Part shown: positions 1 through 64,000 of the stretch, in pieces
How the letters are laid out: each line of letters starts with the position of its first letter
Numbering within the stretch: the first letter of the stretch is position 1
Source: Gammaproteobacteria bacterium
GTDB taxonomy: Bacteria; Pseudomonadota; Gammaproteobacteria; Eutrophobiales; Eutrophobiaceae
Reading direction: 5' to 3'
DNA: 64,000 nucleotides
Assembly (NCBI GenBank): GCA_004297165.1
Contig: SCUJ01000006.1
Coordinates: 1,584,045-1,648,044, forward strand
Translations under genes and position numbers: made by a program
Notes under the pieces: generated by a model
Databases searched by the model: none
Told to the model about the DNA's origin: nothing
The model's input: the letters and a program-made list of their open reading frames with translations, nothing else

Positions 1-57
1 CGTGGGATGGGTTATGCGTTCGGTTATTTTGTATCCGTTGCCCTCAAGCGCGAATAA
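1..57 (+). CDS. C-terminal end of an unidentified protein (partial)
   Basis: The first frame is open from the window edge and ends with TAA at 55-57, giving an 18-residue tail, RGMGYAFGYFVSVALKRE. The hydrophobic stretch followed by a basic end would fit the last segment of a membrane protein, but this is too short to assign a family. It reads in the same direction as the oxidoreductase gene that follows 57 bases later. It could be a chance open frame. Confidence 0.35.
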   Translation, partial: RGMGYAFGYFVSVALKRE

Positions 58-114
58 CAGGTAACATCGCTCACAAAAATTCTGACCGGTTTTAGAGTCG
101 TTCGGGGGGTATTG

Positions 115-1746
115 ATGGCAACGGAAGGTGGCTTCGATTACATCGTGGTGGGCGCGGGCTCGGCGGGTTGCGTGTTGGCCGCGCGGCTTTCCGAGGACCC
201 GGATTGTTCCGTGCTGCTGCTGGAGGCGGGCGGGCGGGACTCGCATCCCTACCTGCGCATGCCCATGGCCTTCCTCAAGGTCATGGTCGACCCGCAATTC
301 GACTGGGGCTACATGAGCGAACCCGAACCAAACCTCGACGGACGCCAACTCTGGATCCCCCGCGGCAAGGTCCTGGGCGGATCCTCCACCACCAACGGCA
401 TGTTCTTCATGCGCGGGCATCCCCTCGATTTCGACGGCTGGAAAAAGGCCGGTTGCGAGGGCTGGGGTTACCAGGACCTGTTGCCCTACTTCAAACGATC
501 GGAGAGCCATTGGCGCGGCGCGGGCAAGTATCACGGCGGCAAAGGGCCGATCAACGTCATACCCAACGCGACCGAAAAACTGCTGCACAAACCCCTTATG
601 GAGGCCGCACGGGCCGCCGGTTATCCGACCACCGACGACATCGACGGTCCGCAGCCGGAGGGTTTCGCGAGAGGCGAACTCTCCATCGACAAACGCGGCC
701 GCCGGTGCAGCACCTCCCGCGCCTATCTGCGCCCGAACATGCAGCGGCCGAATCTCAAGGTCATCACCAGGGCGCACACCACCCGCGTCCTGTTGAAAGG
801 CGATCGCGCCGTCGGCGTCGAATATCTCCATAACAAAGAGACCCGCACCGTCACCGCGAATCGCGAGATCATCCTGTGCGGCGGGGCCTATAACTCGCCG
901 CAGATGTTGCTGCTTTCAGGCATCGGTCCGGGAGATGAATTGCGCAAGCAGGGCGTGAAGCCACTCATCAACCTGCCGGGCGTCGGCAAGAACCTCTCCG
1001 AACATCCGGTCACCCTGATCGAATTCGCGGCCACGAAACCCGTCACCTTCCTCAGCGAGCTGAGGCTGGATCGGGCGGTGATCTCGGTCCTGCGCTGGGC
1101 CATGTTCGGGACTGGCCCCTTCGCGACGCAGATCAACAGCGCGAACGGCATGATCAAGACCATTCCGGAACTCGATCGCCCCGACATCCAGTTGATGTGC
1201 AATCCCATCCGGATGGATGCGAACCTCTGGTTCCCCGGATTTTCCAAGCAGAAGGAACACCTGTTTTCCGTCGGCATCGTCGGCCTGCACCCGGCCAGCC
1301 GGGGGCAGGTCTGTCTGCGCTCCGCGGACCCGATGGAACCGCCGGGGATATTCATGAACCTGCTCTCCGACCCCAGGGACTGGGACCTGTTGCGGCGGGG
1401 GATCCGGGCCGCGCGTCAGATCTATCGATCCGGCCCGCAGGGCGAACTCACGGGCCGCGAGTTGACCCCTGGCGAGGATGTGCAATCCGACGAGGCGTTG
1501 AATGCCTTCATCCGCAAGCACGTGGAGCTTACCCAGCACCCGGTGGGGACATGCAGCATGGGCACAGGCGACCTCGCCGTGGTCGATCCCGACCTCAAGG
1601 TCCGGGGCATGACGGGTCTGCGGGTGGCGGACGCCTCCATCATGCCCACGGTGCCCGGCGGCAACACCAATGCCGCGTGCATCATGATCGGGGAGAAGGC
1701 CGCGGACCTGATCCGGGGCCGACAGGAACCGGCCGAAAATCCTTAA
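115..1746 (+). CDS. GMC-family FAD-dependent oxidoreductase
   Basis: A 543-residue glucose-methanol-choline family flavoenzyme, predicted to oxidise an alcohol group with FAD. The N-terminal dinucleotide-binding motif VVGAGSAGCVLAARL is at about residues 10-24. The GMC signature region GSSTTNGMFFMRG lies near 90-105, the active-site HPVGTCSMG near 475, and the C-terminal FAD motif VPGGNTNAACIMIGEKAAD near 515. Length is typical of choline dehydrogenase-like members. The ORF track starts at a TTG at 112, but the ATG at 115 is next and a G-rich ribosome-binding stretch precedes both. The substrate cannot be read from sequence. An acyl-CoA ligase follows 9 bases downstream, so the pair may oxidise an alcohol and activate the derived acid; this is inference. 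Confidence 0.9.
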   Translation: MATEGGFDYIVVGAGSAGCVLAARLSEDPDCSVLLLEAGGRDSHPYLRMPMAFLKVMVDPQFDWGYMSEPEPNLDGRQLWIPRGKVLGGSSTTNGMFFMRGHPLDFDGWKKAGCEGWGYQDLLPYFKRSESHWRGAGKYHGGKGPINVIPNATEKLLHKPLMEAARAAGYPTTDDIDGPQPEGFARGELSIDKRGRRCSTSRAYLRPNMQRPNLKVITRAHTTRVLLKGDRAVGVEYLHNKETRTVTANREIILCGGAYNSPQMLLLSGIGPGDELRKQGVKPLINLPGVGKNLSEHPVTLIEFAATKPVTFLSELRLDRAVISVLRWAMFGTGPFATQINSANGMIKTIPELDRPDIQLMCNPIRMDANLWFPGFSKQKEHLFSVGIVGLHPASRGQVCLRSADPMEPPGIFMNLLSDPRDWDLLRRGIRAARQIYRSGPQGELTGRELTPGEDVQSDEALNAFIRKHVELTQHPVGTCSMGTGDLAVVDPDLKVRGMTGLRVADASIMPTVPGGNTNAACIMIGEKAADLIRGRQEPAENP

Positions 1747-1755
1747 ACGCCGTAC

Positions 1756-3324
1756 ATGAGCGAACGACGCCCTACACTGCGCCTGATCGATTTCTTCGAC
1801 AAGGGCGCGGCCCGCGATCCCGATCGCGCCTTTCTCGTCGACGATCGCGGCGCCTGCACCTACGGCGAGACCCAGCGCTTTTCGCATCGCCTCGTGAACG
1901 CCTTCCGCCGCGAGGGGATCGATCCCGGCAGCAAGGTCGCCGTCTACAGCGGCAACGCCACGCGCGCCTTCGAATGTGTAATCGGAGTAATCCGCTCCGG
2001 CTGCATCTGGGTGCCGGTCAGCATCCGCAATACCGTGACCGAGACGGTCTACGTCCTGAACAACACGGAGACCCGCGTGCTGTTTTACAGCGCCGCATTC
2101 CTGACACAGGTACAGGAGATCCTGGCCGCCTGCCCGGCCATCCGGCACTGCATCTGCACGGACGCGGAGGATGGTCCGCATCCCTCGGTCAACGCCTTCA
2201 TCGAAGGCACGGCCGAGATCTCGGACGAGGTCCCGGCGCAACCGGAAGACATCGTCACCCTGTTCAGTTCCGGCGGCACGACCGGCAACCCCAAGGGCGT
2301 CATGATGCCGCACCGCGCCTGGGAGGCCATGATCGCCGGCTCGCAACGGCTGATCTGGCACGATAATCCGATCCACCTCGTGGCAGCCCCGATGACCCAC
2401 GCCGCCGGGGGCTCCGCCCTGATGATGACCCCGATGGGCGCCACCAACATCATGTTGCAGGGTTTCGATCCGGTGCGCGTGATGGGGGCGATCCAGGGTC
2501 ACCGCGTCACGCACCTGTTTCTGCCGCCCACCGCGGTCTATCGCCTGCTCTCCCATCCCCTGGTGCGGGAGTACGACTACTCCTCGCTGCGCTATTTCAA
2601 TTGCGCCTCAGCGCCCATGGCCCCCGACAAACTCAAGCAGGCCATCGACATCTTCGGCCCGGTGATGATGACGGGCCTCGGCAGCACCGAGATGGGGGTG
2701 AACATCACCTTCTTCTCGCCTGCGGAGATCGCCCAGGCAGTTCGGGAGGGCAACGACAAGCGCCTGGAGAGCTGCGGTCGGGTGACGCTCTTCAGCCGCC
2801 TGGAGATCATGGATGACGAGGGCCGCCTCCTGCCGCCGGGGGAGACCGGCGAGATCGTGGCCCGCAGCAACCAGATCATGAAGGGATATTTCCGCAACGA
2901 CGAGGAGACCGCGCGGGCCATGGCCGGCGGCTGGTATCACACCGCCGACGTCGGCTACAAGGACGCGGACGGTTACGTCTATCTCATCGATCGCAAGCGC
3001 GACATCATCATCTCCGGCGGTTTCAACATCTTCCCCTCCGAGATCGAGAAGGTGATCGTGACGCATCCGGCCGTACAGGAATGCGCCGTAATCGGCATCC
3101 CCGACGCCGACTGGGGCGAGTCCGTGCGGGCGGTGATCGAACTCAAGGCGGGACAGCAACTAACCGTGGAGGAGATCGCCACTTTCTGCCGCAAGTATCT
3201 CAGCAGCTACAAACTCCCCAAGACCTACGAGTTCATCGTGGAACTCCCGCGCAGCGCGGCCGGCAAGGTCCTGCGGCGCACAGTCAGGGAGCCGTGGTGG
3301 CAGGGACGGACGCGAAGGATCTGA
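1756..3324 (+). CDS. AMP-dependent acyl-CoA synthetase/ligase (ANL superfamily)
   Basis: A 522-residue adenylate-forming ligase that would activate a carboxylic acid to its CoA thioester through an acyl-AMP. The phosphate-binding loop FSSGGTTGNPKGVMM is near residue 170, the A5-like motif GLGSTEMG near 305, and the hinge and C-terminal core motifs YHTADVGYKDADGYVYLIDRKRD and SGGFNIFPSEIE near 395-430. The catalytic lysine region PRSAAGKVLRR is near the C-terminus. All key motifs are present, so it should be active. The substrate is unknown. It follows the GMC oxidoreductase closely, suggesting one transcript. Its last 41 bases overlap the convergent SnoaL-like gene. Confidence 0.92.
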   Translation: MSERRPTLRLIDFFDKGAARDPDRAFLVDDRGACTYGETQRFSHRLVNAFRREGIDPGSKVAVYSGNATRAFECVIGVIRSGCIWVPVSIRNTVTETVYVLNNTETRVLFYSAAFLTQVQEILAACPAIRHCICTDAEDGPHPSVNAFIEGTAEISDEVPAQPEDIVTLFSSGGTTGNPKGVMMPHRAWEAMIAGSQRLIWHDNPIHLVAAPMTHAAGGSALMMTPMGATNIMLQGFDPVRVMGAIQGHRVTHLFLPPTAVYRLLSHPLVREYDYSSLRYFNCASAPMAPDKLKQAIDIFGPVMMTGLGSTEMGVNITFFSPAEIAQAVREGNDKRLESCGRVTLFSRLEIMDDEGRLLPPGETGEIVARSNQIMKGYFRNDEETARAMAGGWYHTADVGYKDADGYVYLIDRKRDIIISGGFNIFPSEIEKVIVTHPAVQECAVIGIPDADWGESVRAVIELKAGQQLTVEEIATFCRKYLSSYKLPKTYEFIVELPRSAAGKVLRRTVREPWWQGRTRRI

Positions 3325-4036
3325 TCGATCGCCCGGTCACCGGATGGCGGTAGTGGAATGCCGGGATGAAGACCTCCGGCAGGGCCGCGTAGTCCACGCT
3401 GGGCGGCGCGTCGGGCGGCAGGTCCGGGCTCACTGCGGCAGCAGGACCCAGTCCCTCGAACAGGCCGTCCGCATAGGTCGTGAAAAAAATGGTGTAGACC
3501 TGATCGCGCTTGATCTTCCAAACCCCATCCTCCTTGACGTACTCATTCTCGTAGAGCCCGCCGCTTTGAAAGGCCGCTCCATCATATGAGCCCAGTTGAC
3601 TGATGGCCCTGTGCCGTGACCAGGCATGCAGTCCGTCATCCGCGATGTGGATGACCGGCTGGACCTGGATGTGATTGCGCAGATTGCCTGTCGTCAGCCC
3701 CTGCGCGGTAAAGAGATCCAGACAGGCGCGGATCCGCGCCTTCCCCTTATAGACGCCCCGGCGCGAGATCTCGATCTCACCGTCCTCGGCGAAGAGGTCC
3801 GCCACCTGATCCCAGAGGGCCTTGTCGAGATAATAGCCGTAAACGGAGATCAGGTTTTCGATCGCCTCGCGATCTTTAAGCGCCCGCAGGCGTTGTTCCA
3901 GGGTCTCGATGCGCGATGACAGTGCAGCCATCGCCTCTTCTTCGGAAGAGGCAACCGGAGTTTCCACCCGCTGCGCGAGGGCGATACTCGACGCGCACAG
4001 CAAGAGGAAAACGACTCGAGAAGTTGACCTGATCAT
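3284..4036 (-). CDS. Secreted SnoaL/NTF2-like protein, paralogue A
   Basis: A 250-residue protein with a clear signal peptide (MIRSTSRVVFLLLCASSIALA). A short coiled-coil-like stretch (SRIETLEQRLRALKDREAIENL) leads into a SnoaL/NTF2-like fold, with the typical opening YGYYLDKALWDQVADLFAEDG at about residues 65-85. A proline-rich tail ends in HYRHPVTGRS. The ORF track extends upstream to 4192, but the signal peptide fixes the start at the ATG at 4036. SnoaL-like proteins include small enzymes and ligand binders, so the activity is not predictable. It is a close paralogue of the next gene upstream and lies 25 bases from it. Confidence 0.85.
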   Translation of the reverse strand: MIRSTSRVVFLLLCASSIALAQRVETPVASSEEEAMAALSSRIETLEQRLRALKDREAIENLISVYGYYLDKALWDQVADLFAEDGEIEISRRGVYKGKARIRACLDLFTAQGLTTGNLRNHIQVQPVIHIADDGLHAWSRHRAISQLGSYDGAAFQSGGLYENEYVKEDGVWKIKRDQVYTIFFTTYADGLFEGLGPAAAVSPDLPPDAPPSVDYAALPEVFIPAFHYRHPVTGRSIRSFASVPATTAP

Positions 4037-4061
4037 GAACCCGCGCTGATACGGGCGGCAG

Positions 4062-4811
4062 TTACTTTCTGCCGGTAACAGGATTGTCGTAATGGATAGG
4101 TGGGACGTTGACTCCCGGCCAGACCGGATAATCCTCCGTGGGCGGCGCATCCGGGCTGATGCCGGGGCCGAGTACATCGCCGTCGTTGACATCCTTGTTC
4201 GCGCCCCAGCCGCCTGCGTACGGGACGATGAAGGTCTGGTACCAATGCAGCTTGCTGATCATCCAGACGCCGTTGACCTTGCGGTATTCGTTCTCGTAGG
4301 TCCCCTCGCCGAGGACCGCGCTCTGGCCATATTCGCCGGCCATGATATAGGCGCGCCAGCGCCCCTTCGCGCTCTGCCCATCCGCCGCCACATGCACCAC
4401 CGGCTGGATCTGGTAATGTTCGTTGAGCTGACCGGGCTTGAGTCCAGCCTTGCCCTCGCCGAGGTGATAGAGCATCTCGCGGATCCGCTCCCGGCCCTTG
4501 TAGACCCCGTTCTTAGCAAGTTCCGCCGTACCGTCCTCGGTGAAGAGATCGGCGACCTCCTCCCACAGCGCCTGATCCACGTAATAGCCATAGGCGCGCT
4601 GGAGATTCTTGATGGCGCGCGCGTCCTCGACCTCGCGCAACTCGGCGTCCAGCGCCACGAGCCGTTGTTGCAAGGCCTCAAGCTCCGCGCTGTTGTCCGC
4701 AGGCGGCGGGGCCTGTTCCTGTTTCCCACAGGCAGCGAGCAGCAAGCCGCCCAGGATCAGGGCGCAGGCATTTCTGGCCAGACGATATCGTTGAATGTTG
4801 GTTTTCCCCAT
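4062..4811 (-). CDS. SnoaL/NTF2-like lipoprotein, paralogue B
   Basis: A 249-residue protein with an N-terminal lipoprotein signal (lipobox LLAAC within LILGGLLLAACGKQEQ), so it is probably anchored to a membrane from the periplasmic side. After a helical linker (ELEALQQRLVALDAELREVED) comes the SnoaL-like domain, YGYYVDQALWEEVADLFTEDG. The tail ends PPIHYDNPVTGRK, matching paralogue A closely, so the pair arose by tandem duplication. The ORF track start at 4991 would read through palindromic repeats; ATG 4811 or ATG 4820 directly precedes the signal peptide. The function is unknown. Confidence 0.85.
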   Translation of the reverse strand: MGKTNIQRYRLARNACALILGGLLLAACGKQEQAPPPADNSAELEALQQRLVALDAELREVEDARAIKNLQRAYGYYVDQALWEEVADLFTEDGTAELAKNGVYKGRERIREMLYHLGEGKAGLKPGQLNEHYQIQPVVHVAADGQSAKGRWRAYIMAGEYGQSAVLGEGTYENEYRKVNGVWMISKLHWYQTFIVPYAGGWGANKDVNDGDVLGPGISPDAPPTEDYPVWPGVNVPPIHYDNPVTGRK

Positions 4812-4870
4812 GGCGGACATGGTAGCAGAGACTCTATGTTTGATGCTATTTGCCCGACTTCGAGCGGTCA

Positions 4871-4991
4871 GGGCAACCCTTGTGGTTGCCCCTACATCGC
4901 AAATGACAGACATTTTTGTAGGGGCAGGCCTTGTGCCTGCCCATGCGAAAGTTCGTGTCCCTATCCGCGTGGGCACAAACAACGTGCCCAC
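4871..4991. repeat. Three tandem palindromic repeat units
   Basis: Three perfect inverted repeats follow one another: GGGCAACC-cttgt-GGTTGCCC (4871-4891), GGGCAGGC-cttgt-GCCTGCCC (4922-4942) and GTGGGCAC-aaacaac-GTGCCCAC (4969-4991). The first two share the same loop. The third recurs near 47912 with a slightly different loop. They fill most of the spacer between the UGSC gene and the SnoaL lipoprotein gene. Translated, they give the spurious peptide VGTLFVPTRIGTRTFAWAG seen in the ORF track. They probably belong to a dispersed intergenic palindrome family. Confidence 0.75.
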
Positions 4992-5018
4992 CCCACGGTG
5001 TTGAGCCAGATATAAAGA

Positions 5019-6653
5019 TCAGCGCCATTCATCCACTGAGATCGTCCCCTTGCCGCGGCGCATGCCGGAGATCATCTTCCAGGCGCCCTGGGTCTCGCCG
5101 CCGGTGACCACGACATGGATCTGATCCTCCTCGAACATGCGGATCAGATCATCCGGCTGGGCCTTGAAACGCGAGGCATAGGGTTCGATCCCGGCGACGG
5201 CGTAGGGTCGCAGCAGGGTCTGTGACCATTGGTTGTCCCAGTATTCGCGGGCGGTGAGCCTCGCGTTCTCCGCGCACCAGAGGATCAGTTTCTGTTTGGT
5301 GTCGATGCCGCGCTCCACGAAACCGCGCGCGACAAGAGGGTCAAGCACGAGGAGCGGGCCAATGAAGGGCTCGCAGGCCGCGAGGCAGTGGCGGAATTTT
5401 TCCTCCCAGGTATCGCGCGGGCCGAAACCCGCCTGGGTGTACCAGCCGCCGAGAAACACGCTGACCGCGCTGTCCTGCGGTTTGAATCCATGCTGCACGT
5501 GGTAAGGCTCCCAGGGGCTGCGCTCCTCGTTCTCGGGGAAGACGGCGCTGTAGGAATACCAGTTGCCGAGCGTGCCCATGTAGGTCTCGTCCGGGACCGA
5601 GCCGCCCTGGAGGTTCTGCGACAACAGGCAATAGGCGCGGCCGATGGCGGTGTTGGCGTGGTTCCAGGGTCCCATGGCGCCGATCCCGGCGCTCATGCCG
5701 ATCTCCTTGCGGATGGGGCCGTTGACCACGGCGATCGTCGACCAGGAGGTGGTGCTGCTGGAACGGGCGGTCATGCCGCTCCCGGCGAGCGCCAGGATCA
5801 CCGGCATGTACTCCGGTTTTGCGCCGGCCATGACGGCGTTGACCGCGACCTTCTCCACGTCGAAGGCCCACAACTCCCGGAAGCTCGCCGGACTTAAATG
5901 GCCGACGATCCGATCCGGCGGCTGCGAGGTCCCGCGTAGCATGGCGGCGACGCGTTCCTCCGTGGGCAGCACGATAGGCAGGCAATCGGTCCAATGTTGA
6001 TCGGCAAACAGCCGGTGAAGATTTTCTTCCGTATCCGGCGGGAGGAGACGGGGCGTAGTGCGGTCGAAACTCGTTCCTTTCCTGTCCTCGGCCGTCAAAC
6101 CGCCGGTCAGACCCTCCAGCACGCCCTGGATGAAAGGCCGTTTATGGACCGGGTCCTCGCCCTCGATATAGGCGCGCAATTCGGCGGCGCTCTTGCCGAC
6201 GATGGGTTGCGGGACGAAGACCTGCCGGACCGTGGGCATGCCGTTGGCCTGCGCCGTCGCCTTCACCAGCCGCGCAAAGACATGCGTATGGATCGAGATG
6301 GCGGGTATGCCCGCCGCCTCCAGCTTCATGGCCAGCCCGACGACCGTCGGGCAACACGTGCTTCAAAGTCCGACCCCAAGGATGGCCGCGTCCCCGTCTG
6401 CCTCGATCCGGGCACGCATCTCCGGATCATCCACCCAGCTCTCGCGGGGTTTGATGGGGGCGATGACGACAGCGGGGAGATGTTCCGCGAACCACAGCCG
6501 CAACTGTTCCATGAATGCCTCGGAATTGTCGAAGAGGCAATCGACGAGAAAGATGCGTTTGCCGTCGAGAGACTCCAGCCGGGGCGCGAGCTGTTTCGCC
6601 GTTACGGCGGGGGGATAGCCGCGGGGGTCATGCACCGTTAAAAGTTCAGTCAT
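5019..6653 (-). CDS. UGSC-family selenoprotein (in-frame UGA read as selenocysteine)
   Basis: The ORF track shows two pieces, 6363-6653 (96 residues) and 5019-6329 (436 residues). They are in the same frame, separated only by TGA at 6363-6365 and eleven sense codons. Read through, the product is 544 residues with selenocysteine at 97: GVGL-U-STCCPTVVGLAMKLEAAGIP. This lines up without gaps with the UGSC family pattern (U-G-S-C, then LExxGIP 15-21 residues after U), giving a UxxC redox pair. A hairpin after the TGA fits a bacterial SECIS. The C-terminal two thirds match a widespread uncharacterised domain (TEERVAAMLRGTSQPPD, EKVAVNAVMAGAKPEYMPVI, VNGPIRKEIG). The start ATG 6653 has a GGAG site. 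A thioredoxin-reductase-like gene lies 15 bases upstream. The chemistry is unknown; selenocysteine genes (selA, B, C, D) are not in this window. Confidence 0.82.
6335..6352 (-). promoter_or_regulatory. Putative bacterial SECIS hairpin
   Basis: On the minus strand the sequence after the TGA is AGCACGTGTT and then GCCCGAC-GGTC-GTCGGGC: a perfect 7-bp stem with a four-base loop. The loop starts 17 nt after the UGA. Bacterial SECIS elements lie inside the coding sequence just after the UGA, with the loop about 16-37 nt away and a G in its first two positions. The GGUC loop is the same as in the E. coli fdhF SECIS apex. It would recruit SelB with charged tRNA-Sec. Confidence 0.75.
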
Positions 6654-6668
6654 TGCACTTCTCCTCGA

Positions 6669-7601
6669 TCACTGCCATTCACCATTCCGCAGAAAACGAT
6701 CCGCGGCCTGTGCCGCCGCGGCGCCATCGCCAGCGGAGGCCACCGCCCGCCCTGCCGCGCCGCTGCGCGCCAGTCCCGCCGCCAGCAGACCCGGGACAGT
6801 GGTTCGCAGCATCGCATCCACGGGGATCCGGCCGTTCTCATCAAGGGTTATCATCTTCGCGACGGAGCCGCTGTTCGGGGTCATGCCAATATAAATGAAT
6901 ACCGCCTCCGCCGGCAGGTCGCTCGTCTCGCCGGTGGCAAGATTGCGCACGCGGACTCCGCTCACGACCTGCGCCCCAAGGATCGCTTCCACCTGCATCC
7001 CGCAGCGGACCGAGATCCTGGTTTGTTCGCCGACCTGCCGCTGATACACGGCTTGTCCCGTGAGCTGGGCGTCCTTCTGCAGCACGATCACGGAGGCGGC
7101 ATGGGCCGCCAAGGTCAGGGACTCCTGCAAGGCGGAATCGCCGCCGCCGACCACGACCGCAGTCTTGCCTCGCAGCATGGGGCCATCGCAACTCGCGCAA
7201 TGGCTCACGCCCTTGCCGCGCAGCGCGGTCTCGCCGGGCACATCAAGTTCCTTGAGGCTCGCGCCCGTCGCCATGATCAGGGACCGGGCGCGATATGACC
7301 CGTTCTCGGCCTGGATTGTAAAACCGGATTCCGCCCGCGTTACCGCGATCAGTTCGGAAGGGACGAACTCCACGCCCTCCGCCATCGCGGCCTCCTGCGC
7401 CATGGGACAAAGCTCATAGCCGGAGATCCCCTCGGGGAAACCGGGATAGCCGTCGATCCGCTCGATGCTCAGCAGATGCCCGCCGGGGACAGCCCCGCTC
7501 AGGATGAGCGTCTTGCGGCCCAACCTTGCGGCAGTCAGGGCCGCCGTCAGCCCGGCGATGCCGCCGCCGGCGACGATGATTTCGTATTCATTATTACTCA
7601 T
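6669..7601 (-). CDS. Thioredoxin-reductase-like FAD/NAD(P)-dependent oxidoreductase
   Basis: A 310-residue pyridine nucleotide-disulfide oxidoreductase of the small TrxB class. It has the N-terminal FAD motif VAGGGIAGLTAALTAARLG, the redox-active pair in CASCDGP at about residue 135, and the NAD(P)H motif VVVGGGDSALQES near 152. The C-terminal motif usually reads AAGD; here it is LLAAGLARSGAAG followed by SAGDGAAAAQAA, so the FAD-contacting aspartate is replaced. ATG 7601 begins the FAD domain directly; the track start at 7616 adds five residues. It lies between the alpha/beta hydrolase (4-base gap) and the UGSC selenoprotein (15-base gap), so it may supply electrons to the selenoprotein; that role is inference. 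Confidence 0.87.
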   Translation of the reverse strand: MSNNEYEIIVAGGGIAGLTAALTAARLGRKTLILSGAVPGGHLLSIERIDGYPGFPEGISGYELCPMAQEAAMAEGVEFVPSELIAVTRAESGFTIQAENGSYRARSLIMATGASLKELDVPGETALRGKGVSHCASCDGPMLRGKTAVVVGGGDSALQESLTLAAHAASVIVLQKDAQLTGQAVYQRQVGEQTRISVRCGMQVEAILGAQVVSGVRVRNLATGETSDLPAEAVFIYIGMTPNSGSVAKMITLDENGRIPVDAMLRTTVPGLLAAGLARSGAAGRAVASAGDGAAAAQAADRFLRNGEWQ

Positions 7602-7605
7602 GTCG

Positions 7606-8412
7606 TTACATCTCATTCATGGTGGATTCATCCGGCTGCAGAAACCGCAGGACCTCGCGCACGAACAGACGCGGGGCGGTATCCATGGCGATGTGTTCCT
7701 GGCCGGGCAGGGACACGGTGCGGGTATCGGGGAGCGTCGCCCGCAACAGATCGAGCGCCGCGGCAAAGTGCGGCGGACTTTCGCCGCCGGTCAGCAATAG
7801 GGTGGGTATCCGGAAATCCCTAAAGCGATCGGCATCGAAACGATATCTGTCCACCTCCGCCATCTCGCGCGGCAGGGTCGGGACCATATCGAGATAGACC
7901 GACCAGGCCGGGAGACGGCGCAGGCGCTCGATCTCATGCGCTGGTCGCTTGAGGGCCTCCAGCGCGAAAGTGCAGTAGGCGCCCTCAAGGTCGCCGGCAT
8001 CGATGCAGGATTGAATCTTCGCAATGGTCCCCGGCGGGTGCAGCGGTCCGTTTACCGGGATGGGCGGTTCATAGAGGATCAGGCGATCGATGTTGTCCAC
8101 TTCCCGCGCCGCCTCCAGGGCACAGATCGCGCCATAGGAATGCGCGAGCACATAGAGCCGGCCAGGAATGGATTGCAGGACGGCCTGTATATCCTCGACC
8201 TCCCTCACGACGGAATATGCAGCGCTATCGCCGCTCGCGCCTCGCCCCCGGCGTTCCATGCGGTAGACCGTGAAATGTCCTTCCAGGACCCCGAGGATGG
8301 GCAGCCAGCGGCGCGAACCGGAGGAGCTGCCGTGGATCAGAACCAGCGGCGCGCCCCGCCCGCTGTCATGGACCGCGATGGCCGTGCCGTCGGTGGAAGG
8401 CACATGGAACAT
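7606..8412 (-). CDS. Alpha/beta hydrolase
   Basis: A 268-residue alpha/beta-fold hydrolase. The oxyanion-hole region LVLIHGSSSGSRRW is at about residues 23-36, the nucleophile elbow LAHSYGAICALEAA near 95 (serine in A-H-S-Y-G), and the probable catalytic histidine is in GQEHIAMDTAPRLF near the C-terminus. No signal peptide is seen, so it is probably cytoplasmic. The substrate is unknown; esters and lactones are common for such proteins. It sits 9 bases after the DUF1015 gene and 4 bases before the thioredoxin-reductase-like gene, consistent with one operon running from serA to the UGSC gene. Confidence 0.88.
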   Translation of the reverse strand: MFHVPSTDGTAIAVHDSGRGAPLVLIHGSSSGSRRWLPILGVLEGHFTVYRMERRGRGASGDSAAYSVVREVEDIQAVLQSIPGRLYVLAHSYGAICALEAAREVDNIDRLILYEPPIPVNGPLHPPGTIAKIQSCIDAGDLEGAYCTFALEALKRPAHEIERLRRLPAWSVYLDMVPTLPREMAEVDRYRFDADRFRDFRIPTLLLTGGESPPHFAAALDLLRATLPDTRTVSLPGQEHIAMDTAPRLFVREVLRFLQPDESTMNEM

Positions 8413-8421
8413 AGGTCTTAT

Positions 8422-9666
8422 CTAATCACGCAGGCTGTGCACCACCAGACCGCTCCGCAGCTTGGGTTCGAACCAAGTCACTTTCGGCGGCATGATCAGG
8501 CCGCTGTCGGCGATGTCCATCAACTGTTTCATGGAGACGGGATACATGGCGAAGGCGACCGCCATCTCGCCACTGTCCACCCGTTTCGACAATTCGCCGA
8601 GGCCGCGGATGCCGCCGACGAAATCGATGCGTTTATCGGTGCGCAAGTCCCGGATATGCAACACCGGCTCCAGGATCTGCCGCGAGAGCAGCGTGACATC
8701 CAGCACGCCGATGGGGTCATCGTCATCCCAGGTGCCGGGCTTCGCCTTCAGCGCATACCACGCGCCGGAGAGATACATGCCGAAGCGATGCGGTCCCGCG
8801 GGTCTGACGGGCTCTTTGCCATGCGGCTCGATATGAAAGGCGTGGGCGATCCGATCCAGGAATTGCGCCGGGGTCAGACCGCCGAGGTCGGTGATGACGC
8901 GATTGTAATCGAGTATCGCCAGTTGATTGTCCGGGAAATGCACGGCGAGGAAGTAATCATACTCGCGCTCGCCAGAATCGCCGGGATTTTCCCCGCGTAA
9001 TTCGGCCCCGACCAGGGCGGCCGCGGCGGTGCGGTGATGGCCATCGGCGACATAGGTCGAGGGGATGCCTTCGAACTCGCCCACGATGTGACTGATGAGT
9101 TCGGCGCTGCGCACCACCCAGAAGCGGTGGCGCACGCCGTCATCCGCGGTGAAATCGTACTCCGGGACATGCCGGGTGATGATCGCGACAACTTTGTCGA
9201 GTGCCGGGACCGCACGGTAGGCAAAAAAGACCGGCTCGGCGTTCAGCATTGATACCCGGACGTGGCGCTTGCGATCGACCTCCTTGTCCGGCCGCGTCAG
9301 TTCGTGTTTCTTGATCCGGCCTTCGAGGTAATCCCGCACCGCGGCGCAGGCGACGATGCCCGTCTGCGATCGGCCGTCCATGGTGAGTTCATAGATATAG
9401 AGACATTCGCCTGCGTCCTGACTGAACACGCCCTCCGCCAGCAGTTTTTCGAAATACGCGCGGCCGGTTGCATAGACCTCCGGCGCGTAGGGGTCGGTCT
9501 CCGGCGGCAGGAGAATCTCCGGCTTGACGACATTGAGGAAGGACAAGGGATTGCCGGCGGCCTCGACCCGCGCCTCCTCGCTGCTCAGGACATCATAAGG
9601 TCTGGAGGCCACCTGCCGCGCCTGTTCCGGACGCGGCCTGAGCCCCCTGAAGGGTTTGATGATCAT
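8422..9666 (-). CDS. DUF1015 family protein
   Basis: A 414-residue member of DUF1015, recognised by its opening IKPFRGLRPRPEQARQVASRPYDVLSSEEAR, the central ADGHHRTAAAALVG at about residue 210, and the phrase DPIGVLDVTLLSRQILEPVL near 320. The biochemical function of this family is not established. It is often found beside serine biosynthesis genes, and here it lies 16 bases after serA on the same strand. The histidine-rich central motif is conserved and may bind metal or phosphate (inference). Confidence 0.9.
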   Translation of the reverse strand: MIIKPFRGLRPRPEQARQVASRPYDVLSSEEARVEAAGNPLSFLNVVKPEILLPPETDPYAPEVYATGRAYFEKLLAEGVFSQDAGECLYIYELTMDGRSQTGIVACAAVRDYLEGRIKKHELTRPDKEVDRKRHVRVSMLNAEPVFFAYRAVPALDKVVAIITRHVPEYDFTADDGVRHRFWVVRSAELISHIVGEFEGIPSTYVADGHHRTAAAALVGAELRGENPGDSGEREYDYFLAVHFPDNQLAILDYNRVITDLGGLTPAQFLDRIAHAFHIEPHGKEPVRPAGPHRFGMYLSGAWYALKAKPGTWDDDDPIGVLDVTLLSRQILEPVLHIRDLRTDKRIDFVGGIRGLGELSKRVDSGEMAVAFAMYPVSMKQLMDIADSGLIMPPKVTWFEPKLRSGLVVHSLRD

Positions 9667-9682
9667 GGGAACTGTCTATCGG

Positions 9683-11269
9683 TCAGAGACTGACTTGCGT
9701 GATCCAGGTGATGGGTTTGATCTGCCGTAATTTCTCCATCACCTTGTCGTCCACGGCCGCGGAGATCTCGATGACCATGATGGCCCGCTCCGAATGATTG
9801 CCGTTGCCGAGCTGCATGCGCGAGATGTTGATCTTGCGTTCGGCCAGGACGGTGCTGATCGCCGCCACGACGCCGGGCTGATCGATATGCTTCGAGATGA
9901 TCAGATTGCCCTTGAGGGCGGTCTCGATCTCGTATTCGTCGATCCTGACCAGGCGGGGATGCCGACGCTCGAACAGCGTCCCTTCCACGGTGGTCGTCTT
10001 GTCGCCGTGTGTCGCGGTAAGGCATACCGTCGAGCGGTAGTCCGGATGCTCGGCGCAACGGGCTTCGGTGACGCTGATCCCCTGCTGCTTCGCGATATGC
10101 GCGGCATTGACCCGGTTCACCGGCACCGACATGTGGGCGCCGAGATATCCGACCAGGGCCTCGGTGCTGATGGAGCGGATGTCGCGTTCGGCGGCATCGC
10201 CCCAGAGCGCGACCTCGAGATGGCTGATGTTCTTTTCCACCATCGGTCCGATCAGCTTGCCCAACCGTTGCGCGAGCGTCAGATAGGGATTCAGCTTGAT
10301 CAATTCGGCCGCGGAGACCGGCGGGAGATTGATGGCGTTGACCGGCTCGCCGGTCTGGAGATATGTCGCCACCTGTTGCGCGATCTCGAGACCCGCCGTG
10401 GTCTGGGCCTCGCTGGTCGAGGCGCCGAGATGGGGGGTGAAGACGATGTTGGGGAGCTCCAGGAGTTTCGAACCCTTGGGCGGCTCATTCTCGAAGACAT
10501 CCAGCGCGGCCCCGGCCAGCTTGCCCGATTTCAGGGCCTCATACAGCGCGTCCTCGTCGATGACCCCGCCGCGCGCGCAGTTGACGATCCGCGCCCCCGG
10601 TTTCATGGCGGCCAGACGCTCCGCGTTGAAGACCTTGCGGGTCTTGTCATTCAACGGGCAATGGATGGTGATGTAGTCGCTCGCGGCCACCAGCTCGTCG
10701 AGAGTCATGTTACTCACGCCATCGGCCGCGAAGACATCCTGATTCACGAAGGGATCGTACGCCGCCACTTTCATGTTCAGGGCCTTGGCGCGCGAGGCGA
10801 CGATCCGGCCGATATTCCCGTAGCCGAAGATGCCCAGCGTCTTGTTCGCGAGCTCGGATCCCATGAACTTCGAGCGCTCCCATTTCCCTTCCCGCACGGA
10901 GCGATCCGCCTCGGGCAGACTCCGGCTCAGCGACATGATATGCGCCAGCGCCAGTTCGGCCGTTGTGGTGGCGTTGGCGTTCGGGGTGTTGAGCACCGCG
11001 ATGCCGCGCTCGGTCGCCCGCGTCACATCGATATTGTCCACGCCGATGCCGGCGCGGCCGATGACCTGGAGCTTGTCCGCCGCGTCGATCACCTTGCCGG
11101 TGATCTTCACCGCGCTGCGGACCAGAATGGCATGATAGCCGGGAACGGTCTGGCACAGGCCCGCTTCATCGAGGTCGAGGATCTGATCAACCTTGAAGCC
11201 CGGCTGCTCCTTGAGGTGTTTGAGGCCGGAGGCGGCGATCTTGTCCGCTACGAGTATTTTCTTTTCCAT
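9683..11269 (-). CDS. serA: D-3-phosphoglycerate dehydrogenase
   Basis: A 528-residue long-form enzyme for the first step of serine synthesis, oxidising 3-phosphoglycerate with NAD+. The catalytic and NAD domains include GIFGYGNIGRIVASRAKALN near residue 145, NCARGGVIDEDALYEAL near 230, and the catalytic histidine region VFTPHLGAST near 278. An intervening domain follows. A C-terminal ACT domain (SKHIDQPGVVAAISTVLAERKINISRMQLG) could sense serine. A good promoter lies about 120 bases upstream. Downstream genes on the same strand with short gaps suggest cotranscription with the DUF1015 and selenoprotein genes. Confidence 0.96.
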   Translation of the reverse strand: MEKKILVADKIAASGLKHLKEQPGFKVDQILDLDEAGLCQTVPGYHAILVRSAVKITGKVIDAADKLQVIGRAGIGVDNIDVTRATERGIAVLNTPNANATTTAELALAHIMSLSRSLPEADRSVREGKWERSKFMGSELANKTLGIFGYGNIGRIVASRAKALNMKVAAYDPFVNQDVFAADGVSNMTLDELVAASDYITIHCPLNDKTRKVFNAERLAAMKPGARIVNCARGGVIDEDALYEALKSGKLAGAALDVFENEPPKGSKLLELPNIVFTPHLGASTSEAQTTAGLEIAQQVATYLQTGEPVNAINLPPVSAAELIKLNPYLTLAQRLGKLIGPMVEKNISHLEVALWGDAAERDIRSISTEALVGYLGAHMSVPVNRVNAAHIAKQQGISVTEARCAEHPDYRSTVCLTATHGDKTTTVEGTLFERRHPRLVRIDEYEIETALKGNLIISKHIDQPGVVAAISTVLAERKINISRMQLGNGNHSERAIMVIEISAAVDDKVMEKLRQIKPITWITQVSL

Positions 11270-11390
11270 TGTATATTCCTGGTTGCTTGCGATTCGTCAA
11301 TAAGCCGGGGTAATGCAGGCTCTGCCTGGCCGCCGCTTCCACATCTGAGGGAAGGCCACCAAGCTGGTAATCTCGGGAATTTGCCGGGGT

Positions 11391-11418
11391 ATTGTAAGGA
11401 TTAACAGGCGACTTGCAA
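11391..11418 (-). promoter_or_regulatory. Candidate sigma-70 promoter for serA
   Basis: Minus-strand TTGCAA (11418-11413), 16-base spacer, TACAAT (11396-11391). Transcription would begin near 11384, leaving a leader of about 115 nt before the serA ATG. The spacing and both boxes are close to consensus. The region lies between glmM and serA, which point the same way. Confidence 0.5.
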
Positions 11419-11448
11419 GGCGCGAATCGGAGGCACAGAGCCGCAGAT

Positions 11449-12786
11449 TCAGCGCTGGTTGCGCAGGATCTGCTCCACGCCGTGGGTCAGGCGCAGCGCC
11501 AGATCCTCGACCTGTTCCAGGTTCTCGCCTTCCACCATGACCCGGATCAACGGCTCCGTCCCGGAAGGCCGCAACAACACCCGGCCCCGGCCGGCGAGCG
11601 CCGCCATGGCCTCGCGGACCAGGACGTCGATCTCCGGATGGCCGCCGAGGTCCACACGATTTTCCAGCCGGATATTGTTGAGCCTTTGCGGATATTTGCT
11701 CATCGGCTGCTTGAGATCGTACAGGCTGCGTCCGGAGCGGCTCATCTCCTCCAGGATCTGCAAGGCCGAGATGATGCCATCGCCCGTGGTGGCAAGGTCC
11801 AGGTTGATGATATGGCCTGAGGATTCCCCGCCGAGTTTGAGATTCTTCTCTTGCAGCATCTCCATCACGTAACGATCGCCCACCTTCGAACGGTGGAAGT
11901 CGAGGCCCAGCTCGCGGATGGCCAGCTCCAGCCCGAAATTGCTCATCTGGGTGCCGACCACGCCGCCATTGATCCGGTCGCGGCGCGCGCGCGCGATGAT
12001 GAATAATGCCTCGTCGCCGTCGACGACGTTCCCGCGGCGATCGATCATGATGAGGCGGTCGCCGTCGCCGTCCAGGGCGATGCCCGCATCGGCCTGGTTC
12101 TCCAGCACGGAATCGCGCAACATTTCCGGTTTGGTGGCGCCGCATTCCTCGTTGATGTTCAGCCCGTCGGGTTCCGCGCCGATGCTGATCACCTCGGCGC
12201 CAAGTTCCTCGAAGACCGAGGGGGCGATGTTGTAAGCGGCCCCGTGGGCGCAATCCACCACCAGTTTCATGCCTTTGAGGTCGAGACTCGGCTGGATGCG
12301 GCTCTTGCAGAATTCGATGTAGCGCCGGGCGGCGTCGTTGATCCGCAGCGCCTTGCCGAGGTGGCGCGAATAGACCGTCTGCATGGGCTGTTCCATTTCC
12401 CGCTCGATCTCGAGTTCGACCTCGTCGGGGAGTTTGGTCCCATCGGCGGCAAAAAATTTGATGCCGTTGTCGTAATAGGGATTGTGCGAGGCGCTGATGA
12501 CAATCCCGCCGCGAGCCCTGGTGCTGCGGGTCAGAAAGGCGATGCCGGGGGTCGGCATGGGCCCGAGCAGACGGATATCGACGCCCGCCGCGGACAGCCC
12601 CGCCTCCAGCGCCGACTCGAACATGTAGCCGGAGATGCGTGTGTCCTTGCCGATCAGGACCGGGCCGCTGCCGGTCTTGGCCAGCACCCGGCCGGCGGCC
12701 CACCCGAGTTTCATGACGAAATCGGGGGTGATGAAACCCTCGCCTACGCTGCCGCGGATGCCATCGGTGCCGAAATACTTACGCAT
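11449..12786 (-). CDS. glmM: Phosphoglucosamine mutase
   Basis: A 445-residue enzyme converting glucosamine-6-phosphate to glucosamine-1-phosphate for UDP-GlcNAc, peptidoglycan and LPS. The N-terminus [22 protein letters not shown] is diagnostic. The catalytic phosphoserine motif [19 protein letters not shown] is near residue 100, the metal-binding loop [11 protein letters not shown] near 240, and the sugar-phosphate loop [15 protein letters not shown] near the C-terminus. It follows ftsH by 6 bases. In E. coli folP lies between ftsH and glmM; it is absent here. The larger opposite-phase frame 11297-12703 is a shadow. Confidence 0.97.
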
Positions 12787-12792
12787 GCGCCA

Positions 12793-14736
12793 TCAGGCCG
12801 GGCGCGCGGGTCCACTGACGGGAGGCGTGCCGGGCTTGCCGCCGCTGCGGGGTTTGCCATCTTCCGCAGGGGTCTCCTGATCCTTGGGACTCGGGGCGCC
12901 GTTATCGTCGTCCCAGTTATCGGGCGGTCGCGGCGGCCGGCCGGACATGATGTCGTCAATCTGGCTGGAATCGATGGTCTCGTATTTCAACAGGGCCTGC
13001 GCCATCGTGTGAAGCTTGTCGAGGTTGGTGTTAAGGATCTCCTCCGCGCGGGCGTAATTCCGATCGATGATCTTGCGGATCTCCTCGTCGATGATGCGGG
13101 CGGTTTCGTTCGAGATGTCCTTGTGCTTGGTGACGGAATGCCCGAGGAACACCTCGCCGGCCTCTTCGCTGTAGGTCAGCGGACCAAGGCGCTCCGAAAG
13201 CCCCCACTTCGTGACCATGCTGCGGGCGATGTCGGTCGCGCGCTGGATGTCGTTGCTGGCGCCGGTGGTGATCTTGTCGTTGCCGAAGATCAGCGATTCG
13301 GCGATCCGGCCGCCGAACAGGCTGCATAACTGGCTTTCCAGAAACTGCTTGCTGTAGCTCAACCGGTCCTCTTCGGGCAGGAACATGGTGACGCCAAGCG
13401 CCCGGCCCCTGGGAATGATGGTGACCTTGTAGACTGGGTCATGGTTGGGCATTGAGCGGCCGACGATCGCGTGGCCGGCCTCATGATAGGCGGTGAGTTT
13501 CTTTTCGTCGTCGCTCATCACCATCGAACGGCGTTCGGCGCCCATCATCACCTTGTCCTTGGCGCGCTCGAAATCGTCCATCTCCACCAGTTTCTTGTTG
13601 GCGCGGGCCGCCAGCAAGGCCGCCTCGTTGGTAAGATTGGCGAGGTCAGCGCCGGAGAAGCCGGGGGTGCCCCGGGCGATGATGTTCGGTTTCACATCAT
13701 CCGCTAGCGCCACCTTGCGCATGTGCACCTTGAGGATCTGTTCGCGGCCGCGGATGTCCGGCAACGGCACCACCACCTGCCGGTCGAAGCGGCCGGGGCG
13801 CAACAGCGCGGGGTCCAGCACGTCGGGCCGGTTGGTCGCGGCGATAACGATGACGCCTTCGTTGCCTTCGAACCCATCCATTTCCACAAGCAACTGGTTC
13901 AGGGTCTGCTCGCGCTCGTCGTGGCCGCCGCCGAGACCCGCGCCGCGATGCCGGCCAACGGCGTCGATCTCATCGATGAATATGATGCAAGGCGCCTGTT
14001 TCTTGGCCTGCTCGAACATGTCCCGGACGCGGGAGGCGCCCACGCCGACGAACATCTCCACGAAATCCGAACCCGAGATGGTGAAGAAGGGCACCCGCGC
14101 CTCGCCCGCGATGGCCCGCGCCAGCAGCGTTTTGCCGGTGCCGGGGGAACCGACCATCAGGACGCCCGAGGGGATCTTGCCGCCGAGTTTCTGGAACTTG
14201 CCGGGGTCGCGCAGGAACTCCACGAGTTCGGCCACCTCCTCCTTCGCCTCGTCCACGCCGGCGACATCGTTGAAGGTGACCCGGACCTGGTCCTCGCTCA
14301 GCAGTCTGGCGCGGCTCTTGCCGAACGAGAGCGCGCCGCGCCCGCCGCCTCCGCCCTGCATCTGGCGCATGAAATAGATCCAGACGCCGAGGAGCAGCAG
14401 AATGGGGAACCAGGAGATAAAAGCGCTGGCCCAGAAGGAATTCGTGCTGGGCTTGACCCCGTTGAGGACGACATTGTTTTCCAGCAGGGTCCCGATCAGG
14501 GCATCGTGACTGGTTTCCGGACTGTAGGTGGTAAAGCGTGAATCGTCCGAGCGCTGACCGGTGATGATGCTGCCGTCGATCATGACCGATTCGACAGCGC
14601 CCGACTTGACGTCTTCAATGAACTGGGAATATGGAATATCGCTCCCCAGGGAAGTCGTCCCGAATTGACGGAACACCATCATCAGGACCAGGGCGATGAC
14701 CACCCAAAGCAGAAGGTTTTTTACCATATCGTTCAC
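12793..14736 (-). CDS. ftsH: ATP-dependent zinc metalloprotease FtsH
   Basis: A 647-residue membrane AAA+ protease that degrades misfolded membrane proteins and regulators such as sigma-32 and LpxC in relatives. Two transmembrane segments are visible, [15 protein letters not shown] near the N-terminus and [19 protein letters not shown] near residue 110, flanking a periplasmic loop. Walker A is [12 protein letters not shown] (usually GPPGTGKT), Walker [12 protein letters not shown], and the zinc site HEAGH is near residue 420. The C-terminal tail is proline and charge rich. GTG at 14736 is chosen because AGAGG lies 7 bases before it; an in-frame ATG follows three codons later. Confidence 0.97.
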
Positions 14737-14787
14737 TGAGTTACCTCTGAATTCCGGACGGATGGAAGCCCGGATAGTTGAAAGGTA

Positions 14788-15402
14788 CTATACAACATAG
14801 CCCCTGGCCAGCATATAAAATTCCCTTGATTTATCCCTGGAAGCGTCGGGTTTCCGGATTACGGTACGCGTGAAATGCCGCGCAATTTCCTTTCTGTAGG
14901 CATCCGCTCCCTCACCCTGAAACAACTTGATCAGCAGATCGCCGCCGGGCCGCAACACCCCGCGGGAGAATTCGAATGTAAGTTCGGCCAGCAACATGCT
15001 GCGCGCCTGATCGGTCGTGCGTATGCCGGATAGATTGGGGGCGATATCCGAAATAACAAGATCCACGGGTCTTCCGGAGAGAACGTCCAGCAAACGCTGC
15101 ACGGTTGCGGGGTCGGTGAAATCCCCTTGCAGACAGACGACGCCCGGAATGGGGTCCATGGGCAGGATGTCGAGGGCTACCACCAGGCCGGACTCGCCGA
15201 CCTTTTCGCTTGCATATTGTGACCAGCCGCCGGGCGCCGCGCCGAGATCGACCACCGTCTGTCCCTTGCGCAGGAGCCGGTCCTGACGATCGATCTCCAT
15301 CAATTTGTAGATCGCGCGGGAGCGGTAATCCTGAATGTGCGCCAGTTTTACGTAGGGGTCCCGACGCTGCTGTTGCAACCAACTGTTACTGCTGCGGGAC
15401 AT
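14788..15402 (-). CDS. rlmE: 23S rRNA (uridine-2'-O)-methyltransferase
   Basis: A 204-residue FtsJ/RrmJ enzyme that methylates U2552 of 23S rRNA late in large-subunit assembly. The substrate lysine region YRSRAIYKLMEIDRQDRLL is at about residues 26-44, the SAM motif VVDLGAAPGGWSQYAS near 50, the catalytic aspartate in LVISDIAPNLSG near 118, and the catalytic lysine in LLIKLFQGEG near 158. It overlaps the greA stop by one base (TGATG). The rlmE-ftsH pair is classical in gammaproteobacteria. The yhbY gene found near here in E. coli is not present. Confidence 0.96.
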   Translation of the reverse strand: MSRSSNSWLQQQRRDPYVKLAHIQDYRSRAIYKLMEIDRQDRLLRKGQTVVDLGAAPGGWSQYASEKVGESGLVVALDILPMDPIPGVVCLQGDFTDPATVQRLLDVLSGRPVDLVISDIAPNLSGIRTTDQARSMLLAELTFEFSRGVLRPGGDLLIKLFQGEGADAYRKEIARHFTRTVIRKPDASRDKSREFYMLARGYVV

Positions 15403-15878
15403 CAGACATAGCGGATCGCGACGATCTCGTATTCGATCACGCCGCCCGGCGCCCTGACCTCGGCGATATCGCCCAGTTCCTTGCCGATCAGGGCGCGGGC
15501 TATCGGCGAATTCACGGAGACCTGCCGGTGGGCCATGTCCGCCTCCTCCTCGCCGACGATCTGGTAGCTGACGGCTTCGTTCGCATCGAGATTGAGCAGA
15601 TCGACCGTCGCGCCGAACACCACGCGGCCGCCTGAATCGATAGTGCTGACATCAATCACACGGGCATTCGCCAGCACCGCCTCGATGGCAGCGATCCGGC
15701 CTTCGGTAAAACTCTGCTGTTCCCGCGCCGCGTGGTATTCCGCGTTCTCGCTGAGATCGCCATGGGCGCGCGCCTCGGCGATGGCCTGCGTAATCCGGGG
15801 CCGTTCCACGGTCTTTAACTGGCGCAGTTGCGCGCGCAGTTTTTCCACGCCCTTGGCCGTGATGGGTGTTGCGCTCAT
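15402..15878 (-). CDS. greA: Transcription elongation factor GreA
   Basis: A 158-residue factor that rescues backtracked RNA polymerase by stimulating transcript cleavage. The N-terminal coiled coil ([46 protein letters not shown]) carries the acidic DLSENAEY tip near residue 41-48. The C-terminal FKBP-like domain includes [14 protein letters not shown] near 125. The length matches the family. It overlaps the carB stop by four bases (ATGA), showing tight translational coupling. Confidence 0.96.
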
Positions 15879-18800
15879 TCGCTAGCTCCTGTGTGTAGAT
15901 CCTGAAGGCGGCTGATACGATCCACCGGCGCGCCCTTCAGGGCATGGATTGTAGCATGCGCCCCCGCGATGGTGGTCATGTAGAACACCTTGTGCAGCAG
16001 GGCGTTGCGGCGTATCGGGTAGGAGTCGGAGATCGCCTGTTTCCCTTCTGTGGTGTTGATGATAAAGATCACCTCGTCGTTCTTGATCATATCGACGATG
16101 TGCGGTTGGCCTTCCCTGACCTTGTTCACACCGAGACACTCCAGACCGGCCTCGCGCAGCGCCTTGGCCGTGCCGTGCGTGGCGCAGAGTTTGAACCCGA
16201 GTTCATGCAACGCCCGGGCGATGCTTCTGGCCTCGGCCTTGTCCCGGTCGCGTACGCTGATGAACACCAGCCCGCCGCGCGGCAGGTTCTCGCCGGCCCC
16301 GAGTTGCGCCTTGGCGTAGGCCTCGCCGAAGCTGTTGCCGATCCCCATGACCTCGCCCGTGGATTTCATCTCCGGTCCGAGCAACGAATCCACGCCGGGG
16401 AACTTGATGAAGGGGAAGACGGACTCCTTCACGGAATAGTGCGCGGTCCTGCCCGGTTCGCTCACGCCTTGCTCGCGCAGGCTGAGGCCGGTCATGCAGC
16501 GCGCGGCGATTCGGGCCAGCGGCAGGCCGACCGCCTTGGAGACAAAGGGCACCGTGCGCGAGGCGCGTGGATTCACCTCCAGCACGAATATCTCCTCGCC
16601 CTGGATGGCGAACTGCGTGTTCATCAGGCCAACCACCCGCAGCGCTTTCGCCATCTGCCGGACCTGATCCGCCAGACGCTGCTGCATGGTCCCGCTCAGA
16701 CTGTAGGGCGGCAGGGAGCAGGCCGAATCGCCCGAGTGGACGCCGGCCTCCTCGATATGCTCCATGATCCCGCCGATGATGACGTCCCCGCCATCCGCGA
16801 TCGCGTCGACATCGACCTCGATGGCGTCCCGCAGGAAATGATCCAGCAACACCGGGGAATCGTTCGAGACGGCGACCGCCTTGCGCATGTAGTTCACGAG
16901 GTCGGCCTCCGAATAGACGATCTCCATGGCGCGACCGCCCAGCACATACGAGGGTCTGACCACCAGCGGGTAGCCGATCGCCGTCGCCCCGGCGACGGCC
17001 TCCTCGATGTTGCGCGCGGTGCGGTTCGGCGGCTGCTTGAGCCCCAGTCCCTGGAGCAACTGCTGGAAGCGTTCCCGATCCTCGGCGAGATCGATCGAAT
17101 CCGGGGTCGTGCCGATAATCGGGGCGCCCTCGGCCTCCAGCGGACGGGCCAGCTTCAGCGGCGTCTGCCCACCGTACTGGACGATGATCCCCGCGGGCTT
17201 TTCCACGTGGATGATCTCGAGCACGTCTTCCAGCGTCAGCGGTTCGAAATAAAGCCGGTCCGAGGTGTCGTAGTCGGTGGAGACCGTCTCGGGATTGCAA
17301 TTCACCATGATGGTCTCGTAGCCCGATTCGCGCAGGGCGAGCGCGGCCTGCACGCAGCAGTAATCGAATTCGATCCCCTGGCCGATGCGGTTGGGGCCGC
17401 CGCCCAGGACCATGATCTTGCGACGCGCGCTGGGCGCGGCCTCGCATTCTTCGTCGTAGGTCGAGTAGAGGTAGGCGGTGGTCGCGGCAAATTCCGCGGC
17501 GCAGGAATCGACCCGTTTGTAGACGGGGCGGATGCCCTGGGCCTGCCGGTAAATCCGCAACTCCTTCTCGCTAAAGCCGGTGATCCTCGCGATGCGGCTG
17601 TCCGCGAAGCCCTTGCGTTTGAGCCGGCGCAGGTCGGCGGGATCGGGCAGGTGTCCGCGCCGCTCCGAGAGGCGTTGTTCCTCTACGATCAGGTCGGCGA
17701 TCTGGGCCAGGAACCAGCGATCGATACGGCAGCATTCGTGCACCTCCTCCAGCGAAAATCCGTGCCGGAAGGCGTCCGCCACGTAGCGCAGGCGATCCGC
17801 CCGCGCCACGCGCAGTTCGCGGCGGATGACGTCCTGAATGTCATCGTCCGCGCCGTATTCGTTTTCGTTCAGGCCGTCGAGCCCCGTTTCGAGGCTGCGC
17901 AGGGCCTTCTGCAATGACTCCTGGAAGGTGCGGCCGATGGCCATGGCCTCGCCCACGGATTTCATCTGCGTGGTCAGGCGATCGTCCGCCTGGGGGAATT
18001 TTTCGAAGGTGAAACGCGGCACCTTGGTGACGATGTAGTCGATGGTCGGTTCGAAGGATGCCGGCGTCGCCCCGCCGGTGATCTCGTTGGCGAGCTCATC
18101 GAGGGTGTAACCGACGGCCAGCTTGGCCGCCACCCTGGCGATGGGGAAACCGGTCGCCTTCGAGGCAAGCGCCGACGATCGGGACACGCGCGGATTCATC
18201 TCGATGATGATCACCTCGCCGTTCTCGGGATTGACGGCGAACTGGACGTTGGAGCCGCCGGTGTCCACGCCGATCTCCCTCAGGACGGCGATGGAGGCGT
18301 CCCGCATCCGCTGATATTCCTTGTCGGTCAGGGTGAGCGCCGGGGCGATGGTGATGGAATCCCCGGTGTGGATGCCCATCGGATCCACATTCTCGATGGA
18401 ACATACGATGATGCAGTTGTCCTTGCTGTCGCGCACCACCTCCATTTCGAACTCCTTCCAGCCGAGCACCGATTGCTCCAGCAGGATCTCCCGGGTCGGG
18501 GAGGCGTCCAGGCCGCGTTCGCAGAGTTCGGGAAATTCCTCGCGGTTGTAGGCGATGCCGCCCCCGCTGCCGCCCAGCGTGAAGGACGGCCGGATGATGA
18601 TGGGGAAGCCGAGTTCCTCCTGGATCGCGCGCGCCTGATCGAGGTCGTGCGCCAGTCTGGATTTCGGCAGCTTGAGCCCGATCTTCCGCATGGCGTCGCG
18701 GAAGCGTTCCCGGTCCTCCGCCTTGTCGATGGCCTCGCGGCTCGCGCCGATCATCTCCACGCCGAACTTGTCGAGGATGCCTTCCCGGGCGAGGTCCAGG

Positions 18801-19096
18801 GCACAGTTCAGGGCGGTCTGGCCACCCATGGTGGGCAACAGGGCGTCGGGCCGCTCGCGCTCGATGATTGCCGCGACGGTCTGCCAGCGCACGGGTTCGA
18901 TGTAGGTGGCGTCCGCCATCTCCGGATCGGTCATGATCGTGGCCGGATTGGAGTTGACCAGTATTACCCGATAACCTTCCTCGCGCAGGGCCTTGCAGGC
19001 CTGGGCGCCGGAATAATCGAATTCGCAGGCCTGGCCGATCACGATCGGACCGGCGCCGATGATCAGGATGCTATTGATGTCCGTGCGTTTCGGCAT
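15875..19096 (-). CDS. carB: Carbamoyl phosphate synthase, large subunit
   Basis: A 1073-residue subunit that makes carbamoyl phosphate from bicarbonate, ammonia and two ATP for arginine and pyrimidine synthesis. The two homologous synthetase halves are visible: [20 protein letters not shown] near residue 10 and [19 protein letters not shown] near 560, each followed by an ATP-grasp domain ([32 protein letters not shown]). The C-terminal allosteric MGS-like domain includes [15 protein letters not shown] near 970. Length matches E. coli CarB (1073). It starts 6 bases after carA ends. Confidence 0.98.
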
Positions 19097-19102
19097 GGCG
19101 AT

Positions 19103-20257
19103 TCAGTTCCCGGCCTGTTGTTGCATGAGTTCAAGGAAATGCCCGAACAGGGGCCGCAGGTCATGCGGTCCGGGACTGGCCTCCGGGTGTCCCTGGAAAC
19201 CGAAGGCCGGCAGCACCCGGTGATGAACCCCTTGCAGGGATCCGTCGAAGAGCGAGCGGTGCGTCGGCCGCAGGGTCCCGGGGAGGGAAGCCTCGTCGAC
19301 CGCGAAGCCGTGATTCTGACTGGTGATGATCACCCGCCGGGTATCCAGATCGAGCACCGGATGATTGGCGCCGTGATGACCGAATTTCATCTTGATGGTG
19401 CGCCCTCCCGAGGCCAGCCCCAGCAGTTGATGACCGAGGCAGATCCCAAACGTCGGCGTGCCGCTCTTGAGGATCTCCCGGATCGCGGTAATGGCGTAAT
19501 CGCAGGCCTCGGGATCGCCAGGGCCGTTCGACAGGAACACGCCGTCCGGCTTGCGGGCCAGGACCTCCCCGGCCGGCGTCGTGGCCGGTACCACGTTCAC
19601 CTCGCAACCCAGATCGGCAAGGATCCGCAGGATCTGGCGCTTGATGCCGAAGTCGTAGGCGATCACGCGCCAGCGCCGATCGGTCTGGGGTGGCTCGGCA
19701 TAGCGGTTTTCCGCCAGCGACCAATGTCCTTCCACCCAGGGGTATTCCCGCGCGACCGACACCACCTGCGCCAGATCCATGCCTTGCAGGCCGGGAAATG
19801 CCCGGGCCGCCGCGAGCGCCGTCGCGGGGTCCGGGTTATCGCCTGCCTGGATGCAACCGTTTTGCGCCCCCTTGTCCCGCAGGATCCGGGTCAGGCGGCG
19901 GGTGTCGATATCGGCGATGGCCACGACATTCTCGCGTTGCAGATACGTCGTGAGGGATTCCGCTGCCCGCCAGTTGCTGTACGTCGGCGGCAGGTCCCGG
20001 ATCACCAACCCGCTGCAGTAGACCCGATCCGATTCCGCATCGGCCGGATTCACCCCGACAACGCCGATATGGGGCTGGGTCAGGGTGACGATCTGGCGGC
20101 AGTAGGACGGATCCGTGAGGATCTCCTGGTAACCGGTGATGGCCGTATTGAATACGACCTCTCCGGTAGTCTGTCCGGAACTGCCGATGGCGCGGCCGTA
20201 AAAGAGGCTGCCGTCGGCGAGCGCCAGGATTGCGGATGGGTGCAAGGTTTTCTCCAC
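19103..20257 (-). CDS. carA: Carbamoyl phosphate synthase, small (glutaminase) subunit
   Basis: A 384-residue class I glutamine amidotransferase that supplies ammonia to CarB. The N-terminal domain begins [25 protein letters not shown]. The catalytic cysteine is in [17 protein letters not shown], with the histidine-glutamate pair in [14 protein letters not shown]. The ORF track start at 20335 lies inside the apparent promoter and ahead of a hairpin, so GTG at 20257 is preferred; it gives the usual length and N-terminus. No good Shine-Dalgarno is visible before it. carA and carB form one operon with greA, rlmE, ftsH and glmM downstream. Confidence 0.93.
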
Positions 20258-20275
20258 AGGCGTGTATACGTAGAA

Positions 20276-20305
20276 AACGGGAGAATCCTCGCGAATCCTC
20301 CCGTT
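20276..20305 (-). promoter_or_regulatory. Hairpin in the carA 5' leader
   Basis: AACGGGAG (20276-20283) and CTCCCGTT (20298-20305) form a perfect 8-bp stem, extendable by a G-U and an A-U pair, with a 14-base loop. It lies between the carA promoter and the GTG start. On the transcribed strand the 3' arm ends UUUUC, so it looks like a weak attenuator or a leader structure. carAB in other bacteria is controlled by pyrimidines and arginine; whether this hairpin takes part is unknown. Confidence 0.45.
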
Positions 20306-20320
20306 CTTTAGAATTGGCGA

Positions 20321-20350
20321 ATTGTACTGAACCACACGGTTTAGTGTCCA
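20321..20350 (-). promoter_or_regulatory. Candidate sigma-70 promoter for carAB
   Basis: Minus-strand TGGACA (20350-20345), 18-base spacer, TACAAT (20326-20321). It would begin transcription just before the leader hairpin and about 55-60 nt before the GTG start. This argues against the longer carA frame of the ORF track. Confidence 0.5.
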
Positions 20351-20537
20351 TCCGGATGAGCAACGATTTCACCTGGTACAACATCCAAAAATGCGTCGCC
20401 ACTACAACCTGCGAAACTCGTTATTGCCCGAGAAATCAGCGGACTACGGTCTCATTATGTTGTTTTTATTCGGATAAGAGACGGATATACTGACATTCGA
20501 TCAGTAAACCGCAGCCTGCGGGCGATATCTATAGACC

Positions 20538-22265
20538 GTGGTCAAACTACGCAAAAAGAAACATCTCGCGGCGCTCCCGCCCGGTCACCAATTGTTATGG
20601 TACGAGATCAAGGAGATCCTCGGCCAGGGCGGGTTTGGCATCACCTATCTCGCGCTGGACCAGAATCTCGATCACGAGGTCGCCATCAAGGAATACATGC
20701 CTTCCGATATCGCCGTGCGGAGCGATAGCGATATGGTGGAACCCATCACCGCGAAAAATGAGGAGCGTTATCGCTGGGGCCTGCGCAAATTCATCGATGA
20801 AGCGCGGACCATCGGTCAGTTCCGGCATCCCAACATCGTCAAGGTGCGTAACGTCTTCGAGGCCAACAACACCGCCTACATGGTCATGGACTATGAACTC
20901 GGCGAGACGCTGCAAGACATACTCACACGCAGGAAAATCCTGAGCGAGGCCGACATCAAGACGGTGCTCTATCCGATCATCGACGGCATCAAGACGATCC
21001 ACGCCCATGGCTTCATTCACCGCGACATCAAACCGGCCAATATCTTCATCCGCGTCGACGGCGAACCCGTGTTGCTCGATTTCGGGTCCGCCCGTCAGGC
21101 CATGGGCGAGAGCGGCGATACGATAACCAGCATCATCTCCAAAGGTTACGCTCCCATCGAGCAATACAATGCCGAACAACAGGAACTGCAAGGTCCCTGG
21201 ACGGATATCTATGCCCTGGGCGCCACCCTCTACCGGATGATCTCAGGCATCCCGCCCTGTGACGCCATCAATCGCAGCTCGGCCATCAGCATCACCTCCC
21301 GCGACACCTATGTGACTGCGAGCGAGATCGGCGAAGGCCGTTACTCGGATATCTTGTTGCAGGCCATCGACTTCGCCCTGCAATTCCGGCAACAGGATCG
21401 CCCCCAATCCATCTCCGAATGGCAGGCCGTGTTGCTGCCCCATGCGGATGCGGGCCTGGCCCAGGACGCGGCGGCGAAACCGGCCGACAAGGCCGGCGAC
21501 ACCTTCCAGAGCTACCTGGCCAAGGCGCAACAGAACGATCCCGGCGCGCAAGCCACCCTCGCCTTCATGTACGCCAAGGGCATTGCCGTGGAAAAGGACG
21601 AGGCCGAGGCCATTCGCTGGTATCGGCTGGCCGCCGAACGGGGCCACATCAATGCCCAATACAATCTGGGGGTCATCTTCGCCAAGGGCCGGGGCGTGCC
21701 GCAGGATTACGACGAGGCGCTGCGCTGGTACCGGATGGCCGCCGAACAGGGGGACGCGACCGCGCAGCATACGGTGGCAATGATGTGTCAAAAAGGGATC
21801 GGTGCGGAAAAAAACGACGCGGAGGCCTTGCGCTGGTATCAGCAGGCCGCGGACCAGGGGCATGTCAATTCGATGTTCAAACTGGGCGAGATCCACACCA
21901 GGGGGTCGGGCGCCGCGCGCGACTATCAGTTGGCGTTCAAGTGGTATATGAAGGCCGCCGAGCTGGGTCATGTTAATGCCCAGCTCAATCTGGGCTACAT
22001 GTACGGCAAGGGACACGGCGTGGAGCGCAACGATACCGAGGCCTATCACTGGTACCGGATGGCGGCGGAGTCGGGTCACCCCATAGCGCAATACAATCTG
22101 GGCGTCATCTATTCCAAGGGCCGGGGCATCCCGCAGAACCTCAACGAGGCGATCAAGTGGTTCAAAAAGGCGGACGACCAGGGCGATGAAAACGCCAGGC
22201 GCTCCCTCGAGAAACTGCGCCTGCGCAATCCGGCGGCCGCGCTGAGCCAAAAATATGCCGGATAA
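20538..22265 (+). CDS. Serine/threonine protein kinase with C-terminal Sel1-like repeats
   Basis: A 575-residue Hanks-type kinase fused to a helical repeat domain. The glycine loop ILGQGGFGITYLA is at about residues 27-39, the lysine in EVAIKEYMP near 50, the catalytic loop GFIHRDIKPANIF near 155, and the metal motif LLDFGSARQA near 178, so it should be active. From about 325 there are seven Sel1-type repeats, such as QYNLGVIFAKGRGVPQDYDEALRWYRMAAEQG, which usually bind protein partners. No transmembrane helix is seen, so it is probably cytosolic. Start is GTG 20538. It overlaps the second kinase gene by 11 bases, so the two are one unit inserted between carA and dapB in the usual core order. 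Confidence 0.92.
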   Translation: MVKLRKKKHLAALPPGHQLLWYEIKEILGQGGFGITYLALDQNLDHEVAIKEYMPSDIAVRSDSDMVEPITAKNEERYRWGLRKFIDEARTIGQFRHPNIVKVRNVFEANNTAYMVMDYELGETLQDILTRRKILSEADIKTVLYPIIDGIKTIHAHGFIHRDIKPANIFIRVDGEPVLLDFGSARQAMGESGDTITSIISKGYAPIEQYNAEQQELQGPWTDIYALGATLYRMISGIPPCDAINRSSAISITSRDTYVTASEIGEGRYSDILLQAIDFALQFRQQDRPQSISEWQAVLLPHADAGLAQDAAAKPADKAGDTFQSYLAKAQQNDPGAQATLAFMYAKGIAVEKDEAEAIRWYRLAAERGHINAQYNLGVIFAKGRGVPQDYDEALRWYRMAAEQGDATAQHTVAMMCQKGIGAEKNDAEALRWYQQAADQGHVNSMFKLGEIHTRGSGAARDYQLAFKWYMKAAELGHVNAQLNLGYMYGKGHGVERNDTEAYHWYRMAAESGHPIAQYNLGVIYSKGRGIPQNLNEAIKWFKKADDQGDENARRSLEKLRLRNPAAALSQKYAG

Positions 22266-23595
22266 AGAATCCCCAGCGCTGTCGAGCACCTTCCATACCA
22301 TGTCCCAGGCGCCGGACAAACTCGGAAAATATTTCATCGTCGGCGAGATCGGTCGCGGCAGCATGGGCACGGTTTACGCCGCCAACGACCCATTCACCGA
22401 TCGTAAAGTCGCCATCAAGGTCGCGCACCAGCATTTCATCAACCGCGCCGAGGATGGCGAACGCTTCAAGAAGATGTTTTTCAACGAGGCCCACGCCGCG
22501 AGCGTGCTCAATCACCCCAATATCCTGCGCCTGTATGACGCCGACGTGGATCGCGAGATCTGCTACCTGGTGATGGAACTCGTGGAGGGGGCGAGGACCC
22601 TGGAGAAATTCTGCAAGGGGGATGCCCTGCTGCCGTTGCGGGATGTGGTCTCGATCGTCTACACCGCCGCGAAGGCCCTGGATTACGCCCACCGGCAGGG
22701 GGTGATACACCGGGACATCAAGCCCAGCAATATCCTCTATACGCGGGATAATCAGATCAAGATCTCCGACTTCAGCATCGCCATGGTAAACCGCCAGGAC
22801 GCCAAGACCACGCAATTCGACGGTTTCATCGGCTCGCCCCTGTACATGTCGCCGGAGCAGATCAACGAATGGGAAATCACCAGCGCCAGCGATCTCTTCT
22901 CGCTCGGCGTGGTCATGTACGAATTGTTGACCGGTTATAACCCGTTCAAGGCCGATACCCTCTACGGCATCGCGCAGAAGATCACCAATACCGAGCCGCC
23001 GTCCCTGAATGAACTGCGCCAGGATCTGCCGGCAGGACTCACCTACACCATGAAACGCCTGCTGAAAAAGAAACCCGACAAGCGTTACCGCTACGGGCTG
23101 GATCTCGCGGCCGATCTGGCGCTGATCTTCGAGGATCTCGACAAGGTGGAAAGCCAGGACGCCTTGCAGGAAAAATTCGGCATCCTGAAAAATGTCGGTT
23201 TCCTCAAGGGCTTCACCGACACCGAGATCTGGGAACTGGTGCGCGCCAGCATCTGGCAGAAATATCCCTCCGGCACCACCATCATCGCCGAAGGGGAGAT
23301 CGACGATGCCTTCTACATCCTGCTCTCCGGAGTGGTGAGCATAACCAAGAAAGGCCGTCACATCGGCAACCTGCAGGACGGCGATTGCTTCGGCGAAATG
23401 GGTTATCTGAACCAGACCAAACGCACGGCCACCGTGGTCTCCAAGACCGATGTCTCCCTCATCAAGGTCAATGCCGCCACCCTCGATCGCGCCGAGGAGA
23501 GCACCCAACTGCGTTTTCTCAAGGCCTTCGTCAACACGGTCATCAGCCGGCTGGACCAGACCACCTCCTCCCTTTCACAGTTGAAACAGATTTAA
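22255..23595 (+). CDS. Serine/threonine protein kinase fused to a cyclic-nucleotide-binding domain
   Basis: A 446-residue protein. The kinase domain is at about residues 22-290: IGRGSMGTVYAANDPFTDRKVAIKVA, VIHRDIKPSNILY, and SPLYMSPEQINEWE in the activation segment. The metal motif reads SDFS rather than DFG, a known but uncommon change whose effect on activity is uncertain. From about 320 a cNMP-binding fold follows: YPSGTTIIAEGEIDDAFYILLSGVVSI and DGDCFGEMGYLNQTKRTATVV, the latter like a phosphate-binding cassette, although the ligand arginine position is not certain. This suggests kinase output gated by cAMP, cGMP or another ligand. It begins inside the end of the Sel1-repeat kinase gene. 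Confidence 0.92.
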   Translation: MPDKESPALSSTFHTMSQAPDKLGKYFIVGEIGRGSMGTVYAANDPFTDRKVAIKVAHQHFINRAEDGERFKKMFFNEAHAASVLNHPNILRLYDADVDREICYLVMELVEGARTLEKFCKGDALLPLRDVVSIVYTAAKALDYAHRQGVIHRDIKPSNILYTRDNQIKISDFSIAMVNRQDAKTTQFDGFIGSPLYMSPEQINEWEITSASDLFSLGVVMYELLTGYNPFKADTLYGIAQKITNTEPPSLNELRQDLPAGLTYTMKRLLKKKPDKRYRYGLDLAADLALIFEDLDKVESQDALQEKFGILKNVGFLKGFTDTEIWELVRASIWQKYPSGTTIIAEGEIDDAFYILLSGVVSITKKGRHIGNLQDGDCFGEMGYLNQTKRTATVVSKTDVSLIKVNAATLDRAEESTQLRFLKAFVNTVISRLDQTTSSLSQLKQI

Positions 23596-23632
23596 TTTCT
23601 GACCTTCTCTATTTCGGGGGAATGCATTAATC

Positions 23633-24628
23633 GTGAGCAAGGCAATCCCCAGGGTTTTGATCCTCGGCCAGGCCGGGCCCGCCGAGCAGATCGCCATGCT
23701 GGCCATGCAACTGGGTTGGGAAATCCTGACGGAGCTTGCGGACCTGGAAGAGATCACCACGGTGCTGGCGCTGGAACACGATATCGGGCGGATCCGCCGT
23801 TATCTCGGCAGCCTGAACGCAGGCCGGCTGAGGTATATCGGTCTGCCTGCCCTCGCCATGTCGATAACGGACCTGATGCAACCCTTGGGCGAGGAGGCCG
23901 CCGCGTTGACGCACCTGATTCATTCGCCCATGGGACTCGACATCGGCGGGATCTCGGACATGGAACGGGCGCTCTCCATAATCGCCCAGGTGCAGGCGGC
24001 CCATCATCAGCCGGTCCCCGTTGTCCCCGCAACGCCCGGTCTCGATTCGCTTTATGCAATCGTGCTGGCCGCCGGCGGCTCAACTAGGTTTGAGGGCATC
24101 AAGCAACTGGTGGAACTGGAAGGCAGGTCGCTGTTGAAGCGCGCCGTGGCAACGGCAACCGCCGTTTGCGGGGAGCGGACCTTCGTCATCCTCGGCCTCA
24201 AGGCCCAGAAATTAAAAAAAGAATTGGCGAATTTCGAGGTCACCACCGTCATCAACGATGGCTGGGAATACGGCCTGGCCACCTCGCTTCGGGCAGGCGT
24301 CGCCGCCCTGCCCAACGATGCCGCGGGCGTCCTGGTCCTCTTTTGCGACCAGCCTTTCGTCCGCGAGTCGCACCTGCGTGAGTTGATCGGGGAATGGCAG
24401 CGCCACCCGAAGAAGATAATCGCCGCGGCCTACAACGGGATCTTGGGAGTGCCGGTCCTCTTCCCCGCCAGATATTTTTCGGAGTTCGCCCTGCTCAGCG
24501 GCGACCGTGGTGCGAAGGCAATCCTGGAGCGGCATCCGGATGAGATCATCGCGGTAAACCTGCCGGAGGCCGCGCGGGACATCGATACCCAAGCCGATCT
24601 GCTGGCAGTGATATTAGGAAAGCCCTGA
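23633..24628 (+). CDS. XdhC-like domain fused to MobA/MocA-type nucleotidyltransferase
   Basis: A 331-residue two-part protein. The N-terminal 125 residues resemble the XdhC/CoxI Rossmann region, VLILGQAGPAEQIAMLAMQLGW and the signature HSPMGLDIGGISDMERALSIIAQ. From about 140 comes a MobA-like nucleotidyltransferase: IVLAAGGSTRFEGIKQLVELEGRSLL, INDGWEYGLATSLRAGV and FCDQPFV, as in MocA, which adds CMP to molybdopterin. The combination suggests cofactor supply to a xanthine-dehydrogenase-type molybdenum enzyme, but no such enzyme is in this window. Start is GTG 23633, preceded by a G-rich site. It is 37 bases after the second kinase gene. Confidence 0.8.
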   Translation: MSKAIPRVLILGQAGPAEQIAMLAMQLGWEILTELADLEEITTVLALEHDIGRIRRYLGSLNAGRLRYIGLPALAMSITDLMQPLGEEAAALTHLIHSPMGLDIGGISDMERALSIIAQVQAAHHQPVPVVPATPGLDSLYAIVLAAGGSTRFEGIKQLVELEGRSLLKRAVATATAVCGERTFVILGLKAQKLKKELANFEVTTVINDGWEYGLATSLRAGVAALPNDAAGVLVLFCDQPFVRESHLRELIGEWQRHPKKIIAAAYNGILGVPVLFPARYFSEFALLSGDRGAKAILERHPDEIIAVNLPEAARDIDTQADLLAVILGKP

Positions 24629-24661
24629 CTTAACAACTCTCGCCTGACCCTCGCCGCTGTT

Positions 24662-24746
24662 CCCCTCTCCCCTCGCGGGAGAGGGTCGGGGAGAGGGGGC
24701 GAAGAAATCCACCCTCTCCCCGACCCTCCCCCGTCAAGGGGGAGGG
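24662..24746. repeat. GC-rich palindromic intergenic repeats
   Basis: Two perfect inverted repeats occur here: CCCTCTCCC-ctcgc-GGGAGAGGG (24662-24684) and CCCTCCCCC-gtcaa-GGGGGAGGG (24724-24746). The second recurs exactly at 47996-48018. They lie between the convergent MocA-like gene and the CBS gene, where they could also act as a bidirectional transcription barrier. They belong to a common type of dispersed intergenic repeat. Confidence 0.7.
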
Positions 24747-24764
24747 CAAAACACACATATCCTT

Positions 24765-25172
24765 TCAGGCCGCGTCGTCCCCGCCGCCGCTCTGCATCAT
24801 CTGCCGCAACAGCGTGGCATAGGAACGGCAGACATCCGTGGTCGTGAAGATCCCCGCCAGCCTGCCATGGCGGGTGATGAGTACTACATCCGCCTGGCGT
24901 TCCGCCATGGCCATGAGGACGTGATCCAGGCGTTCGTTGAGATCTACGACATAGGGATCGGTCCGGTATATATCCCTGACCTTGTGTTTGCCTTCCGGAT
25001 CCTCGCCCTTAACGTGGGAAATGGTGCCGACCAGCGCGCCGGAGCGCATCACCGGCAGATGCGAGATCCCATGTTCCTTCATGGCGGCAAACGCCGAACT
25101 CGCAGGGGCGTCCGCGTCGATCGAATACGGGAACGGCGTCATGACCGCCTTGATAGCGGGGATATGTTTCAT
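24765..25172 (-). CDS. CBS-domain protein
   Basis: A 135-residue protein made almost entirely of a tandem CBS pair: VMTPFPYSIDADAPASSAFAAMKEHGISHLPVM and VVDLNERLDHVLMAMAERQADVVLITRHGRLAGIFTTTDVCRSY. CBS pairs bind adenine nucleotides or other ligands and often regulate a partner. ATG 25172 begins the domain; the ORF track start at 25220 adds sixteen poorly conserved residues. It is 34 bases after the PilZ gene and probably cotranscribed with it. The partner is unknown. Confidence 0.88.
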   Translation of the reverse strand: MKHIPAIKAVMTPFPYSIDADAPASSAFAAMKEHGISHLPVMRSGALVGTISHVKGEDPEGKHKVRDIYRTDPYVVDLNERLDHVLMAMAERQADVVLITRHGRLAGIFTTTDVCRSYATLLRQMMQSGGGDDAA

Positions 25173-25206
25173 GGATTCAGCGCTTTGGGGATGGACACGG
25201 GAACCG

Positions 25207-25899
25207 TCACTTGCGGTCACGCCTATCTTCGAGTTCGCTCAGACGTTTGTTGAACTGGCGCAGTGTATCAAAGATCTCGGTCAACGCAGCGGACAATCGA
25301 AGATTTCGCATGACCCCGCCATCCTGATAGGTCACGACCTCGCCCTTGATCTTCAGCCGCTCCAGCATCTCATACACCTCGGAGACCCCCATCCGCAGGT
25401 AGCGGGAGATCTCCTCGCTGGACCGCGGCGCACCGAGATAGCTGCGCACTTTATCCTCGACCGGCTCGATCCTGCGCATGATGTAGCGTTCCACTTCCGC
25501 CGCACCGTTGCCCGCGAACCCGGTAAATTTCAGGCCGAAGGCAAACTGGTTGCCGCCGATGCCGGTAAGATAAAAGATCCGGCAGCGCGCCACGACCTCG
25601 CCGGGCTCCAGTCCGACCTGGAGTTTGAAGCGGACGCGGACCAGCGGTCCCCGTCCCGGTTTGATGAATTTGCCGCTCGGGTGAATGATCCCCGCGGTCT
25701 GGCGATCGCAACGGATCTGCAAGCCGTCGATGGAGAGGTCGTGAATCATGACGTCCACCATCTCTTCGTTGGCCTTCACCAGCGTGGCTGGCTCATCCAG
25801 GGCCAGCCGGGGATATTTTCGCTGCGCCTCGTAAACCTCGGGGTTGCCGCCCTTGACCGCGGCTGTTTTTTTGCCGGGTTTGCGCACCTTGTCCGTCAT
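25207..25899 (-). CDS. PilZ-domain protein
   Basis: A 230-residue protein with a lysine-rich start (MTDKVRKPGKKTAAVKGG) and a PilZ domain from about residue 30. The motif RKYPRLALDEPATLVKANEEMVDVMIHDLSIDGLQIRC resembles the c-di-GMP-binding layout RxxxR...D/NxSxxG, but the arginine pair is reduced (RKYPR), so binding is uncertain. The C-terminal 90 residues resemble a winged-helix-like region (SSEEISRYLRMGVSEVYEMLERLKIKGEVVTY). The longer ORF at 25207-26487 runs backwards into dapB in another frame, so ATG 25899 is the likely start. It lies 35 bases after dapB. Confidence 0.82.
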   Translation of the reverse strand: MTDKVRKPGKKTAAVKGGNPEVYEAQRKYPRLALDEPATLVKANEEMVDVMIHDLSIDGLQIRCDRQTAGIIHPSGKFIKPGRGPLVRVRFKLQVGLEPGEVVARCRIFYLTGIGGNQFAFGLKFTGFAGNGAAEVERYIMRRIEPVEDKVRSYLGAPRSSEEISRYLRMGVSEVYEMLERLKIKGEVVTYQDGGVMRNLRLSAALTEIFDTLRQFNKRLSELEDRRDRK

Positions 25900-25934
25900 C
25901 GTACGCCTGATCGCATCGTTACACCTGTTCTCAT

Positions 25935-26759
<825 letters not shown>

Positions 26760-27902
26760 TCAGCTCGTCATCCGGTCGAAAAATTTCTTTACCCCGTCGA
26801 GCCAGGAAGTGGCCCGCGGACTGTGTTTGTTGGCATCATCCTGCATGCTCTTGTCGAATTCCAGCAGCAGATCCTTCTGCTTGCGGGTGAGATTGACCGG
26901 CGTTTCCACCACCACGCGGCAGAATAAATCGCCTTTGGTGGAGGTGCGCACGGAACCGACCCCCTTGCCGCGCAGGCGGAACATCTTGCCGCTCTGGGTC
27001 TCGGGCGGGATTTTCAACTTCACCTTTCCGCCCAGGGTCGGGATCTCCATCTCGCCGCCGAGAGACGCCGTAACGAAGCTGATCGGGACATCGCAATGGA
27101 GATGTGTCCCTTCCCGCTCGAAGATGGGGTGGTCGTTCACCACGATATGGACGAACAGGTCTCCCGGCGGGCCGCCATGCTCGCCCGCCTCGCCTTCTCC
27201 GGTGAGGCGGATCCGGTCGCCTGTGTCCACCCCGGCCGGGATCTTCACCGAGATGGTCTTGGTGTCGCGGACGCGGCCGGCGCCCCGGCAGGTCAGACAC
27301 GGTTCCTTGACGACCTTGCCTGATCCCCGGCACTGCGGGCAGGTCTGCTGCACCGAGAAGAAGCCCTGGGTCATCCTGACCTGACCGAGCCCGTTGCAGG
27401 TCTGGCAGACCACGGGCGAGGTGCCGCGTTTCGCGCCCGAACCGTCGCAGGCGGTACAGGGGATGTGTTTCGGCACCCTGATCTTGATGTTGGCGCCGGC
27501 CACCGCATCTTCCAGGCTGAGATCCAGGTCATAGCGCAGATCCGCCCCGCGATAGACCCGTTCGCCCCCGCTACCGCGCGCGGCGCCGCCGAAGATGTCG
27601 CCGAAGACGCTGTCGAAGATGTCGCCGAACCCGCCGCCGGCATAGCGGCCGGCGCGCGGCCCCGCGCCCATGCTGGGATCGACACCGGCATGGCCAAACT
27701 GATCGTAGGCGCTGCGCTTCTTGGCGTCGGACAGGATGTCGTAGGCCTCCTTCGCCTCCTTGAACTGCTCTTCGGATTCCTTGTTATCGGGATTCCGGTC
27801 CGGATGGAATTTCATCGCGAGCCGGCGATAGGCCTTCTTGATCTCGGCCTCGGTGGCGTTCCGTTCGACGCCCAGAATTTCGTAATAGTCCCGCTTTGAC
27901 AT
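26760..27902 (-). CDS. dnaJ: Chaperone protein DnaJ
   Basis: A 380-residue J-domain co-chaperone that stimulates DnaK ATPase and delivers substrates. The J domain [39 protein letters not shown] carries the HPD motif. A glycine-rich linker follows. Four zinc-finger repeats are present: [24 protein letters not shown] and CLTCRGAG. The C-terminal substrate domains end [21 protein letters not shown]. The ORF track start at 27983 adds an unrelated leader; ATG 27902 directly starts the J domain. Confidence 0.97.
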
Positions 27903-27950
27903 TTGTTGTTGGCAATCCCCGAATTTCGATCCCCATGACCTGTATGCGCA

Positions 27951-27977
27951 ACGGCCCCTGGGGTTAGCAGGAGCCGT
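27951..27977. terminator. Strong hairpin in the dnaK-dnaJ spacer
   Basis: ACGGCCCCTG (27951-27960) pairs with CAGGAGCCGT (27968-27977): ten consecutive pairs with one G-U and a 7-base loop. On the minus strand, the direction of dnaK to dnaJ, no U tract follows, so it is not a standard terminator; it could reduce dnaJ expression relative to dnaK or stabilise the dnaK message. A TTTT follows on the plus strand, but no gene ends there. Confidence 0.4.
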
Positions 27978-28054
27978 TTTCACTTACAGCATAATTGCCA
28001 TCTTGACGATGGACAAGCGCTCAGCGCCGCAAAGACAGGCGCTGGCCCTCCGGG

Positions 28055-30001
28055 CTAGTTCTTTTTGTCTTCGTCGACTTCCTCGAACTCGGCATCCACC
28101 ACATTCTCGTTGCCTCCGCCTGCCTGCTGCCCCGGCTCACCCGCGCCAGCGGACGCGCCGGACGGCTGGCCTTGCGCCTGTCCCGCTTCCTTGTAGACCC
28201 GCTCCGCGAGCTTGCCCGCGATCTCGGTCAGCTTGGTCGTGGCCTCCTCGATGCGCTCCTTGTCGTCGCCCTTGATGGCCGTTTCGACCTTCTCTATCGC
28301 GGCGTTGATATCCGCCTTCTCCTTGTCGCTTACCTTGTCGCCAAGATCCGTCATGGACTTGCGCGTGGCATGCACCATGTTTTCCGCCGTATTGCGCGCG
28401 TCAATCAGCGCCCGTTGGCGGCGATCCTCCTCGGCATGGGCCTCGGCGTCGCGGATCATGCGGTTCACCTCATCCTCCGAAAGTCCGCTGGAGGCCTTGA
28501 TGATGATGGACTGCTGCTTGCCGGTCGCCTTGTCCTTCGCCGAGACATTGAGAATGCCGTTGGCGTCGATGTTGAAGCTGACCTCGATCTGCGGCACGCC
28601 GCGGGGCGCCGGGGTGATGTCGGTCAGATCGAACCGGCCGAGCGATTTGTTACCCGCGGCCATCTCGCGTTCGCCCTGCAGGACATGCACGGTGACCGCC
28701 GTCTGACTGTCCTCGGCCGTGGAGAAGGTCTGATTCGCCTTGGTCGGGATGGTGGTGTTCTTTTCTATCAGCTTGGTCATGACGCCGCCCAGGGTCTCGA
28801 TGCCGAGCGACAGCGGGGTCACGTCCAGCAGGAGCACGTCCTTGACGTCGCCGCCCAGCACGCCGGCCTGGATCGCCGCCCCGGCGGCAACCGCCTCGTC
28901 GGGGTTCACATCCTTGCGCGCCTCCTTGCCGAAGATCTCCTTCACCGTCTCCTGCACCTTGGGCATGCGGGTCTGCCCGCCCACCAGAATGACCTCATTG
29001 ATATCGCCAGGGGACACGCCGGCGTCCTTCAAGGCCATCTTGCACGGATTGATGGTGCGCTTGATCAGTTCCTCGACCAGGGATTCCAGGGTGGCGCGGG
29101 TCAACTTCAGGTTGAGATGTTTCGGGCCGCTGGCGTCCGCGGTGATGTATGGCAGATTGATATCGGTCTGCTTGGACTCGGACAGCTCACACTTGGCCTT
29201 TTCCGCCGCTTCCTTCAGCCGTTGCAGGGCCAGCGGGTCATTGTGTAAATCAATCCCCGACTGCTTTTTAAACTCCGAGCAGAGCCATTCGATGATCCGC
29301 ATATCGAAGTCTTCGCCGCCCAGGAAGGTGTCGCCGTTGGTGGAGAGCACCTCGAACTGATGCTCGCCGTCCACCTCGGCGATCTCGATGATCGAGATGT
29401 CGAAGGTGCCGCCGCCGAGGTCATAGACCGCCAGCTTGATATCGCCATGCTTCTTGTCCATGCCATAGGCAAGCGCCGCCGCGGTGGGTTCGTTGATGAT
29501 GCGCTTCACCTCCAGTCCGGCGATGCGGCCGGCGTCCTTGGTCGCCTGGCGCTGGGAGTCGTTGAAATAGGCCGGGACGGTGATGACCGCCTCCCTGACC
29601 TCCTCGCCCAGATAATCTTCCGCGGTCTTCTTCATCTTCATCAGCACGCGGGCAGAGATCTCGGGCGGGGCCATTTTCTTGCCTTTCACATCGACCCACG
29701 CATCCCCGTTGTCCGCCTGGCAGATCTTGTAGGGCACCATGTTGATGTCCTTCTGCACGATATCGTCCTTGAAGCGGCGCCCGATCAGGCGCTTGATCGC
29801 GAACAGGGTATTCTTGGGATTGGTGACGGCCTGGCGCTTGGCGGATTGTCCAACCAGGACTTCTTCATCGTCCGTATAGGCGACGATGGAAGGCGTAGTG
29901 CGGGCGCCCTCGCTGTTCTCGATGATCCTGACCGAACCGCCTTCCAGGATGGCGACGCAGGAGTTGGTCGTGCCGAGATCGATGCCGATAATCTTTGCCA
30001 T
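28055..30001 (-). CDS. dnaK: Chaperone protein DnaK (Hsp70)
   Basis: A 648-residue Hsp70 chaperone. The ATPase domain starts [26 protein letters not shown]; the second phosphate loop is [16 protein letters not shown] near residue 200. The signature [17 protein letters not shown] is near 340, the linker and substrate-binding domain [34 protein letters not shown] near 390-420, and a lid domain with a glycine- and glutamine-rich tail ends [12 protein letters not shown]. It acts with DnaJ and GrpE encoded alongside. A sigma-32-like promoter lies in the 104-base spacer after grpE, so it can be made independently of grpE. Confidence 0.98.
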
Positions 30002-30064
30002 GTGTTATCTCCAGAATACCTTTGCTGTATGAAAAAATCGTTATGGATCCGAAAGCTGTCTCAT

Positions 30065-30092
30065 ATATTGGGTCTGGGCAAGGGAATTCAAG
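30065..30092 (-). promoter_or_regulatory. Candidate sigma-32 heat-shock promoter for dnaK
   Basis: Minus-strand CTTGAA (30092-30087), 14-base spacer, CCCAATAT (30072-30065). This is one base from the sigma-32 consensus CTTGAA-N13-15-CCCCATNT. It lies between the grpE stop and the dnaK start and gives a leader of about 55 nt. Confidence 0.6.
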
Positions 30093-30105
30093 CCCCGCCC
30101 CCGGG

Positions 30106-30723
30106 TCAGCGCGCCACGACCACCATGGCGGGCCGCACCAGGCGGCCGTTCAGCTCGTAGCCCTTCTGCATAACCAGTGTAATTACCCCGGATTCGACCC
30201 CCTCCGCGGGTTGCGTGGTCACCGCCTCGTGCCGCTCGGGATTGAATTTCTCGGCCTGGGGATCCATCGCCACAATACCGAATTTCTGGAGCGTGTCCGT
30301 GAATTTTTGCAAGGTGAGCGTCATCCCTTCCCGCAGGCCCTGAATATCCGTCTGGTCCGGGCCTACCGAGAGCCCGAGCTCCAAGCTGTCCACCACCGGC
30401 AACAGGTCCCGGACGAATTTTTCCAGCGCGAATTTATGGGCGTTTTCCACATCCCGCAGGGTGCGCTTGCGCAGGTTATCCATCTCCGCCTGGGCGCGCA
30501 GGGCCTTGTCGCGCTGTTCCTCGACCTGCCGGCGCATGGCCTCCACGGCTGTCCGCAAGCGCTCCAACTCATCCTCCTGCGTGAGCGGCGTGGCCTCCGC
30601 GCCGGTGGCGGCATCCGCTCCTTCCGCAGGTAGTTCCGCCGCCGCATTGATTCCGGACAGGGCCGCAACCTCGCGCTCGATTATCTGATGGTCATCCGCT
30701 GGTGTGTTTTGTTCCGCGCTCAT
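30106..30723 (-). CDS. grpE: Nucleotide exchange factor GrpE
   Basis: A 205-residue exchange factor that releases ADP from DnaK. An acidic, disordered-looking N-terminus leads to a long coiled coil (QEDELERLRTAVEAMRRQVEEQRDKALRAQAEMDNLRKRTLRDVENAHKFALEKFVRDLLPVVDSLE, residues about 50-115). The conserved beta domain FNPERHEAVTTQP and GYELNGRLVRPAMVVVAR ends the protein. It sits between hrcA and dnaK in the usual stress operon order and has its own heat-shock promoter. Confidence 0.97.
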   Translation of the reverse strand: MSAEQNTPADDHQIIEREVAALSGINAAAELPAEGADAATGAEATPLTQEDELERLRTAVEAMRRQVEEQRDKALRAQAEMDNLRKRTLRDVENAHKFALEKFVRDLLPVVDSLELGLSVGPDQTDIQGLREGMTLTLQKFTDTLQKFGIVAMDPQAEKFNPERHEAVTTQPAEGVESGVITLVMQKGYELNGRLVRPAMVVVAR

Positions 30724-30786
30724 GATGTTCCTCGTAGTGATAAAACAAAGCTACCCCTTGCATCCTCGCTGCAATCGTTTAGGGTC

Positions 30787-30814
30787 TTATGGGGACTAGC
30801 TGGAAGAATTCAAG
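30787..30814 (-). promoter_or_regulatory. Candidate sigma-32 heat-shock promoter for grpE
   Basis: Minus-strand CTTGAA (30814-30809), 14-base spacer, CCCCATAA (30794-30787). It matches the sigma-32 consensus nearly completely and overlaps the end of hrcA, about 65 bases before the grpE start. It would separate heat induction of grpE from HrcA control. Confidence 0.65.
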
Positions 30815-31857
30815 GCCATCCCGAGCATCTTCGCCGTGATGTCGACGACCGGGATGACCCGTTCATAGTTCATCCGGGTGGGGCCAAGCACCCCGAGCAC
30901 CCCGAGTATCTGGCCATCCACTTCATAGGGCGAAGTGACGACGCTGCAATCGCCCAGGACCTCGTAACCGGATTCCTCGCCGATGAAGATCTGCACCCCC
31001 TCTGCATTGATGGCCTGTTCCAGCAGGTGGAGGATATCGCGCTTCTGGTTGAAGCTGTCGAAGAGTTTTTTCAGTTTCTCCAGATTGGACAACTCGGCGA
31101 CGTTCATCAGATTGGTGTGCCCGGACAGCAGATAATCACCCCGGGGCATCTGCGGATCCTGGGCGAAGGCCTTCTGGGCCATCTCGATGGCGAATTGCAT
31201 GCTCGAGTTGACGTCCTCACGCATCTTGTGCAATTCCGCTAGGATCTCCTGGCGCACCCGCTGCAAATCCTTACCTGAATACATGGCATTAAGATAATTG
31301 GCGGCCTGTTGCAGCTCCGCCGCCGTATAGGTGCGGTTGGTATGAATGATGCGATTCTGAATCTCCTCATCGTTCACAACCAGGATCACCAGGACCCGGT
31401 TATCGGACAGCGACAGGAATTCAACCTGCCGCAGGGACCGGGGATTGGTGCGCGGCAGCATCACGATGCCGGCGAGGCTCGTAATCTCGGACAGCATCTC
31501 CGAGGTCTTCTCCAGCAGCAGGTGAACGTCCTTCCCTTTTTCGAGTTCCCTGGCGATGCGGGCGGCATGCTTGTCGTCCAGCTTGTCCACGCGCAGGAGG
31601 GTATCGACGAACAGGCGGTAGCCCCTGGCCGTGGGTATGCGGCCGGCGGAGGTATGGGGCGCCATCAGGAGGCCCAGGTCCTCCAGATCCGCCATGACAT
31701 TGCGGATGGTGGCCGGGCTCAGGTCGCTGCCGATATCGCGGGCCAGCGTCCGGGAGCCGACCGGCTGACCGTCCATGATGAAATGTTCCACCAGGCTCTT
31801 GAACAGAAACAGGCTGCGTTCCGAAAGCGTCGAGGGATCAGTGGTTAAGGTCTTCAA
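30796..31857 (-). CDS. hrcA: Heat-inducible transcription repressor HrcA
   Basis: A 353-residue repressor that binds the CIRCE operator. The N-terminal winged helix is LSERSLFLFKSLVEHFIMDGQPVGSRTLARDIGSDLSPATIRNVMADLEDLGLL (residues 12-65); the C-terminal GAF-like domain includes YEVDGQILGVLGVLGPTRMNYERVIPVVDITA. No ATG is available upstream in frame, so the TTG at 31857 is used; the domain would begin about 11 residues later. A CIRCE element lies 36 bases upstream over the promoter, indicating self-repression. Confidence 0.95.
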   Translation of the reverse strand: MKTLTTDPSTLSERSLFLFKSLVEHFIMDGQPVGSRTLARDIGSDLSPATIRNVMADLEDLGLLMAPHTSAGRIPTARGYRLFVDTLLRVDKLDDKHAARIARELEKGKDVHLLLEKTSEMLSEITSLAGIVMLPRTNPRSLRQVEFLSLSDNRVLVILVVNDEEIQNRIIHTNRTYTAAELQQAANYLNAMYSGKDLQRVRQEILAELHKMREDVNSSMQFAIEMAQKAFAQDPQMPRGDYLLSGHTNLMNVAELSNLEKLKKLFDSFNQKRDILHLLEQAINAEGVQIFIGEESGYEVLGDCSVVTSPYEVDGQILGVLGVLGPTRMNYERVIPVVDITAKMLGMALNSSS

Positions 31858-31890
31858 CTTGCACCGGCTGGATGACTGGTTTACGAGGCG

Positions 31891-31919
31891 AATCTAGCAC
31901 TCTATCTGTATGAGTGCAA
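31891..31919 (-). promoter_or_regulatory. hrcA promoter
   Basis: Minus-strand TTGCAC (31919-31914), 17-base spacer, TAGATT (31896-31891). Both boxes fit sigma-70 and the spacing is ideal. The CIRCE inverted repeat covers both boxes and the spacer, so HrcA binding would block this promoter directly. Confidence 0.65.
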
Positions 31920-31920
31920 A
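31894..31920. promoter_or_regulatory. CIRCE operator
   Basis: CTAGCACTC-tatctgtat-GAGTGCAAA matches the CIRCE consensus TTAGCACTC-N9-GAGTGCTAA with one mismatch in each arm and the exact 9-base spacer. It lies between the divergent hrcA and nadK genes and is the expected HrcA target. It may also touch nadK transcription. Confidence 0.85.
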
Positions 31921-31980
31921 AGAATATTGGCGGTTCGCCCGCGCCATGATAAGTTGCGCGCAAAGTCTTTAGAATCAGAC

Positions 31981-32841
31981 ATGTTCAAGCGCATCGTTCT
32001 CATAACCAATTCCAGCGATCTGCCGATCACGGACACGCTGTTGTCGGTTACGGGCGTCCTCAAGACTCATAATATCGACATCGTGCTGGACGAGTATTGC
32101 GCCAGACGCCTCCCGGATTCCGGTTACCCGTCGCTCCAATCCAAGGCAGCGCTCGCCGGCTGTGACATGGCCATAGCCATCGGCGGCGATGGCACGATGC
32201 TGCGCGCGGCGCATCTGCTCGCGGACTTCGATATCCCGCTGCTCGGAATAAACCGCGGCAGGCTTGGATTTCTCGCGGACATCCCTTCGGATTCCGTGGT
32301 GGCGCATCTGGAAGGAATCCTGGCCGGCGACTATGTGGAGGATCACCGGTTCCAGTTGCATTGCCAGGTGGACCGCGGCGGGGAGACCCTCGTCAAGAGC
32401 GACGCTTTCAATGACGTGGTGATCCAGAAATGGAACATCGCCCGTCTGATCGAATTGACCACCCATGTAAACAAGGAATTGCTGCATTCGCAGCGGGCCG
32501 ACGGCATGATCGTCGCCTCGCCCACCGGGTCCACCGCCTATGCGCTCTCCGGCGGCGGGCCCATCCTGCACCCGTCGCTCGATGCGCTAGTGATCGTGCC
32601 CGTCTGTCCGCATACGCTCAGCAACCGGCCGATCGTCATCGACGGCAACAGCCTCGTCGAGGTGGTGGTGGGAACGCCGGAGATCGGTCATGCGCAACTC
32701 ACCTGCGATGGCGAGATCGTCACCGAGTTATCGACCGGGGATCGGGTCCTGATCCGCAAGAAGAACCGGCGCATCCGTCTCATCCATCCCGCCTCGCACA
32801 ACCATTTCAACATCCTGCGCGCCAAGCTGCAGTGGGGATGA
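31981..32841 (+). CDS. nadK: NAD kinase
   Basis: A 286-residue enzyme that phosphorylates NAD+ to NADP+ with ATP or polyphosphate. The glycine-rich catalytic motif IAIGGDGTMLRAAHLL is near residue 62, followed by INRGRLGFLADIPSD and the NAD-binding region DGMIVASPTGSTAYALSGGGPILHP near 175. ATG 31981 starts the domain; the ORF track start adds 18 residues. The nadK-recN order is typical in gammaproteobacteria. Confidence 0.97.
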   Translation: MFKRIVLITNSSDLPITDTLLSVTGVLKTHNIDIVLDEYCARRLPDSGYPSLQSKAALAGCDMAIAIGGDGTMLRAAHLLADFDIPLLGINRGRLGFLADIPSDSVVAHLEGILAGDYVEDHRFQLHCQVDRGGETLVKSDAFNDVVIQKWNIARLIELTTHVNKELLHSQRADGMIVASPTGSTAYALSGGGPILHPSLDALVIVPVCPHTLSNRPIVIDGNSLVEVVVGTPEIGHAQLTCDGEIVTELSTGDRVLIRKKNRRIRLIHPASHNHFNILRAKLQWG

Positions 32842-32884
32842 CCGCCACACCGCAGGTGTCGCCGATCCAATCCAGCACTCGCAC

Positions 32885-34561
32885 ATGCTGATCCAGTTGA
32901 GCATCAAGGACTTTGCCATCATCGATCGGCTGGACCTCGGGTTCCGGGCCGGAATGACGGTCTTCACGGGCGAGACCGGGGCCGGCAAATCCATTCTGGT
33001 GGACGCCCTGGGGCTCCTGCTCGGTGACCGGGCGGACAGCGCCGTGATCCGCCACGGCTGCGACCGTGCCGAACTCGCGGCGGTATTCAATGCCGCTGGC
33101 AATAAAGCGCTTAAGGCCCTGCTCGACGGTCAGGACATTCCCTGTGAGGAAGATGAAATCCAGTTGCGGCGCATCATCGGCGCGGATGGACGTTCCCGCG
33201 CCTGGTTGAACGGGACCCCCGTCACCGCGCAGCAACTGCGCGAGGCGGGCGAGGCCCTGGTGGATATCCATGGCCAGCATGCCCACCACGCGCTTGCCCG
33301 TCCGGAGGTTCAGCGGCAGATCCTCGATGAATTCGGGCAGCATGGTCCCCTGCTCGAACGGGTGGGCGCGGCCTGCCGCGACTGGCAGGAGAGCGCCAGA
33401 AAACTCGCCGCCCTCTCGGGGGGCGAAACGGATCACGCTGCGGCCATGGAACTCCTGCGCTACCAGATCGCAGAACTCGAGGCCCTGCAACCGGGTCCCG
33501 ACGAATACGCGCAACTCAATGCCGAACTCAAAAGGCTCGCCAACGCCGGACGCCTGCTGGAAACAGCCCGGCTGACGGTGACGGAATTGCGCGAGGAGGA
33601 TCACGCCCTCTCGCCCCGCTTGCAGATGTTGCTGGGGACATTGCGTGAACTACGGCAACTGGACGACTCGCTCGGCGGCAGTATCGAACTGCTGGAGGAG
33701 GCCGCCATCCGCCTGGACGAGGCCGCGGATGAACTGCGCGCCTATGCCGATCGCCAAGACCTTGACCCCGGCCACATGCAGGAACTGGAATTGCGCCTGT
33801 CGCGGCTTCACGATCTCGCGCGCAAACACAAGATCAAACCGGGAGAATTGCCGGAGCGTCTGCTGGATCTGCAACGGCAACTCGCGGACCGGGAGGGCGC
33901 GGAGGCCGAGGTGGAGAGCTTGAAGGCGCGGCAGGCAGAGGCCCTCAAGTCATACCGCGAGGCTGCCGCAACGCTGCATGAGAAACGCCTGCGGGCGGCC
34001 AAGGCGATGGCGGCGGAGGTCACTGCGCGCGTGCGCCAACTAGGCATGCGGCACGCCGTGTTCGAACTTGAAGTGAATGTGGACGACGGAGAAACGCCAC
34101 ATCCCTGGGGCCGGGACCAGGTGGAATATCTGGTGAACATCAACCCCGGGCAGGGCCTGTTGCCCCTGCGCAAGGTCGCCTCCGGCGGCGAGTTGTCCCG
34201 CATCAGTCTGGCGATCCGGGTGTGCAGCCGGGATCGGACCATACCCTGTCTGGTGTTCGATGAAGTGGATGCCGGGATCGGCGGCGCTGTCGCTGAGATC
34301 ACCGGCGGCATGCTGCACGCCCTGGCGTCACAGCATCAGGTGCTCTGCGTCACCCATCTGCCGCAGGTCGCGGCCCAGGCGGATCACCATCTGCTGGTCG
34401 AGAAAGAGACTGTGGCAAAATCCACGCATACCAGGGTGACGGAACTCGATGCGGCGGCCCGCATCGAGGAGATTGCGCGGATGCTGGGCGGCCTTAAGAT
34501 AACCAGCCGCAGCCGCGATCACGCCCGCGAGATGCTGGGCAGGAAGGCGGCCTCGGGCTGA
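32885..34561 (+). CDS. recN: DNA repair protein RecN
   Basis: A 558-residue SMC-like ATPase in double-strand break repair. The N-terminal Walker A is FTGETGAGKSILVDALGLLLGDRAD; two long coiled coils span about residues 150-360, and the C-terminal head has the signature KVASGGELSRISLAIRV and Walker B region CLVFDEVDAGIGGAVAE, then CVTHLPQVAAQADHHLLVEK. The length matches E. coli RecN (553). It follows nadK by 43 bases and is convergent with fur, ending 12 bases from it. No LexA box is obvious before it. Confidence 0.97.
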   Translation: MLIQLSIKDFAIIDRLDLGFRAGMTVFTGETGAGKSILVDALGLLLGDRADSAVIRHGCDRAELAAVFNAAGNKALKALLDGQDIPCEEDEIQLRRIIGADGRSRAWLNGTPVTAQQLREAGEALVDIHGQHAHHALARPEVQRQILDEFGQHGPLLERVGAACRDWQESARKLAALSGGETDHAAAMELLRYQIAELEALQPGPDEYAQLNAELKRLANAGRLLETARLTVTELREEDHALSPRLQMLLGTLRELRQLDDSLGGSIELLEEAAIRLDEAADELRAYADRQDLDPGHMQELELRLSRLHDLARKHKIKPGELPERLLDLQRQLADREGAEAEVESLKARQAEALKSYREAAATLHEKRLRAAKAMAAEVTARVRQLGMRHAVFELEVNVDDGETPHPWGRDQVEYLVNINPGQGLLPLRKVASGGELSRISLAIRVCSRDRTIPCLVFDEVDAGIGGAVAEITGGMLHALASQHQVLCVTHLPQVAAQADHHLLVEKETVAKSTHTRVTELDAAARIEEIARMLGGLKITSRSRDHAREMLGRKAASG

Positions 34562-34573
34562 GGCCCATCAATA

Positions 34574-34981
34574 TCAGGGTGTTTGCTTCGGCCGCACATA
34601 GAGGACCAGATTGTGGTCCTCCAGCACATAGCCGTGGGCCTCGGCGATCTGCTTCTGCAGGGATTCAATCTCGTTGTTCTTGAACTCGATGACCCGCCCC
34701 GTCTCGACACAGACCATGTGATCGTGATGACCGCCTTCGTTGATCTCAAAGACAGAATGTCCGGTATCGAAGTTCAGGCGCGTGACCAACCCCGCGGCCT
34801 CGAACTGGGTGAGCACGCGGTAGACCGTGGCGAGACCGATATCCTCGCCGTTATTGAGCAGGGCCTTGTAGACATCCTCGGCGCTCACGTGCCTGGTCTG
34901 CGACTGTTCCAGGATCTGGAGGATGCGCAGCCTGGGCACGGTCGCCTTGAGACCGGCATTCTTGAGGTCGATGGATTCCAT
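34574..34981 (-). CDS. fur: Ferric uptake regulator Fur
   Basis: A 135-residue iron-responsive repressor. The winged helix is NAGLKATVPRLRILQILEQSQTRHVSAEDVYKALLNNGEDIGLATVYRVLTQFEAAGLV; the metal site region is EINEGGHHDHMVCVETGRVIEFKNNEIE. In E. coli Fur the sequence after HHDH is LICLDCGKV with a CxxC zinc pair; here only one cysteine is present (CVET) and the C-terminus lacks further cysteines, so the structural zinc site is probably absent, as in some other Fur proteins. ATG 34981 starts the domain; the track start at 35041 adds twenty unrelated residues. Confidence 0.94.
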   Translation of the reverse strand: MESIDLKNAGLKATVPRLRILQILEQSQTRHVSAEDVYKALLNNGEDIGLATVYRVLTQFEAAGLVTRLNFDTGHSVFEINEGGHHDHMVCVETGRVIEFKNNEIESLQKQIAEAHGYVLEDHNLVLYVRPKQTP

Positions 34982-35142
34982 GATGGATGTGTCTGCCCCG
35001 CGGCTTGCCACGAACGTATTACTGACGCCAAGTATAACCAAAGCGCCGGGGCCTGTCGTATGGAATCACCCCCGTCAAGACAGCCGATTTATGCGCTGGC
35101 GCGTCTTGGGTTACAATGCCCCGGTCCTTTCAGGGTTTTCTC

Positions 35143-35682
35143 ATGATGTTCAGGAAATTATTACCGTTGATCCCCGCCTGTCTGCTGGTCTTGTCCGCCT
35201 GCGCCCGCTACGACGGCGACTACAAACTGCCCGGCGTATACAGGCTCGATATCCAGCAGGGCAACATCCTGGAACAGGAGATGTTCGATCGCCTCAAGGC
35301 CGGCATGAACAAGAACCAGGTGCGTTTCATCCTGGGGACGCCCGCCATCAACGATTCCTTTCACCCGGATCGCTGGGATTACGTCTACACCAGATCCAAA
35401 AACGGCGGCCGGCGCCAGCAGACCCACATCACGCTGTATTTCGAAGATGACAAGCTCGCCTACCTCGAAGGGGATATCGTCAGTTCCCTGCGGCGCCCGA
35501 GCGACGAGCTGCGACAACCCTCGAAGATCGTCGATGTCCCGCAGGGTAAAGGCCCCCGCAAAGGGCTGGTGGAGCGGGTCATCAACTCCCTGCCCATCAT
35601 CGGCGATCAGGGCCCGCAGAAACGCAAGCCTGAAAAGTCCGAGTCAACCGCATCGGATGAGGATCCCGGCGACGATTCCTGA
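35143..35682 (+). CDS. bamE: Outer membrane protein assembly factor BamE
   Basis: A 179-residue lipoprotein of the BAM complex. The signal and lipobox are LIPACLLVLSACARYDGDYKLPGVYRLDIQQGN; the BamE fold includes MFDRLKAGMNKNQVRFILGTPAINDSFHPDRWDYVYTR. The C-terminal 60 residues are a charged tail rich in S, D and P, longer than in E. coli BamE. Tandem ATGs at 35143 and 35146 are both possible starts. A TACAAT box about 30 bases before may be its promoter. It is convergent with the ABC transporter gene. Confidence 0.95.
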   Translation: MMFRKLLPLIPACLLVLSACARYDGDYKLPGVYRLDIQQGNILEQEMFDRLKAGMNKNQVRFILGTPAINDSFHPDRWDYVYTRSKNGGRRQQTHITLYFEDDKLAYLEGDIVSSLRRPSDELRQPSKIVDVPQGKGPRKGLVERVINSLPIIGDQGPQKRKPEKSESTASDEDPGDDS

Positions 35683-35694
35683 AACCACGCCGGT

Positions 35695-36462
35695 TTACGC
35701 GGGAAAATATAGCGACCTGCCCTCCGCGTTAACCTGCCGGATGGGGTGGCGGTACAATCGTTCCAGGGTCTCCTGTGTCACCACCTCCCCGACCGGCCCC
35801 GACAGCATGGTTTCATGGTCCTGCATCAGGATCACATGACTGCAGAAACGGGTGATGAGATTGACATCGTGCAGCACCATCACGAGCCCGCCCTGGGCCT
35901 CGTCCACCCTCGATCGAATCAACCCCATGAGATTGATCTGATGTTTCAGATCGAGGTGATTGGTCGGCTCGTCCAGCAGCCAGATCCGCGGGTCCTGCAA
36001 CAGCAGCGTGGCGAGCGCGAGGCGCCGGCGTTCACCGCCGGACAGCGTATTTACCTGCCGATGCGCCATGGTCTCCATCGCGACATCGCGCAAGGCGGCC
36101 AGGGCCAGCGCATAATCCTCCTCGCCCTCGAAGGACCAGACCGGCAGCCAGGGATGCCGGCCGATCAACACCGTCTCCATCACCGAACCGGGAAAGATGT
36201 CGTGGCTGTCCTGAAATAAAACCCCGAGCTTGCGGGAGAGATCCCGGCGCCGGATCGCCGCCAAGGGCGTCTCCTCGATGTACACCTTGCCGGCGGCCGG
36301 CGGCCGCAACCCGGCCAGCGTCAGCAGCAGGGTCGTCTTGCCGATGCCATTGCCGCCCAGTATCCCCCAGTGCTGCCCCGGCTCCAGCCGGAAATTCAGA
36401 TTGCTGCAGACATACCAGCCGCCGACGCTGATCGCGAGGGATTCGGTCCGCAACAGGCTCAT
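35695..36462 (-). CDS. FecCD/BtuCD-type ABC transporter ATP-binding protein
   Basis: A 255-residue ATPase. Walker A is GILGGNGIGKTTLLLTLAG near residue 35, the signature TLSGGERRRLALATLLLQDP near 140, Walker B IWLLDEPTNHLDLKHQ near 162, and the H-loop VMVLHDVNLITRFCSH near 200. It resembles subunits importing iron-siderophores or vitamin B12. The ORF track start at 37110 lies in the permease gene in another frame; ATG 36462, overlapping the permease stop by four bases, is right. No periplasmic binding protein gene is nearby, so the substrate is open. Confidence 0.92.
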   Translation of the reverse strand: MSLLRTESLAISVGGWYVCSNLNFRLEPGQHWGILGGNGIGKTTLLLTLAGLRPPAAGKVYIEETPLAAIRRRDLSRKLGVLFQDSHDIFPGSVMETVLIGRHPWLPVWSFEGEEDYALALAALRDVAMETMAHRQVNTLSGGERRRLALATLLLQDPRIWLLDEPTNHLDLKHQINLMGLIRSRVDEAQGGLVMVLHDVNLITRFCSHVILMQDHETMLSGPVGEVVTQETLERLYRHPIRQVNAEGRSLYFPA

Positions 36463-37478
36463 GGCCGCTGCCGCGCCATGCTGAAATGGAGCAGAAAGAG
36501 AAACAGCGGCACCCCGAGCATTGCGCTGAGGATGCCCACCGGGAGCTGCTGCGGGGCGATCAGGATCCGCGCCAGGGCGTCGGCCACCACCAGCAGCCCC
36601 CCGCCCGTGAGGACGCTGGCCGGGATCAGCAGCCGGTGATCGCTGCCGAACAACAGGCGGACCAGATGCGGGACGATGAGCCCGATGAACCCGATGCCGC
36701 CCGCCTGCATCACCGCCGTCGCCGTCAACAGCGAGGCCAGGAAATATATAAGGTAGCGCAAACGGTCCACGGTCACCCCGAGCGAGGCGGCCTGGAGATC
36801 GCCGTGGATCAACAGATTCAGATCCCGCGCAAAGGCCAGCGCCAGGCAGGTCGCCGCCGCCAGGACCACCGCGGAAAAACCGGCGTGCCCGGCAAAACCC
36901 AGGTCGCCCATCAGCCAGAAGAGCATGCCGTGCAGCCGGCCCGCCGGACTTACCGCCAGCAGGAAATTGACCACCGCGCCCCACCCTGCCGCGATCACGA
37001 CGCCGGTAAGGAGGACCCGCATGGGGCTCCAGCTCCCGCCGAGATGCGCGATCCCGAAGACCAGCAACATCGACAACAACGCGCCGAGGAACGCGCCGAG
37101 ATTCACCCAATACCCCGAGAGACCGGCGATCATCGCGAGCAGGGCGAAGACCGAGGCCCCGCCGGAGACGCCGAGGACATAGGGTTCGGCGAGAGGATTG
37201 CGCAACAGGATCTGCATCAGGGCCCCGGCGAGCGCCAGCATCCCGCCGACGAGGAAGCCGGCGATGACCCGCGGCAGCCGCAGTTCCAGGATCACGCTGC
37301 TGGCAACGGTGCCGTCGTCATTTACGATTGCGGCGAAGACCTCCCGCAAGGAGATATCCACGCTGCCCGTCGCGACCCCGAAGGCGCATGCGAGGAGACA
37401 CAGCCCGGATAATACAATCCCTATCAACAGGGTCCGCCCTGACCAGAGGGGCGAGGAGGTCTCTCGCAACAGGGCCAT
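36459..37478 (-). CDS. FecCD/BtuC-type ABC transporter permease
   Basis: A 339-residue membrane protein of the FecCD family with about nine to ten hydrophobic helices (for example LLIGIVLSGLCLLACAFGVATG and VIAGFLVGGMLALAGALMQILLRNPLAEPYVLGVSGGASVFALLAMI). The motif RNPLAEPYVLGVSGGA and the later GFIGLIVPHLVRLLFGSDHR, the ATPase contact, are characteristic. It overlaps rnfH by three bases (TGATG) and the ATPase gene by four, so the three are one operon. It occupies the place where ratA would be expected near rnfH. Confidence 0.93.
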   Translation of the reverse strand: MALLRETSSPLWSGRTLLIGIVLSGLCLLACAFGVATGSVDISLREVFAAIVNDDGTVASSVILELRLPRVIAGFLVGGMLALAGALMQILLRNPLAEPYVLGVSGGASVFALLAMIAGLSGYWVNLGAFLGALLSMLLVFGIAHLGGSWSPMRVLLTGVVIAAGWGAVVNFLLAVSPAGRLHGMLFWLMGDLGFAGHAGFSAVVLAAATCLALAFARDLNLLIHGDLQAASLGVTVDRLRYLIYFLASLLTATAVMQAGGIGFIGLIVPHLVRLLFGSDHRLLIPASVLTGGGLLVVADALARILIAPQQLPVGILSAMLGVPLFLFLLHFSMARQRP

Positions 37479-37786
37479 CAGCGTCGATCGGCCTGCGATT
37501 TGCTGGCGCGTTCCCGCCGCATGGCCTTAGGGTCGACCTGCACCGGCCGGTAGATCTCAATCCGGCCGCCGGCGATAAGCGTTTCCTCCAGTCCGGCGAA
37601 ACGGCTGAAGACCCCGACCCGGTTGACGTCCAGATCAATCTCCGGACAGCGCGCCAGGATCCCTGAACGCTCGATGGCCGCGCGGATCGAACTGCCTGCT
37701 GGCATGCGCACAGGGATGCGGACAACCTCAGCGTTGCCGGCGTAGGCGACCTCGACCGCGATCTCGTGATTTCGTATTGCCGTCAT
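37478..37786 (-). CDS. rnfH: RnfH family protein
   Basis: A 102-residue ubiquitin-like RnfH/UPF0125 protein, with IAVEVAYAGNAEVVRIPVRMPAGSSIRAAIERSGILARCPEIDLDVNRVGVFSRFAGLEETLIAGGRIEIYRPVQVDPKAMRRERA. The cellular role is unsettled. Usually it follows ratA in an operon next to smpB; no ratA is found here. ATG 37786 starts the conserved region, and the ORF track start at 37882 is too far upstream. It is divergent from smpB. Confidence 0.93.
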   Translation of the reverse strand: MTAIRNHEIAVEVAYAGNAEVVRIPVRMPAGSSIRAAIERSGILARCPEIDLDVNRVGVFSRFAGLEETLIAGGRIEIYRPVQVDPKAMRRERASKSQADRR

Positions 37787-37899
37787 GGGACGGGCATTCT
37801 GCGGTAATTCCCGCACCCGGACAACCCGCCGCGATCCCGCCGGGACGCGCGCGAGCCGCGCGGCTATAATGCCCCCGGCCAATCCAACGACACCCTCCC

Positions 37900-38373
37900 A
37901 TGAGCAAGAAGAAACCCGGCGCCGTCTCGAACACCATCGTCCTCAATAAAAAGGCGGGGCACGATTTCTTCATCGAGGAGCGCCTGGAGGCTGGACTCGT
38001 TCTGGAGGGTTGGGAGGCCAAGAGCCTGCGCGCCGGCAAGGTGCAGATCCGGGACAGCTACATCCTGCTGAAGGACGGCGAGGCCTTTCTCTTCGGCGCG
38101 CTCATTACCCCGCTGCCCACGGCCTCGACCCACATTCATCCCGACTCCATGCGCAACCGCAAGCTGCTGCTGCATCAGCGTGAATTGAGCCGGCTCATCG
38201 GCGCCGTCGAACGCAAGGGTTACACCGTTGTGCCCACCGCCATGTACTGGAAGAAGGGCCGCGCCAAACTCGAGATCGGGCTCGCCAAGGGCAAGCAAAG
38301 CCATGACAAGCGGCAGGCGGAGAAAGAACGGGACTGGCAGCGGGAGAAACAGCGGCTGTTGAAGATACATTAA
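37900..38373 (+). CDS. smpB: SsrA-binding protein SmpB
   Basis: A 157-residue partner of tmRNA in trans-translation. Motifs: [57 protein letters not shown] and the lysine-rich C-terminal tail [31 protein letters not shown]. The length is typical. A TATAAT lies at 37865-37870, about 30 bases before the start. It sits next to ssrA, 99 bases before the mature tmRNA 5' end, as in E. coli. Confidence 0.97.
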
Positions 38374-38417
38374 TGAATCCGGAACGAAACCCGTTAGGCT
38401 CGGTCGGAGATACCGTC

Positions 38418-38423
38418 TATAAT
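38418..38423 (+). promoter_or_regulatory. Candidate -10 box of the ssrA promoter
   Basis: TATAAT at 38418-38423 lies 49 bases before the mature 5' end; no strong -35 is visible. Transcription would begin near 38430, leaving a leader removed by 5' processing. Confidence 0.45.
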
Positions 38424-38437
38424 CCGATTGTCCCTTA

Positions 38438-38465
38438 GTCATTCGTCACTGGTCATTTGTCATTT
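38438..38465. repeat. Four-copy 7-bp tandem repeat before ssrA
   Basis: GTCATTC-GTCACTG-GTCATTT-GTCATTT: four consecutive 7-base units in the leader between the ssrA -10 box and the mature 5' end. Such GTCATT arrays occur between genes in other proteobacteria. Function unknown. Confidence 0.6.
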
Positions 38466-38563
38466 GAGTTAAGGGGGCGCATTGGTTTCGACGTGGGTCA
38501 TGAAACCGGAAGGGCATGCCGAGGGGCAGAGCACCTCGTAAATCCAGCTGCAAAAATATAGTT

Positions 38564-38596
38564 GCCAACGACGACAACTACGCACTCGCTGCCTAA
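38564..38596 (+). other. tmRNA tag reading frame
   Basis: Resume codon GCC then AAC GAC GAC AAC TAC GCA CTC GCT GCC TAA, giving the proteolysis tag ANDDNYALAA. Its LAA end suits ClpXP recognition, and it differs from the E. coli tag (ANDENYALAA) by one residue. Confidence 0.9.
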
Positions 38597-38815
38597 ACCG
38601 CAGTAGATTGCCGTCTGCCTGACGTGTGCTTGTACGCTCAGATCCAGGCGTCGACCCATACAAGATCGCGATGAAGTCTGTCCGGGACGGATTCGTTAAA
38701 ACCTTACGGAATCGCTCGTTGTCTTTCCTGCCGCTCGGATAGCAACGGGTTAAACTCAAAGAGTCGGCTACGCATGTAGAACTGAAGGCCGAAGGCTTGC
38801 GGACGCGGGTTCGAT

Positions 38816-39086
38816 CAGTAAAAGGTCGCCTTTGCCCGTAAGGGTAAAGTGAAAAACGGGGCTCACATCGGTGAAACCTACTGTCTGAAGACTAGGGCAA
38901 CACCGAGGGGTAAGCAGAGGGCCAACCTCAGACTTGCCCTGTAGAGACTCATAGATCCACTGACCAGCATTAAGGCGAGTGGATACTAGGATTCACCGGC
39001 GAACATCCAGGTGAATAATACGCCCCGCATCCTGTAGACAGGATGAAGGTATAGTCCAGCCCGATTCGAAAGAACCGGAACAGCTG
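38816..39086 (+). mobile_element. Group I intron in the ssrA T-loop
   Basis: A 271-nt insertion between TTCGAT and TCCCGC. The 5' exon end CGAU can pair with GUCG in the intron (GGTCGCC), placing the required U-G pair at the splice site (P1). A CTTTGCCC-GTAA-GGGTAAAG hairpin with a GNRA loop fits P2. GACT in TAGAGACTCATAG and AGTC in GGTATAGTCCAG pair as P7. CATCCTG-TAGA-CAGGATG fits P8, and CCGATTC-GAAA-GAACCGG fits P9. The last intron base is G, as required. No open reading frame is inside. The subgroup cannot be assigned by eye. Confidence 0.88.
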
Positions 39087-39107
39087 TCCCGCCGCCTCCA
39101 CCAATAA

Positions 39108-39139
39108 CTGCCGGGTTGCAAGGCCCGGCAGACCTTTTT
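39108..39139 (+). terminator. Rho-independent terminator of ssrA
   Basis: CTGCCGGG (39108-39115) and CCCGGCAG (39124-39131) form a perfect 8-bp stem with loop TTGCAAGG, followed by ACC and TTTTT. It lies 4 bases after the encoded CCA, so the endonuclease gene downstream is not in the same transcript unless the terminator is bypassed. Confidence 0.85.
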
Positions 39140-39165
39140 GGGTTTTTTCCTGAGTGGAGATAAGG

Positions 39166-39597
39166 ATGTCTCGTTACAAGAAAACCTGTTGCTTGACGGA
39201 AGCCCAGGCCGCTTATATTGCCGGGTTAATGGATGGTGAAGGAACGATTACACTTACAAAAAGACACCGTAATGAACACCGTCAAATCGTGGTCTCCATC
39301 AGTAATAACGAAAAGTGTCTGCTCGACTACGTTATATCAGTAGCTGGAATTGGAGTAATCTCCAAGAAATCCGATATGCGGTCGAAAAATATCAACTATT
39401 CCTACACAGTCACCAATCGGCAGGCATTAGAATTATTGTCGCAGATCAATCCGTATCTGATCGGCTATAAAAAGGAACGTGCGAATTATGTGCTGAAGCA
39501 CTATCTGGCTTTAACCCCGAGGAACGGAAAATATTCCAGAGAGCTATTAGAACGGAGAACTGATTTTATTGATTCGTTTTTCAGAATCCGGCCTTGA
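39166..39597 (+). CDS. LAGLIDADG homing endonuclease, outside the intron
   Basis: A 143-residue single-motif LAGLIDADG protein, so likely a homodimer: AAYIAGLMDGEGTITLTKR at about residues 13-31, then a family-typical beta fold (HRQIVVSISNNEKCLLDYVISVAGIGVISKKSDMR) and a C-terminal helical end. The acidic metal ligand positions (D and E in GLMDGEG) are intact. ATG 39166 has GGAG and AAGG sites just before it; the earlier GTG is less likely. The gene is AT-rich compared with neighbours, suggesting transfer. It lies 62 bases past the ssrA 3' end rather than inside the intron; cleavage of intronless ssrA alleles is the expected but unproven role. Confidence 0.85.
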   Translation: MSRYKKTCCLTEAQAAYIAGLMDGEGTITLTKRHRNEHRQIVVSISNNEKCLLDYVISVAGIGVISKKSDMRSKNINYSYTVTNRQALELLSQINPYLIGYKKERANYVLKHYLALTPRNGKYSRELLERRTDFIDSFFRIRP

Positions 39598-39615
39598 TAC
39601 AGGAAGACTTGGAAT

Positions 39616-39643
39616 CCGTGTTTGACTCCCGCCGTCCTCACCA
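39616..39643 (+). pseudogene. Vestigial uninterrupted ssrA 3' end
   Basis: CCGTGTTTGACTCCCGCCGTCCTCACCA resembles the spliced ssrA 3' end GCGGGTTCGATTCCCGCCG-CCTCCACCA: 15 of the first 19 bases match, and the rest matches with one insertion and one deletion. It carries the T-loop without an intron. No acceptor arm partner or D-arm is nearby, so it cannot fold as a tmRNA. It is probably the displaced native 3' end of ssrA after integration of the upstream segment. Confidence 0.65.
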
Positions 39644-39709
39644 ATCCAGGGTTTACTTCAGACCAGAACAAGCCAAGTCAGGCCGGAGAAACAAAGGTTT
39701 CAGACGTGA

Positions 39710-40834
39710 CTACTCCGACAGATCGTTCAACTCGTAACTGGTGCTGCGCCCGCCCGCCTCGGTTTTCCGCAGCACACGCCGCGTAAGCAAATCGTTGATG
39801 TCACGCAACGCAGTATCCGGTGAACACTTGACGATGGTTGCCCATTTGCTGCTGGTGAGCTTCCCCTCGAAGCCATCAAGCAGCTTGTTGAGCAACTTCA
39901 CCTGCCGCTCGTTCAGCGGCATCTCCGCCCAGCGCTGCCAGAAACGCGCCTTGGTCAACACGACGTTGAGTGTGTGCTGAGCCTGATCGACCGCGCGATG
40001 GAGGGCGTCGAGGAACCATGCAAACCACTCGGTGACATCCATCGATCGCTTCTGGGTCCGTTCCAGGATGTCGTAGTAGGCCTTGCGCTCCCGCTGGATC
40101 TGCGCCGACATACTGTAGAAACGCCGGGGACTGCCATCGGCGCGCGCCAGCAGCAAATCGCCGATAGCCCGCGCGATACGGCCATTGCCATCGTCGAACG
40201 GGTGGACGGTGACGAACCACAGATGACCGAGCCCGGCCTTGAGCAGCGGCGGTTCGTTCGATGCGCTATTCACCCAATCGAGGAACCGGCTAATTTCGGC
40301 CTCCAGACGGGCGGCGGGCGGGGCCTCAAAATGCACGCGCTGGCGGCCGATCGGGCCAGACACCACTTGCATCGTACCGCTGGCGTCGTCGCGCCAGCCA
40401 CCGACCTTGATCCTGGAGAGACCGGAGTAGCCGGTGTGAAACAGCGCGGCATGCCAGCCTAGCAGACGCTCCCGCGAGACCGGCGCATGACAGTTGGCGG
40501 TGGCGTCGAGCACCATTTCGACCACGCCTTCGACATGCCGATCCACCGGCGCGAGAGCGCCGATATCCACGCCCAGCCTGCGGGCGATGGACGAACGCAC
40601 GGATTCGACATCGAGCTGCTCACCCTCGATCTCGCTGGTCTTGACCACGTCCTCGGTGAGTGCGGCGAGGCTTGCCTGATCGCGCAGCGCCATGCCCACA
40701 TCAGCCAGACGCCCTATCAAGAGGCCCTGGTCGCGACTGACCTCGGCCATGGGTCCGGCCAGGGCCGCTAGGTCGAAGCGCCAGTTCGGCCAGTCATCAG
40801 CCTGCCAGATGTATTTATAATCGCCGCTATTCAT
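39710..40834 (-). CDS. Fic family protein with DUF4172-type N-terminal domain
   Basis: A 374-residue Fic (AMP-transferring) protein. The N-terminal domain has YKYIWQADDWPNWRF and the inhibitory-helix motif TSEIEG, fitting the (S/T)xxxE(G/N) rule for self-inhibition. The Fic core motif VTVHPFDDGNGRIARAIGDLLLAR is near residue 200. The C-terminal 110 residues look like a winged helix (SKWATIVKCSPDTALRDINDLLTRRVLRKTEAGGR). It would transfer AMP to hydroxyl side chains of target proteins. ATG 40834 is the start. It lies next to ssrA, a common insertion hotspot. A palindrome about 41 bases upstream may be its operator. Confidence 0.92.
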   Translation of the reverse strand: MNSGDYKYIWQADDWPNWRFDLAALAGPMAEVSRDQGLLIGRLADVGMALRDQASLAALTEDVVKTSEIEGEQLDVESVRSSIARRLGVDIGALAPVDRHVEGVVEMVLDATANCHAPVSRERLLGWHAALFHTGYSGLSRIKVGGWRDDASGTMQVVSGPIGRQRVHFEAPPAARLEAEISRFLDWVNSASNEPPLLKAGLGHLWFVTVHPFDDGNGRIARAIGDLLLARADGSPRRFYSMSAQIQRERKAYYDILERTQKRSMDVTEWFAWFLDALHRAVDQAQHTLNVVLTKARFWQRWAEMPLNERQVKLLNKLLDGFEGKLTSSKWATIVKCSPDTALRDINDLLTRRVLRKTEAGGRSTSYELNDLSE

Positions 40835-40874
40835 GCGGAGATTATGGGTCTCAATCTCCACATTGGCAAGTTAT

Positions 40875-40895
40875 TCACCGCAGTATATGCGGTGA
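40875..40895. promoter_or_regulatory. Palindromic candidate operator before the fic gene
   Basis: TCACCGCA-gtata-TGCGGTGA: perfect 8-bp arms, ending 41 bases before the Fic start. On the minus strand it contains TATACT, a possible -10 box, so a bound protein would block transcription; the winged helix of the Fic protein itself is a candidate binder. The motif is speculative but the symmetry is exact. Confidence 0.5.
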
Positions 40896-40979
40896 TAAAG
40901 GCACCATTCCCCGTAAATGGCTGTTTGGATTGCGTTCTGTCCGGCCGCGCCGCCTGAAACCTTGATGATAATGGCTCGC

Positions 40980-41885
40980 TTATCTCGGCACCGGATCAGA
41001 GGACGGCCAGAAGCGCGCGGTCGATATCGGCAGGCCGCGGAAGAAGGCGCTGATCGCGTGGATCTCGCCGCCCCACACCTTGAAGGCCTCGAAGGTGACG
41101 AGCGCGTTGCCTTCGCCGTAGGAGGAGCCGGTGTGACCGAAGTTCATCCACAACAGCACGACGCCGTTTTCCTCGTCCACGGCCGCGACGCTGGCGATGA
41201 TGCCGGGATGCACCATGATATTCTGCGTGTACAGGCCGCAATCGGCGCGGCCGCAGCCCTCTCCCGCCGTGATCACGCCGTTTTCGACGCGGTAGGTCTC
41301 GGGGGCGAACGGCGTGCCGCCGTCGGTGAAATTGCCGACGCGCAGTCCCTCGGTATAGGTAAGCGCGGTCCGGATCATCGTCGCGCGCGACTGCCGCTTG
41401 CCCGCAGGGATCGGATCGTCCAGGCCCCGGATCGGTTTGCCGAGTTCCGTCGGCTGAAAGCGCGATCCGGGTGTGATGCGCTGCACGAGTGATTCGATGC
41501 CGGCGATCTTCCGGTCCCGCAGGTGGAGCACGATGGAATAGAGCGCCGGGTTCGCGCCTTCGAGCAACTGCACGTGGGCGGCGGCGATCTGCTTGCGCAC
41601 ATCCAGATAATCGTGCCGGAACGTGCCCTTGCCCGTCACCGTTTGCCACAGGCCCTCGCCTATCTTGAGCGCCTTCGAATCCTCGGTGACGCGGACGTCG
41701 TCCGCGAGCGGAAGCTTCGAGGGATCATGCGCCACGAGGGCATCGAGATAAGCCGTCAGCATCTCTGTCATGCAGTTCCGATCGCACTTTTCGGTCGCGG
41801 CGGATGCGCCGGACGAGCCCAACAGCAAAGCGAAACCAGATACGAGAAGAATCCCTATAGCCGTTTGTACCTTATGCTGCCACAT
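40980..41885 (-). CDS. Secreted DUF8021-like protein of unknown function
   Basis: A 301-residue protein with a signal peptide (MWQHKVQTAIGILLVSGFALLLGSSGASAA) and then CDRNCMTEMLTAYLDALVAHDPSKLPLADDVRVTEDSKALKIGEGLWQTVTG, which resembles a large family of exported SnoaL-like proteins annotated as DUF8021. The C-terminal part includes GRADCGLYTQNIMVHPGIIASVAAVDEENGVVLLWMNFGHTGSSYGEGNALVTFEAFKVWGGEIHAISAFF. Paired cysteines (CDRNC, CGRADC) would form disulfides in the periplasm. The function is unknown; it lies in an accessory stretch with other secreted proteins. Confidence 0.75.
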   Translation of the reverse strand: MWQHKVQTAIGILLVSGFALLLGSSGASAATEKCDRNCMTEMLTAYLDALVAHDPSKLPLADDVRVTEDSKALKIGEGLWQTVTGKGTFRHDYLDVRKQIAAAHVQLLEGANPALYSIVLHLRDRKIAGIESLVQRITPGSRFQPTELGKPIRGLDDPIPAGKRQSRATMIRTALTYTEGLRVGNFTDGGTPFAPETYRVENGVITAGEGCGRADCGLYTQNIMVHPGIIASVAAVDEENGVVLLWMNFGHTGSSYGEGNALVTFEAFKVWGGEIHAISAFFRGLPISTARFWPSSDPVPR

Positions 41886-42022
41886 GATGTGTCCTCCGGG
41901 TGGTCGTGCCTGATGGAGTGAACGATCGATTTCTATCGTTCAGCGGTGAAAGCCTTTTCGGTATTATAGGCGGCAACTCCTGGCCAGCAACCATCCGGAA
42001 TCATTCAAGGTCGATCACTCCC

Positions 42023-42973
42023 ATGCATATCGTCGTCACGGGCGCAAACGGCTTCATCGGCAGTCACCTGACCAAAGCCCTGCTCGAACGGGCGGAGCGG
42101 GACCCCGCGGCGTGGCCGCTGCAACGGCTGACGGCCGTCGATCTGTCGTTGAACCAACTGCCGGATCATTCGCTGCTGCGGCGCATCGAAGGCAGCTTCG
42201 CCGACGACGCGGCGTTGCAACGCGCGTTGACGCCGCCGGCCGATCTGGTATTCCACCTGGCCTCGGTGCCGAGCGGCCGCAGCGAAACCGATCCGGCGCT
42301 CGGCATGGCGGTCAACGTACAGGGGACGCTGCGCCTGCTCGATATGCTGAAGGCTCAAGGCAATGCGCCGACCGTCGTCTTCGCCAGCTCGATCGCGGTG
42401 TATGGCAAACCGCAGGCCCCACTGGTCACCGACGATACCCCGCCGCTGCCCACGCTGAGCTATGGCGCACACAAGGTGATCGGCGAGATATTGGTCAACG
42501 ACCATGTGCGGCGCGGCTGGATAAAGGGTTGTTCGTTGCGTTTACCGGGCATCGTCACGCGACCGCCGGAACCAAACGGCGCGGTATCGATCTTCCTCAG
42601 CGATCTGATCCGCGAACTGAGCCAGGGCCGCCCGTTCACCTGCCCCACATCAAGGGACGCGCACACCTGGCTGATGTCCATCGGCTGCTGCGTCGAGAAC
42701 CTGCTGCACGCCGCCCGCCAAACCTTCGGCGAGCGCCGGACCTTTCTGATCCCGCCGCTGCACGTGCATCTCGGCAGTCTGGTACAGGCCATCGGCGAAC
42801 AGTTTCAAATCCCAACCATCGACCGGTTGATCGCCTGGCAACCCGATCCCTGGGTGGAATTCAACTTCGGCAGCTATCCGCCGGTGCAATTGCCGCTCGC
42901 CGAGGCGCAGGGCTTTCAAGCCGACCGGGATTTGCGCAGTCTGGTGGCGGATTCGCTGGCGTCAGGGTATTAG
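42023..42973 (+). CDS. NAD-dependent epimerase/dehydratase, D-erythronate dehydrogenase-like
   Basis: A 316-residue extended short-chain dehydrogenase. The NAD motif MHIVVTGANGFIGSHLTKALLE opens the protein; the catalytic tyrosine-lysine pair is in LSYGAHKVIGEILVNDH near residue 150, with FASSIAVYGKPQAPLVTDDTPPLPT before it. The segment HLASVPSGRSETDPALGMAVNVQGTLRLLD and the catalytic segment resemble D-erythronate dehydrogenase (DenD) family proteins, but the substrate is not certain. ATG 42023 starts the domain; the ORF track start at 41900 is too far upstream. Confidence 0.88.
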   Translation: MHIVVTGANGFIGSHLTKALLERAERDPAAWPLQRLTAVDLSLNQLPDHSLLRRIEGSFADDAALQRALTPPADLVFHLASVPSGRSETDPALGMAVNVQGTLRLLDMLKAQGNAPTVVFASSIAVYGKPQAPLVTDDTPPLPTLSYGAHKVIGEILVNDHVRRGWIKGCSLRLPGIVTRPPEPNGAVSIFLSDLIRELSQGRPFTCPTSRDAHTWLMSIGCCVENLLHAARQTFGERRTFLIPPLHVHLGSLVQAIGEQFQIPTIDRLIAWQPDPWVEFNFGSYPPVQLPLAEAQGFQADRDLRSLVADSLASGY

Positions 42974-43009
42974 GCGCCGGAGGTCCATCGCCCTCATCTT
43001 CCGTCCCAT

Positions 43010-43582
43010 TTATTTCACCTGATATACCTGGATCCGGATTGCGCCGAGCGCTGGCGGACCGTCGGTGGGAGCGGTTCCAGCCGGCGGGCGATCCATTTCC
43101 AGCGTGGCGATGAACGTACCGCGGGTCAGCCATTCGTGCGGGCCTTTCGGCGCCTCGAAGCGCGGGCGGAAGAAACTGCGCTCGCCGCCGGGACCGCCGA
43201 AGCCGCAACTGAACGATTCGTTGAGGATGTGGATCACCGCGCCGTCGCTCGCTTCGAGAAAGTAATCGGCGCTCAGCGTGCCGCAGCCGCCGGCATAACG
43301 AAGCTGAAAATCCCAGCCGCCCGGGATGACGCGCCCTTGCAGTTTGGGCCCGGCTATTGTTCCGCCAGTGATCGGGATGTACTGTCGGTGACCCAGCGCG
43401 GTCTCGCCCAGCACGGTGGCGGGCGCCAGCGTGACGCGCTCCTCAAAGACAAATTCCACCTTCGGGAACTGCTCGGGATCTGGCATCGCGCCAAGCTCGG
43501 CTGGCTCGCCCTGGGCGTGGACATCGAGCAGCGACGCTCCGAGTAACAAAGCGCTCATGCAACACAGGATGTGTGGATTCAT
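43010..43582 (-). CDS. DUF3237 family secreted protein
   Basis: A 190-residue protein with signal peptide (MNPHILCCMSALLLGASLLDVHA) and a DUF3237 domain: QFPKVEFVFEERVTLAPATVLGETALGHRQYIPITGGTIAGPKLQGRVIPGGWDFQLRYAGGCGTLSADYFLEASDGAVIHILNESF. DUF3237 members form a beta-barrel, and their activity is mostly unknown. The gene is convergent with the epimerase and divergent from the PQQ gene. ATG 43582 is chosen from the signal peptide; the track start at 43678 is unrelated. Confidence 0.83.
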   Translation of the reverse strand: MNPHILCCMSALLLGASLLDVHAQGEPAELGAMPDPEQFPKVEFVFEERVTLAPATVLGETALGHRQYIPITGGTIAGPKLQGRVIPGGWDFQLRYAGGCGTLSADYFLEASDGAVIHILNESFSCGFGGPGGERSFFRPRFEAPKGPHEWLTRGTFIATLEMDRPPAGTAPTDGPPALGAIRIQVYQVK

Positions 43583-43759
43583 CGCATTTATTCCCCTATT
43601 TTTCGAAATATCTGACGCCAGTATATACCAGGCATTTTCAACATTAATCGACGGCATCGACCAATGAGTGCGCCTCATGCGCGCATTGCGACCGGCGGTT
43701 CACCGCCGTGCGGATCCGGGGTATTCTGCCCATCATTTAATAATATACGGAGATTGTTC

Positions 43760-45610
43760 ATGGCCTGTTCGCTCACGCGTCGTATCGGAATATCCACGCT
43801 TGCCGGATTAGTGATTCGCCTCGCCTTTGCGGCCGAGCCGGCGCCGCCGCCATCCGCACCCACCGGGGCCGACTGGGAGGGCTACAACAAGACGCTCGAA
43901 GGCCAGCGCTATTCGCCGCTCGATCAGATCACCGTCGCCAACGCGGGCGAATTACGGGAGGTCTGCCGCGTGCGGGTCGCGACGCGGGGCTCGTTTCAGT
44001 CGGGTCTCGTGGTCGTCGGCGACTCCTTATTCGCGACGACCAGCACTGGCACCTTCGCGATCGATCCGGTGACCTGCGAGATGATATGGCATCACGTCTA
44101 CCGGCGTGCCCAGCCGCCGGGCCTGCAGGGCAATCGCGGCGTGGCCTATCTGAATGGCCGCGTGTTTCGCGGCACCGATGACGCGCGGCTCATCGCACTG
44201 GATGCGGCGACCGGCCGGGAGGTTTGGACCAACGTGGTTGGCGATGCGAGCATCGGCGAATACGTGGTCGGCGCGCCGATCGCATGGAACGGGCTCGTCT
44301 TCGCCGGCATCGGCGGCAGCGAGTTCGGCATCCGCGGCCGGATCCTCGCCTTCGACGCGCTGACAGGGCGCGAGGTCTGGCGCTTTCACACGGTCCCGAC
44401 GGGCGATGCTGTCGGCGCGGACACCTGGGGCGATCGGAAATGGGCCGAACATGGCGGCGGCGGCACCTGGTCGACGATCACCATCGATCCGCGCACCGGC
44501 GAGCTGTTCGCGCCGATCGGCAATCCGGTGCCGGATTACGCGCCGCAGGATCGCGTCGGCGCGAATCTCTTCACGAACAGCGTGCTGGTGCTCGATGCGT
44601 TGAGCGGCGACTTGCGCTGGTGGTACCAGTTGCAGGCCAACGACGGTTTCGATCACGACCTTGCCGCGGCGCCCGTGTTGTTTCGCAACGCCAACCACGA
44701 AACAATGCTGGCCGCCGCCGGCAAGGACGGGCTGTTGCACATCGTCGATCGCGAGACGCACGCGGCGCGGTTCAAGGTCCCGGTCACAACCGTGGACGAT
44801 CCGCGCAAGGCCATGGCCTCGCGGGAAGGCGATCGCGTCTGCCCTGGCGCATTGGGCGGCGTGTTGTGGAACGGGCCGGCGTTCGATCCGAAGCGGTTTC
44901 TGCTCGTTACCCCGGCGATCGATCAATGCATGCTGATCAAATCCGAACCCGGCACAAATTACGTGGCGCGCGGGATCAACAACGGGGGGACTTATTCCAG
45001 TGAGGGCGTCCCGATGACGGGCTGGATCACCGCGGTCGATGCGACCACTGGTGAGGTGCACTGGAAGTATCGCTCCGAATCGCCGATGACCGGCGCGATC
45101 ACGGCGACGGCCGGCGGCGTGCTGCTGACCGGCGACAACGCCGGCAATTTCCTCGTCTTCGAAAGCGACACCGGCAAGGTGCTGAAACAGGAGAACACCG
45201 GCGGCGCGATCGCGGGCGGCGTCGTGACCTACGCGCGTGATGGCCGGCAATACGTCGCGTTCACCTCGGGCAACATCTCGCCGGCCGGCTTCGGCTCGGT
45301 CGGTCATCCGAGCGTGGTCGTGATGGCCTTGCCGGAACCCACGGCCGCGCCAGCCGCGGCTGATACGCCGGACGCCAAGCACGGCAAGGAATTGTACGGG
45401 CAGATCTGTGCGGGTTGTCACGGAACAGACGGCAACCGGATCGTGGACAAGCCATTACAAGCGGCGGCAGCCAGATTGAAGGTCGAGCAACTCGCCAAGA
45501 CCATCGCGAATCCCGCCGGGACGATGCCGAAGATCTTTCCCGCGGAACCGACAGCCGAGGACGAACGCGATATCCGGGATATCGCGGCGTATGTGGAAAG
45601 TGGGCTGTAG
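43760..45610 (+). CDS. PQQ-dependent dehydrogenase with C-terminal cytochrome c domain (A)
   Basis: A 616-residue periplasmic quinohaemoprotein-type protein. The signal peptide is RRIGISTLAGLVIRLAFA; the beta-propeller starts GADWEGYNKTLEGQRYSPLDQITVANAGELR and has repeated AxDxxTGxxxW motifs (LIALDAATGREVWTN). The PQQ site residues are plausible: SEFGIRG (Glu), PIGNPVPDY (Asn) and ANDGFDHDLA (Asp). A haem c motif CAGCHG is near residue 550. The adjacent-cysteine disulfide of alcohol dehydrogenases is absent. Start ATG 43760 has GGAG before it. A related dehydrogenase follows 91 bases later; no pqq biosynthesis genes are in the window. Confidence 0.87.
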   Translation: MACSLTRRIGISTLAGLVIRLAFAAEPAPPPSAPTGADWEGYNKTLEGQRYSPLDQITVANAGELREVCRVRVATRGSFQSGLVVVGDSLFATTSTGTFAIDPVTCEMIWHHVYRRAQPPGLQGNRGVAYLNGRVFRGTDDARLIALDAATGREVWTNVVGDASIGEYVVGAPIAWNGLVFAGIGGSEFGIRGRILAFDALTGREVWRFHTVPTGDAVGADTWGDRKWAEHGGGGTWSTITIDPRTGELFAPIGNPVPDYAPQDRVGANLFTNSVLVLDALSGDLRWWYQLQANDGFDHDLAAAPVLFRNANHETMLAAAGKDGLLHIVDRETHAARFKVPVTTVDDPRKAMASREGDRVCPGALGGVLWNGPAFDPKRFLLVTPAIDQCMLIKSEPGTNYVARGINNGGTYSSEGVPMTGWITAVDATTGEVHWKYRSESPMTGAITATAGGVLLTGDNAGNFLVFESDTGKVLKQENTGGAIAGGVVTYARDGRQYVAFTSGNISPAGFGSVGHPSVVVMALPEPTAAPAAADTPDAKHGKELYGQICAGCHGTDGNRIVDKPLQAAAARLKVEQLAKTIANPAGTMPKIFPAEPTAEDERDIRDIAAYVESGL

Positions 45611-45701
45611 CAAATCGACTTGTGCCACCGGTGGATTTTTTGCGTTAAGATCAGCCATCGCCAGTATTATTCCAACAACAACTTACTTTGGGGGACCCGT
45701 G

Positions 45702-47891
45702 ATGATTCATAACCGCCGCCTGGCTTTGAGCCTCCTGTTGCCTGCCTTAATCATGGTTGGCAGCGTAAATAATAATGTAACGGCCGCGCCCGAGGGGCCT
45801 GCGGCGAATGTCACCGCCGAGCGTCTGGTCAAGGCCGAGGCCGAGCCGGGGCAGTGGATGGCCTACGGCGGCACCTACTCGGAGCAGCGCTTCAGCGCGT
45901 TAAAACAGATCGACGCCGGCAACGCGGGCAAACTCGGCTTGCAGTGGTTCGCGGATTACGAGACCAATCAGAATCAGCACGGGTCGCCGCTGTATATCGA
46001 CGGCGTTATATATGTATCTACGTCGCGCAACGTGGTCCATGCCTTCGACGCCAAGACCGGCGAGCAAATCTGGAAGTACAACGCGATGATCCAGGGTGAG
46101 CGCCTGCGTTACAACCTCGGGATGGTGAATCGCGGCATCGCGGCCTGGAACGGCAAGATTTACATGGGCACGCTCGATGCGCGGCTGGTCGCGATCGACG
46201 CGAAGACCGGCAAGGAGGCCTGGTCCACCGACACCGTTCCGGCGAGCCTCGGCCTCGGCGATATGGGCGACCGCTACTCGATCACCATGGCCCCGCGCGT
46301 CGCCAAGGGCAAGGTGTTCATCGGCGGCTCCGGCGGCGAGTTCGGCGTGCGCGGCTGGATCGCGGCCTATGACGCGGAGACCGGCAAGGAGGCCTGGCGC
46401 TTCTGGACAGTGCCCGGCGATCCCGCGAAGGGCTTCGAGAATCCGAAGCTGGCGGATGCCGCAAAGACCTGGAATGGCGAGTGGTGGAAAAACGGCGGCG
46501 GCGGCACGGTGTGGGACGCGGCCGTTTACGATCCGGTCACCGACCTGCTCTATTTCGGCACGGGCAACGGCGCGCCGTGGAATGCCCGCGTCCGCGATGC
46601 GAAGATCGGCGACAACCTCTATACCGCCTCGATCGTCGCGGTCCGTCCGGACACCGGCGAGTACGTCTGGCATTACCAGGAGGTGCCGGGCGATGCGTGG
46701 GATTACGATGCGGTCAGCCCGATGCTGACGGCGGACCTCGCCTTCGGCGGCGAGCAGAAGCATGTCCTGTTGCAGCCCTCGAAGAACGGTTTCTTTTATG
46801 TGCTCGAGGCGGCGACCGGCAAACTGCTCAGCGCCGATCCCTTCACCGAGGTGAACTGGGCGACGGGCGTGGATTTGAAGACCGGCCGTCCGATTGAGGT
46901 GCCGGAGGCCCGTTACGAGAAAGAGCCCTGGAACCTCGCGCCTGGCGTTCAGGGGGGGCATAGCTGGCATCCCAACGCCTTCAGTCCCGACACGGGCCTC
47001 GTCTATATCCCGGCCTGGGAGGCTTACTTCACCATGGCCAACCCACCGGCGAACAGCCCGCCCGCGCTTGGGGGAGGGTTCAATCTCGGCATCGCGTTCG
47101 GTGCCCCGGTCGCGGCCGACAAGTTAAAGCCCTACGCGAGGCAAGGCGTCAGCGGACGCCTGAAGGCCTGGGATCCCGTCGCGCGCAAGGTCGTGTGGGA
47201 AACCGAGTCCTTCGCGAACGGCGGCCCGACCAGCGGTGTGCTCGCGACGGCGGGCAATCTCGTCTTCATGGGCAACGGTGGCGGCAAGATCCTGAACGCG
47301 TACGACGCGAAGAGCGGCGCCAAGGTCTGGAGCTTCGACGCGAAGACCGCGGTGTTCGCCGCGCCGATCACCTATGAACTGGACGGTGTGCAGTATGTCG
47401 CGGCCAGCGTCGGCGGCGCCGCGCAGGGCGGCTATTTCGCGCCGACCTACGCCCGCATGCTGGTGTTTGCGATCGGCGGCAAGGCCGTGCTGCCCGAACC
47501 CGCGCCCTACACACCACCGCCGCTCAATCCACCGCCATCGACCGCCTCGGCCGAGGTAATCACGCATGGCGGCGAGCTGTATTCGCAATTCTGCTCGGTG
47601 TGCCACGGCGCGAACGGCATGCAGGCCCGCACCAGCTTTCCAAACCTCACGGTCAGCCTGATGCTGCATTCCCAGGGGGGCTTCGATGCCGTGGTGTTGC
47701 AGGGAGTGCGCGCGGACAAGGGCATGGGGTCCTTCGCCAAGGACCTGAAGCCCGAGGATTCCGTCGCGGTGCGTGAATACCTGATCGAGCGCGCCAATGC
47801 CATGAAGGCGGGCGGCGGCCCCGGCGGTTTCGGACCTGGCGCCATGGCGCCACCGCCGCCGCGTCAGGAGACCGGACACGAGGACCGTTAG
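45702..47891 (+). CDS. PQQ-dependent alcohol dehydrogenase with C-terminal cytochrome c domain (B)
   Basis: A 729-residue type II-like quinohaemoprotein alcohol dehydrogenase. The signal peptide is MIHNRRLALSLLLPALIMVGSVNNNVTA; the propeller begins QWMAYGGTYSEQRFSALKQIDAGNAGKLGLQW. Calcium and PQQ site residues are visible: GGEFGVRGWIAAY (Glu), FGTGNGAPWN (Asn), and the catalytic base in VPGDAWDYDAVSP (Asp). The vicinal cysteine pair usual before VNRG is replaced (NLGMVNRG). CSVCHG binds haem c near residue 630, followed by a proline- and glycine-rich tail. Electrons would pass to a c-type cytochrome. The gene follows its paralogue on the same strand. Confidence 0.9.
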   Translation: MIHNRRLALSLLLPALIMVGSVNNNVTAAPEGPAANVTAERLVKAEAEPGQWMAYGGTYSEQRFSALKQIDAGNAGKLGLQWFADYETNQNQHGSPLYIDGVIYVSTSRNVVHAFDAKTGEQIWKYNAMIQGERLRYNLGMVNRGIAAWNGKIYMGTLDARLVAIDAKTGKEAWSTDTVPASLGLGDMGDRYSITMAPRVAKGKVFIGGSGGEFGVRGWIAAYDAETGKEAWRFWTVPGDPAKGFENPKLADAAKTWNGEWWKNGGGGTVWDAAVYDPVTDLLYFGTGNGAPWNARVRDAKIGDNLYTASIVAVRPDTGEYVWHYQEVPGDAWDYDAVSPMLTADLAFGGEQKHVLLQPSKNGFFYVLEAATGKLLSADPFTEVNWATGVDLKTGRPIEVPEARYEKEPWNLAPGVQGGHSWHPNAFSPDTGLVYIPAWEAYFTMANPPANSPPALGGGFNLGIAFGAPVAADKLKPYARQGVSGRLKAWDPVARKVVWETESFANGGPTSGVLATAGNLVFMGNGGGKILNAYDAKSGAKVWSFDAKTAVFAAPITYELDGVQYVAASVGGAAQGGYFAPTYARMLVFAIGGKAVLPEPAPYTPPPLNPPPSTASAEVITHGGELYSQFCSVCHGANGMQARTSFPNLTVSLMLHSQGGFDAVVLQGVRADKGMGSFAKDLKPEDSVAVREYLIERANAMKAGGGPGGFGPGAMAPPPPRQETGHEDR

Positions 47892-47911
47892 AGACAGTTA
47901 ACGGAACCCGC

Positions 47912-48018
47912 GTGGGCACGAACGACGTGCCCACCCTACGGGGACTCGCCCCATTGCGGGAGAGGGGAATTGGGAAATCGCCACCCTCTCCCCTGCCCTC
48001 CCCCGTCAAGGGGGAGGG
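47912..48018. repeat. Palindromic intergenic repeats, second copy group
   Basis: GTGGGCAC-gaacgac-GTGCCCAC (47912-47934) matches the third unit of the 4871-4991 group. CCCTCCCCC-gtcaa-GGGGGAGGG (47996-48018) repeats the unit at 24724 exactly, with the flanking CACCCTCTCCCC also shared. Both families therefore occur at least twice in this window. They separate the PQQ dehydrogenase from the DUF3604 remnant. Confidence 0.7.
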
Positions 48019-48041
48019 TGATTACACAGCCCAATATTCTT

Positions 48042-48169
48042 TTACGGCGTGTACCAGATCGGCGAGGACCAGGCGCGTTCCTGAATAGTCGCCGGCTGCT
48101 CCGTCTCCGCGACATCGATCCCGAGCGCCACCGCGTTGTATAGCGCCATGCCGCGGCGTCGGGATCTCA
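48042..48169 (-). pseudogene. 3' remnant of a DUF3604 gene
   Basis: Minus-strand bases match the end of the intact DUF3604 gene at 56526: LYNAVALGIDV-AETEQPATIQERAWSSPIWYTP then TAA, against LYDAVALGIDVEETKQPATIQERAWSSPIWYTP. A one-base insertion (CATGGCGCTATAC) shifts the frame just upstream, and the similarity stops near EIPTPRH. Only about 43 codons remain. It is the trace of a second gene copy lost at the left edge of the kdp block. Confidence 0.8.
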
Positions 48170-48263
48170 GGGGTCACGGCACGAGTGACCGAGGAGACAT
48201 ACTACGCTCCAGCCCGCCTGCAACAGATGTCCTTACTTGTTCAAATCCCTTCCTGCCTGCGTC

Positions 48264-48288
48264 GTTTTTTTACGGTATTTTTATGCTT
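48264..48288 (+). promoter_or_regulatory. T-rich candidate KdpE-binding region
   Basis: GTTTTTTTACGGTATTTTTATGC recalls the T-rich KdpE target in E. coli (ATTTTTATACTTTTTTTAC) and is the only such stretch upstream of the kdp genes. It lies about 160 bases before the first small kdp-linked frame. Confidence 0.3.
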
Positions 48289-48347
48289 CAGCCTGTATTC
48301 TTTTCAGCGGGTTTATGTCCGGATATCTAAACTTTCGCTCGTAACCG

Positions 48348-48400
48348 GAGGAACCTGATGAAGCCGGAGGTTCCGCCCCTCCCTGAAAAGTCCCGGAGGG
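48348..48400 (+). other. Structured leader before the kdp operon
   Basis: Two adjacent hairpins: GGAACC (48350-48355) with GGTTCC (48369-48374), extended by two G-C pairs past a mismatch, and CCCTCC (48377-48382) with GGAGGG (48395-48400). They lie 48-100 bases before the first small open frame. I recognise no known riboswitch here. A structured leader is plausible because kdp expression is usually tightly controlled. Confidence 0.35.
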
Positions 48401-48447
48401 ATGTATGCAGAGCTTCCCAAACCTTAAGAGTAAGCGTCGGAGGATTT

Positions 48448-48540
48448 ATGGATATCGTCTGGATCATGCTGATAGGCGCATACTTTCTTATGACCATTGG
48501 CCTCACGACCGCCTGCGACCGACTGCTGCGATGGAAGTAG
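48448..48540 (+). CDS. Small membrane protein upstream of kdpF
   Basis: A 30-residue single-helix peptide, MDIVWIMLIGAYFLMTIGLTTACDRLLRWK, with an excellent GGAGG 5 bases before ATG 48448. Short one-helix proteins like this commonly precede kdpF. It may stabilise the Kdp complex, but its function is unknown. The ORF track reports it inside a 60-residue frame from 48358, whose first half reads through the leader hairpins and is unlikely. Confidence 0.65.
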   Translation: MDIVWIMLIGAYFLMTIGLTTACDRLLRWK

Positions 48541-48544
48541 CAAG

Positions 48545-48634
48545 ATGAGCGTAATCCATATCATTGGCGCCGTAATCGCGGCGCTTCTTTTCGGTTACCT
48601 TGTTTACGCGCTCATCAAGGCGGAGAAGTTCTGA
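48545..48634 (+). CDS. kdpF: Potassium-transporting ATPase subunit KdpF
   Basis: A 29-residue single-helix peptide, MSVIHIIGAVIAALLFGYLVYALIKAEKF, clearly like E. coli KdpF (ending YLVYALINAEAF). It stabilises the KdpFABC complex. It is too short for the ORF track. It begins 4 bases after the upstream small gene and ends one base before kdpA. Confidence 0.9.
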   Translation: MSVIHIIGAVIAALLFGYLVYALIKAEKF

Positions 48635-48635
48635 T

Positions 48636-50432
48636 ATGACTACCCAATCCTGGTCCTTGCTTGGGATTTACCTCGCCGTCCTGTTTGCGGCCATCAAGCC
48701 GCTGGGCTTGTATATGGTCAAACTCATGGAAGCGCCGCGTTCACCGTCGCTTGCACGCTTGGAAAACGGCCTGTTTCGGCTGTGCGGCATCGAACGCGAG
48801 GAGATGAGTTGGCGCCAGTATGCGCTGGCGGTGCTGGTCTTCAGCCTCATGGGCTGCATTGCGGTGTACGCGTTGCAGCGCCTGCAATTGTGGCTGCCGC
48901 TCAACCCGCAACGGCTGCCTAACGTCACGCCGGACTCAAGCTTCAACACGGCAATCAGCTTTGTGACCAACACCAACTGGCAGGGGTATGGCGGCGAGAC
49001 CACCATGAGCCATCTCACCCAGATGCTGGGCCTGGGCACGCAGAATTTTGTCTCAGCCGCGGCTGGTATCGCGGTGGCGTTCGCCCTGATCCGCGGCTTC
49101 GCGCGCCACTCGGCGCAGACCATAGGCAACTTCTGGGCCGATTTGTACCGCGCCACGGCGTACCTGTTGCTGCCGCTCTCGTTTGTGCTGGCGCTGGCGT
49201 TGATCAGCCAGGGTGTGGTGCAAAACTTTTCCGCCCATCAGGAAGTCGTCACGCTGGAACCGACCATCTATGAAATTACCAGGGTTGACAACACCGGCCA
49301 GCCGGTGACCTACGCCAGGGGTGATGCGATCGTCGATGCGGTGAGCGTGACGGCGCAGACCCTGCCGATGGGTCCGGCCGCTTCGCAGATAGCCATCAAA
49401 CAACTGGGCACCAACGGCGGGGGCTTCTTCAACGTCAATTCCGCGCATCCCTACGAGAACCCGACAGCGCTGACCAATTTCCTGGAGGCGATGGCGATTT
49501 TGTTGATCCCGGCGGCATTGTGTTACACCTTCGGCAAAGCGGTGGGCGACACGCGCCAAGGCTGGGCGGTGCTGGCGGCGATGACGGTGATTTTCGTCGG
49601 CGCCGCGATTGCGACGATAAGCTTCGAACAGCAGGGCAATCCGAAGCTCACAGCGCTCGGCGCCGACCAGACGGCGGGCGCGCTGCAATCGGGCGGCAAC
49701 ATGGAAGGCAAGGAGACGCGCTACGGCATCGGCGCTTCGGCGTTGTGGGCGGTGGCGACAACCGCCGCCTCGAATGGCTCTGTCAATTCCATGCACGACT
49801 CCTTCACCCCGCTCGGCGGCCTGATTCCGATGTGGCTGATCCAACTCGGCGAAGTGGCGTTTGGCGGCGTCGGCTCGGGCCTGTACGGCATGCTGGCGTT
49901 CGCGCTGATGGCGATGTTCATCGCCGGGCTCATGATAGGCCGGACCCCTGAATATCTCGGCAAGAAGATCGAGGCGTTCGAAATGAAGATGGTCTCGATC
50001 GCGATCCTGATAACCCCGGCGCTGGCGCTGCTTGGCGCCGCGGTCGGGGTGATGGCGGCCGGCGGTCGGGCGACCATTTTCAACCCTGGTCCGCACGGAT
50101 TCTCGGAAGTGCTGTATGCATTCTCGTCCGCAGCGAACAACAACGGCAGCGCGTTCGCCGGCCTCGGCGCCAACACACCGTTCTACAACGGCTGGCTCGG
50201 TGCGGCCATGTGGTTCGGCCGTTTCGGCGTGATCGTCCCGGTGCTGGCGATTGCCGGGTCGCTCGCCGCCAAGAAAAAGCTGGCGGTTGGACCTGGCGCA
50301 ATGCCAACGCATGGACCGCTGTTCGTAACCCTGCTGGTCGGCACAGTGCTGCTGATAGGGGCGCTGACTTACATACCGGCGCTGGCCCTGGGGCCGATCG
50401 TCGAGCATCTGATCCTGTGGTCGATAAGCTAA
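48636..50432 (+). CDS. kdpA: Potassium-transporting ATPase subunit A
   Basis: A 598-residue potassium-channel-like subunit of the high-affinity Kdp pump. Filter-type segments are visible, such as [37 protein letters not shown] and [31 protein letters not shown], with numerous hydrophobic helices. E. coli KdpA has 557 residues, so this one is slightly longer. ATG 48636 lies two bases after the kdpF stop. The ORF track start adds 12 residues from another frame. Confidence 0.96.
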
Positions 50433-50442
50433 AGTTATTCTT

Positions 50443-52512
50443 ATGACGGCGAAACAACTTTCCATGTTCGAACCGCGTCTGGTCAGACCGGCCATGATTG
50501 ATTCGTTTCGCAAACTCGACCTCCGCGTTCAGATCCGCAATCCGGTGATGTTCGTCGTATATGTCGGCGCTCTCTTCACCACCGGTTTGTGGTTGCACGC
50601 CTTGTCTGGCGGACACGGCGAGGCGCCGGCGTGGTTCATAGGCACGGTTACCTTGTGGCTGTGGTTCACGGTGCTGTTCGCCAACTTCGCCGAGGCTCTG
50701 GCCGAGGGTCGCAGCAAGGCGCAGGCGGCCTCGCTGCGCGCCGCCAAGCAGACGATCATGGCCAAGAAGCTGCGCGAACCGCGTTACGGCGCGGCGCTGG
50801 ATTACGTGCATGGCGCCGAATTGCGGCGTGGCGACGTGGCGCTGGTCGAGGCTGGCGATACGATCCCGGCCGACGGCGAGGTTATCGAGGGCGCGGCTTC
50901 GGTGAACGAGAGCGCCATCACCGGCGAGTCGGCGCCCGTGATCCGCGAGGCTGGAGGCGACTTCTCGGCTGTCACCGGCGGCACTACGGTGCTGTCCGAC
51001 TGGATCGTGATGCGCATCACGGTCAATCCCGGCGAAGCTTTCATCGACCGCATGATCGCGCTGGTCGAGGGCGCCAGGCGCCAGAAGACACCGAACGAGA
51101 TCGCGCTCACCATCCTGTTGGTGGCATTGACTCTGGCGTTCCTGCTCGCAACCGTTACATTGCTGCCTTATACGCTGTACAGCGTCACGGCCGCCGGGGC
51201 CGGAGCGCCCGTGACGGTCACCGCACTCGTGGCGCTGCTGGTGTGCCTGATCCCGACCACCATCGGCGCGCTGCTCTCGGCCATCGGCATCGCCGGCATG
51301 AGCCGCATGCTGGGCGCAAATGTAATCGCCACGTCCGGGCGCGCGGTCGAGGCGGCGGGCGACGTAAACGTGCTGCTGCTCGACAAGACCGGCACCATCA
51401 CCCTGGGCAACCGTCAGGCGGATGCGTTCCTGCCGGTAAGCGGGACGACCGAGCGGCAGCTCGCCGACGCGGCACAGCTCGCCTCACTGGCTGACGAAAC
51501 CCCGGAAGGACGCAGTATCGTGGTGCTCGCCAAACGGCTTTTCAATCTGCGCGAGCGCGATATCCGGGCGCTTGGCGCTACCTTCGTGCCGTTTTCGGCG
51601 CAAACGCGCATGAGCGGGGTGAACCTCGGTAAACGCCAGATCCGCAAAGGCGCCGAGGATGCAATCCGCCGTCACGTCGAAACCAACGGCGGCGGCATTC
51701 CCGCCGAGGCGTCCCGGCTCGTCGCCGAGGTCTCGCGCCGCGGCAGCACCCCGCTCGTGGTCTCCGAGCACGCCCGCGTGCTTGGCATCATCGAATTGAA
51801 GGACATCGTCAAAGGCGGCATCAGGGAACGTTTCGCCGAATTGCGGCGCATGGGCATCAAGACCGTGATGATTACGGGGGACAACCGCCTCACCGCCGCC
51901 GCAATCGCGGCCGAGGCCGGGGTCGACGACTTTCTGGCCGAGGCTACCCCCGAAGCCAAGCTTGCGCTCATCCGCCAGTACCAGGCCGAGGGGCACCTGG
52001 TGGCAATGACCGGCGACGGCTCCAACGATGCCCCGGCCCTCGCCCAGGCTGACGTTGCGGTCGCGATGCACAGCGGCACCCAGGCAGCAAAGGAAGCCGG
52101 CAACATGGTGGATCTCGATTCGAACCCGACCAAGCTCCTCGAAGTGGTGGTTGTCGGCAAGCAGATGCTGATGACGCGCGGCGCGCTCACCACCTTCAGC
52201 ATCGCCAACGATGTGGCCAAGTACTTCGCCATCATTCCGGCGATATTCGCGGGCGTCTACCCGCAACTCAACGCGCTCAACGTCATGAACCTGGCCAGTC
52301 CGCAATCCGCAATCCTGTCGGCGGTGATCTTCAACGCACTCATCATCGTGGCGCTGATCCCGCTGGCCCTCAAGGGCATCCGCTACCGCCCGCGGGGCGC
52401 GGGCGCTGTGCTGCGCCGAAATTTGGCCATATACGGCCTCGGCGGGATCGTTGTGCCGTTCGTAGGCATCAAGCTCATCGACCTCGGCCTTGCGGCAGTC
52501 GGACTTGTGTAA
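50443..52512 (+). CDS. kdpB: Potassium-transporting P-type ATPase subunit B
   Basis: A 689-residue P-type ATPase that powers potassium uptake. The phosphorylation site is [17 protein letters not shown] near residue 310, the actuator motif [19 protein letters not shown] near 165, and the hinge motif [21 protein letters not shown] near 525. The transmembrane helices are in their usual places. It begins 10 bases after kdpA. Confidence 0.97.
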
Positions 52513-52524
52513 AGGGACAGCCGC

Positions 52525-53106
52525 ATGCCAAACCTGATACGCCCCGCCGTCATGTTGATGGCTTTGCTTACGATTTTGACAGGCGTCATTTACCCGCTCA
52601 CGGTCACCGTCCTTGGTCAACTCTTGTTCTTCCATGAGGCGAACGGATCGATCATGACAGTGAATGGCAAAGCAGTCGGTTCCACGCTGATTGGGCAACA
52701 GTATTCGCAGCCGGGGCATTTCTGGGGCCGGCCCTCGGCCACCAGCCCGCATCCTTACAATGGCGCGGCGTCGAGCGGCTCGAATCTCGGGCCGCTCAAC
52801 CCGGCGCTGACCGGACTTGTCGAGGCCCGAATTGCGGCGCTCCGGGACGCCGATCCACGCAACGACCAGCCGGCGCCGATAGACCTCGTGACTGCCTCGG
52901 CCAGCGGCCTCGACCCGGATATCTCGCTTGCCGCGGCTTATTATCAGGCTACGCGCGTGGCCCGCGCCCGACATCTGCCGCTCGAACAGGTGGTGGCACT
53001 GATCGACCGGCACGCGCGCCACCCGTGGCTAGGCATCCTCGGCGAGCCAAGGGTGAACGTACTCCGGTTGAATCTTGCCCTCGATGGCCATGAACCCGAC
53101 TCATGA
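52525..53106 (+). CDS. kdpC: Potassium-transporting ATPase subunit C
   Basis: A 193-residue assembly subunit with one N-terminal helix (RPAVMLMALLTILTGVIYPLTVTVLGQLLF). The KdpC motifs GQQYSQPGHFWGRPSATSPHPYNGAASSGSNLGPLNP and ASGLDPDISLAAAYYQATRVARAR are present. It overlaps kdpD by 4 bases, coupling the pump to its sensor. Confidence 0.96.
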   Translation: MPNLIRPAVMLMALLTILTGVIYPLTVTVLGQLLFFHEANGSIMTVNGKAVGSTLIGQQYSQPGHFWGRPSATSPHPYNGAASSGSNLGPLNPALTGLVEARIAALRDADPRNDQPAPIDLVTASASGLDPDISLAAAYYQATRVARARHLPLEQVVALIDRHARHPWLGILGEPRVNVLRLNLALDGHEPDS

Positions 53107-55793
53107 CTGAGCAGGAAACACGCCCCAGCCCCGACGAGCTGCTCGAGCAGATGCAGCTAGAGGCCAAAGCAGCCCGGCGCGGCAAGCTCAAGATCTTCTT
53201 CGGCGCATCGCCCGGCGTTGGCAAGACCTACGCGATGTTGAGCGAGGCGCGGCGGCTGCGCGTCCAGGGACTGGACGCCATGGTCGGCGTGGTCGAAACA
53301 CATGGGCGCAGCGAGACTGCCGTATTGATTGAAGGTCTCGATGTCTTGCCGCGCAAGACGGTCGAGCATCGCGGCCGCACATTGCAGGAATTCGATCTCG
53401 ATGCGGCGCTCAGGCGCCGCCCTGCGGTGCTGCTGATGGACGAGCTCGCCCATGCCAACGCCCCCGGCTGCCGCCATCCGAAACGCTGGCAGGATGTCGA
53501 GGAACTGCTGGCTTTCGGGATCGATGTGCTCACCACAGTTAACGTCCAGCATGTCGAGAGCCTGAACGACATTGTCGGCGGCATCACCGGCATTCGGGTG
53601 CGGGAAACGGTGCCAGACAGAATCTTTGCCGAGGCCAACGAGGTCGTTCTGGTCGATCTTTCCCCCGATGATCTGCTGCTGCGTTTGCGCGAGGGCAAGG
53701 TCTATCTTCCGGATCAGGCCGAACGGGCCATCCAGAATTTTTTCCGCAAAGGCAACCTAATCGCCTTGCGCGAGCTGGCGTTACGACTCACCGCCGATCG
53801 GGTTGACGATCAGATGCGCGCCTTCCGGCGCACCATCACCGAGACGCAGGTCTGGAAAACCGGCGAGACGCTGCTCGCTTGCATCGGTCCGAGCGACGTC
53901 GACGAGAAGGTGGTGCGCACCGCCGCCCGTCTCGCCGCGAAGCTCGGCGGCGCCTGGCGCGCGGTTTATGCCGAGACCCCGGATCTGCAGCGCCTGCCGG
54001 AACACCGGCGGAGCGCGATCCTGAAAACGCTCAAGCTCGCCCAGGATCTAGGCGCCGAGACGGCCACCCTCCCGGCGCGGGACGCGATTGAAACGGTGCT
54101 CGACTACGCGCGGCGCAACAATCTCGGCCGCATCGTGGTCGGGCGCAGCACCCGCGCGGGCACCCGCTGGTTCATGCATCGCTCCTTCAGCCAACGGCTC
54201 GGCATGCAGACGCCCGATATCGACATACTCACCGTGGCGCGCGATGAGAATCTCGCGCGCCGCGCCGCGGCCGGAACACAGTTCGAGATCCGCAGTGGGT
54301 GGCAGCCGCTCCGCTTCGTGTACGCTGCCCTGGCCAGCGTCGGCATCACCGCAATCGCGACCCCGCTGCACCACTACCTCGATCTTGCCAACATTGTCAT
54401 GCTGTTCCTGCTCGGCGTGATGTTAGTCGCGCACCGCTTCGGGCGCGGTCCGGCGGCGCTGGCCGCGCTGCTCAACGTGGTGGCCTTCGATTTCTTTTTC
54501 GTGCCGCCGCGGCTCTCCTTCGCGGTCAGCGACGTGCAGTACCTGGTGATGTTCGCCGTCATGCTGATCGTCGGCCTCGTGACCGGCCACCTTACGGCCG
54601 GTCTGCGTTACCAGGCGCGGGTGGCGCACTCGCGCGAGGTGCGCGCCCGCAGCTTGAGCGACATGGCCAAGGCGCTGTCATCGGCGCTGGTCGAGCAGCA
54701 GGTGGTCGAGATCGCCGTCAAGTTTGTGCAATCCAATTTCCGCGTCAAGGCGGCCGTGGTATTGCCGGATCCCTCCAACAAACTGCAACCGTCACTCACC
54801 CAGGGCGCCGCGACGTCGCTCGACACCGCGATCGCGCAATGGTGCTACGACATGAATTCTCCGGCTGGCGCCGGCACCGACACGCTGCCGGCAAGCCCGC
54901 AATTGTACCTGCCGCTCAAGGCGCCGATGCGAGTGCGCGGCGTACTGGTCATCGATCCGGACAACCCGCGGCAATTACTGATCCCGGAACAGCGCCGGCT
55001 GCTCGATACCTTCACTGCGCTGGTCGCGATCGCGCTCGAACGCATTCATTTTGTCTCGGTGGCGCAGGAGACCCTGATCAAGATGGAGTCCGAAAGGTTA
55101 CGCGGCGCCTTGCTCGCCGCGCTCTCCCATGACCTGCGCACGCCGCTCACCGCACTGGTCGGAATGGCCGAAACGCTGTCGCTTGAACTCGCTGCGGCGC
55201 AATCGAGCCACGCCGACAAGGCCGACGTGATCCGTGAGCAGGCGCTGCGCACGAGTCGCATGGTCAACAATTTGCTGGAGATGGCGCGGCTGCAATCGGG
55301 CGAAGTCAAACCGCACATAGACTGGCAGTCGCTGGAAGAAATTACCGGCAGCGCCGTGAAGGGCCTCGAACCGGCGTTAGGGGGTCATCCGCTCAAGGTC
55401 GATCTGCCGGCGGATCTGCCGCTCGTAAAATGCGATGCGGTGCTTATGGAACGAGTGCTGGTCAACCTGCTCGAAAACGCCACCAAATACACGCCGAAGG
55501 GGACCCCCATAGGCATCCGCGCCGCCATCGCCGACGCGATGTTGCGCGTCGAAGTGTGGGACGATGGACCGGGACTGCCGCCCGGCCGGGAACGCGCAAT
55601 CTTCGCCCGGTTCGTGCGCGGCGAGAAGGAATCGACCGTGCCCGGCGTGGGCCTGGGGCTTGCCATCTGCGATGCGATCGTGAAAGCGCACGGCGGCAAT
55701 ATCTGGGCCGAGAACCACACGCCGCACGGCGCTAGTTTTCTCTTCACGCTGCCGCTGGATGAGCAGCCGGTCGTGGAAAACGAGGCCGGGTGA
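53103..55793 (+). CDS. kdpD: Sensor histidine kinase KdpD
   Basis: An 896-residue sensor of potassium limitation and ionic strength. The cytoplasmic KdpD domain has the Walker motif FFGASPGVGKTYAMLSEARRL near residue 40, a universal-stress-like region follows, and four helices (YAALASVGITAIATPL through YLVMFAVMLIVGLVTG, about 400-500) form the membrane part. After a GAF-like segment, the kinase core has H in ALSHDLRTPLTALVGMAETLS near residue 675 and ATP-binding motifs VNLLENATKYTPKGTPI and VPGVGLGLAICDAIVKAHGGNIWAENH. The tail overlaps the kdpE start by one base (TGATG). Confidence 0.97.
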   Translation: MTEQETRPSPDELLEQMQLEAKAARRGKLKIFFGASPGVGKTYAMLSEARRLRVQGLDAMVGVVETHGRSETAVLIEGLDVLPRKTVEHRGRTLQEFDLDAALRRRPAVLLMDELAHANAPGCRHPKRWQDVEELLAFGIDVLTTVNVQHVESLNDIVGGITGIRVRETVPDRIFAEANEVVLVDLSPDDLLLRLREGKVYLPDQAERAIQNFFRKGNLIALRELALRLTADRVDDQMRAFRRTITETQVWKTGETLLACIGPSDVDEKVVRTAARLAAKLGGAWRAVYAETPDLQRLPEHRRSAILKTLKLAQDLGAETATLPARDAIETVLDYARRNNLGRIVVGRSTRAGTRWFMHRSFSQRLGMQTPDIDILTVARDENLARRAAAGTQFEIRSGWQPLRFVYAALASVGITAIATPLHHYLDLANIVMLFLLGVMLVAHRFGRGPAALAALLNVVAFDFFFVPPRLSFAVSDVQYLVMFAVMLIVGLVTGHLTAGLRYQARVAHSREVRARSLSDMAKALSSALVEQQVVEIAVKFVQSNFRVKAAVVLPDPSNKLQPSLTQGAATSLDTAIAQWCYDMNSPAGAGTDTLPASPQLYLPLKAPMRVRGVLVIDPDNPRQLLIPEQRRLLDTFTALVAIALERIHFVSVAQETLIKMESERLRGALLAALSHDLRTPLTALVGMAETLSLELAAAQSSHADKADVIREQALRTSRMVNNLLEMARLQSGEVKPHIDWQSLEEITGSAVKGLEPALGGHPLKVDLPADLPLVKCDAVLMERVLVNLLENATKYTPKGTPIGIRAAIADAMLRVEVWDDGPGLPPGRERAIFARFVRGEKESTVPGVGLGLAICDAIVKAHGGNIWAENHTPHGASFLFTLPLDEQPVVENEAG

Positions 55794-56506
55794 TGTCGCT
55801 GCCGGCGAGGCCAACCGAGATTCCTCGCAATGTCCTGATCGTCGAGGACGAGAAGGAGATCCGGCGGTTCGTGCGTCATGCCCTGGAGGGCGAAGGATTT
55901 CGCGTTTACGAAGCCGAGAGCCTGCAACGCGGGCTTGTCGAAGCTGGCACGCGCAAGCCAGATCTCGCAATTCTCGATCTGGGTTTGCCGGACGGCAACG
56001 GAGTGGATTTCATTCACGCGGTGCGCGCCTGGACCGGCATGCCGATCATTGTGCTGTCGGCGCGCATCGAGGAACACGACAAGGTCGAGGCGCTCGACGC
56101 CGGGGCCGACGATTATCTCGCCAAACCCTTCGGCGTGGCGGAACTGCTTGCACGGGTGCGCTCCGCCCTGCGCCGCATTGCCCAGGCCGGCGCAGCGCAG
56201 AACACTACGGTGAGCTTCGGTGACGTAATCGTGGATCTCGCCGACCGCAAAGTAACGAGGGCCGATCAGGTCGTTCGCCTTACGCAAATCGAGTTTCGCC
56301 TGCTCGCGGCGCTATTGAGTCATCCGGGGAAGGTTCTGACGCACCGGCATCTGCTGCGCGAGGTCTGGGGGCCCGCCTATGTCGAGCACAATCACTATCT
56401 GCGCATCTATATGGGGCATTTGCGCAGGAAACTGGAATCCGACCCGGCGCGCCCGCTGCATCTGATCACCGAGATCGGCATCGGTTACCGATACATGCCC
56501 GCCTGA
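55793..56506 (+). CDS. kdpE: Response regulator KdpE
   Basis: A 237-residue OmpR-type regulator. The receiver domain has the phospho-acceptor in LAILDLGLPDGNGVDF near residue 62, acidic pocket VEDEKEI near 20 and lysine in DDYLAKPFGVAELL near 112. The C-terminal winged helix includes VRLTQIEFRLLAALLSHPGKVLTHRHLLREVWG and YLRIYMGHLRRKLE. It activates kdp when phosphorylated by KdpD. The ORF track uses GTG 55790; the ATG at 55793 is chosen because TGATG couples it to kdpD. It is convergent with the DUF3604 gene 19 bases downstream. Confidence 0.96.
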   Translation: MSLPARPTEIPRNVLIVEDEKEIRRFVRHALEGEGFRVYEAESLQRGLVEAGTRKPDLAILDLGLPDGNGVDFIHAVRAWTGMPIIVLSARIEEHDKVEALDAGADDYLAKPFGVAELLARVRSALRRIAQAGAAQNTTVSFGDVIVDLADRKVTRADQVVRLTQIEFRLLAALLSHPGKVLTHRHLLREVWGPAYVEHNHYLRIYMGHLRRKLESDPARPLHLITEIGIGYRYMPA

Positions 56507-56525
56507 GCGGAATGGGGCAGATTCG

Positions 56526-58319
56526 CTAAGGGGTGTACCAGATCGGCGAGGACCAGGCGCGCTCCTGAATGGTCGCCGGCTGCTTCGTCTCCTCCACATC
56601 GATCCCGAGCGCCACCGCGTCATATAGCGTATGCCGAGGCGTCGGGATCTCGATGACGCGCACGTAATAAAACGCCCGTTGACCGGGATCGAATTCAGGG
56701 TCCTGCCATACGGCGGCCAGTTGCGCCGCGCCGATCGTATCCGTGTATCCGGCGGTTGTGATATCCACGGTGTTGCCTACGGGGGGCAGTTTGCCTGTTG
56801 TGTCAGGTTTACGATCACCGGACCAGGTCACATCGAAGACCCGCTCCTCGGCCTTCCCGGCGGCATTGAGCCAGCCCTTGATGACCTGGATGCGGTCGAG
56901 GTTGCCGCTCAGGGGATCCTTGGCGGCGTGAATCAACAACGACGGGGCGCGTTTGCCGGGCGCGGCGGTCAAATCCCCGCCCATCGGCACGCCCTTGCGA
57001 TAGCCGATGGCGGCGATATCTTTTGCCCGCGCGTCCTTCGGCGCGAACGAGAATCCGCCGAAGACCCTTAAGGCGATGCGCGGGCCGCTGGTGGCATAGA
57101 CCTCCTTGCGCTGGAACGCCGCCATCAGGTCATCGCGGGTGTTCGCGCTGGCCCAGACCCCGGCCAGACCTCCGGCCGACATCTCCCAGGCCGGGAAAAT
57201 GATCTTGCTGTTATGCCGCTCCTCCGGGAGGGCGTCGGTCGCGAGTTTACCGAGAAAATTGTTCTCCGCGACCGAGGTCAGGGCCGTGTGCGTGTCGGAT
57301 GAGCCGATCAATCCGAACCGGTAGGGATTCACGCCAATGGACTGTTCAACCTCAAGTCCGCGCAGCAGCGCGGAGCGCGCGTAGTCCGCCTTGTTCGCGG
57401 GCGTGGCCGCCCCGGCCAGCAGCTTGCGGCGGATCTCGAAATCCGCGAATTCGTCGTTGGGCGACAACTCGGGATGGACCTCCGAGGTGCCTTTCACCTG
57501 GGTCATCTCGATCACGGGCTCCCAGCGGGCGCGTTCGCGCGCGTAGGCCGCCGTGAACGGACGGCTGTCGCTGTCCACCAGGTCGAACATCAACCCGCCG
57601 GAGATGTTTGAGTTGTGCGGGATGGCGATGAATTTCGCGCCGGTTGCGGCGCTCGTTTTTTCCAGCCATTGCCAGAGTTCCTCGGGTTTCTGGCTGTCGT
57701 TGGAGTTGTACGGCAGAAAGGATTTCGCCGCCGCCCCACCCGCCGTCGTGAACACCACCCGGTGCAGATTTTTGCCGCCGGGATGCACGGTCCATTCCCA
57801 GCCGGCGAAGGTCGTGAACCGGCCGGGGTCGTTGTGCCGCTCGGCGGCGTCGACCTGCCCCTCCCAGGTCCCCTGCCGGAACTCGGGCTTCTTCATGTCG
57901 GCGTTCATCGCCTCGCGATCCTCGGGCTTGAGGTTGCGCAGGCCCCGCGCCTGTTCCTTCTCCAGCGCCTCGCGCAGGGCCTTGCCCCAGGCCGTCGCAA
58001 GAAACACGGGGTTGCCGGCCATCACCTCCGCCTGCAAGCCGAGATTTTCCGCGTGATCGGCCACGACCAGGAAATCGAGCGGCCGGTCGATCTGCACGCG
58101 GGTCCGCAGCGAGGTGTGCAGCACCGGTTGACCCTTGGCGAAGCGGTAGGCCGTGTCCGGGTCCGCGTTGAAGGTCCCGGTCATATAGGCATCCATGGAG
58201 ATCTTCGTGTGCACATGGGTGTCGCCCCAGTAAAGCTGGGTCACCTGCGCCTCAACAGCAGCGCACAAGAGGGATACGGACAGCACGGTTGCGCCTATGA
58301 GAAAGATCGGATGTCGCAT
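56526..58319 (-). CDS. DUF3604 family exported protein (PHP-like)
   Basis: A 597-residue protein with a signal peptide (MRHPIFLIGATVLSVSLLCAAVEA) and the DUF3604 signature QLYWGDTHVHTKISMDAYMTGTFNADPDTAYRFAKG near residue 30, which resembles the metal-binding HxH of PHP phosphoesterases. Further motifs are LDFLVVADHAENLGL, FTTFAGWEWTVHPGGKNLHRVVFTTAGG, FIAIPHNSNISGGLMF and FGLIGSSDTHTALTSVAENN, each carrying histidine or aspartate suitable for metal binding. The substrate is unknown. ATG 58319 starts the signal peptide; the track start at 58601 is unsupported. A truncated second copy lies at 48042. Confidence 0.87.
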   Translation of the reverse strand: MRHPIFLIGATVLSVSLLCAAVEAQVTQLYWGDTHVHTKISMDAYMTGTFNADPDTAYRFAKGQPVLHTSLRTRVQIDRPLDFLVVADHAENLGLQAEVMAGNPVFLATAWGKALREALEKEQARGLRNLKPEDREAMNADMKKPEFRQGTWEGQVDAAERHNDPGRFTTFAGWEWTVHPGGKNLHRVVFTTAGGAAAKSFLPYNSNDSQKPEELWQWLEKTSAATGAKFIAIPHNSNISGGLMFDLVDSDSRPFTAAYARERARWEPVIEMTQVKGTSEVHPELSPNDEFADFEIRRKLLAGAATPANKADYARSALLRGLEVEQSIGVNPYRFGLIGSSDTHTALTSVAENNFLGKLATDALPEERHNSKIIFPAWEMSAGGLAGVWASANTRDDLMAAFQRKEVYATSGPRIALRVFGGFSFAPKDARAKDIAAIGYRKGVPMGGDLTAAPGKRAPSLLIHAAKDPLSGNLDRIQVIKGWLNAAGKAEERVFDVTWSGDRKPDTTGKLPPVGNTVDITTAGYTDTIGAAQLAAVWQDPEFDPGQRAFYYVRVIEIPTPRHTLYDAVALGIDVEETKQPATIQERAWSSPIWYTP

Positions 58320-58498
58320 GTCCTGCTCCTTATTAGAATGGCGAAGAAGAATTGGCGCGCCCGGTATATTGCGGATGCAATCTCGAAATTCCCCAATCAG
58401 ACGCGGCAACTGGCGGAATAATAGCCGATTCGACAGGGCAACGCCCAATACTTCCATGGATCGACAACCTGTCGTGCCCGGGCGAGGGACCAACCCCA

Positions 58499-59518
58499 TC
58501 AGGCCGCCAGCGCGCCACCCTCCGCCACGGAGACAAGGCAGGTTTCGAACTGAGCAGCGCATCGTTCCCAGGAGAACTGCTCTGCATACGCGCGGCAGCA
58601 TTGTCGATCGAGCCTCAGGGCGCGTTGTATCGCCAACCCAAGGTCCTCGTGCAGGATGCCGGTGACGCCGGCGGCGACGACATCCCGCGGTCCCGCCACT
58701 GGGAACGCCGCGACCGGCAGGCCGGAGGCCATCGCTTCGAGCATCACGAGTCCGAAGGTATCGGTCCGGCTCGGAAAAACGAAGACATCGCCGCCCGCAA
58801 GATGGCGCGAGAGATCCCGGCCGCGCTTGACGCCTAGAAACCTCGTCTGCGGATAACGCAATTCAAGTTTCTCCCGGTCCGGCCCGTCGCCAATCACGAT
58901 TTTCGTGCCCGGAGTTTCAAGTCCGAGAAAAGCCTCTATGTTCTTTTCCACCGCCACGCGCCCCATGTAGATCTGCACTGGCCCGGGGAAGGCATAGCGC
59001 ACCGCATCGTCCGGACGAAACAGGTTCGAATCGACGCCGCGCGACCAGATGCACAGATTGCGAAAGCCTCGCTGCGCCAGCTCCGCGCGTTGAGATCCGG
59101 TCGGCACCAGCGTATGCCGGGCGCGGCTGTGAAACCGGCGCAGATAGGCGTACGACCAGTTCATCGGCAGCGGCAGCCGTAAGCGCAGGTATTCGGGGAA
59201 GCGTGTGTGATACGAAGTCGTGAACGACAGTCCTCGCGCCTGACAGTAACGTTGCGCCGCGTGACCGAGCGGACCTTCGGTCGCGATATGAATCGCTTCG
59301 GGACGAAATGCGTCCAGTTGCCGGCGCACGCCGGGCCAGGGAAAGCACGCCAGACGGATTTCAGCGTACGCGGGGCACGGCAGGGTTCGAAAGGCCTGCG
59401 GGGTCACGAATAATACGGCGTGGCCGTTTCGTTCAAGGCAGGCCCGGGTTGTTTCCAAGGTGCGCACCACGCCGTTGACCTGGGGTTGCCAGGCGTCGGT
59501 GACAATCGCTATGCGCAT
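58499..59518 (-). CDS. Family 4 glycosyltransferase
   Basis: A 339-residue glycosyltransferase of the GT-B fold. The N-terminus MRIAIVTDAWQPQVNGVVRTLETTRACLERNGHAV with its NGV motif resembles GDP-mannose-dependent alpha-mannosyltransferases. The second half has VQIYMGRVAVEKNIEAFL, IVIGDGPDREKLELRYP and VFVFPSRTDTFGLVMLEAMASGLPVAAFP, the usual donor-binding motifs including the E-x7-E type pair. It is probably involved in glycolipid or polysaccharide synthesis. It lies 3 bases after the metallophosphoesterase gene, a pair often seen in proteobacteria. Confidence 0.92.
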   Translation of the reverse strand: MRIAIVTDAWQPQVNGVVRTLETTRACLERNGHAVLFVTPQAFRTLPCPAYAEIRLACFPWPGVRRQLDAFRPEAIHIATEGPLGHAAQRYCQARGLSFTTSYHTRFPEYLRLRLPLPMNWSYAYLRRFHSRARHTLVPTGSQRAELAQRGFRNLCIWSRGVDSNLFRPDDAVRYAFPGPVQIYMGRVAVEKNIEAFLGLETPGTKIVIGDGPDREKLELRYPQTRFLGVKRGRDLSRHLAGGDVFVFPSRTDTFGLVMLEAMASGLPVAAFPVAGPRDVVAAGVTGILHEDLGLAIQRALRLDRQCCRAYAEQFSWERCAAQFETCLVSVAEGGALAA

Positions 59519-59521
59519 GCG

Positions 59522-60304
59522 TTACGCAACCGCCTTGAGCTTAACCGGCACGCGTTCCTTGTCCTGCCAATGCCAGAGTTCGATTGCTCCATTGTGCAAC
59601 TCAATGAGCGCGGTGCAGCTTTCGACCCAGTCGCCGCAGTTGTAATAAACTGTCTCGCCGAAGGTCCTGATCTCGGGACGGTGAATATGACCGCAAATGA
59701 CGCCGTCAACCCGCGCCTTCATGGCGGCCATCGCCAGGGCCTTTTCGAAATTACCGATGGCGCGCACGACATTCTTCACCTTGTATTTCAGGTAGCGCGC
59801 GAGCGACCAGTGCGGAGCGCCGAACAGACGGCGCACGGCGTTGATGACGACATTCAGCGTCAAAAGATATTCGTAGGCCATGCCACCGGCGGCGCCCAAC
59901 CAGCGTGAGGTCGTGACCGCGGCGTCGAATTGATCGCCGTGCAGAACCAGCAGTCGCTGCCCGGCGGCGGTGGTATGCACAACGCGTTCCTTGATGGAGA
60001 TATTGCCGAATACGCTGTCGCGGTAACCGTGCAACAGCGAATCATGGTTGCCGGGGATATAGATCACGCGCGTTCCGTGTTTGGCCTTGCCCAGAATCTT
60101 GCGAATTACGTTGTTGTGTTGTTGCGGCCAGTAGGGCTTTTGCTTCATGCGCCACATGTCGATGATGTCGCCGACCAGATACAACAAGTCGCAATCGATC
60201 GCATGCAGAAAATCCAGCAACAGATCCGCCTGGGAACCGCGGAATCCGAGATGCACATCCGAGATCCAGACGGTGCGCACCCGGCGTTTATTGGCGGATT
60301 TCAT
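59522..60304 (-). CDS. LpxH-like metallophosphoesterase
   Basis: A 260-residue calcineurin-type phosphoesterase of the UDP-2,3-diacylglucosamine pyrophosphatase family. The metal-binding motifs are in order: WISDVHLGFRGSQ, LYLVGDIIDMW, YIPGNHDSLLHGY, VLHGDQFD and GVICGHIHRPEIR. It is longer than E. coli LpxH (240) and its neighbour is a glycosyltransferase, so it may hydrolyse another lipid-linked nucleotide rather than be the LpxH of lipid A. ATG 60304 is preferred over the TTG at 60307. Confidence 0.9.
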   Translation of the reverse strand: MKSANKRRVRTVWISDVHLGFRGSQADLLLDFLHAIDCDLLYLVGDIIDMWRMKQKPYWPQQHNNVIRKILGKAKHGTRVIYIPGNHDSLLHGYRDSVFGNISIKERVVHTTAAGQRLLVLHGDQFDAAVTTSRWLGAAGGMAYEYLLTLNVVINAVRRLFGAPHWSLARYLKYKVKNVVRAIGNFEKALAMAAMKARVDGVICGHIHRPEIRTFGETVYYNCGDWVESCTALIELHNGAIELWHWQDKERVPVKLKAVA

Positions 60305-60604
60305 CAATCGCCCCCTGCTCCGTCCAGACTCAACCTCTGCCGCCCCGGTGCAACCGAAATCATGGTTCAGACCTTCCCTCTGAAAAACTGCGCCTAGTTG
60401 ACCCTATGCGTATTACAGTCTGACGAAGCCCAAGTTAAGGTTGCGTTACGCGCTGACGGAGGTCGCTGACATGGGCCGTAACAAATAATTCATCGGAATT
60501 TCATCAAGGCGTGCAAGTTACGGACATATAAATTCAGGCCTCGCGCGGGCGCGTCCCATCATGACGGCCACGCGGAGGTTTATCGGCCATAACACGGAGC
60601 AATC

Positions 60605-62416
60605 ATGTCAAAAATCAAGTATATGACCAGCGATGACAAACCGGACAGCCCAAGCATCGCGCAGATCATGCGTTATATCGCCCCGGTATCCATGCAAATA
60701 CGCTGCCTCGAACTGCTGGATCATTTTTTCCAGAATCCCTTGCTGCTGTCGGCGCCGGTAGTCGACGCCGAAGCCATGCCCATAGCCCTGATCGAGCGGC
60801 GCAGTTTCGTCGAATATTTCGGCAAACCGTTCGCACGCGAGTTGCACGAACGGAAAAGCATACTCGAATTCCTTACCGCTGCGCCGATCGCCTGCGAGGC
60901 GCCGATCGTCATCGCCGCATCGACCAGCATTGATGATGTCGCCGCCATCGTCAGCGGCCGCGACATGCAACATATGGTCAGCGGGTTCATCATCACCGCG
61001 GATGGCCGTTATGCCGGCGTGGCGAATGGCCACGACCTGCTCAACGATATCACTCAACGCAAACAGGCCGAGCTCTACTTCCTCGCCCATTTCGACCAGT
61101 TGACCAAGTTGCCCAATCGCATGCTCTTCGCCGACCGGTTGAATCAGGCCTGTCTCGAGGCCTCGCGCATGGGCGCCATGGTCGGATTGATGTTCATCGA
61201 TCTGGATCGTTTCAAGCAGGTGAACGATTCCCTGGGACACGCCGTCGGCGACCTGCTGTTAAAGGACGCGGCGCGGCGGTTGCGCGCCTGCGCCCGCGAG
61301 TACGATACGGTGGCGCGGCTGGGCGGCGACGAATTCGCCGTCCTGCTCGATAAACTGGACGATGCCGCGGACGCGGATCTGGTCGCCCGGCGCATCATCG
61401 AGGTCATGCGGCAACCCTTTTACCTGGTTGAACACGAACTGTTCATCACGGCCAGCATCGGCATGGCCATGTTTCCGCATGACGATCAGGATATCGGTAA
61501 TCTGCTGGCCAAGGCGGATGCCGCCATGTACGAATCTAAGCGCAACGGACGCGATGGCTATTTACGCTACGTCCCCGGCGTATCCATGTACTCCCTCGAC
61601 AAATTCTCGCTCGAGACGGATTTGCGCACCGCGCTTGAAGACGGGGAATTCATTCTCCATTACCAGCCGCAGGTCTGCCTGAAAACCGGGGTGGCGATCG
61701 GCGTGGAGGCCCTGATTCGCTGGCAGCATCCGCGCCGGGGGCTGTTATCGCCCGGACATTTCATAGAAATCGCCGAAGAGAGCGGCCTCATTGTGCCGAT
61801 AGGGGAATGGGCGTTGCGCGAGGCCTGCCTTCAGATTCGGGCCTGGGAGGAAGCCGATCTCCCGGCGTTGTGCATGTCGGTGAATGTCTCCGCCCTCCAA
61901 TTCCGGCAGGAACGGTTCTGCCGCACGGTCAGTTCCGCCATCGAGGCCGCGGGCATCAACCCCGCCCTGCTGCAACTTGAACTGACCGAGAGCATGGTCA
62001 TGCAGCGCGCCCCCTCGGTACAGGGAATCCTGGAACGTCTGCGCCAGATTGGGGTGAAGCTGGCGATCGATGACTTCGGCACCGGATTCTCCAGTCTGAG
62101 TTATCTGCGTCATTTTCCAATAGACCGCCTCAAAATCGATCAGTCGTTTGTCCGGGGCATCGATCATACCCCGGCGAACGAGTCCATAGTCCGCGCCATC
62201 ACCGCGCTGGCGAAGAGTCTTTCTCTGGAACTTGTCGCCGAAGGCATCGAGACTTCCACCGAACTCGCCGTGGTGCGCGACTGTGGCTGTCATCTGGCGC
62301 AGGGCTATTTGTTTCTGCGGCCGGTCGAGGCGTCCGGATTGGCTGGATGGTTGGAGGAGAATTCCAGACGGGAGCGCCATCAACGCCGCCTGACCGCGCG
62401 AGGGAAGGAAGCCTGA
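60605..62416 (+). CDS. Diguanylate cyclase/phosphodiesterase (GGDEF-EAL)
   Basis: A 603-residue cyclic-di-GMP enzyme. The first 165 residues look like a pair of CBS domains (ISRYIAPVSMQI region through GRDMQHMVSGFIITADGRYAGVANGHDLL). The GGDEF domain has RLGGDEFAVLLDK near residue 240 and the product-inhibition site R-E-Y-D five residues before it, so the cyclase should be active and self-limited. The EAL domain has GVEALIRWQHPRRG, ELTESMVM, IDDFGTGFSSLSYLRHFPIDRLKIDQSFVRGI and VAEGIET, so the phosphodiesterase also looks complete. No transmembrane segment is seen. ATG 60605 has GGAGC before it. Confidence 0.93.
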   Translation: MSKIKYMTSDDKPDSPSIAQIMRYIAPVSMQIRCLELLDHFFQNPLLLSAPVVDAEAMPIALIERRSFVEYFGKPFARELHERKSILEFLTAAPIACEAPIVIAASTSIDDVAAIVSGRDMQHMVSGFIITADGRYAGVANGHDLLNDITQRKQAELYFLAHFDQLTKLPNRMLFADRLNQACLEASRMGAMVGLMFIDLDRFKQVNDSLGHAVGDLLLKDAARRLRACAREYDTVARLGGDEFAVLLDKLDDAADADLVARRIIEVMRQPFYLVEHELFITASIGMAMFPHDDQDIGNLLAKADAAMYESKRNGRDGYLRYVPGVSMYSLDKFSLETDLRTALEDGEFILHYQPQVCLKTGVAIGVEALIRWQHPRRGLLSPGHFIEIAEESGLIVPIGEWALREACLQIRAWEEADLPALCMSVNVSALQFRQERFCRTVSSAIEAAGINPALLQLELTESMVMQRAPSVQGILERLRQIGVKLAIDDFGTGFSSLSYLRHFPIDRLKIDQSFVRGIDHTPANESIVRAITALAKSLSLELVAEGIETSTELAVVRDCGCHLAQGYLFLRPVEASGLAGWLEENSRRERHQRRLTARGKEA

Positions 62417-62469
62417 AGGGGAAGACCGGCGACTCCCGGCCGGTCCTGTCCCTTAATCGCGCACCGGAA

Positions 62470-63027
62470 TTATTTTTTGAACAATTTCCCCGGATGCCAG
62501 GGCGTGCCGACGAGCGGCAGGAGATGGCGATCCAACCCGAACCAGCCGGCGACCCGCCAGGCCAGGATAAGGAATATCTGGAGCAGCGCCATGATCGGAT
62601 TCACGCTCACCGTCCCGGCGAAGAGATAGCTCATGTTCATCAGGGAGCCGAAAAAAGCGGCAATGCCGGTAAATGCCCCGAGCGCCAGGCCAACCCCCAC
62701 CAACAGCTCGCCCCAGGCTACGATATAGGAAAAGAAGGTGGCGTTCGGCAGGATGAATTCCTTGAGGATGAACGCATACCAGGGGGCGACATCGGGGTAC
62801 GGCCCTCCGGTCTTGTTGAGCGCGGCAGTGATGAAGCCCTTGATTACCCCGCCCGCATGGTCGCCGACCCACATCGGGTCGTGGACCTTCTTCCAGCCGA
62901 CCTCGATCCAGAACCAGGCGACATACAACCGGACTGCCAGCCAAACCCACGCCAGCCGGGTATCGGCGAATAACAATCGGGTAAGGGCAGGCTCGGGGAT
63001 CTGGGTGACAAATTCTTTCTTGTTCAT
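62470..63027 (-). CDS. DoxX/TQO small subunit DoxD-like membrane protein
   Basis: A 185-residue membrane protein of the DoxX family, with about four helices (LAWVWLAVRLYVAWFWIEVGWKKV, YIVAWGELLVGVGLALGAFTGIAAFFGSLMN, IMALLQIFLILAWRVAGWFGLDRHLLPLVG). The segment WYAFILKEFILPNATFFSYIVAWGELLVG is typical. In archaea DoxD is part of thiosulfate:quinone oxidoreductase, but DoxX proteins have several roles. It stands alone, convergent with the GGDEF-EAL gene. Confidence 0.87.
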   Translation of the reverse strand: MNKKEFVTQIPEPALTRLLFADTRLAWVWLAVRLYVAWFWIEVGWKKVHDPMWVGDHAGGVIKGFITAALNKTGGPYPDVAPWYAFILKEFILPNATFFSYIVAWGELLVGVGLALGAFTGIAAFFGSLMNMSYLFAGTVSVNPIMALLQIFLILAWRVAGWFGLDRHLLPLVGTPWHPGKLFKK

Positions 63028-63231
63028 TCGGTGTTCCGCAGCGATGAATGGATTGTGGGTATTATTGGGGAGCTCTGATTGTAACGCTATTTTACCCCAA
63101 CATCAGTACGTGTATGAACGACATCCTTACGCCCCGGCGGACGCTCGCCGGCAGCGGCGCAAACCGCTATTATGAGCCTGCAAACGGCGCCGGTCGCGCC
63201 GGATTACATCCAAATTGAAAGGCGCGGAGCT

Positions 63232-64000
63232 ATGAAACAGGGCATTTTATACGGCATCGCCGCCTATGGATTTTGGGGCTTTTTCCCCATCTACTGGAAA
63301 TTCCTGCATGACGTGCCCGCGTTGCAGGTCATCGGTCACCGCATCGGCTGGTCCTTCCTCCTGCTGCTGGCGTACATCCTCGTAACGCGGCAATGGGGCG
63401 AATTCCGCGCCGCCTCATGCCGGCTCAAGACGGCCGCGATCTATACAGCCGCCGCTGTACTGCTGTCCCTGAACTGGTTGATCTATGTGTGGGCGGTCAA
63501 CGCGAATTATATCGTCGAGACGAGTCTCGGTTATTTCATCAATCCCTTGTTGAGCGTGTTGCTCGGGGTGTTCCTGCTGGGCGAACGCCTGCGCCCCCTG
63601 CAATGGCTGCCCATCGGGCTCGCCGCCGTCGGCGTCGGTTATCTCACGATCGTCTATGGCCGGCTGCCCTGGATCGCGCTGTCCCTCGCGGTCACCTTCG
63701 GTTTCTACGGCCTGGCGAAGAAACTGGCCCCGCTCGGCTCGCTGTTCGGACTCGCGCTCGAGACCGGCATCGGCTTCCCCGTCGCCCTGCTTTATCTCGG
63801 ACTGGTCGAGTTCGGGGGAACCGGGGCGTTCCTGCATGCCGGAACGACGACGGATCTGTTCCTCGCCGGGGCGGGGGTGGTGACGACCATCCCGCTGTTA
63901 TTGTTCGCCTCGGCGGCGAAGCGGGTCCCGCTCACGCTCATCGGCTTGCTGCAATACATCGCCCCGACCATGCAATTTCTCATCGGGGTATTCGTCTACA
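63232..64000 (+). CDS. rarD: RarD-like EamA permease (partial, cut by the window end)
   Basis: An open frame from ATG 63232 to the window end, with no stop, so at least 256 residues. It reads MKQGILYGIAAYGFWGFFPIYWKFLHDVPALQVIGHRIGWSFL with NWLIYVWAVNANYIVETSLGYFINPLLSVLLGVFLLGERL, characteristic of RarD. About eight hydrophobic helices are visible. It is a drug/metabolite transporter superfamily member of uncertain substrate. GGCGCGGAGC before the ATG is the ribosome-binding stretch. Confidence 0.9.
   Translation, partial: MKQGILYGIAAYGFWGFFPIYWKFLHDVPALQVIGHRIGWSFLLLLAYILVTRQWGEFRAASCRLKTAAIYTAAAVLLSLNWLIYVWAVNANYIVETSLGYFINPLLSVLLGVFLLGERLRPLQWLPIGLAAVGVGYLTIVYGRLPWIALSLAVTFGFYGLAKKLAPLGSLFGLALETGIGFPVALLYLGLVEFGGTGAFLHAGTTTDLFLAGAGVVTTIPLLLFASAAKRVPLTLIGLLQYIAPTMQFLIGVFVY

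What the first reader, a model, noticed from the sequence alone, without database searches (positions are those of the whole stretch)
38816..39086. Group I intron inside the T-loop of tmRNA
Joining TTCGAT and TCCCGC rebuilds a standard T-arm exactly. The insert has P1 with a U-G splice pair, P2, P7, P8 and P9 helices and a terminal G. It lacks any internal ORF and is only 271 nt. Function of the ribosome rescue RNA would therefore depend on splicing, potentially linking trans-translation to GTP availability.
Basis: partly seen in the sequence, partly recalled or inferred. Interest (0 to 1): 0.8.

Follow-up and report, generated by a model that had tools for sequence, protein, structure and literature searches.

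The report
tmRNA intron with a neighbouring homing endonuclease
The bacterium's ribosome-rescue RNA gene is interrupted by a small self-splicing intron, which is a known arrangement, but just beyond the gene sits a DNA-cutting "homing" enzyme gene whose relatives sit beside or inside this same RNA gene in 76 of 80 other genomes, which suggests how these enzyme-less introns spread.

Summary
A 271-nt group I intron (38816-39086) splits the T-loop of tmRNA (mature ends 38473 and 39103). Rfam's group I model covers it at E = 3.7e-8 (39 bits, below the 50-bit cut-off). ARAGORN finds the tmRNA only after the insert is removed. Twenty related introns support every helix except the conserved P1 and P7 by compensatory changes.

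The intron itself is not new. Group I introns in the tmRNA T-loop are published (883 known), and this is the common site, "position 7". The proposed GTP link has no evidence.

Homologues found by protein alone lie beside or inside tmRNA in 76 of 80 named loci, and in 16 of 16 carrier genomes of a 321-genome gammaproteobacterial sample. There, enzyme and intron co-occur (14 of 16; p = 4e-18), and the two intronless carriers have broken enzymes. Phages and two other phyla carry the enzyme inside the intron.

Best reading: a tmRNA-dedicated homing endonuclease spreads an ORF-less intron by collaborative homing, known before from a cyanophage. Cleavage and splicing remain untested.

The parts
37900..38373 (+). 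smpB, the protein partner of tmRNA (context)
   Evidence: Pfam SmpB 189.5 bits, E 3.6e-56
38473..38815 (+). tmRNA (ssrA) 5' exon, from the mature 5' end to T-loop nucleotide 6
   Evidence: RF00023 167 bits; ARAGORN on spliced DNA
38564..38596 (+). tag reading frame of tmRNA, ANDDNYALAA*
   Evidence: ARAGORN on the spliced sequence
38816..39086 (+). group I intron, 271 nt, ORF-less, T-loop position 7; has P7.1 and P7.2 (group IA-like)
   Evidence: RF00028 E 3.7e-8; pairing; covariation
38812..38828 (+). P1: exon CGAU with intron GUCG, U.G at the 5' splice site; identical in all 20 introns aligned
38857..39027 (+). P3 (CGGGGC/GCCCCG), outer helix of the core; P4 38868-38906 and P6 38908-38939 lie inside it
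   Evidence: covariation in P3, P4, P6
38946..39056 (+). P7 (GACU/AGUC), the guanosine-binding helix; P7.1 38956-38983, P7.2 38991-39016 and P8 39028-39045 lie between its strands
   Evidence: P7 invariant; P7.1, P7.2, P8 covary
39057..39086 (+). P9.0-like helix plus P9 and the terminal (omega) G
39087..39103 (+). tmRNA 3' exon TCCCGCCGCCTCCACCA (rest of the T-arm, acceptor strand, CCA)
39108..39131 (+). intrinsic terminator of tmRNA, followed by a T-rich tail
   Evidence: 10-pair stem, loop of 4, T tail
39166..39597 (+). free-standing single-motif LAGLIDADG homing endonuclease gene, 143 aa, outside the intron and 62 nt after the mature tmRNA end
   Evidence: Pfam LAGLIDADG_1 E 1.1e-6 and LAGLIDADG_3 E 1.3e-6; AlphaFold2 pLDDT 91.9 and Foldseek to I-CreI/I-MsoI; tmRNA linkage of homologues

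Best explanation
The locus is a two-part mobile unit on the tmRNA gene. [quoted passage not shown] Part two is a free-standing I-CreI-type LAGLIDADG endonuclease gene just after the tmRNA terminator. Most likely the enzyme, as a homodimer, cuts uninterrupted tmRNA genes at the naturally palindromic T-arm (GCGGGTTCGATTCCCGC). The intron splits that site in its own genome and protects it. When a cut, intronless tmRNA gene is repaired from this copy, the intron and the adjacent endonuclease gene are copied together: collaborative homing. Shown here: the intron, an intact gene with a LAGLIDADG fold, the dedicated link of the gene family to tmRNA, co-occurrence with the intron, and purifying selection. 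Inferred: splicing, the cut site, homing.
For: Intron. Endonuclease: Pfam LAGLIDADG, AF2 pLDDT 91.9 with Foldseek best hits I-CreI, I-MsoI, I-CvuI, LAGLIDADG-motif acid E25 kept in 54 of 55. Linkage: all 16 of 321 sampled class genomes with the gene have it at tmRNA; of 80 named loci found by protein alone, 76 lie at tmRNA: 46 downstream on the same strand with intron, 21 downstream convergent with intron, 2 inside the intron, 7 beside an intronless tmRNA. One significant copy per genome in 15 of 16 genomes; the 16th has one extra weak hit. Co-occurrence with the intron: 14 of 16 carriers against 6 of 305 non-carriers, Fisher p 4e-18. The two carriers with an intronless canonical T-arm (G050, G116) have broken genes. 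dN/dS 0.05-0.26 in close pairs. The same family sits inside the T-loop intron in phages (654-674 nt introns), Elusimicrobiota and Myxococcota.
Against: No cleavage or splicing data. Patescibacteria and some phages have full-length homologues beside intronless tmRNAs, so the intron is not always the protection; their T-arms differ from the canonical one. In L025 an uncut 26-nt copy of the intron-free tmRNA 3' end lies beside an intact endonuclease gene, so the site must reach further 5' or the enzyme is not active there. HEG distances follow tmRNA exon distances more than intron distances (partial r 0.44 against 0.18 in the same-strand set), which points to long co-residence rather than constant transfer. 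6 of 20 intron-bearing genomes lack a hit (2 of them keep N-terminal traces).
Confidence: 0.72

Rival explanations
1. The endonuclease gene is carried by integrative islands that use the tmRNA 3' end as attachment site; its place beside tmRNA reflects island traffic and not a homing target in tmRNA.
For: tmRNA genes are known island sites (PMC11915505 introduction). Displaced intron-free tmRNA 3' ends lie just after the gene in L025 and L035, with a 15-nt one in L068. G050 has two copies of the tmRNA 3' end with endonuclease remnant about 8.4 kb apart. G006 has an integrase-like ORF after its intronless tmRNA.
Against: Island cargo is diverse, whereas this one gene recurs at 34-190 bp from tmRNA in most loci of several phyla. 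It is tied to intron presence (p 4e-18), and the same family is found inside the intron. No displaced end occurs in the window.
Confidence: 0.12
2. The endonuclease homes on the tmRNA gene on its own (intronless homing, target at or near the tmRNA 3' end); the intron is an independent passenger that profits only by chance.
For: Endonuclease beside intronless tmRNA in 7 Patescibacteria-type or unplaced loci and in phages, including permuted tmRNAs.
Against: Strong co-occurrence with the intron in Gammaproteobacteria. Intact genes there always go with the intron, and those beside an intronless canonical T-arm are broken.
Confidence: 0.12
3. The neighbouring protein is an RNA maturase that helps the intron fold, not a homing enzyme.
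For: Some LAGLIDADG proteins act as maturases (own knowledge; the 2ab5 'mRNA maturase' chain is among weak sequence hits).
Against: Homologues occur beside intronless and permuted tmRNAs. The gene is often decayed while the intron stays intact (G345, G229, G221, G092). The LAGLIDADG-motif acidic residue is conserved.
Confidence: 0.04

Closest known systems
Group I introns at T-loop position 7 of tmRNA (Williams 2002; PMC11915505, 2025)
   Same: Same gene, same insertion point between T-loop nucleotides 6 and 7, U at -1, terminal G, similar length (mean 293 bp for founding sequences)
   Different: That survey counts only endonuclease genes inside the intron (36 of 883, 4.1%). Here, and in 67 of 80 homologous loci, the gene lies outside, just downstream of the tmRNA
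Collaborative homing of F-CphI and the psbA intron of cyanophage S-PM2 (Zeng 2009; PMC6083498)
   Same: [quoted passage not shown] the intron is thought to block self-cleavage
   Different: LAGLIDADG instead of Endo VII type enzyme, bacterial chromosomes instead of a phage, tmRNA instead of a protein gene, many phyla; cleavage not yet shown
I-CreI / I-MsoI single-motif LAGLIDADG endonucleases
   Same: Predicted fold (TM about 0.72) and weak sequence similarity; active as homodimers on pseudo-palindromic sites (own knowledge)
   Different: Those are encoded inside organellar rRNA introns; this one lies outside its intron and beside tmRNA
tmRNA introns with an internal endonuclease gene in P7.1 or P9 (PMC11915505)
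   Same: Family members inside the intron were found here in Elusimicrobiota and Myxococcota and, antisense, in phages
   Different: The window's intron has no insert; its endonuclease gene is downstream

Membership tests
Group I intron | Conserved core P3-P9 with P4-P6 and P7 | tested here: met
   All helices pair in the window; 94% of cells paired and covariation score 0.416 against 0.152 shuffled in 20 relatives
Group I intron | U.G wobble at the 5' splice site and terminal G | tested here: met
   U38815.G38825 in P1, invariant in 20 introns; last base G39086
Group I intron | Covariance model match (Rfam RF00028) | tested here: inconclusive
   Full-length match, E 3.7e-8, but 39.2 bits against a gathering score of 50
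Group I intron | Self-splicing with exogenous G | not testable with these tools
   Needs an in vitro assay; the C. botulinum tmRNA intron is reported self-splicing (PMC2729099)
T-loop tmRNA intron, position 7 | Excision rebuilds a standard tmRNA T-arm | tested here: met
   ARAGORN finds the full tmRNA only in the spliced sequence
LAGLIDADG homing endonuclease, I-CreI type | Family match with the acidic residue of the LAGLIDADG motif kept | tested here: met
   Pfam above cut-off; E25 in 54 of 55
LAGLIDADG homing endonuclease, I-CreI type | Single-motif LAGLIDADG fold | tested here: met
   AF2 pLDDT 91.9; Foldseek E about 1e-7 to I-CreI
LAGLIDADG homing endonuclease, I-CreI type | Homodimer; site-specific DNA cleavage | not testable with these tools
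   Needs a protein assay
Collaborative homing system | Free-standing endonuclease gene adjacent to an ORF-less intron in the target gene | tested here: met
   Window 39166-39597; 67 of 80 loci
Collaborative homing system | Endonuclease and intron inherited together | tested here: met
   Fisher p 4e-18; partial Mantel r 0.32, p 0.001
Collaborative homing system | Endonuclease cuts at the intron insertion site of intronless alleles and not the intron-bearing allele | not testable with these tools
   Only indirect: genes beside an intronless canonical T-arm are broken (L033, L038); L025 is a caveat

The most novel reading that the evidence does not exclude
One lineage of LAGLIDADG endonuclease is dedicated to tmRNA genes throughout bacteria and phages. 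It passes between a free-standing state (beside intron-bearing, intronless and permuted tmRNAs) and an intron-internal state at the same site. It would be a natural series showing how collaborative homing gives rise to composite mobile introns, with phages as possible carriers.
Probability: 0.5. Interest if true: 0.75.

Novelty: new variant of a known kind. Interest (0 to 1): 0.6.

Why it matters
The 2025 tmRNA survey found that only 4.1% of tmRNA introns carry an endonuclease gene, against 54% for archaeal rRNA introns. How the rest spread is unclear. Here 14 of 20 intron-bearing gammaproteobacterial genomes have the gene or its remains next to the tmRNA instead, and two more keep traces. If cleavage at the T-arm is shown, collaborative homing moves from a phage case to a widespread chromosomal system aimed at a central ribosome-rescue gene, with free-standing and intron-internal forms of one enzyme family at one site.

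Tried and rejected
Default Rfam cut-offs and ARAGORN alone do not report the intron or the split tmRNA; the relaxed search and splicing in silico were needed. An endonuclease gene inside the intron: none. Sampling class Bacilli (301 genomes) gave only four credible hits, too few for an association test there. Mantel tests gave only a modest HEG-intron signal beyond exon distance. The HEG tree has weak deep support, so direction of transfer and number of origins were not inferred. A displaced tmRNA 3' end in the window: none with up to 3 mismatches. PMC99078 (Williams 2002) is not held and was read only through citing papers. Seven paper searches found no report of endonuclease genes flanking tmRNA; subscription journals are not covered. 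P10 was not assigned: pairing of the guide with the 3' exon is weak.

Full report
1. Observation. The window holds a tmRNA gene with mature ends 38473 and 39103, split between T-loop nucleotides 6 and 7 by 271 nt (38816-39086). Rfam places tmRNA on 38481-38817 (167 bits) and, with a relaxed threshold, the whole group I model on 38789-39078 (39.2 bits, E 3.7e-8; Rfam's curated cut-off is 50). ARAGORN sees nothing in the raw DNA but a complete 360-nt tmRNA with tag ANDDNYALAA once the insert is removed. smpB lies just upstream.

2. Structure. The helices P1 (exon CGAU with GUCG, U.G at the splice site), P2, P3, P4, P5, P6, P6a, P7, P7.1, P7.2, P8, P9 and a P9.0-like helix ending at the terminal G all pair in the window. 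On an alignment of 20 related introns the structure keeps 94.0% of cells paired against 79.6% in shuffles, with double changes in 47 of 76 pairs (26.6 in shuffles) and a covariation score of 0.416 (0.152); no shuffle of 500 reaches these, and sliding the partners destroys the signal. P1 and P7 do not vary and so say nothing either way. P7.1 and P7.2 point to subgroup IA (own knowledge). No ORF of 60 aa or more overlaps the intron.

3. Known part. T-loop tmRNA introns were found by Williams in 2002 and number 883 unique sequences in the 2025 survey, most at position 7, in 21 phyla; only 36 (4.1%) carry an endonuclease gene inside (PMC11915505). The intron of C. botulinum tmRNA is reported self-splicing (PMC2729099). 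So the intron is a new member of a known kind. The suggested coupling to GTP supply has no evidence here.

4. What was missed. At 39166-39597, 62 nt after the mature tmRNA end and beyond an intrinsic terminator (39108-39131), lies an intact 143-aa LAGLIDADG protein. AlphaFold2 models it with pLDDT 91.9, and Foldseek's best solved matches are I-CreI, I-MsoI and I-CvuI, all single-motif homing endonucleases.

5. Linkage to tmRNA. A protein search of 321 genomes of the same class found homologues in 16. All 16 lie at tmRNA: 13 loci by cmscan plus the window, G229 from the intron and CCA read directly, and G071 across two contig ends. A scan of one genome per species for 84,980 species, again by protein only, gave 80 loci. 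With cmscan and a T-arm/CCA parser, 76 lie at a tmRNA gene: 46 have an intron-bearing tmRNA with the gene downstream on the same strand (Proteobacteria, Nitrospirota, one Anaerolineae bin), 21 the same but convergent (Bacillota), 2 have the gene inside the intron (Elusimicrobiota, Myxococcota), and 7 an intronless tmRNA (mainly Patescibacteria). Four show no tmRNA in the fetched stretch. Sixteen named genomes searched whole each have one strong copy; one of them has an additional weak hit.

6. Link to the intron. In the 321-genome sample a junction pattern finds the intron in 20 genomes; 14 of the 16 endonuclease carriers have it against 6 of the other 305 (Fisher p 4e-18). The two carriers without it (G050, G116) have a canonical uninterrupted T-arm and broken endonuclease genes. 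Five intron-bearing carriers have decayed genes, and two of the six intron-only genomes keep N-terminal traces. This mix of intact, decaying and lost genes is what the homing cycle predicts (own knowledge). Close pairs of intact genes have dN/dS of 0.05-0.26.

7. Phages. In viral contigs the relatives are more distant (41% identity or less), yet 13 of the 20 best lie at phage tmRNA genes, several of the permuted type. In L156, L157, L159, L160 and L184 the phage tmRNA has a T-loop intron of 654-674 nt with the endonuclease gene inside it on the opposite strand. In L167 the gene lies in the intervening segment of a permuted tmRNA, and in Sphingobium phage Lacusarx it overlaps ssrA. Other annotated phage hits (Braelyn, CcrRogue, 023Pt_psg01) show no tmRNA nearby, and most lower-ranked viral relatives do not either by a simple test.

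8. Mechanism. The simplest reading is collaborative homing as described for F-CphI and the psbA intron (PMC6083498, PMC3984707): the enzyme cuts uninterrupted tmRNA genes near the intron site, the intron shields the donor, and repair copies intron and neighbouring gene together. The T-arm is a natural inverted repeat, which suits a homodimeric enzyme. Steps shown: intron, enzyme fold, dedicated linkage, co-occurrence, selection. Steps inferred: splicing, cleavage, homing.

9. Limits. Patescibacteria and some phages keep full-length homologues beside intronless tmRNAs; their T-arms differ from GGGTTCGATTCCC, which could be resistance, but this was not tested. In L025 an uncut 26-nt copy of the intron-free 3' end lies beside an intact gene, so the site must extend further 5' or the enzyme is silent. 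Integrative islands at tmRNA are a real rival for part of the pattern. The HEG tree has weak deep support, and endonuclease distances follow exon distances more than intron distances.

10. Verdict. The finding as given is real and already of a known kind. The downstream endonuclease makes it a new variant: a chromosomal, multi-phylum candidate for collaborative homing aimed at tmRNA.

Noticed in passing
L001:1511-1748 (own genome, contig C4, about 125913-126150): A second group I intron (RF00028 66 bits, 238 nt) in the same genome, after the CAU anticodon of a tRNA; ARAGORN reads the spliced sequence as tRNA(cat).
   Followed up: partly
L156, L157, L159, L160, L184 (viral contigs): Phage tmRNA genes with 654-674-nt T-loop introns that hold the LAGLIDADG gene on the opposite strand, after the P7.2 5' strand.
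   Followed up: yes
L167; NC_041927.1 74324-75212 (L235): The endonuclease gene lies in the intervening segment of a permuted phage tmRNA (L167), and overlaps ssrA in Sphingobium phage Lacusarx.
   Followed up: partly
L025/L050 at +517, L035/L117 at +492, L068 at +519 from the mature tmRNA end: Displaced intron-free copies of the tmRNA 3' end (26 nt; 15 nt in L068) just after the endonuclease gene, like an att repeat of an island.
   Followed up: partly
G050: L038 and L041: Two copies of the tmRNA 3' end with the same endonuclease remnant, about 8.4 kb apart, probably the ends of an integrated island.
   Followed up: no
L047, L053, L057, L071, L084, L088, L118: Full-length endonuclease homologues beside intronless tmRNAs (mostly Patescibacteria) with T-arms that depart from the canonical sequence.
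   Followed up: partly
L064, L106, L110, L115: Homologues with no tmRNA in the fetched stretch; their target or context is unknown.
   Followed up: no
PHROG 5046 and phage records such as NC_041927.1, NC_055813.1: Members of this LAGLIDADG family are annotated as 'HNH endonuclease'.
   Followed up: no
window 39710-40861 (-): Fic/DUF4172 protein gene convergent to the endonuclease gene; no link to tmRNA was looked for.
   Followed up: no
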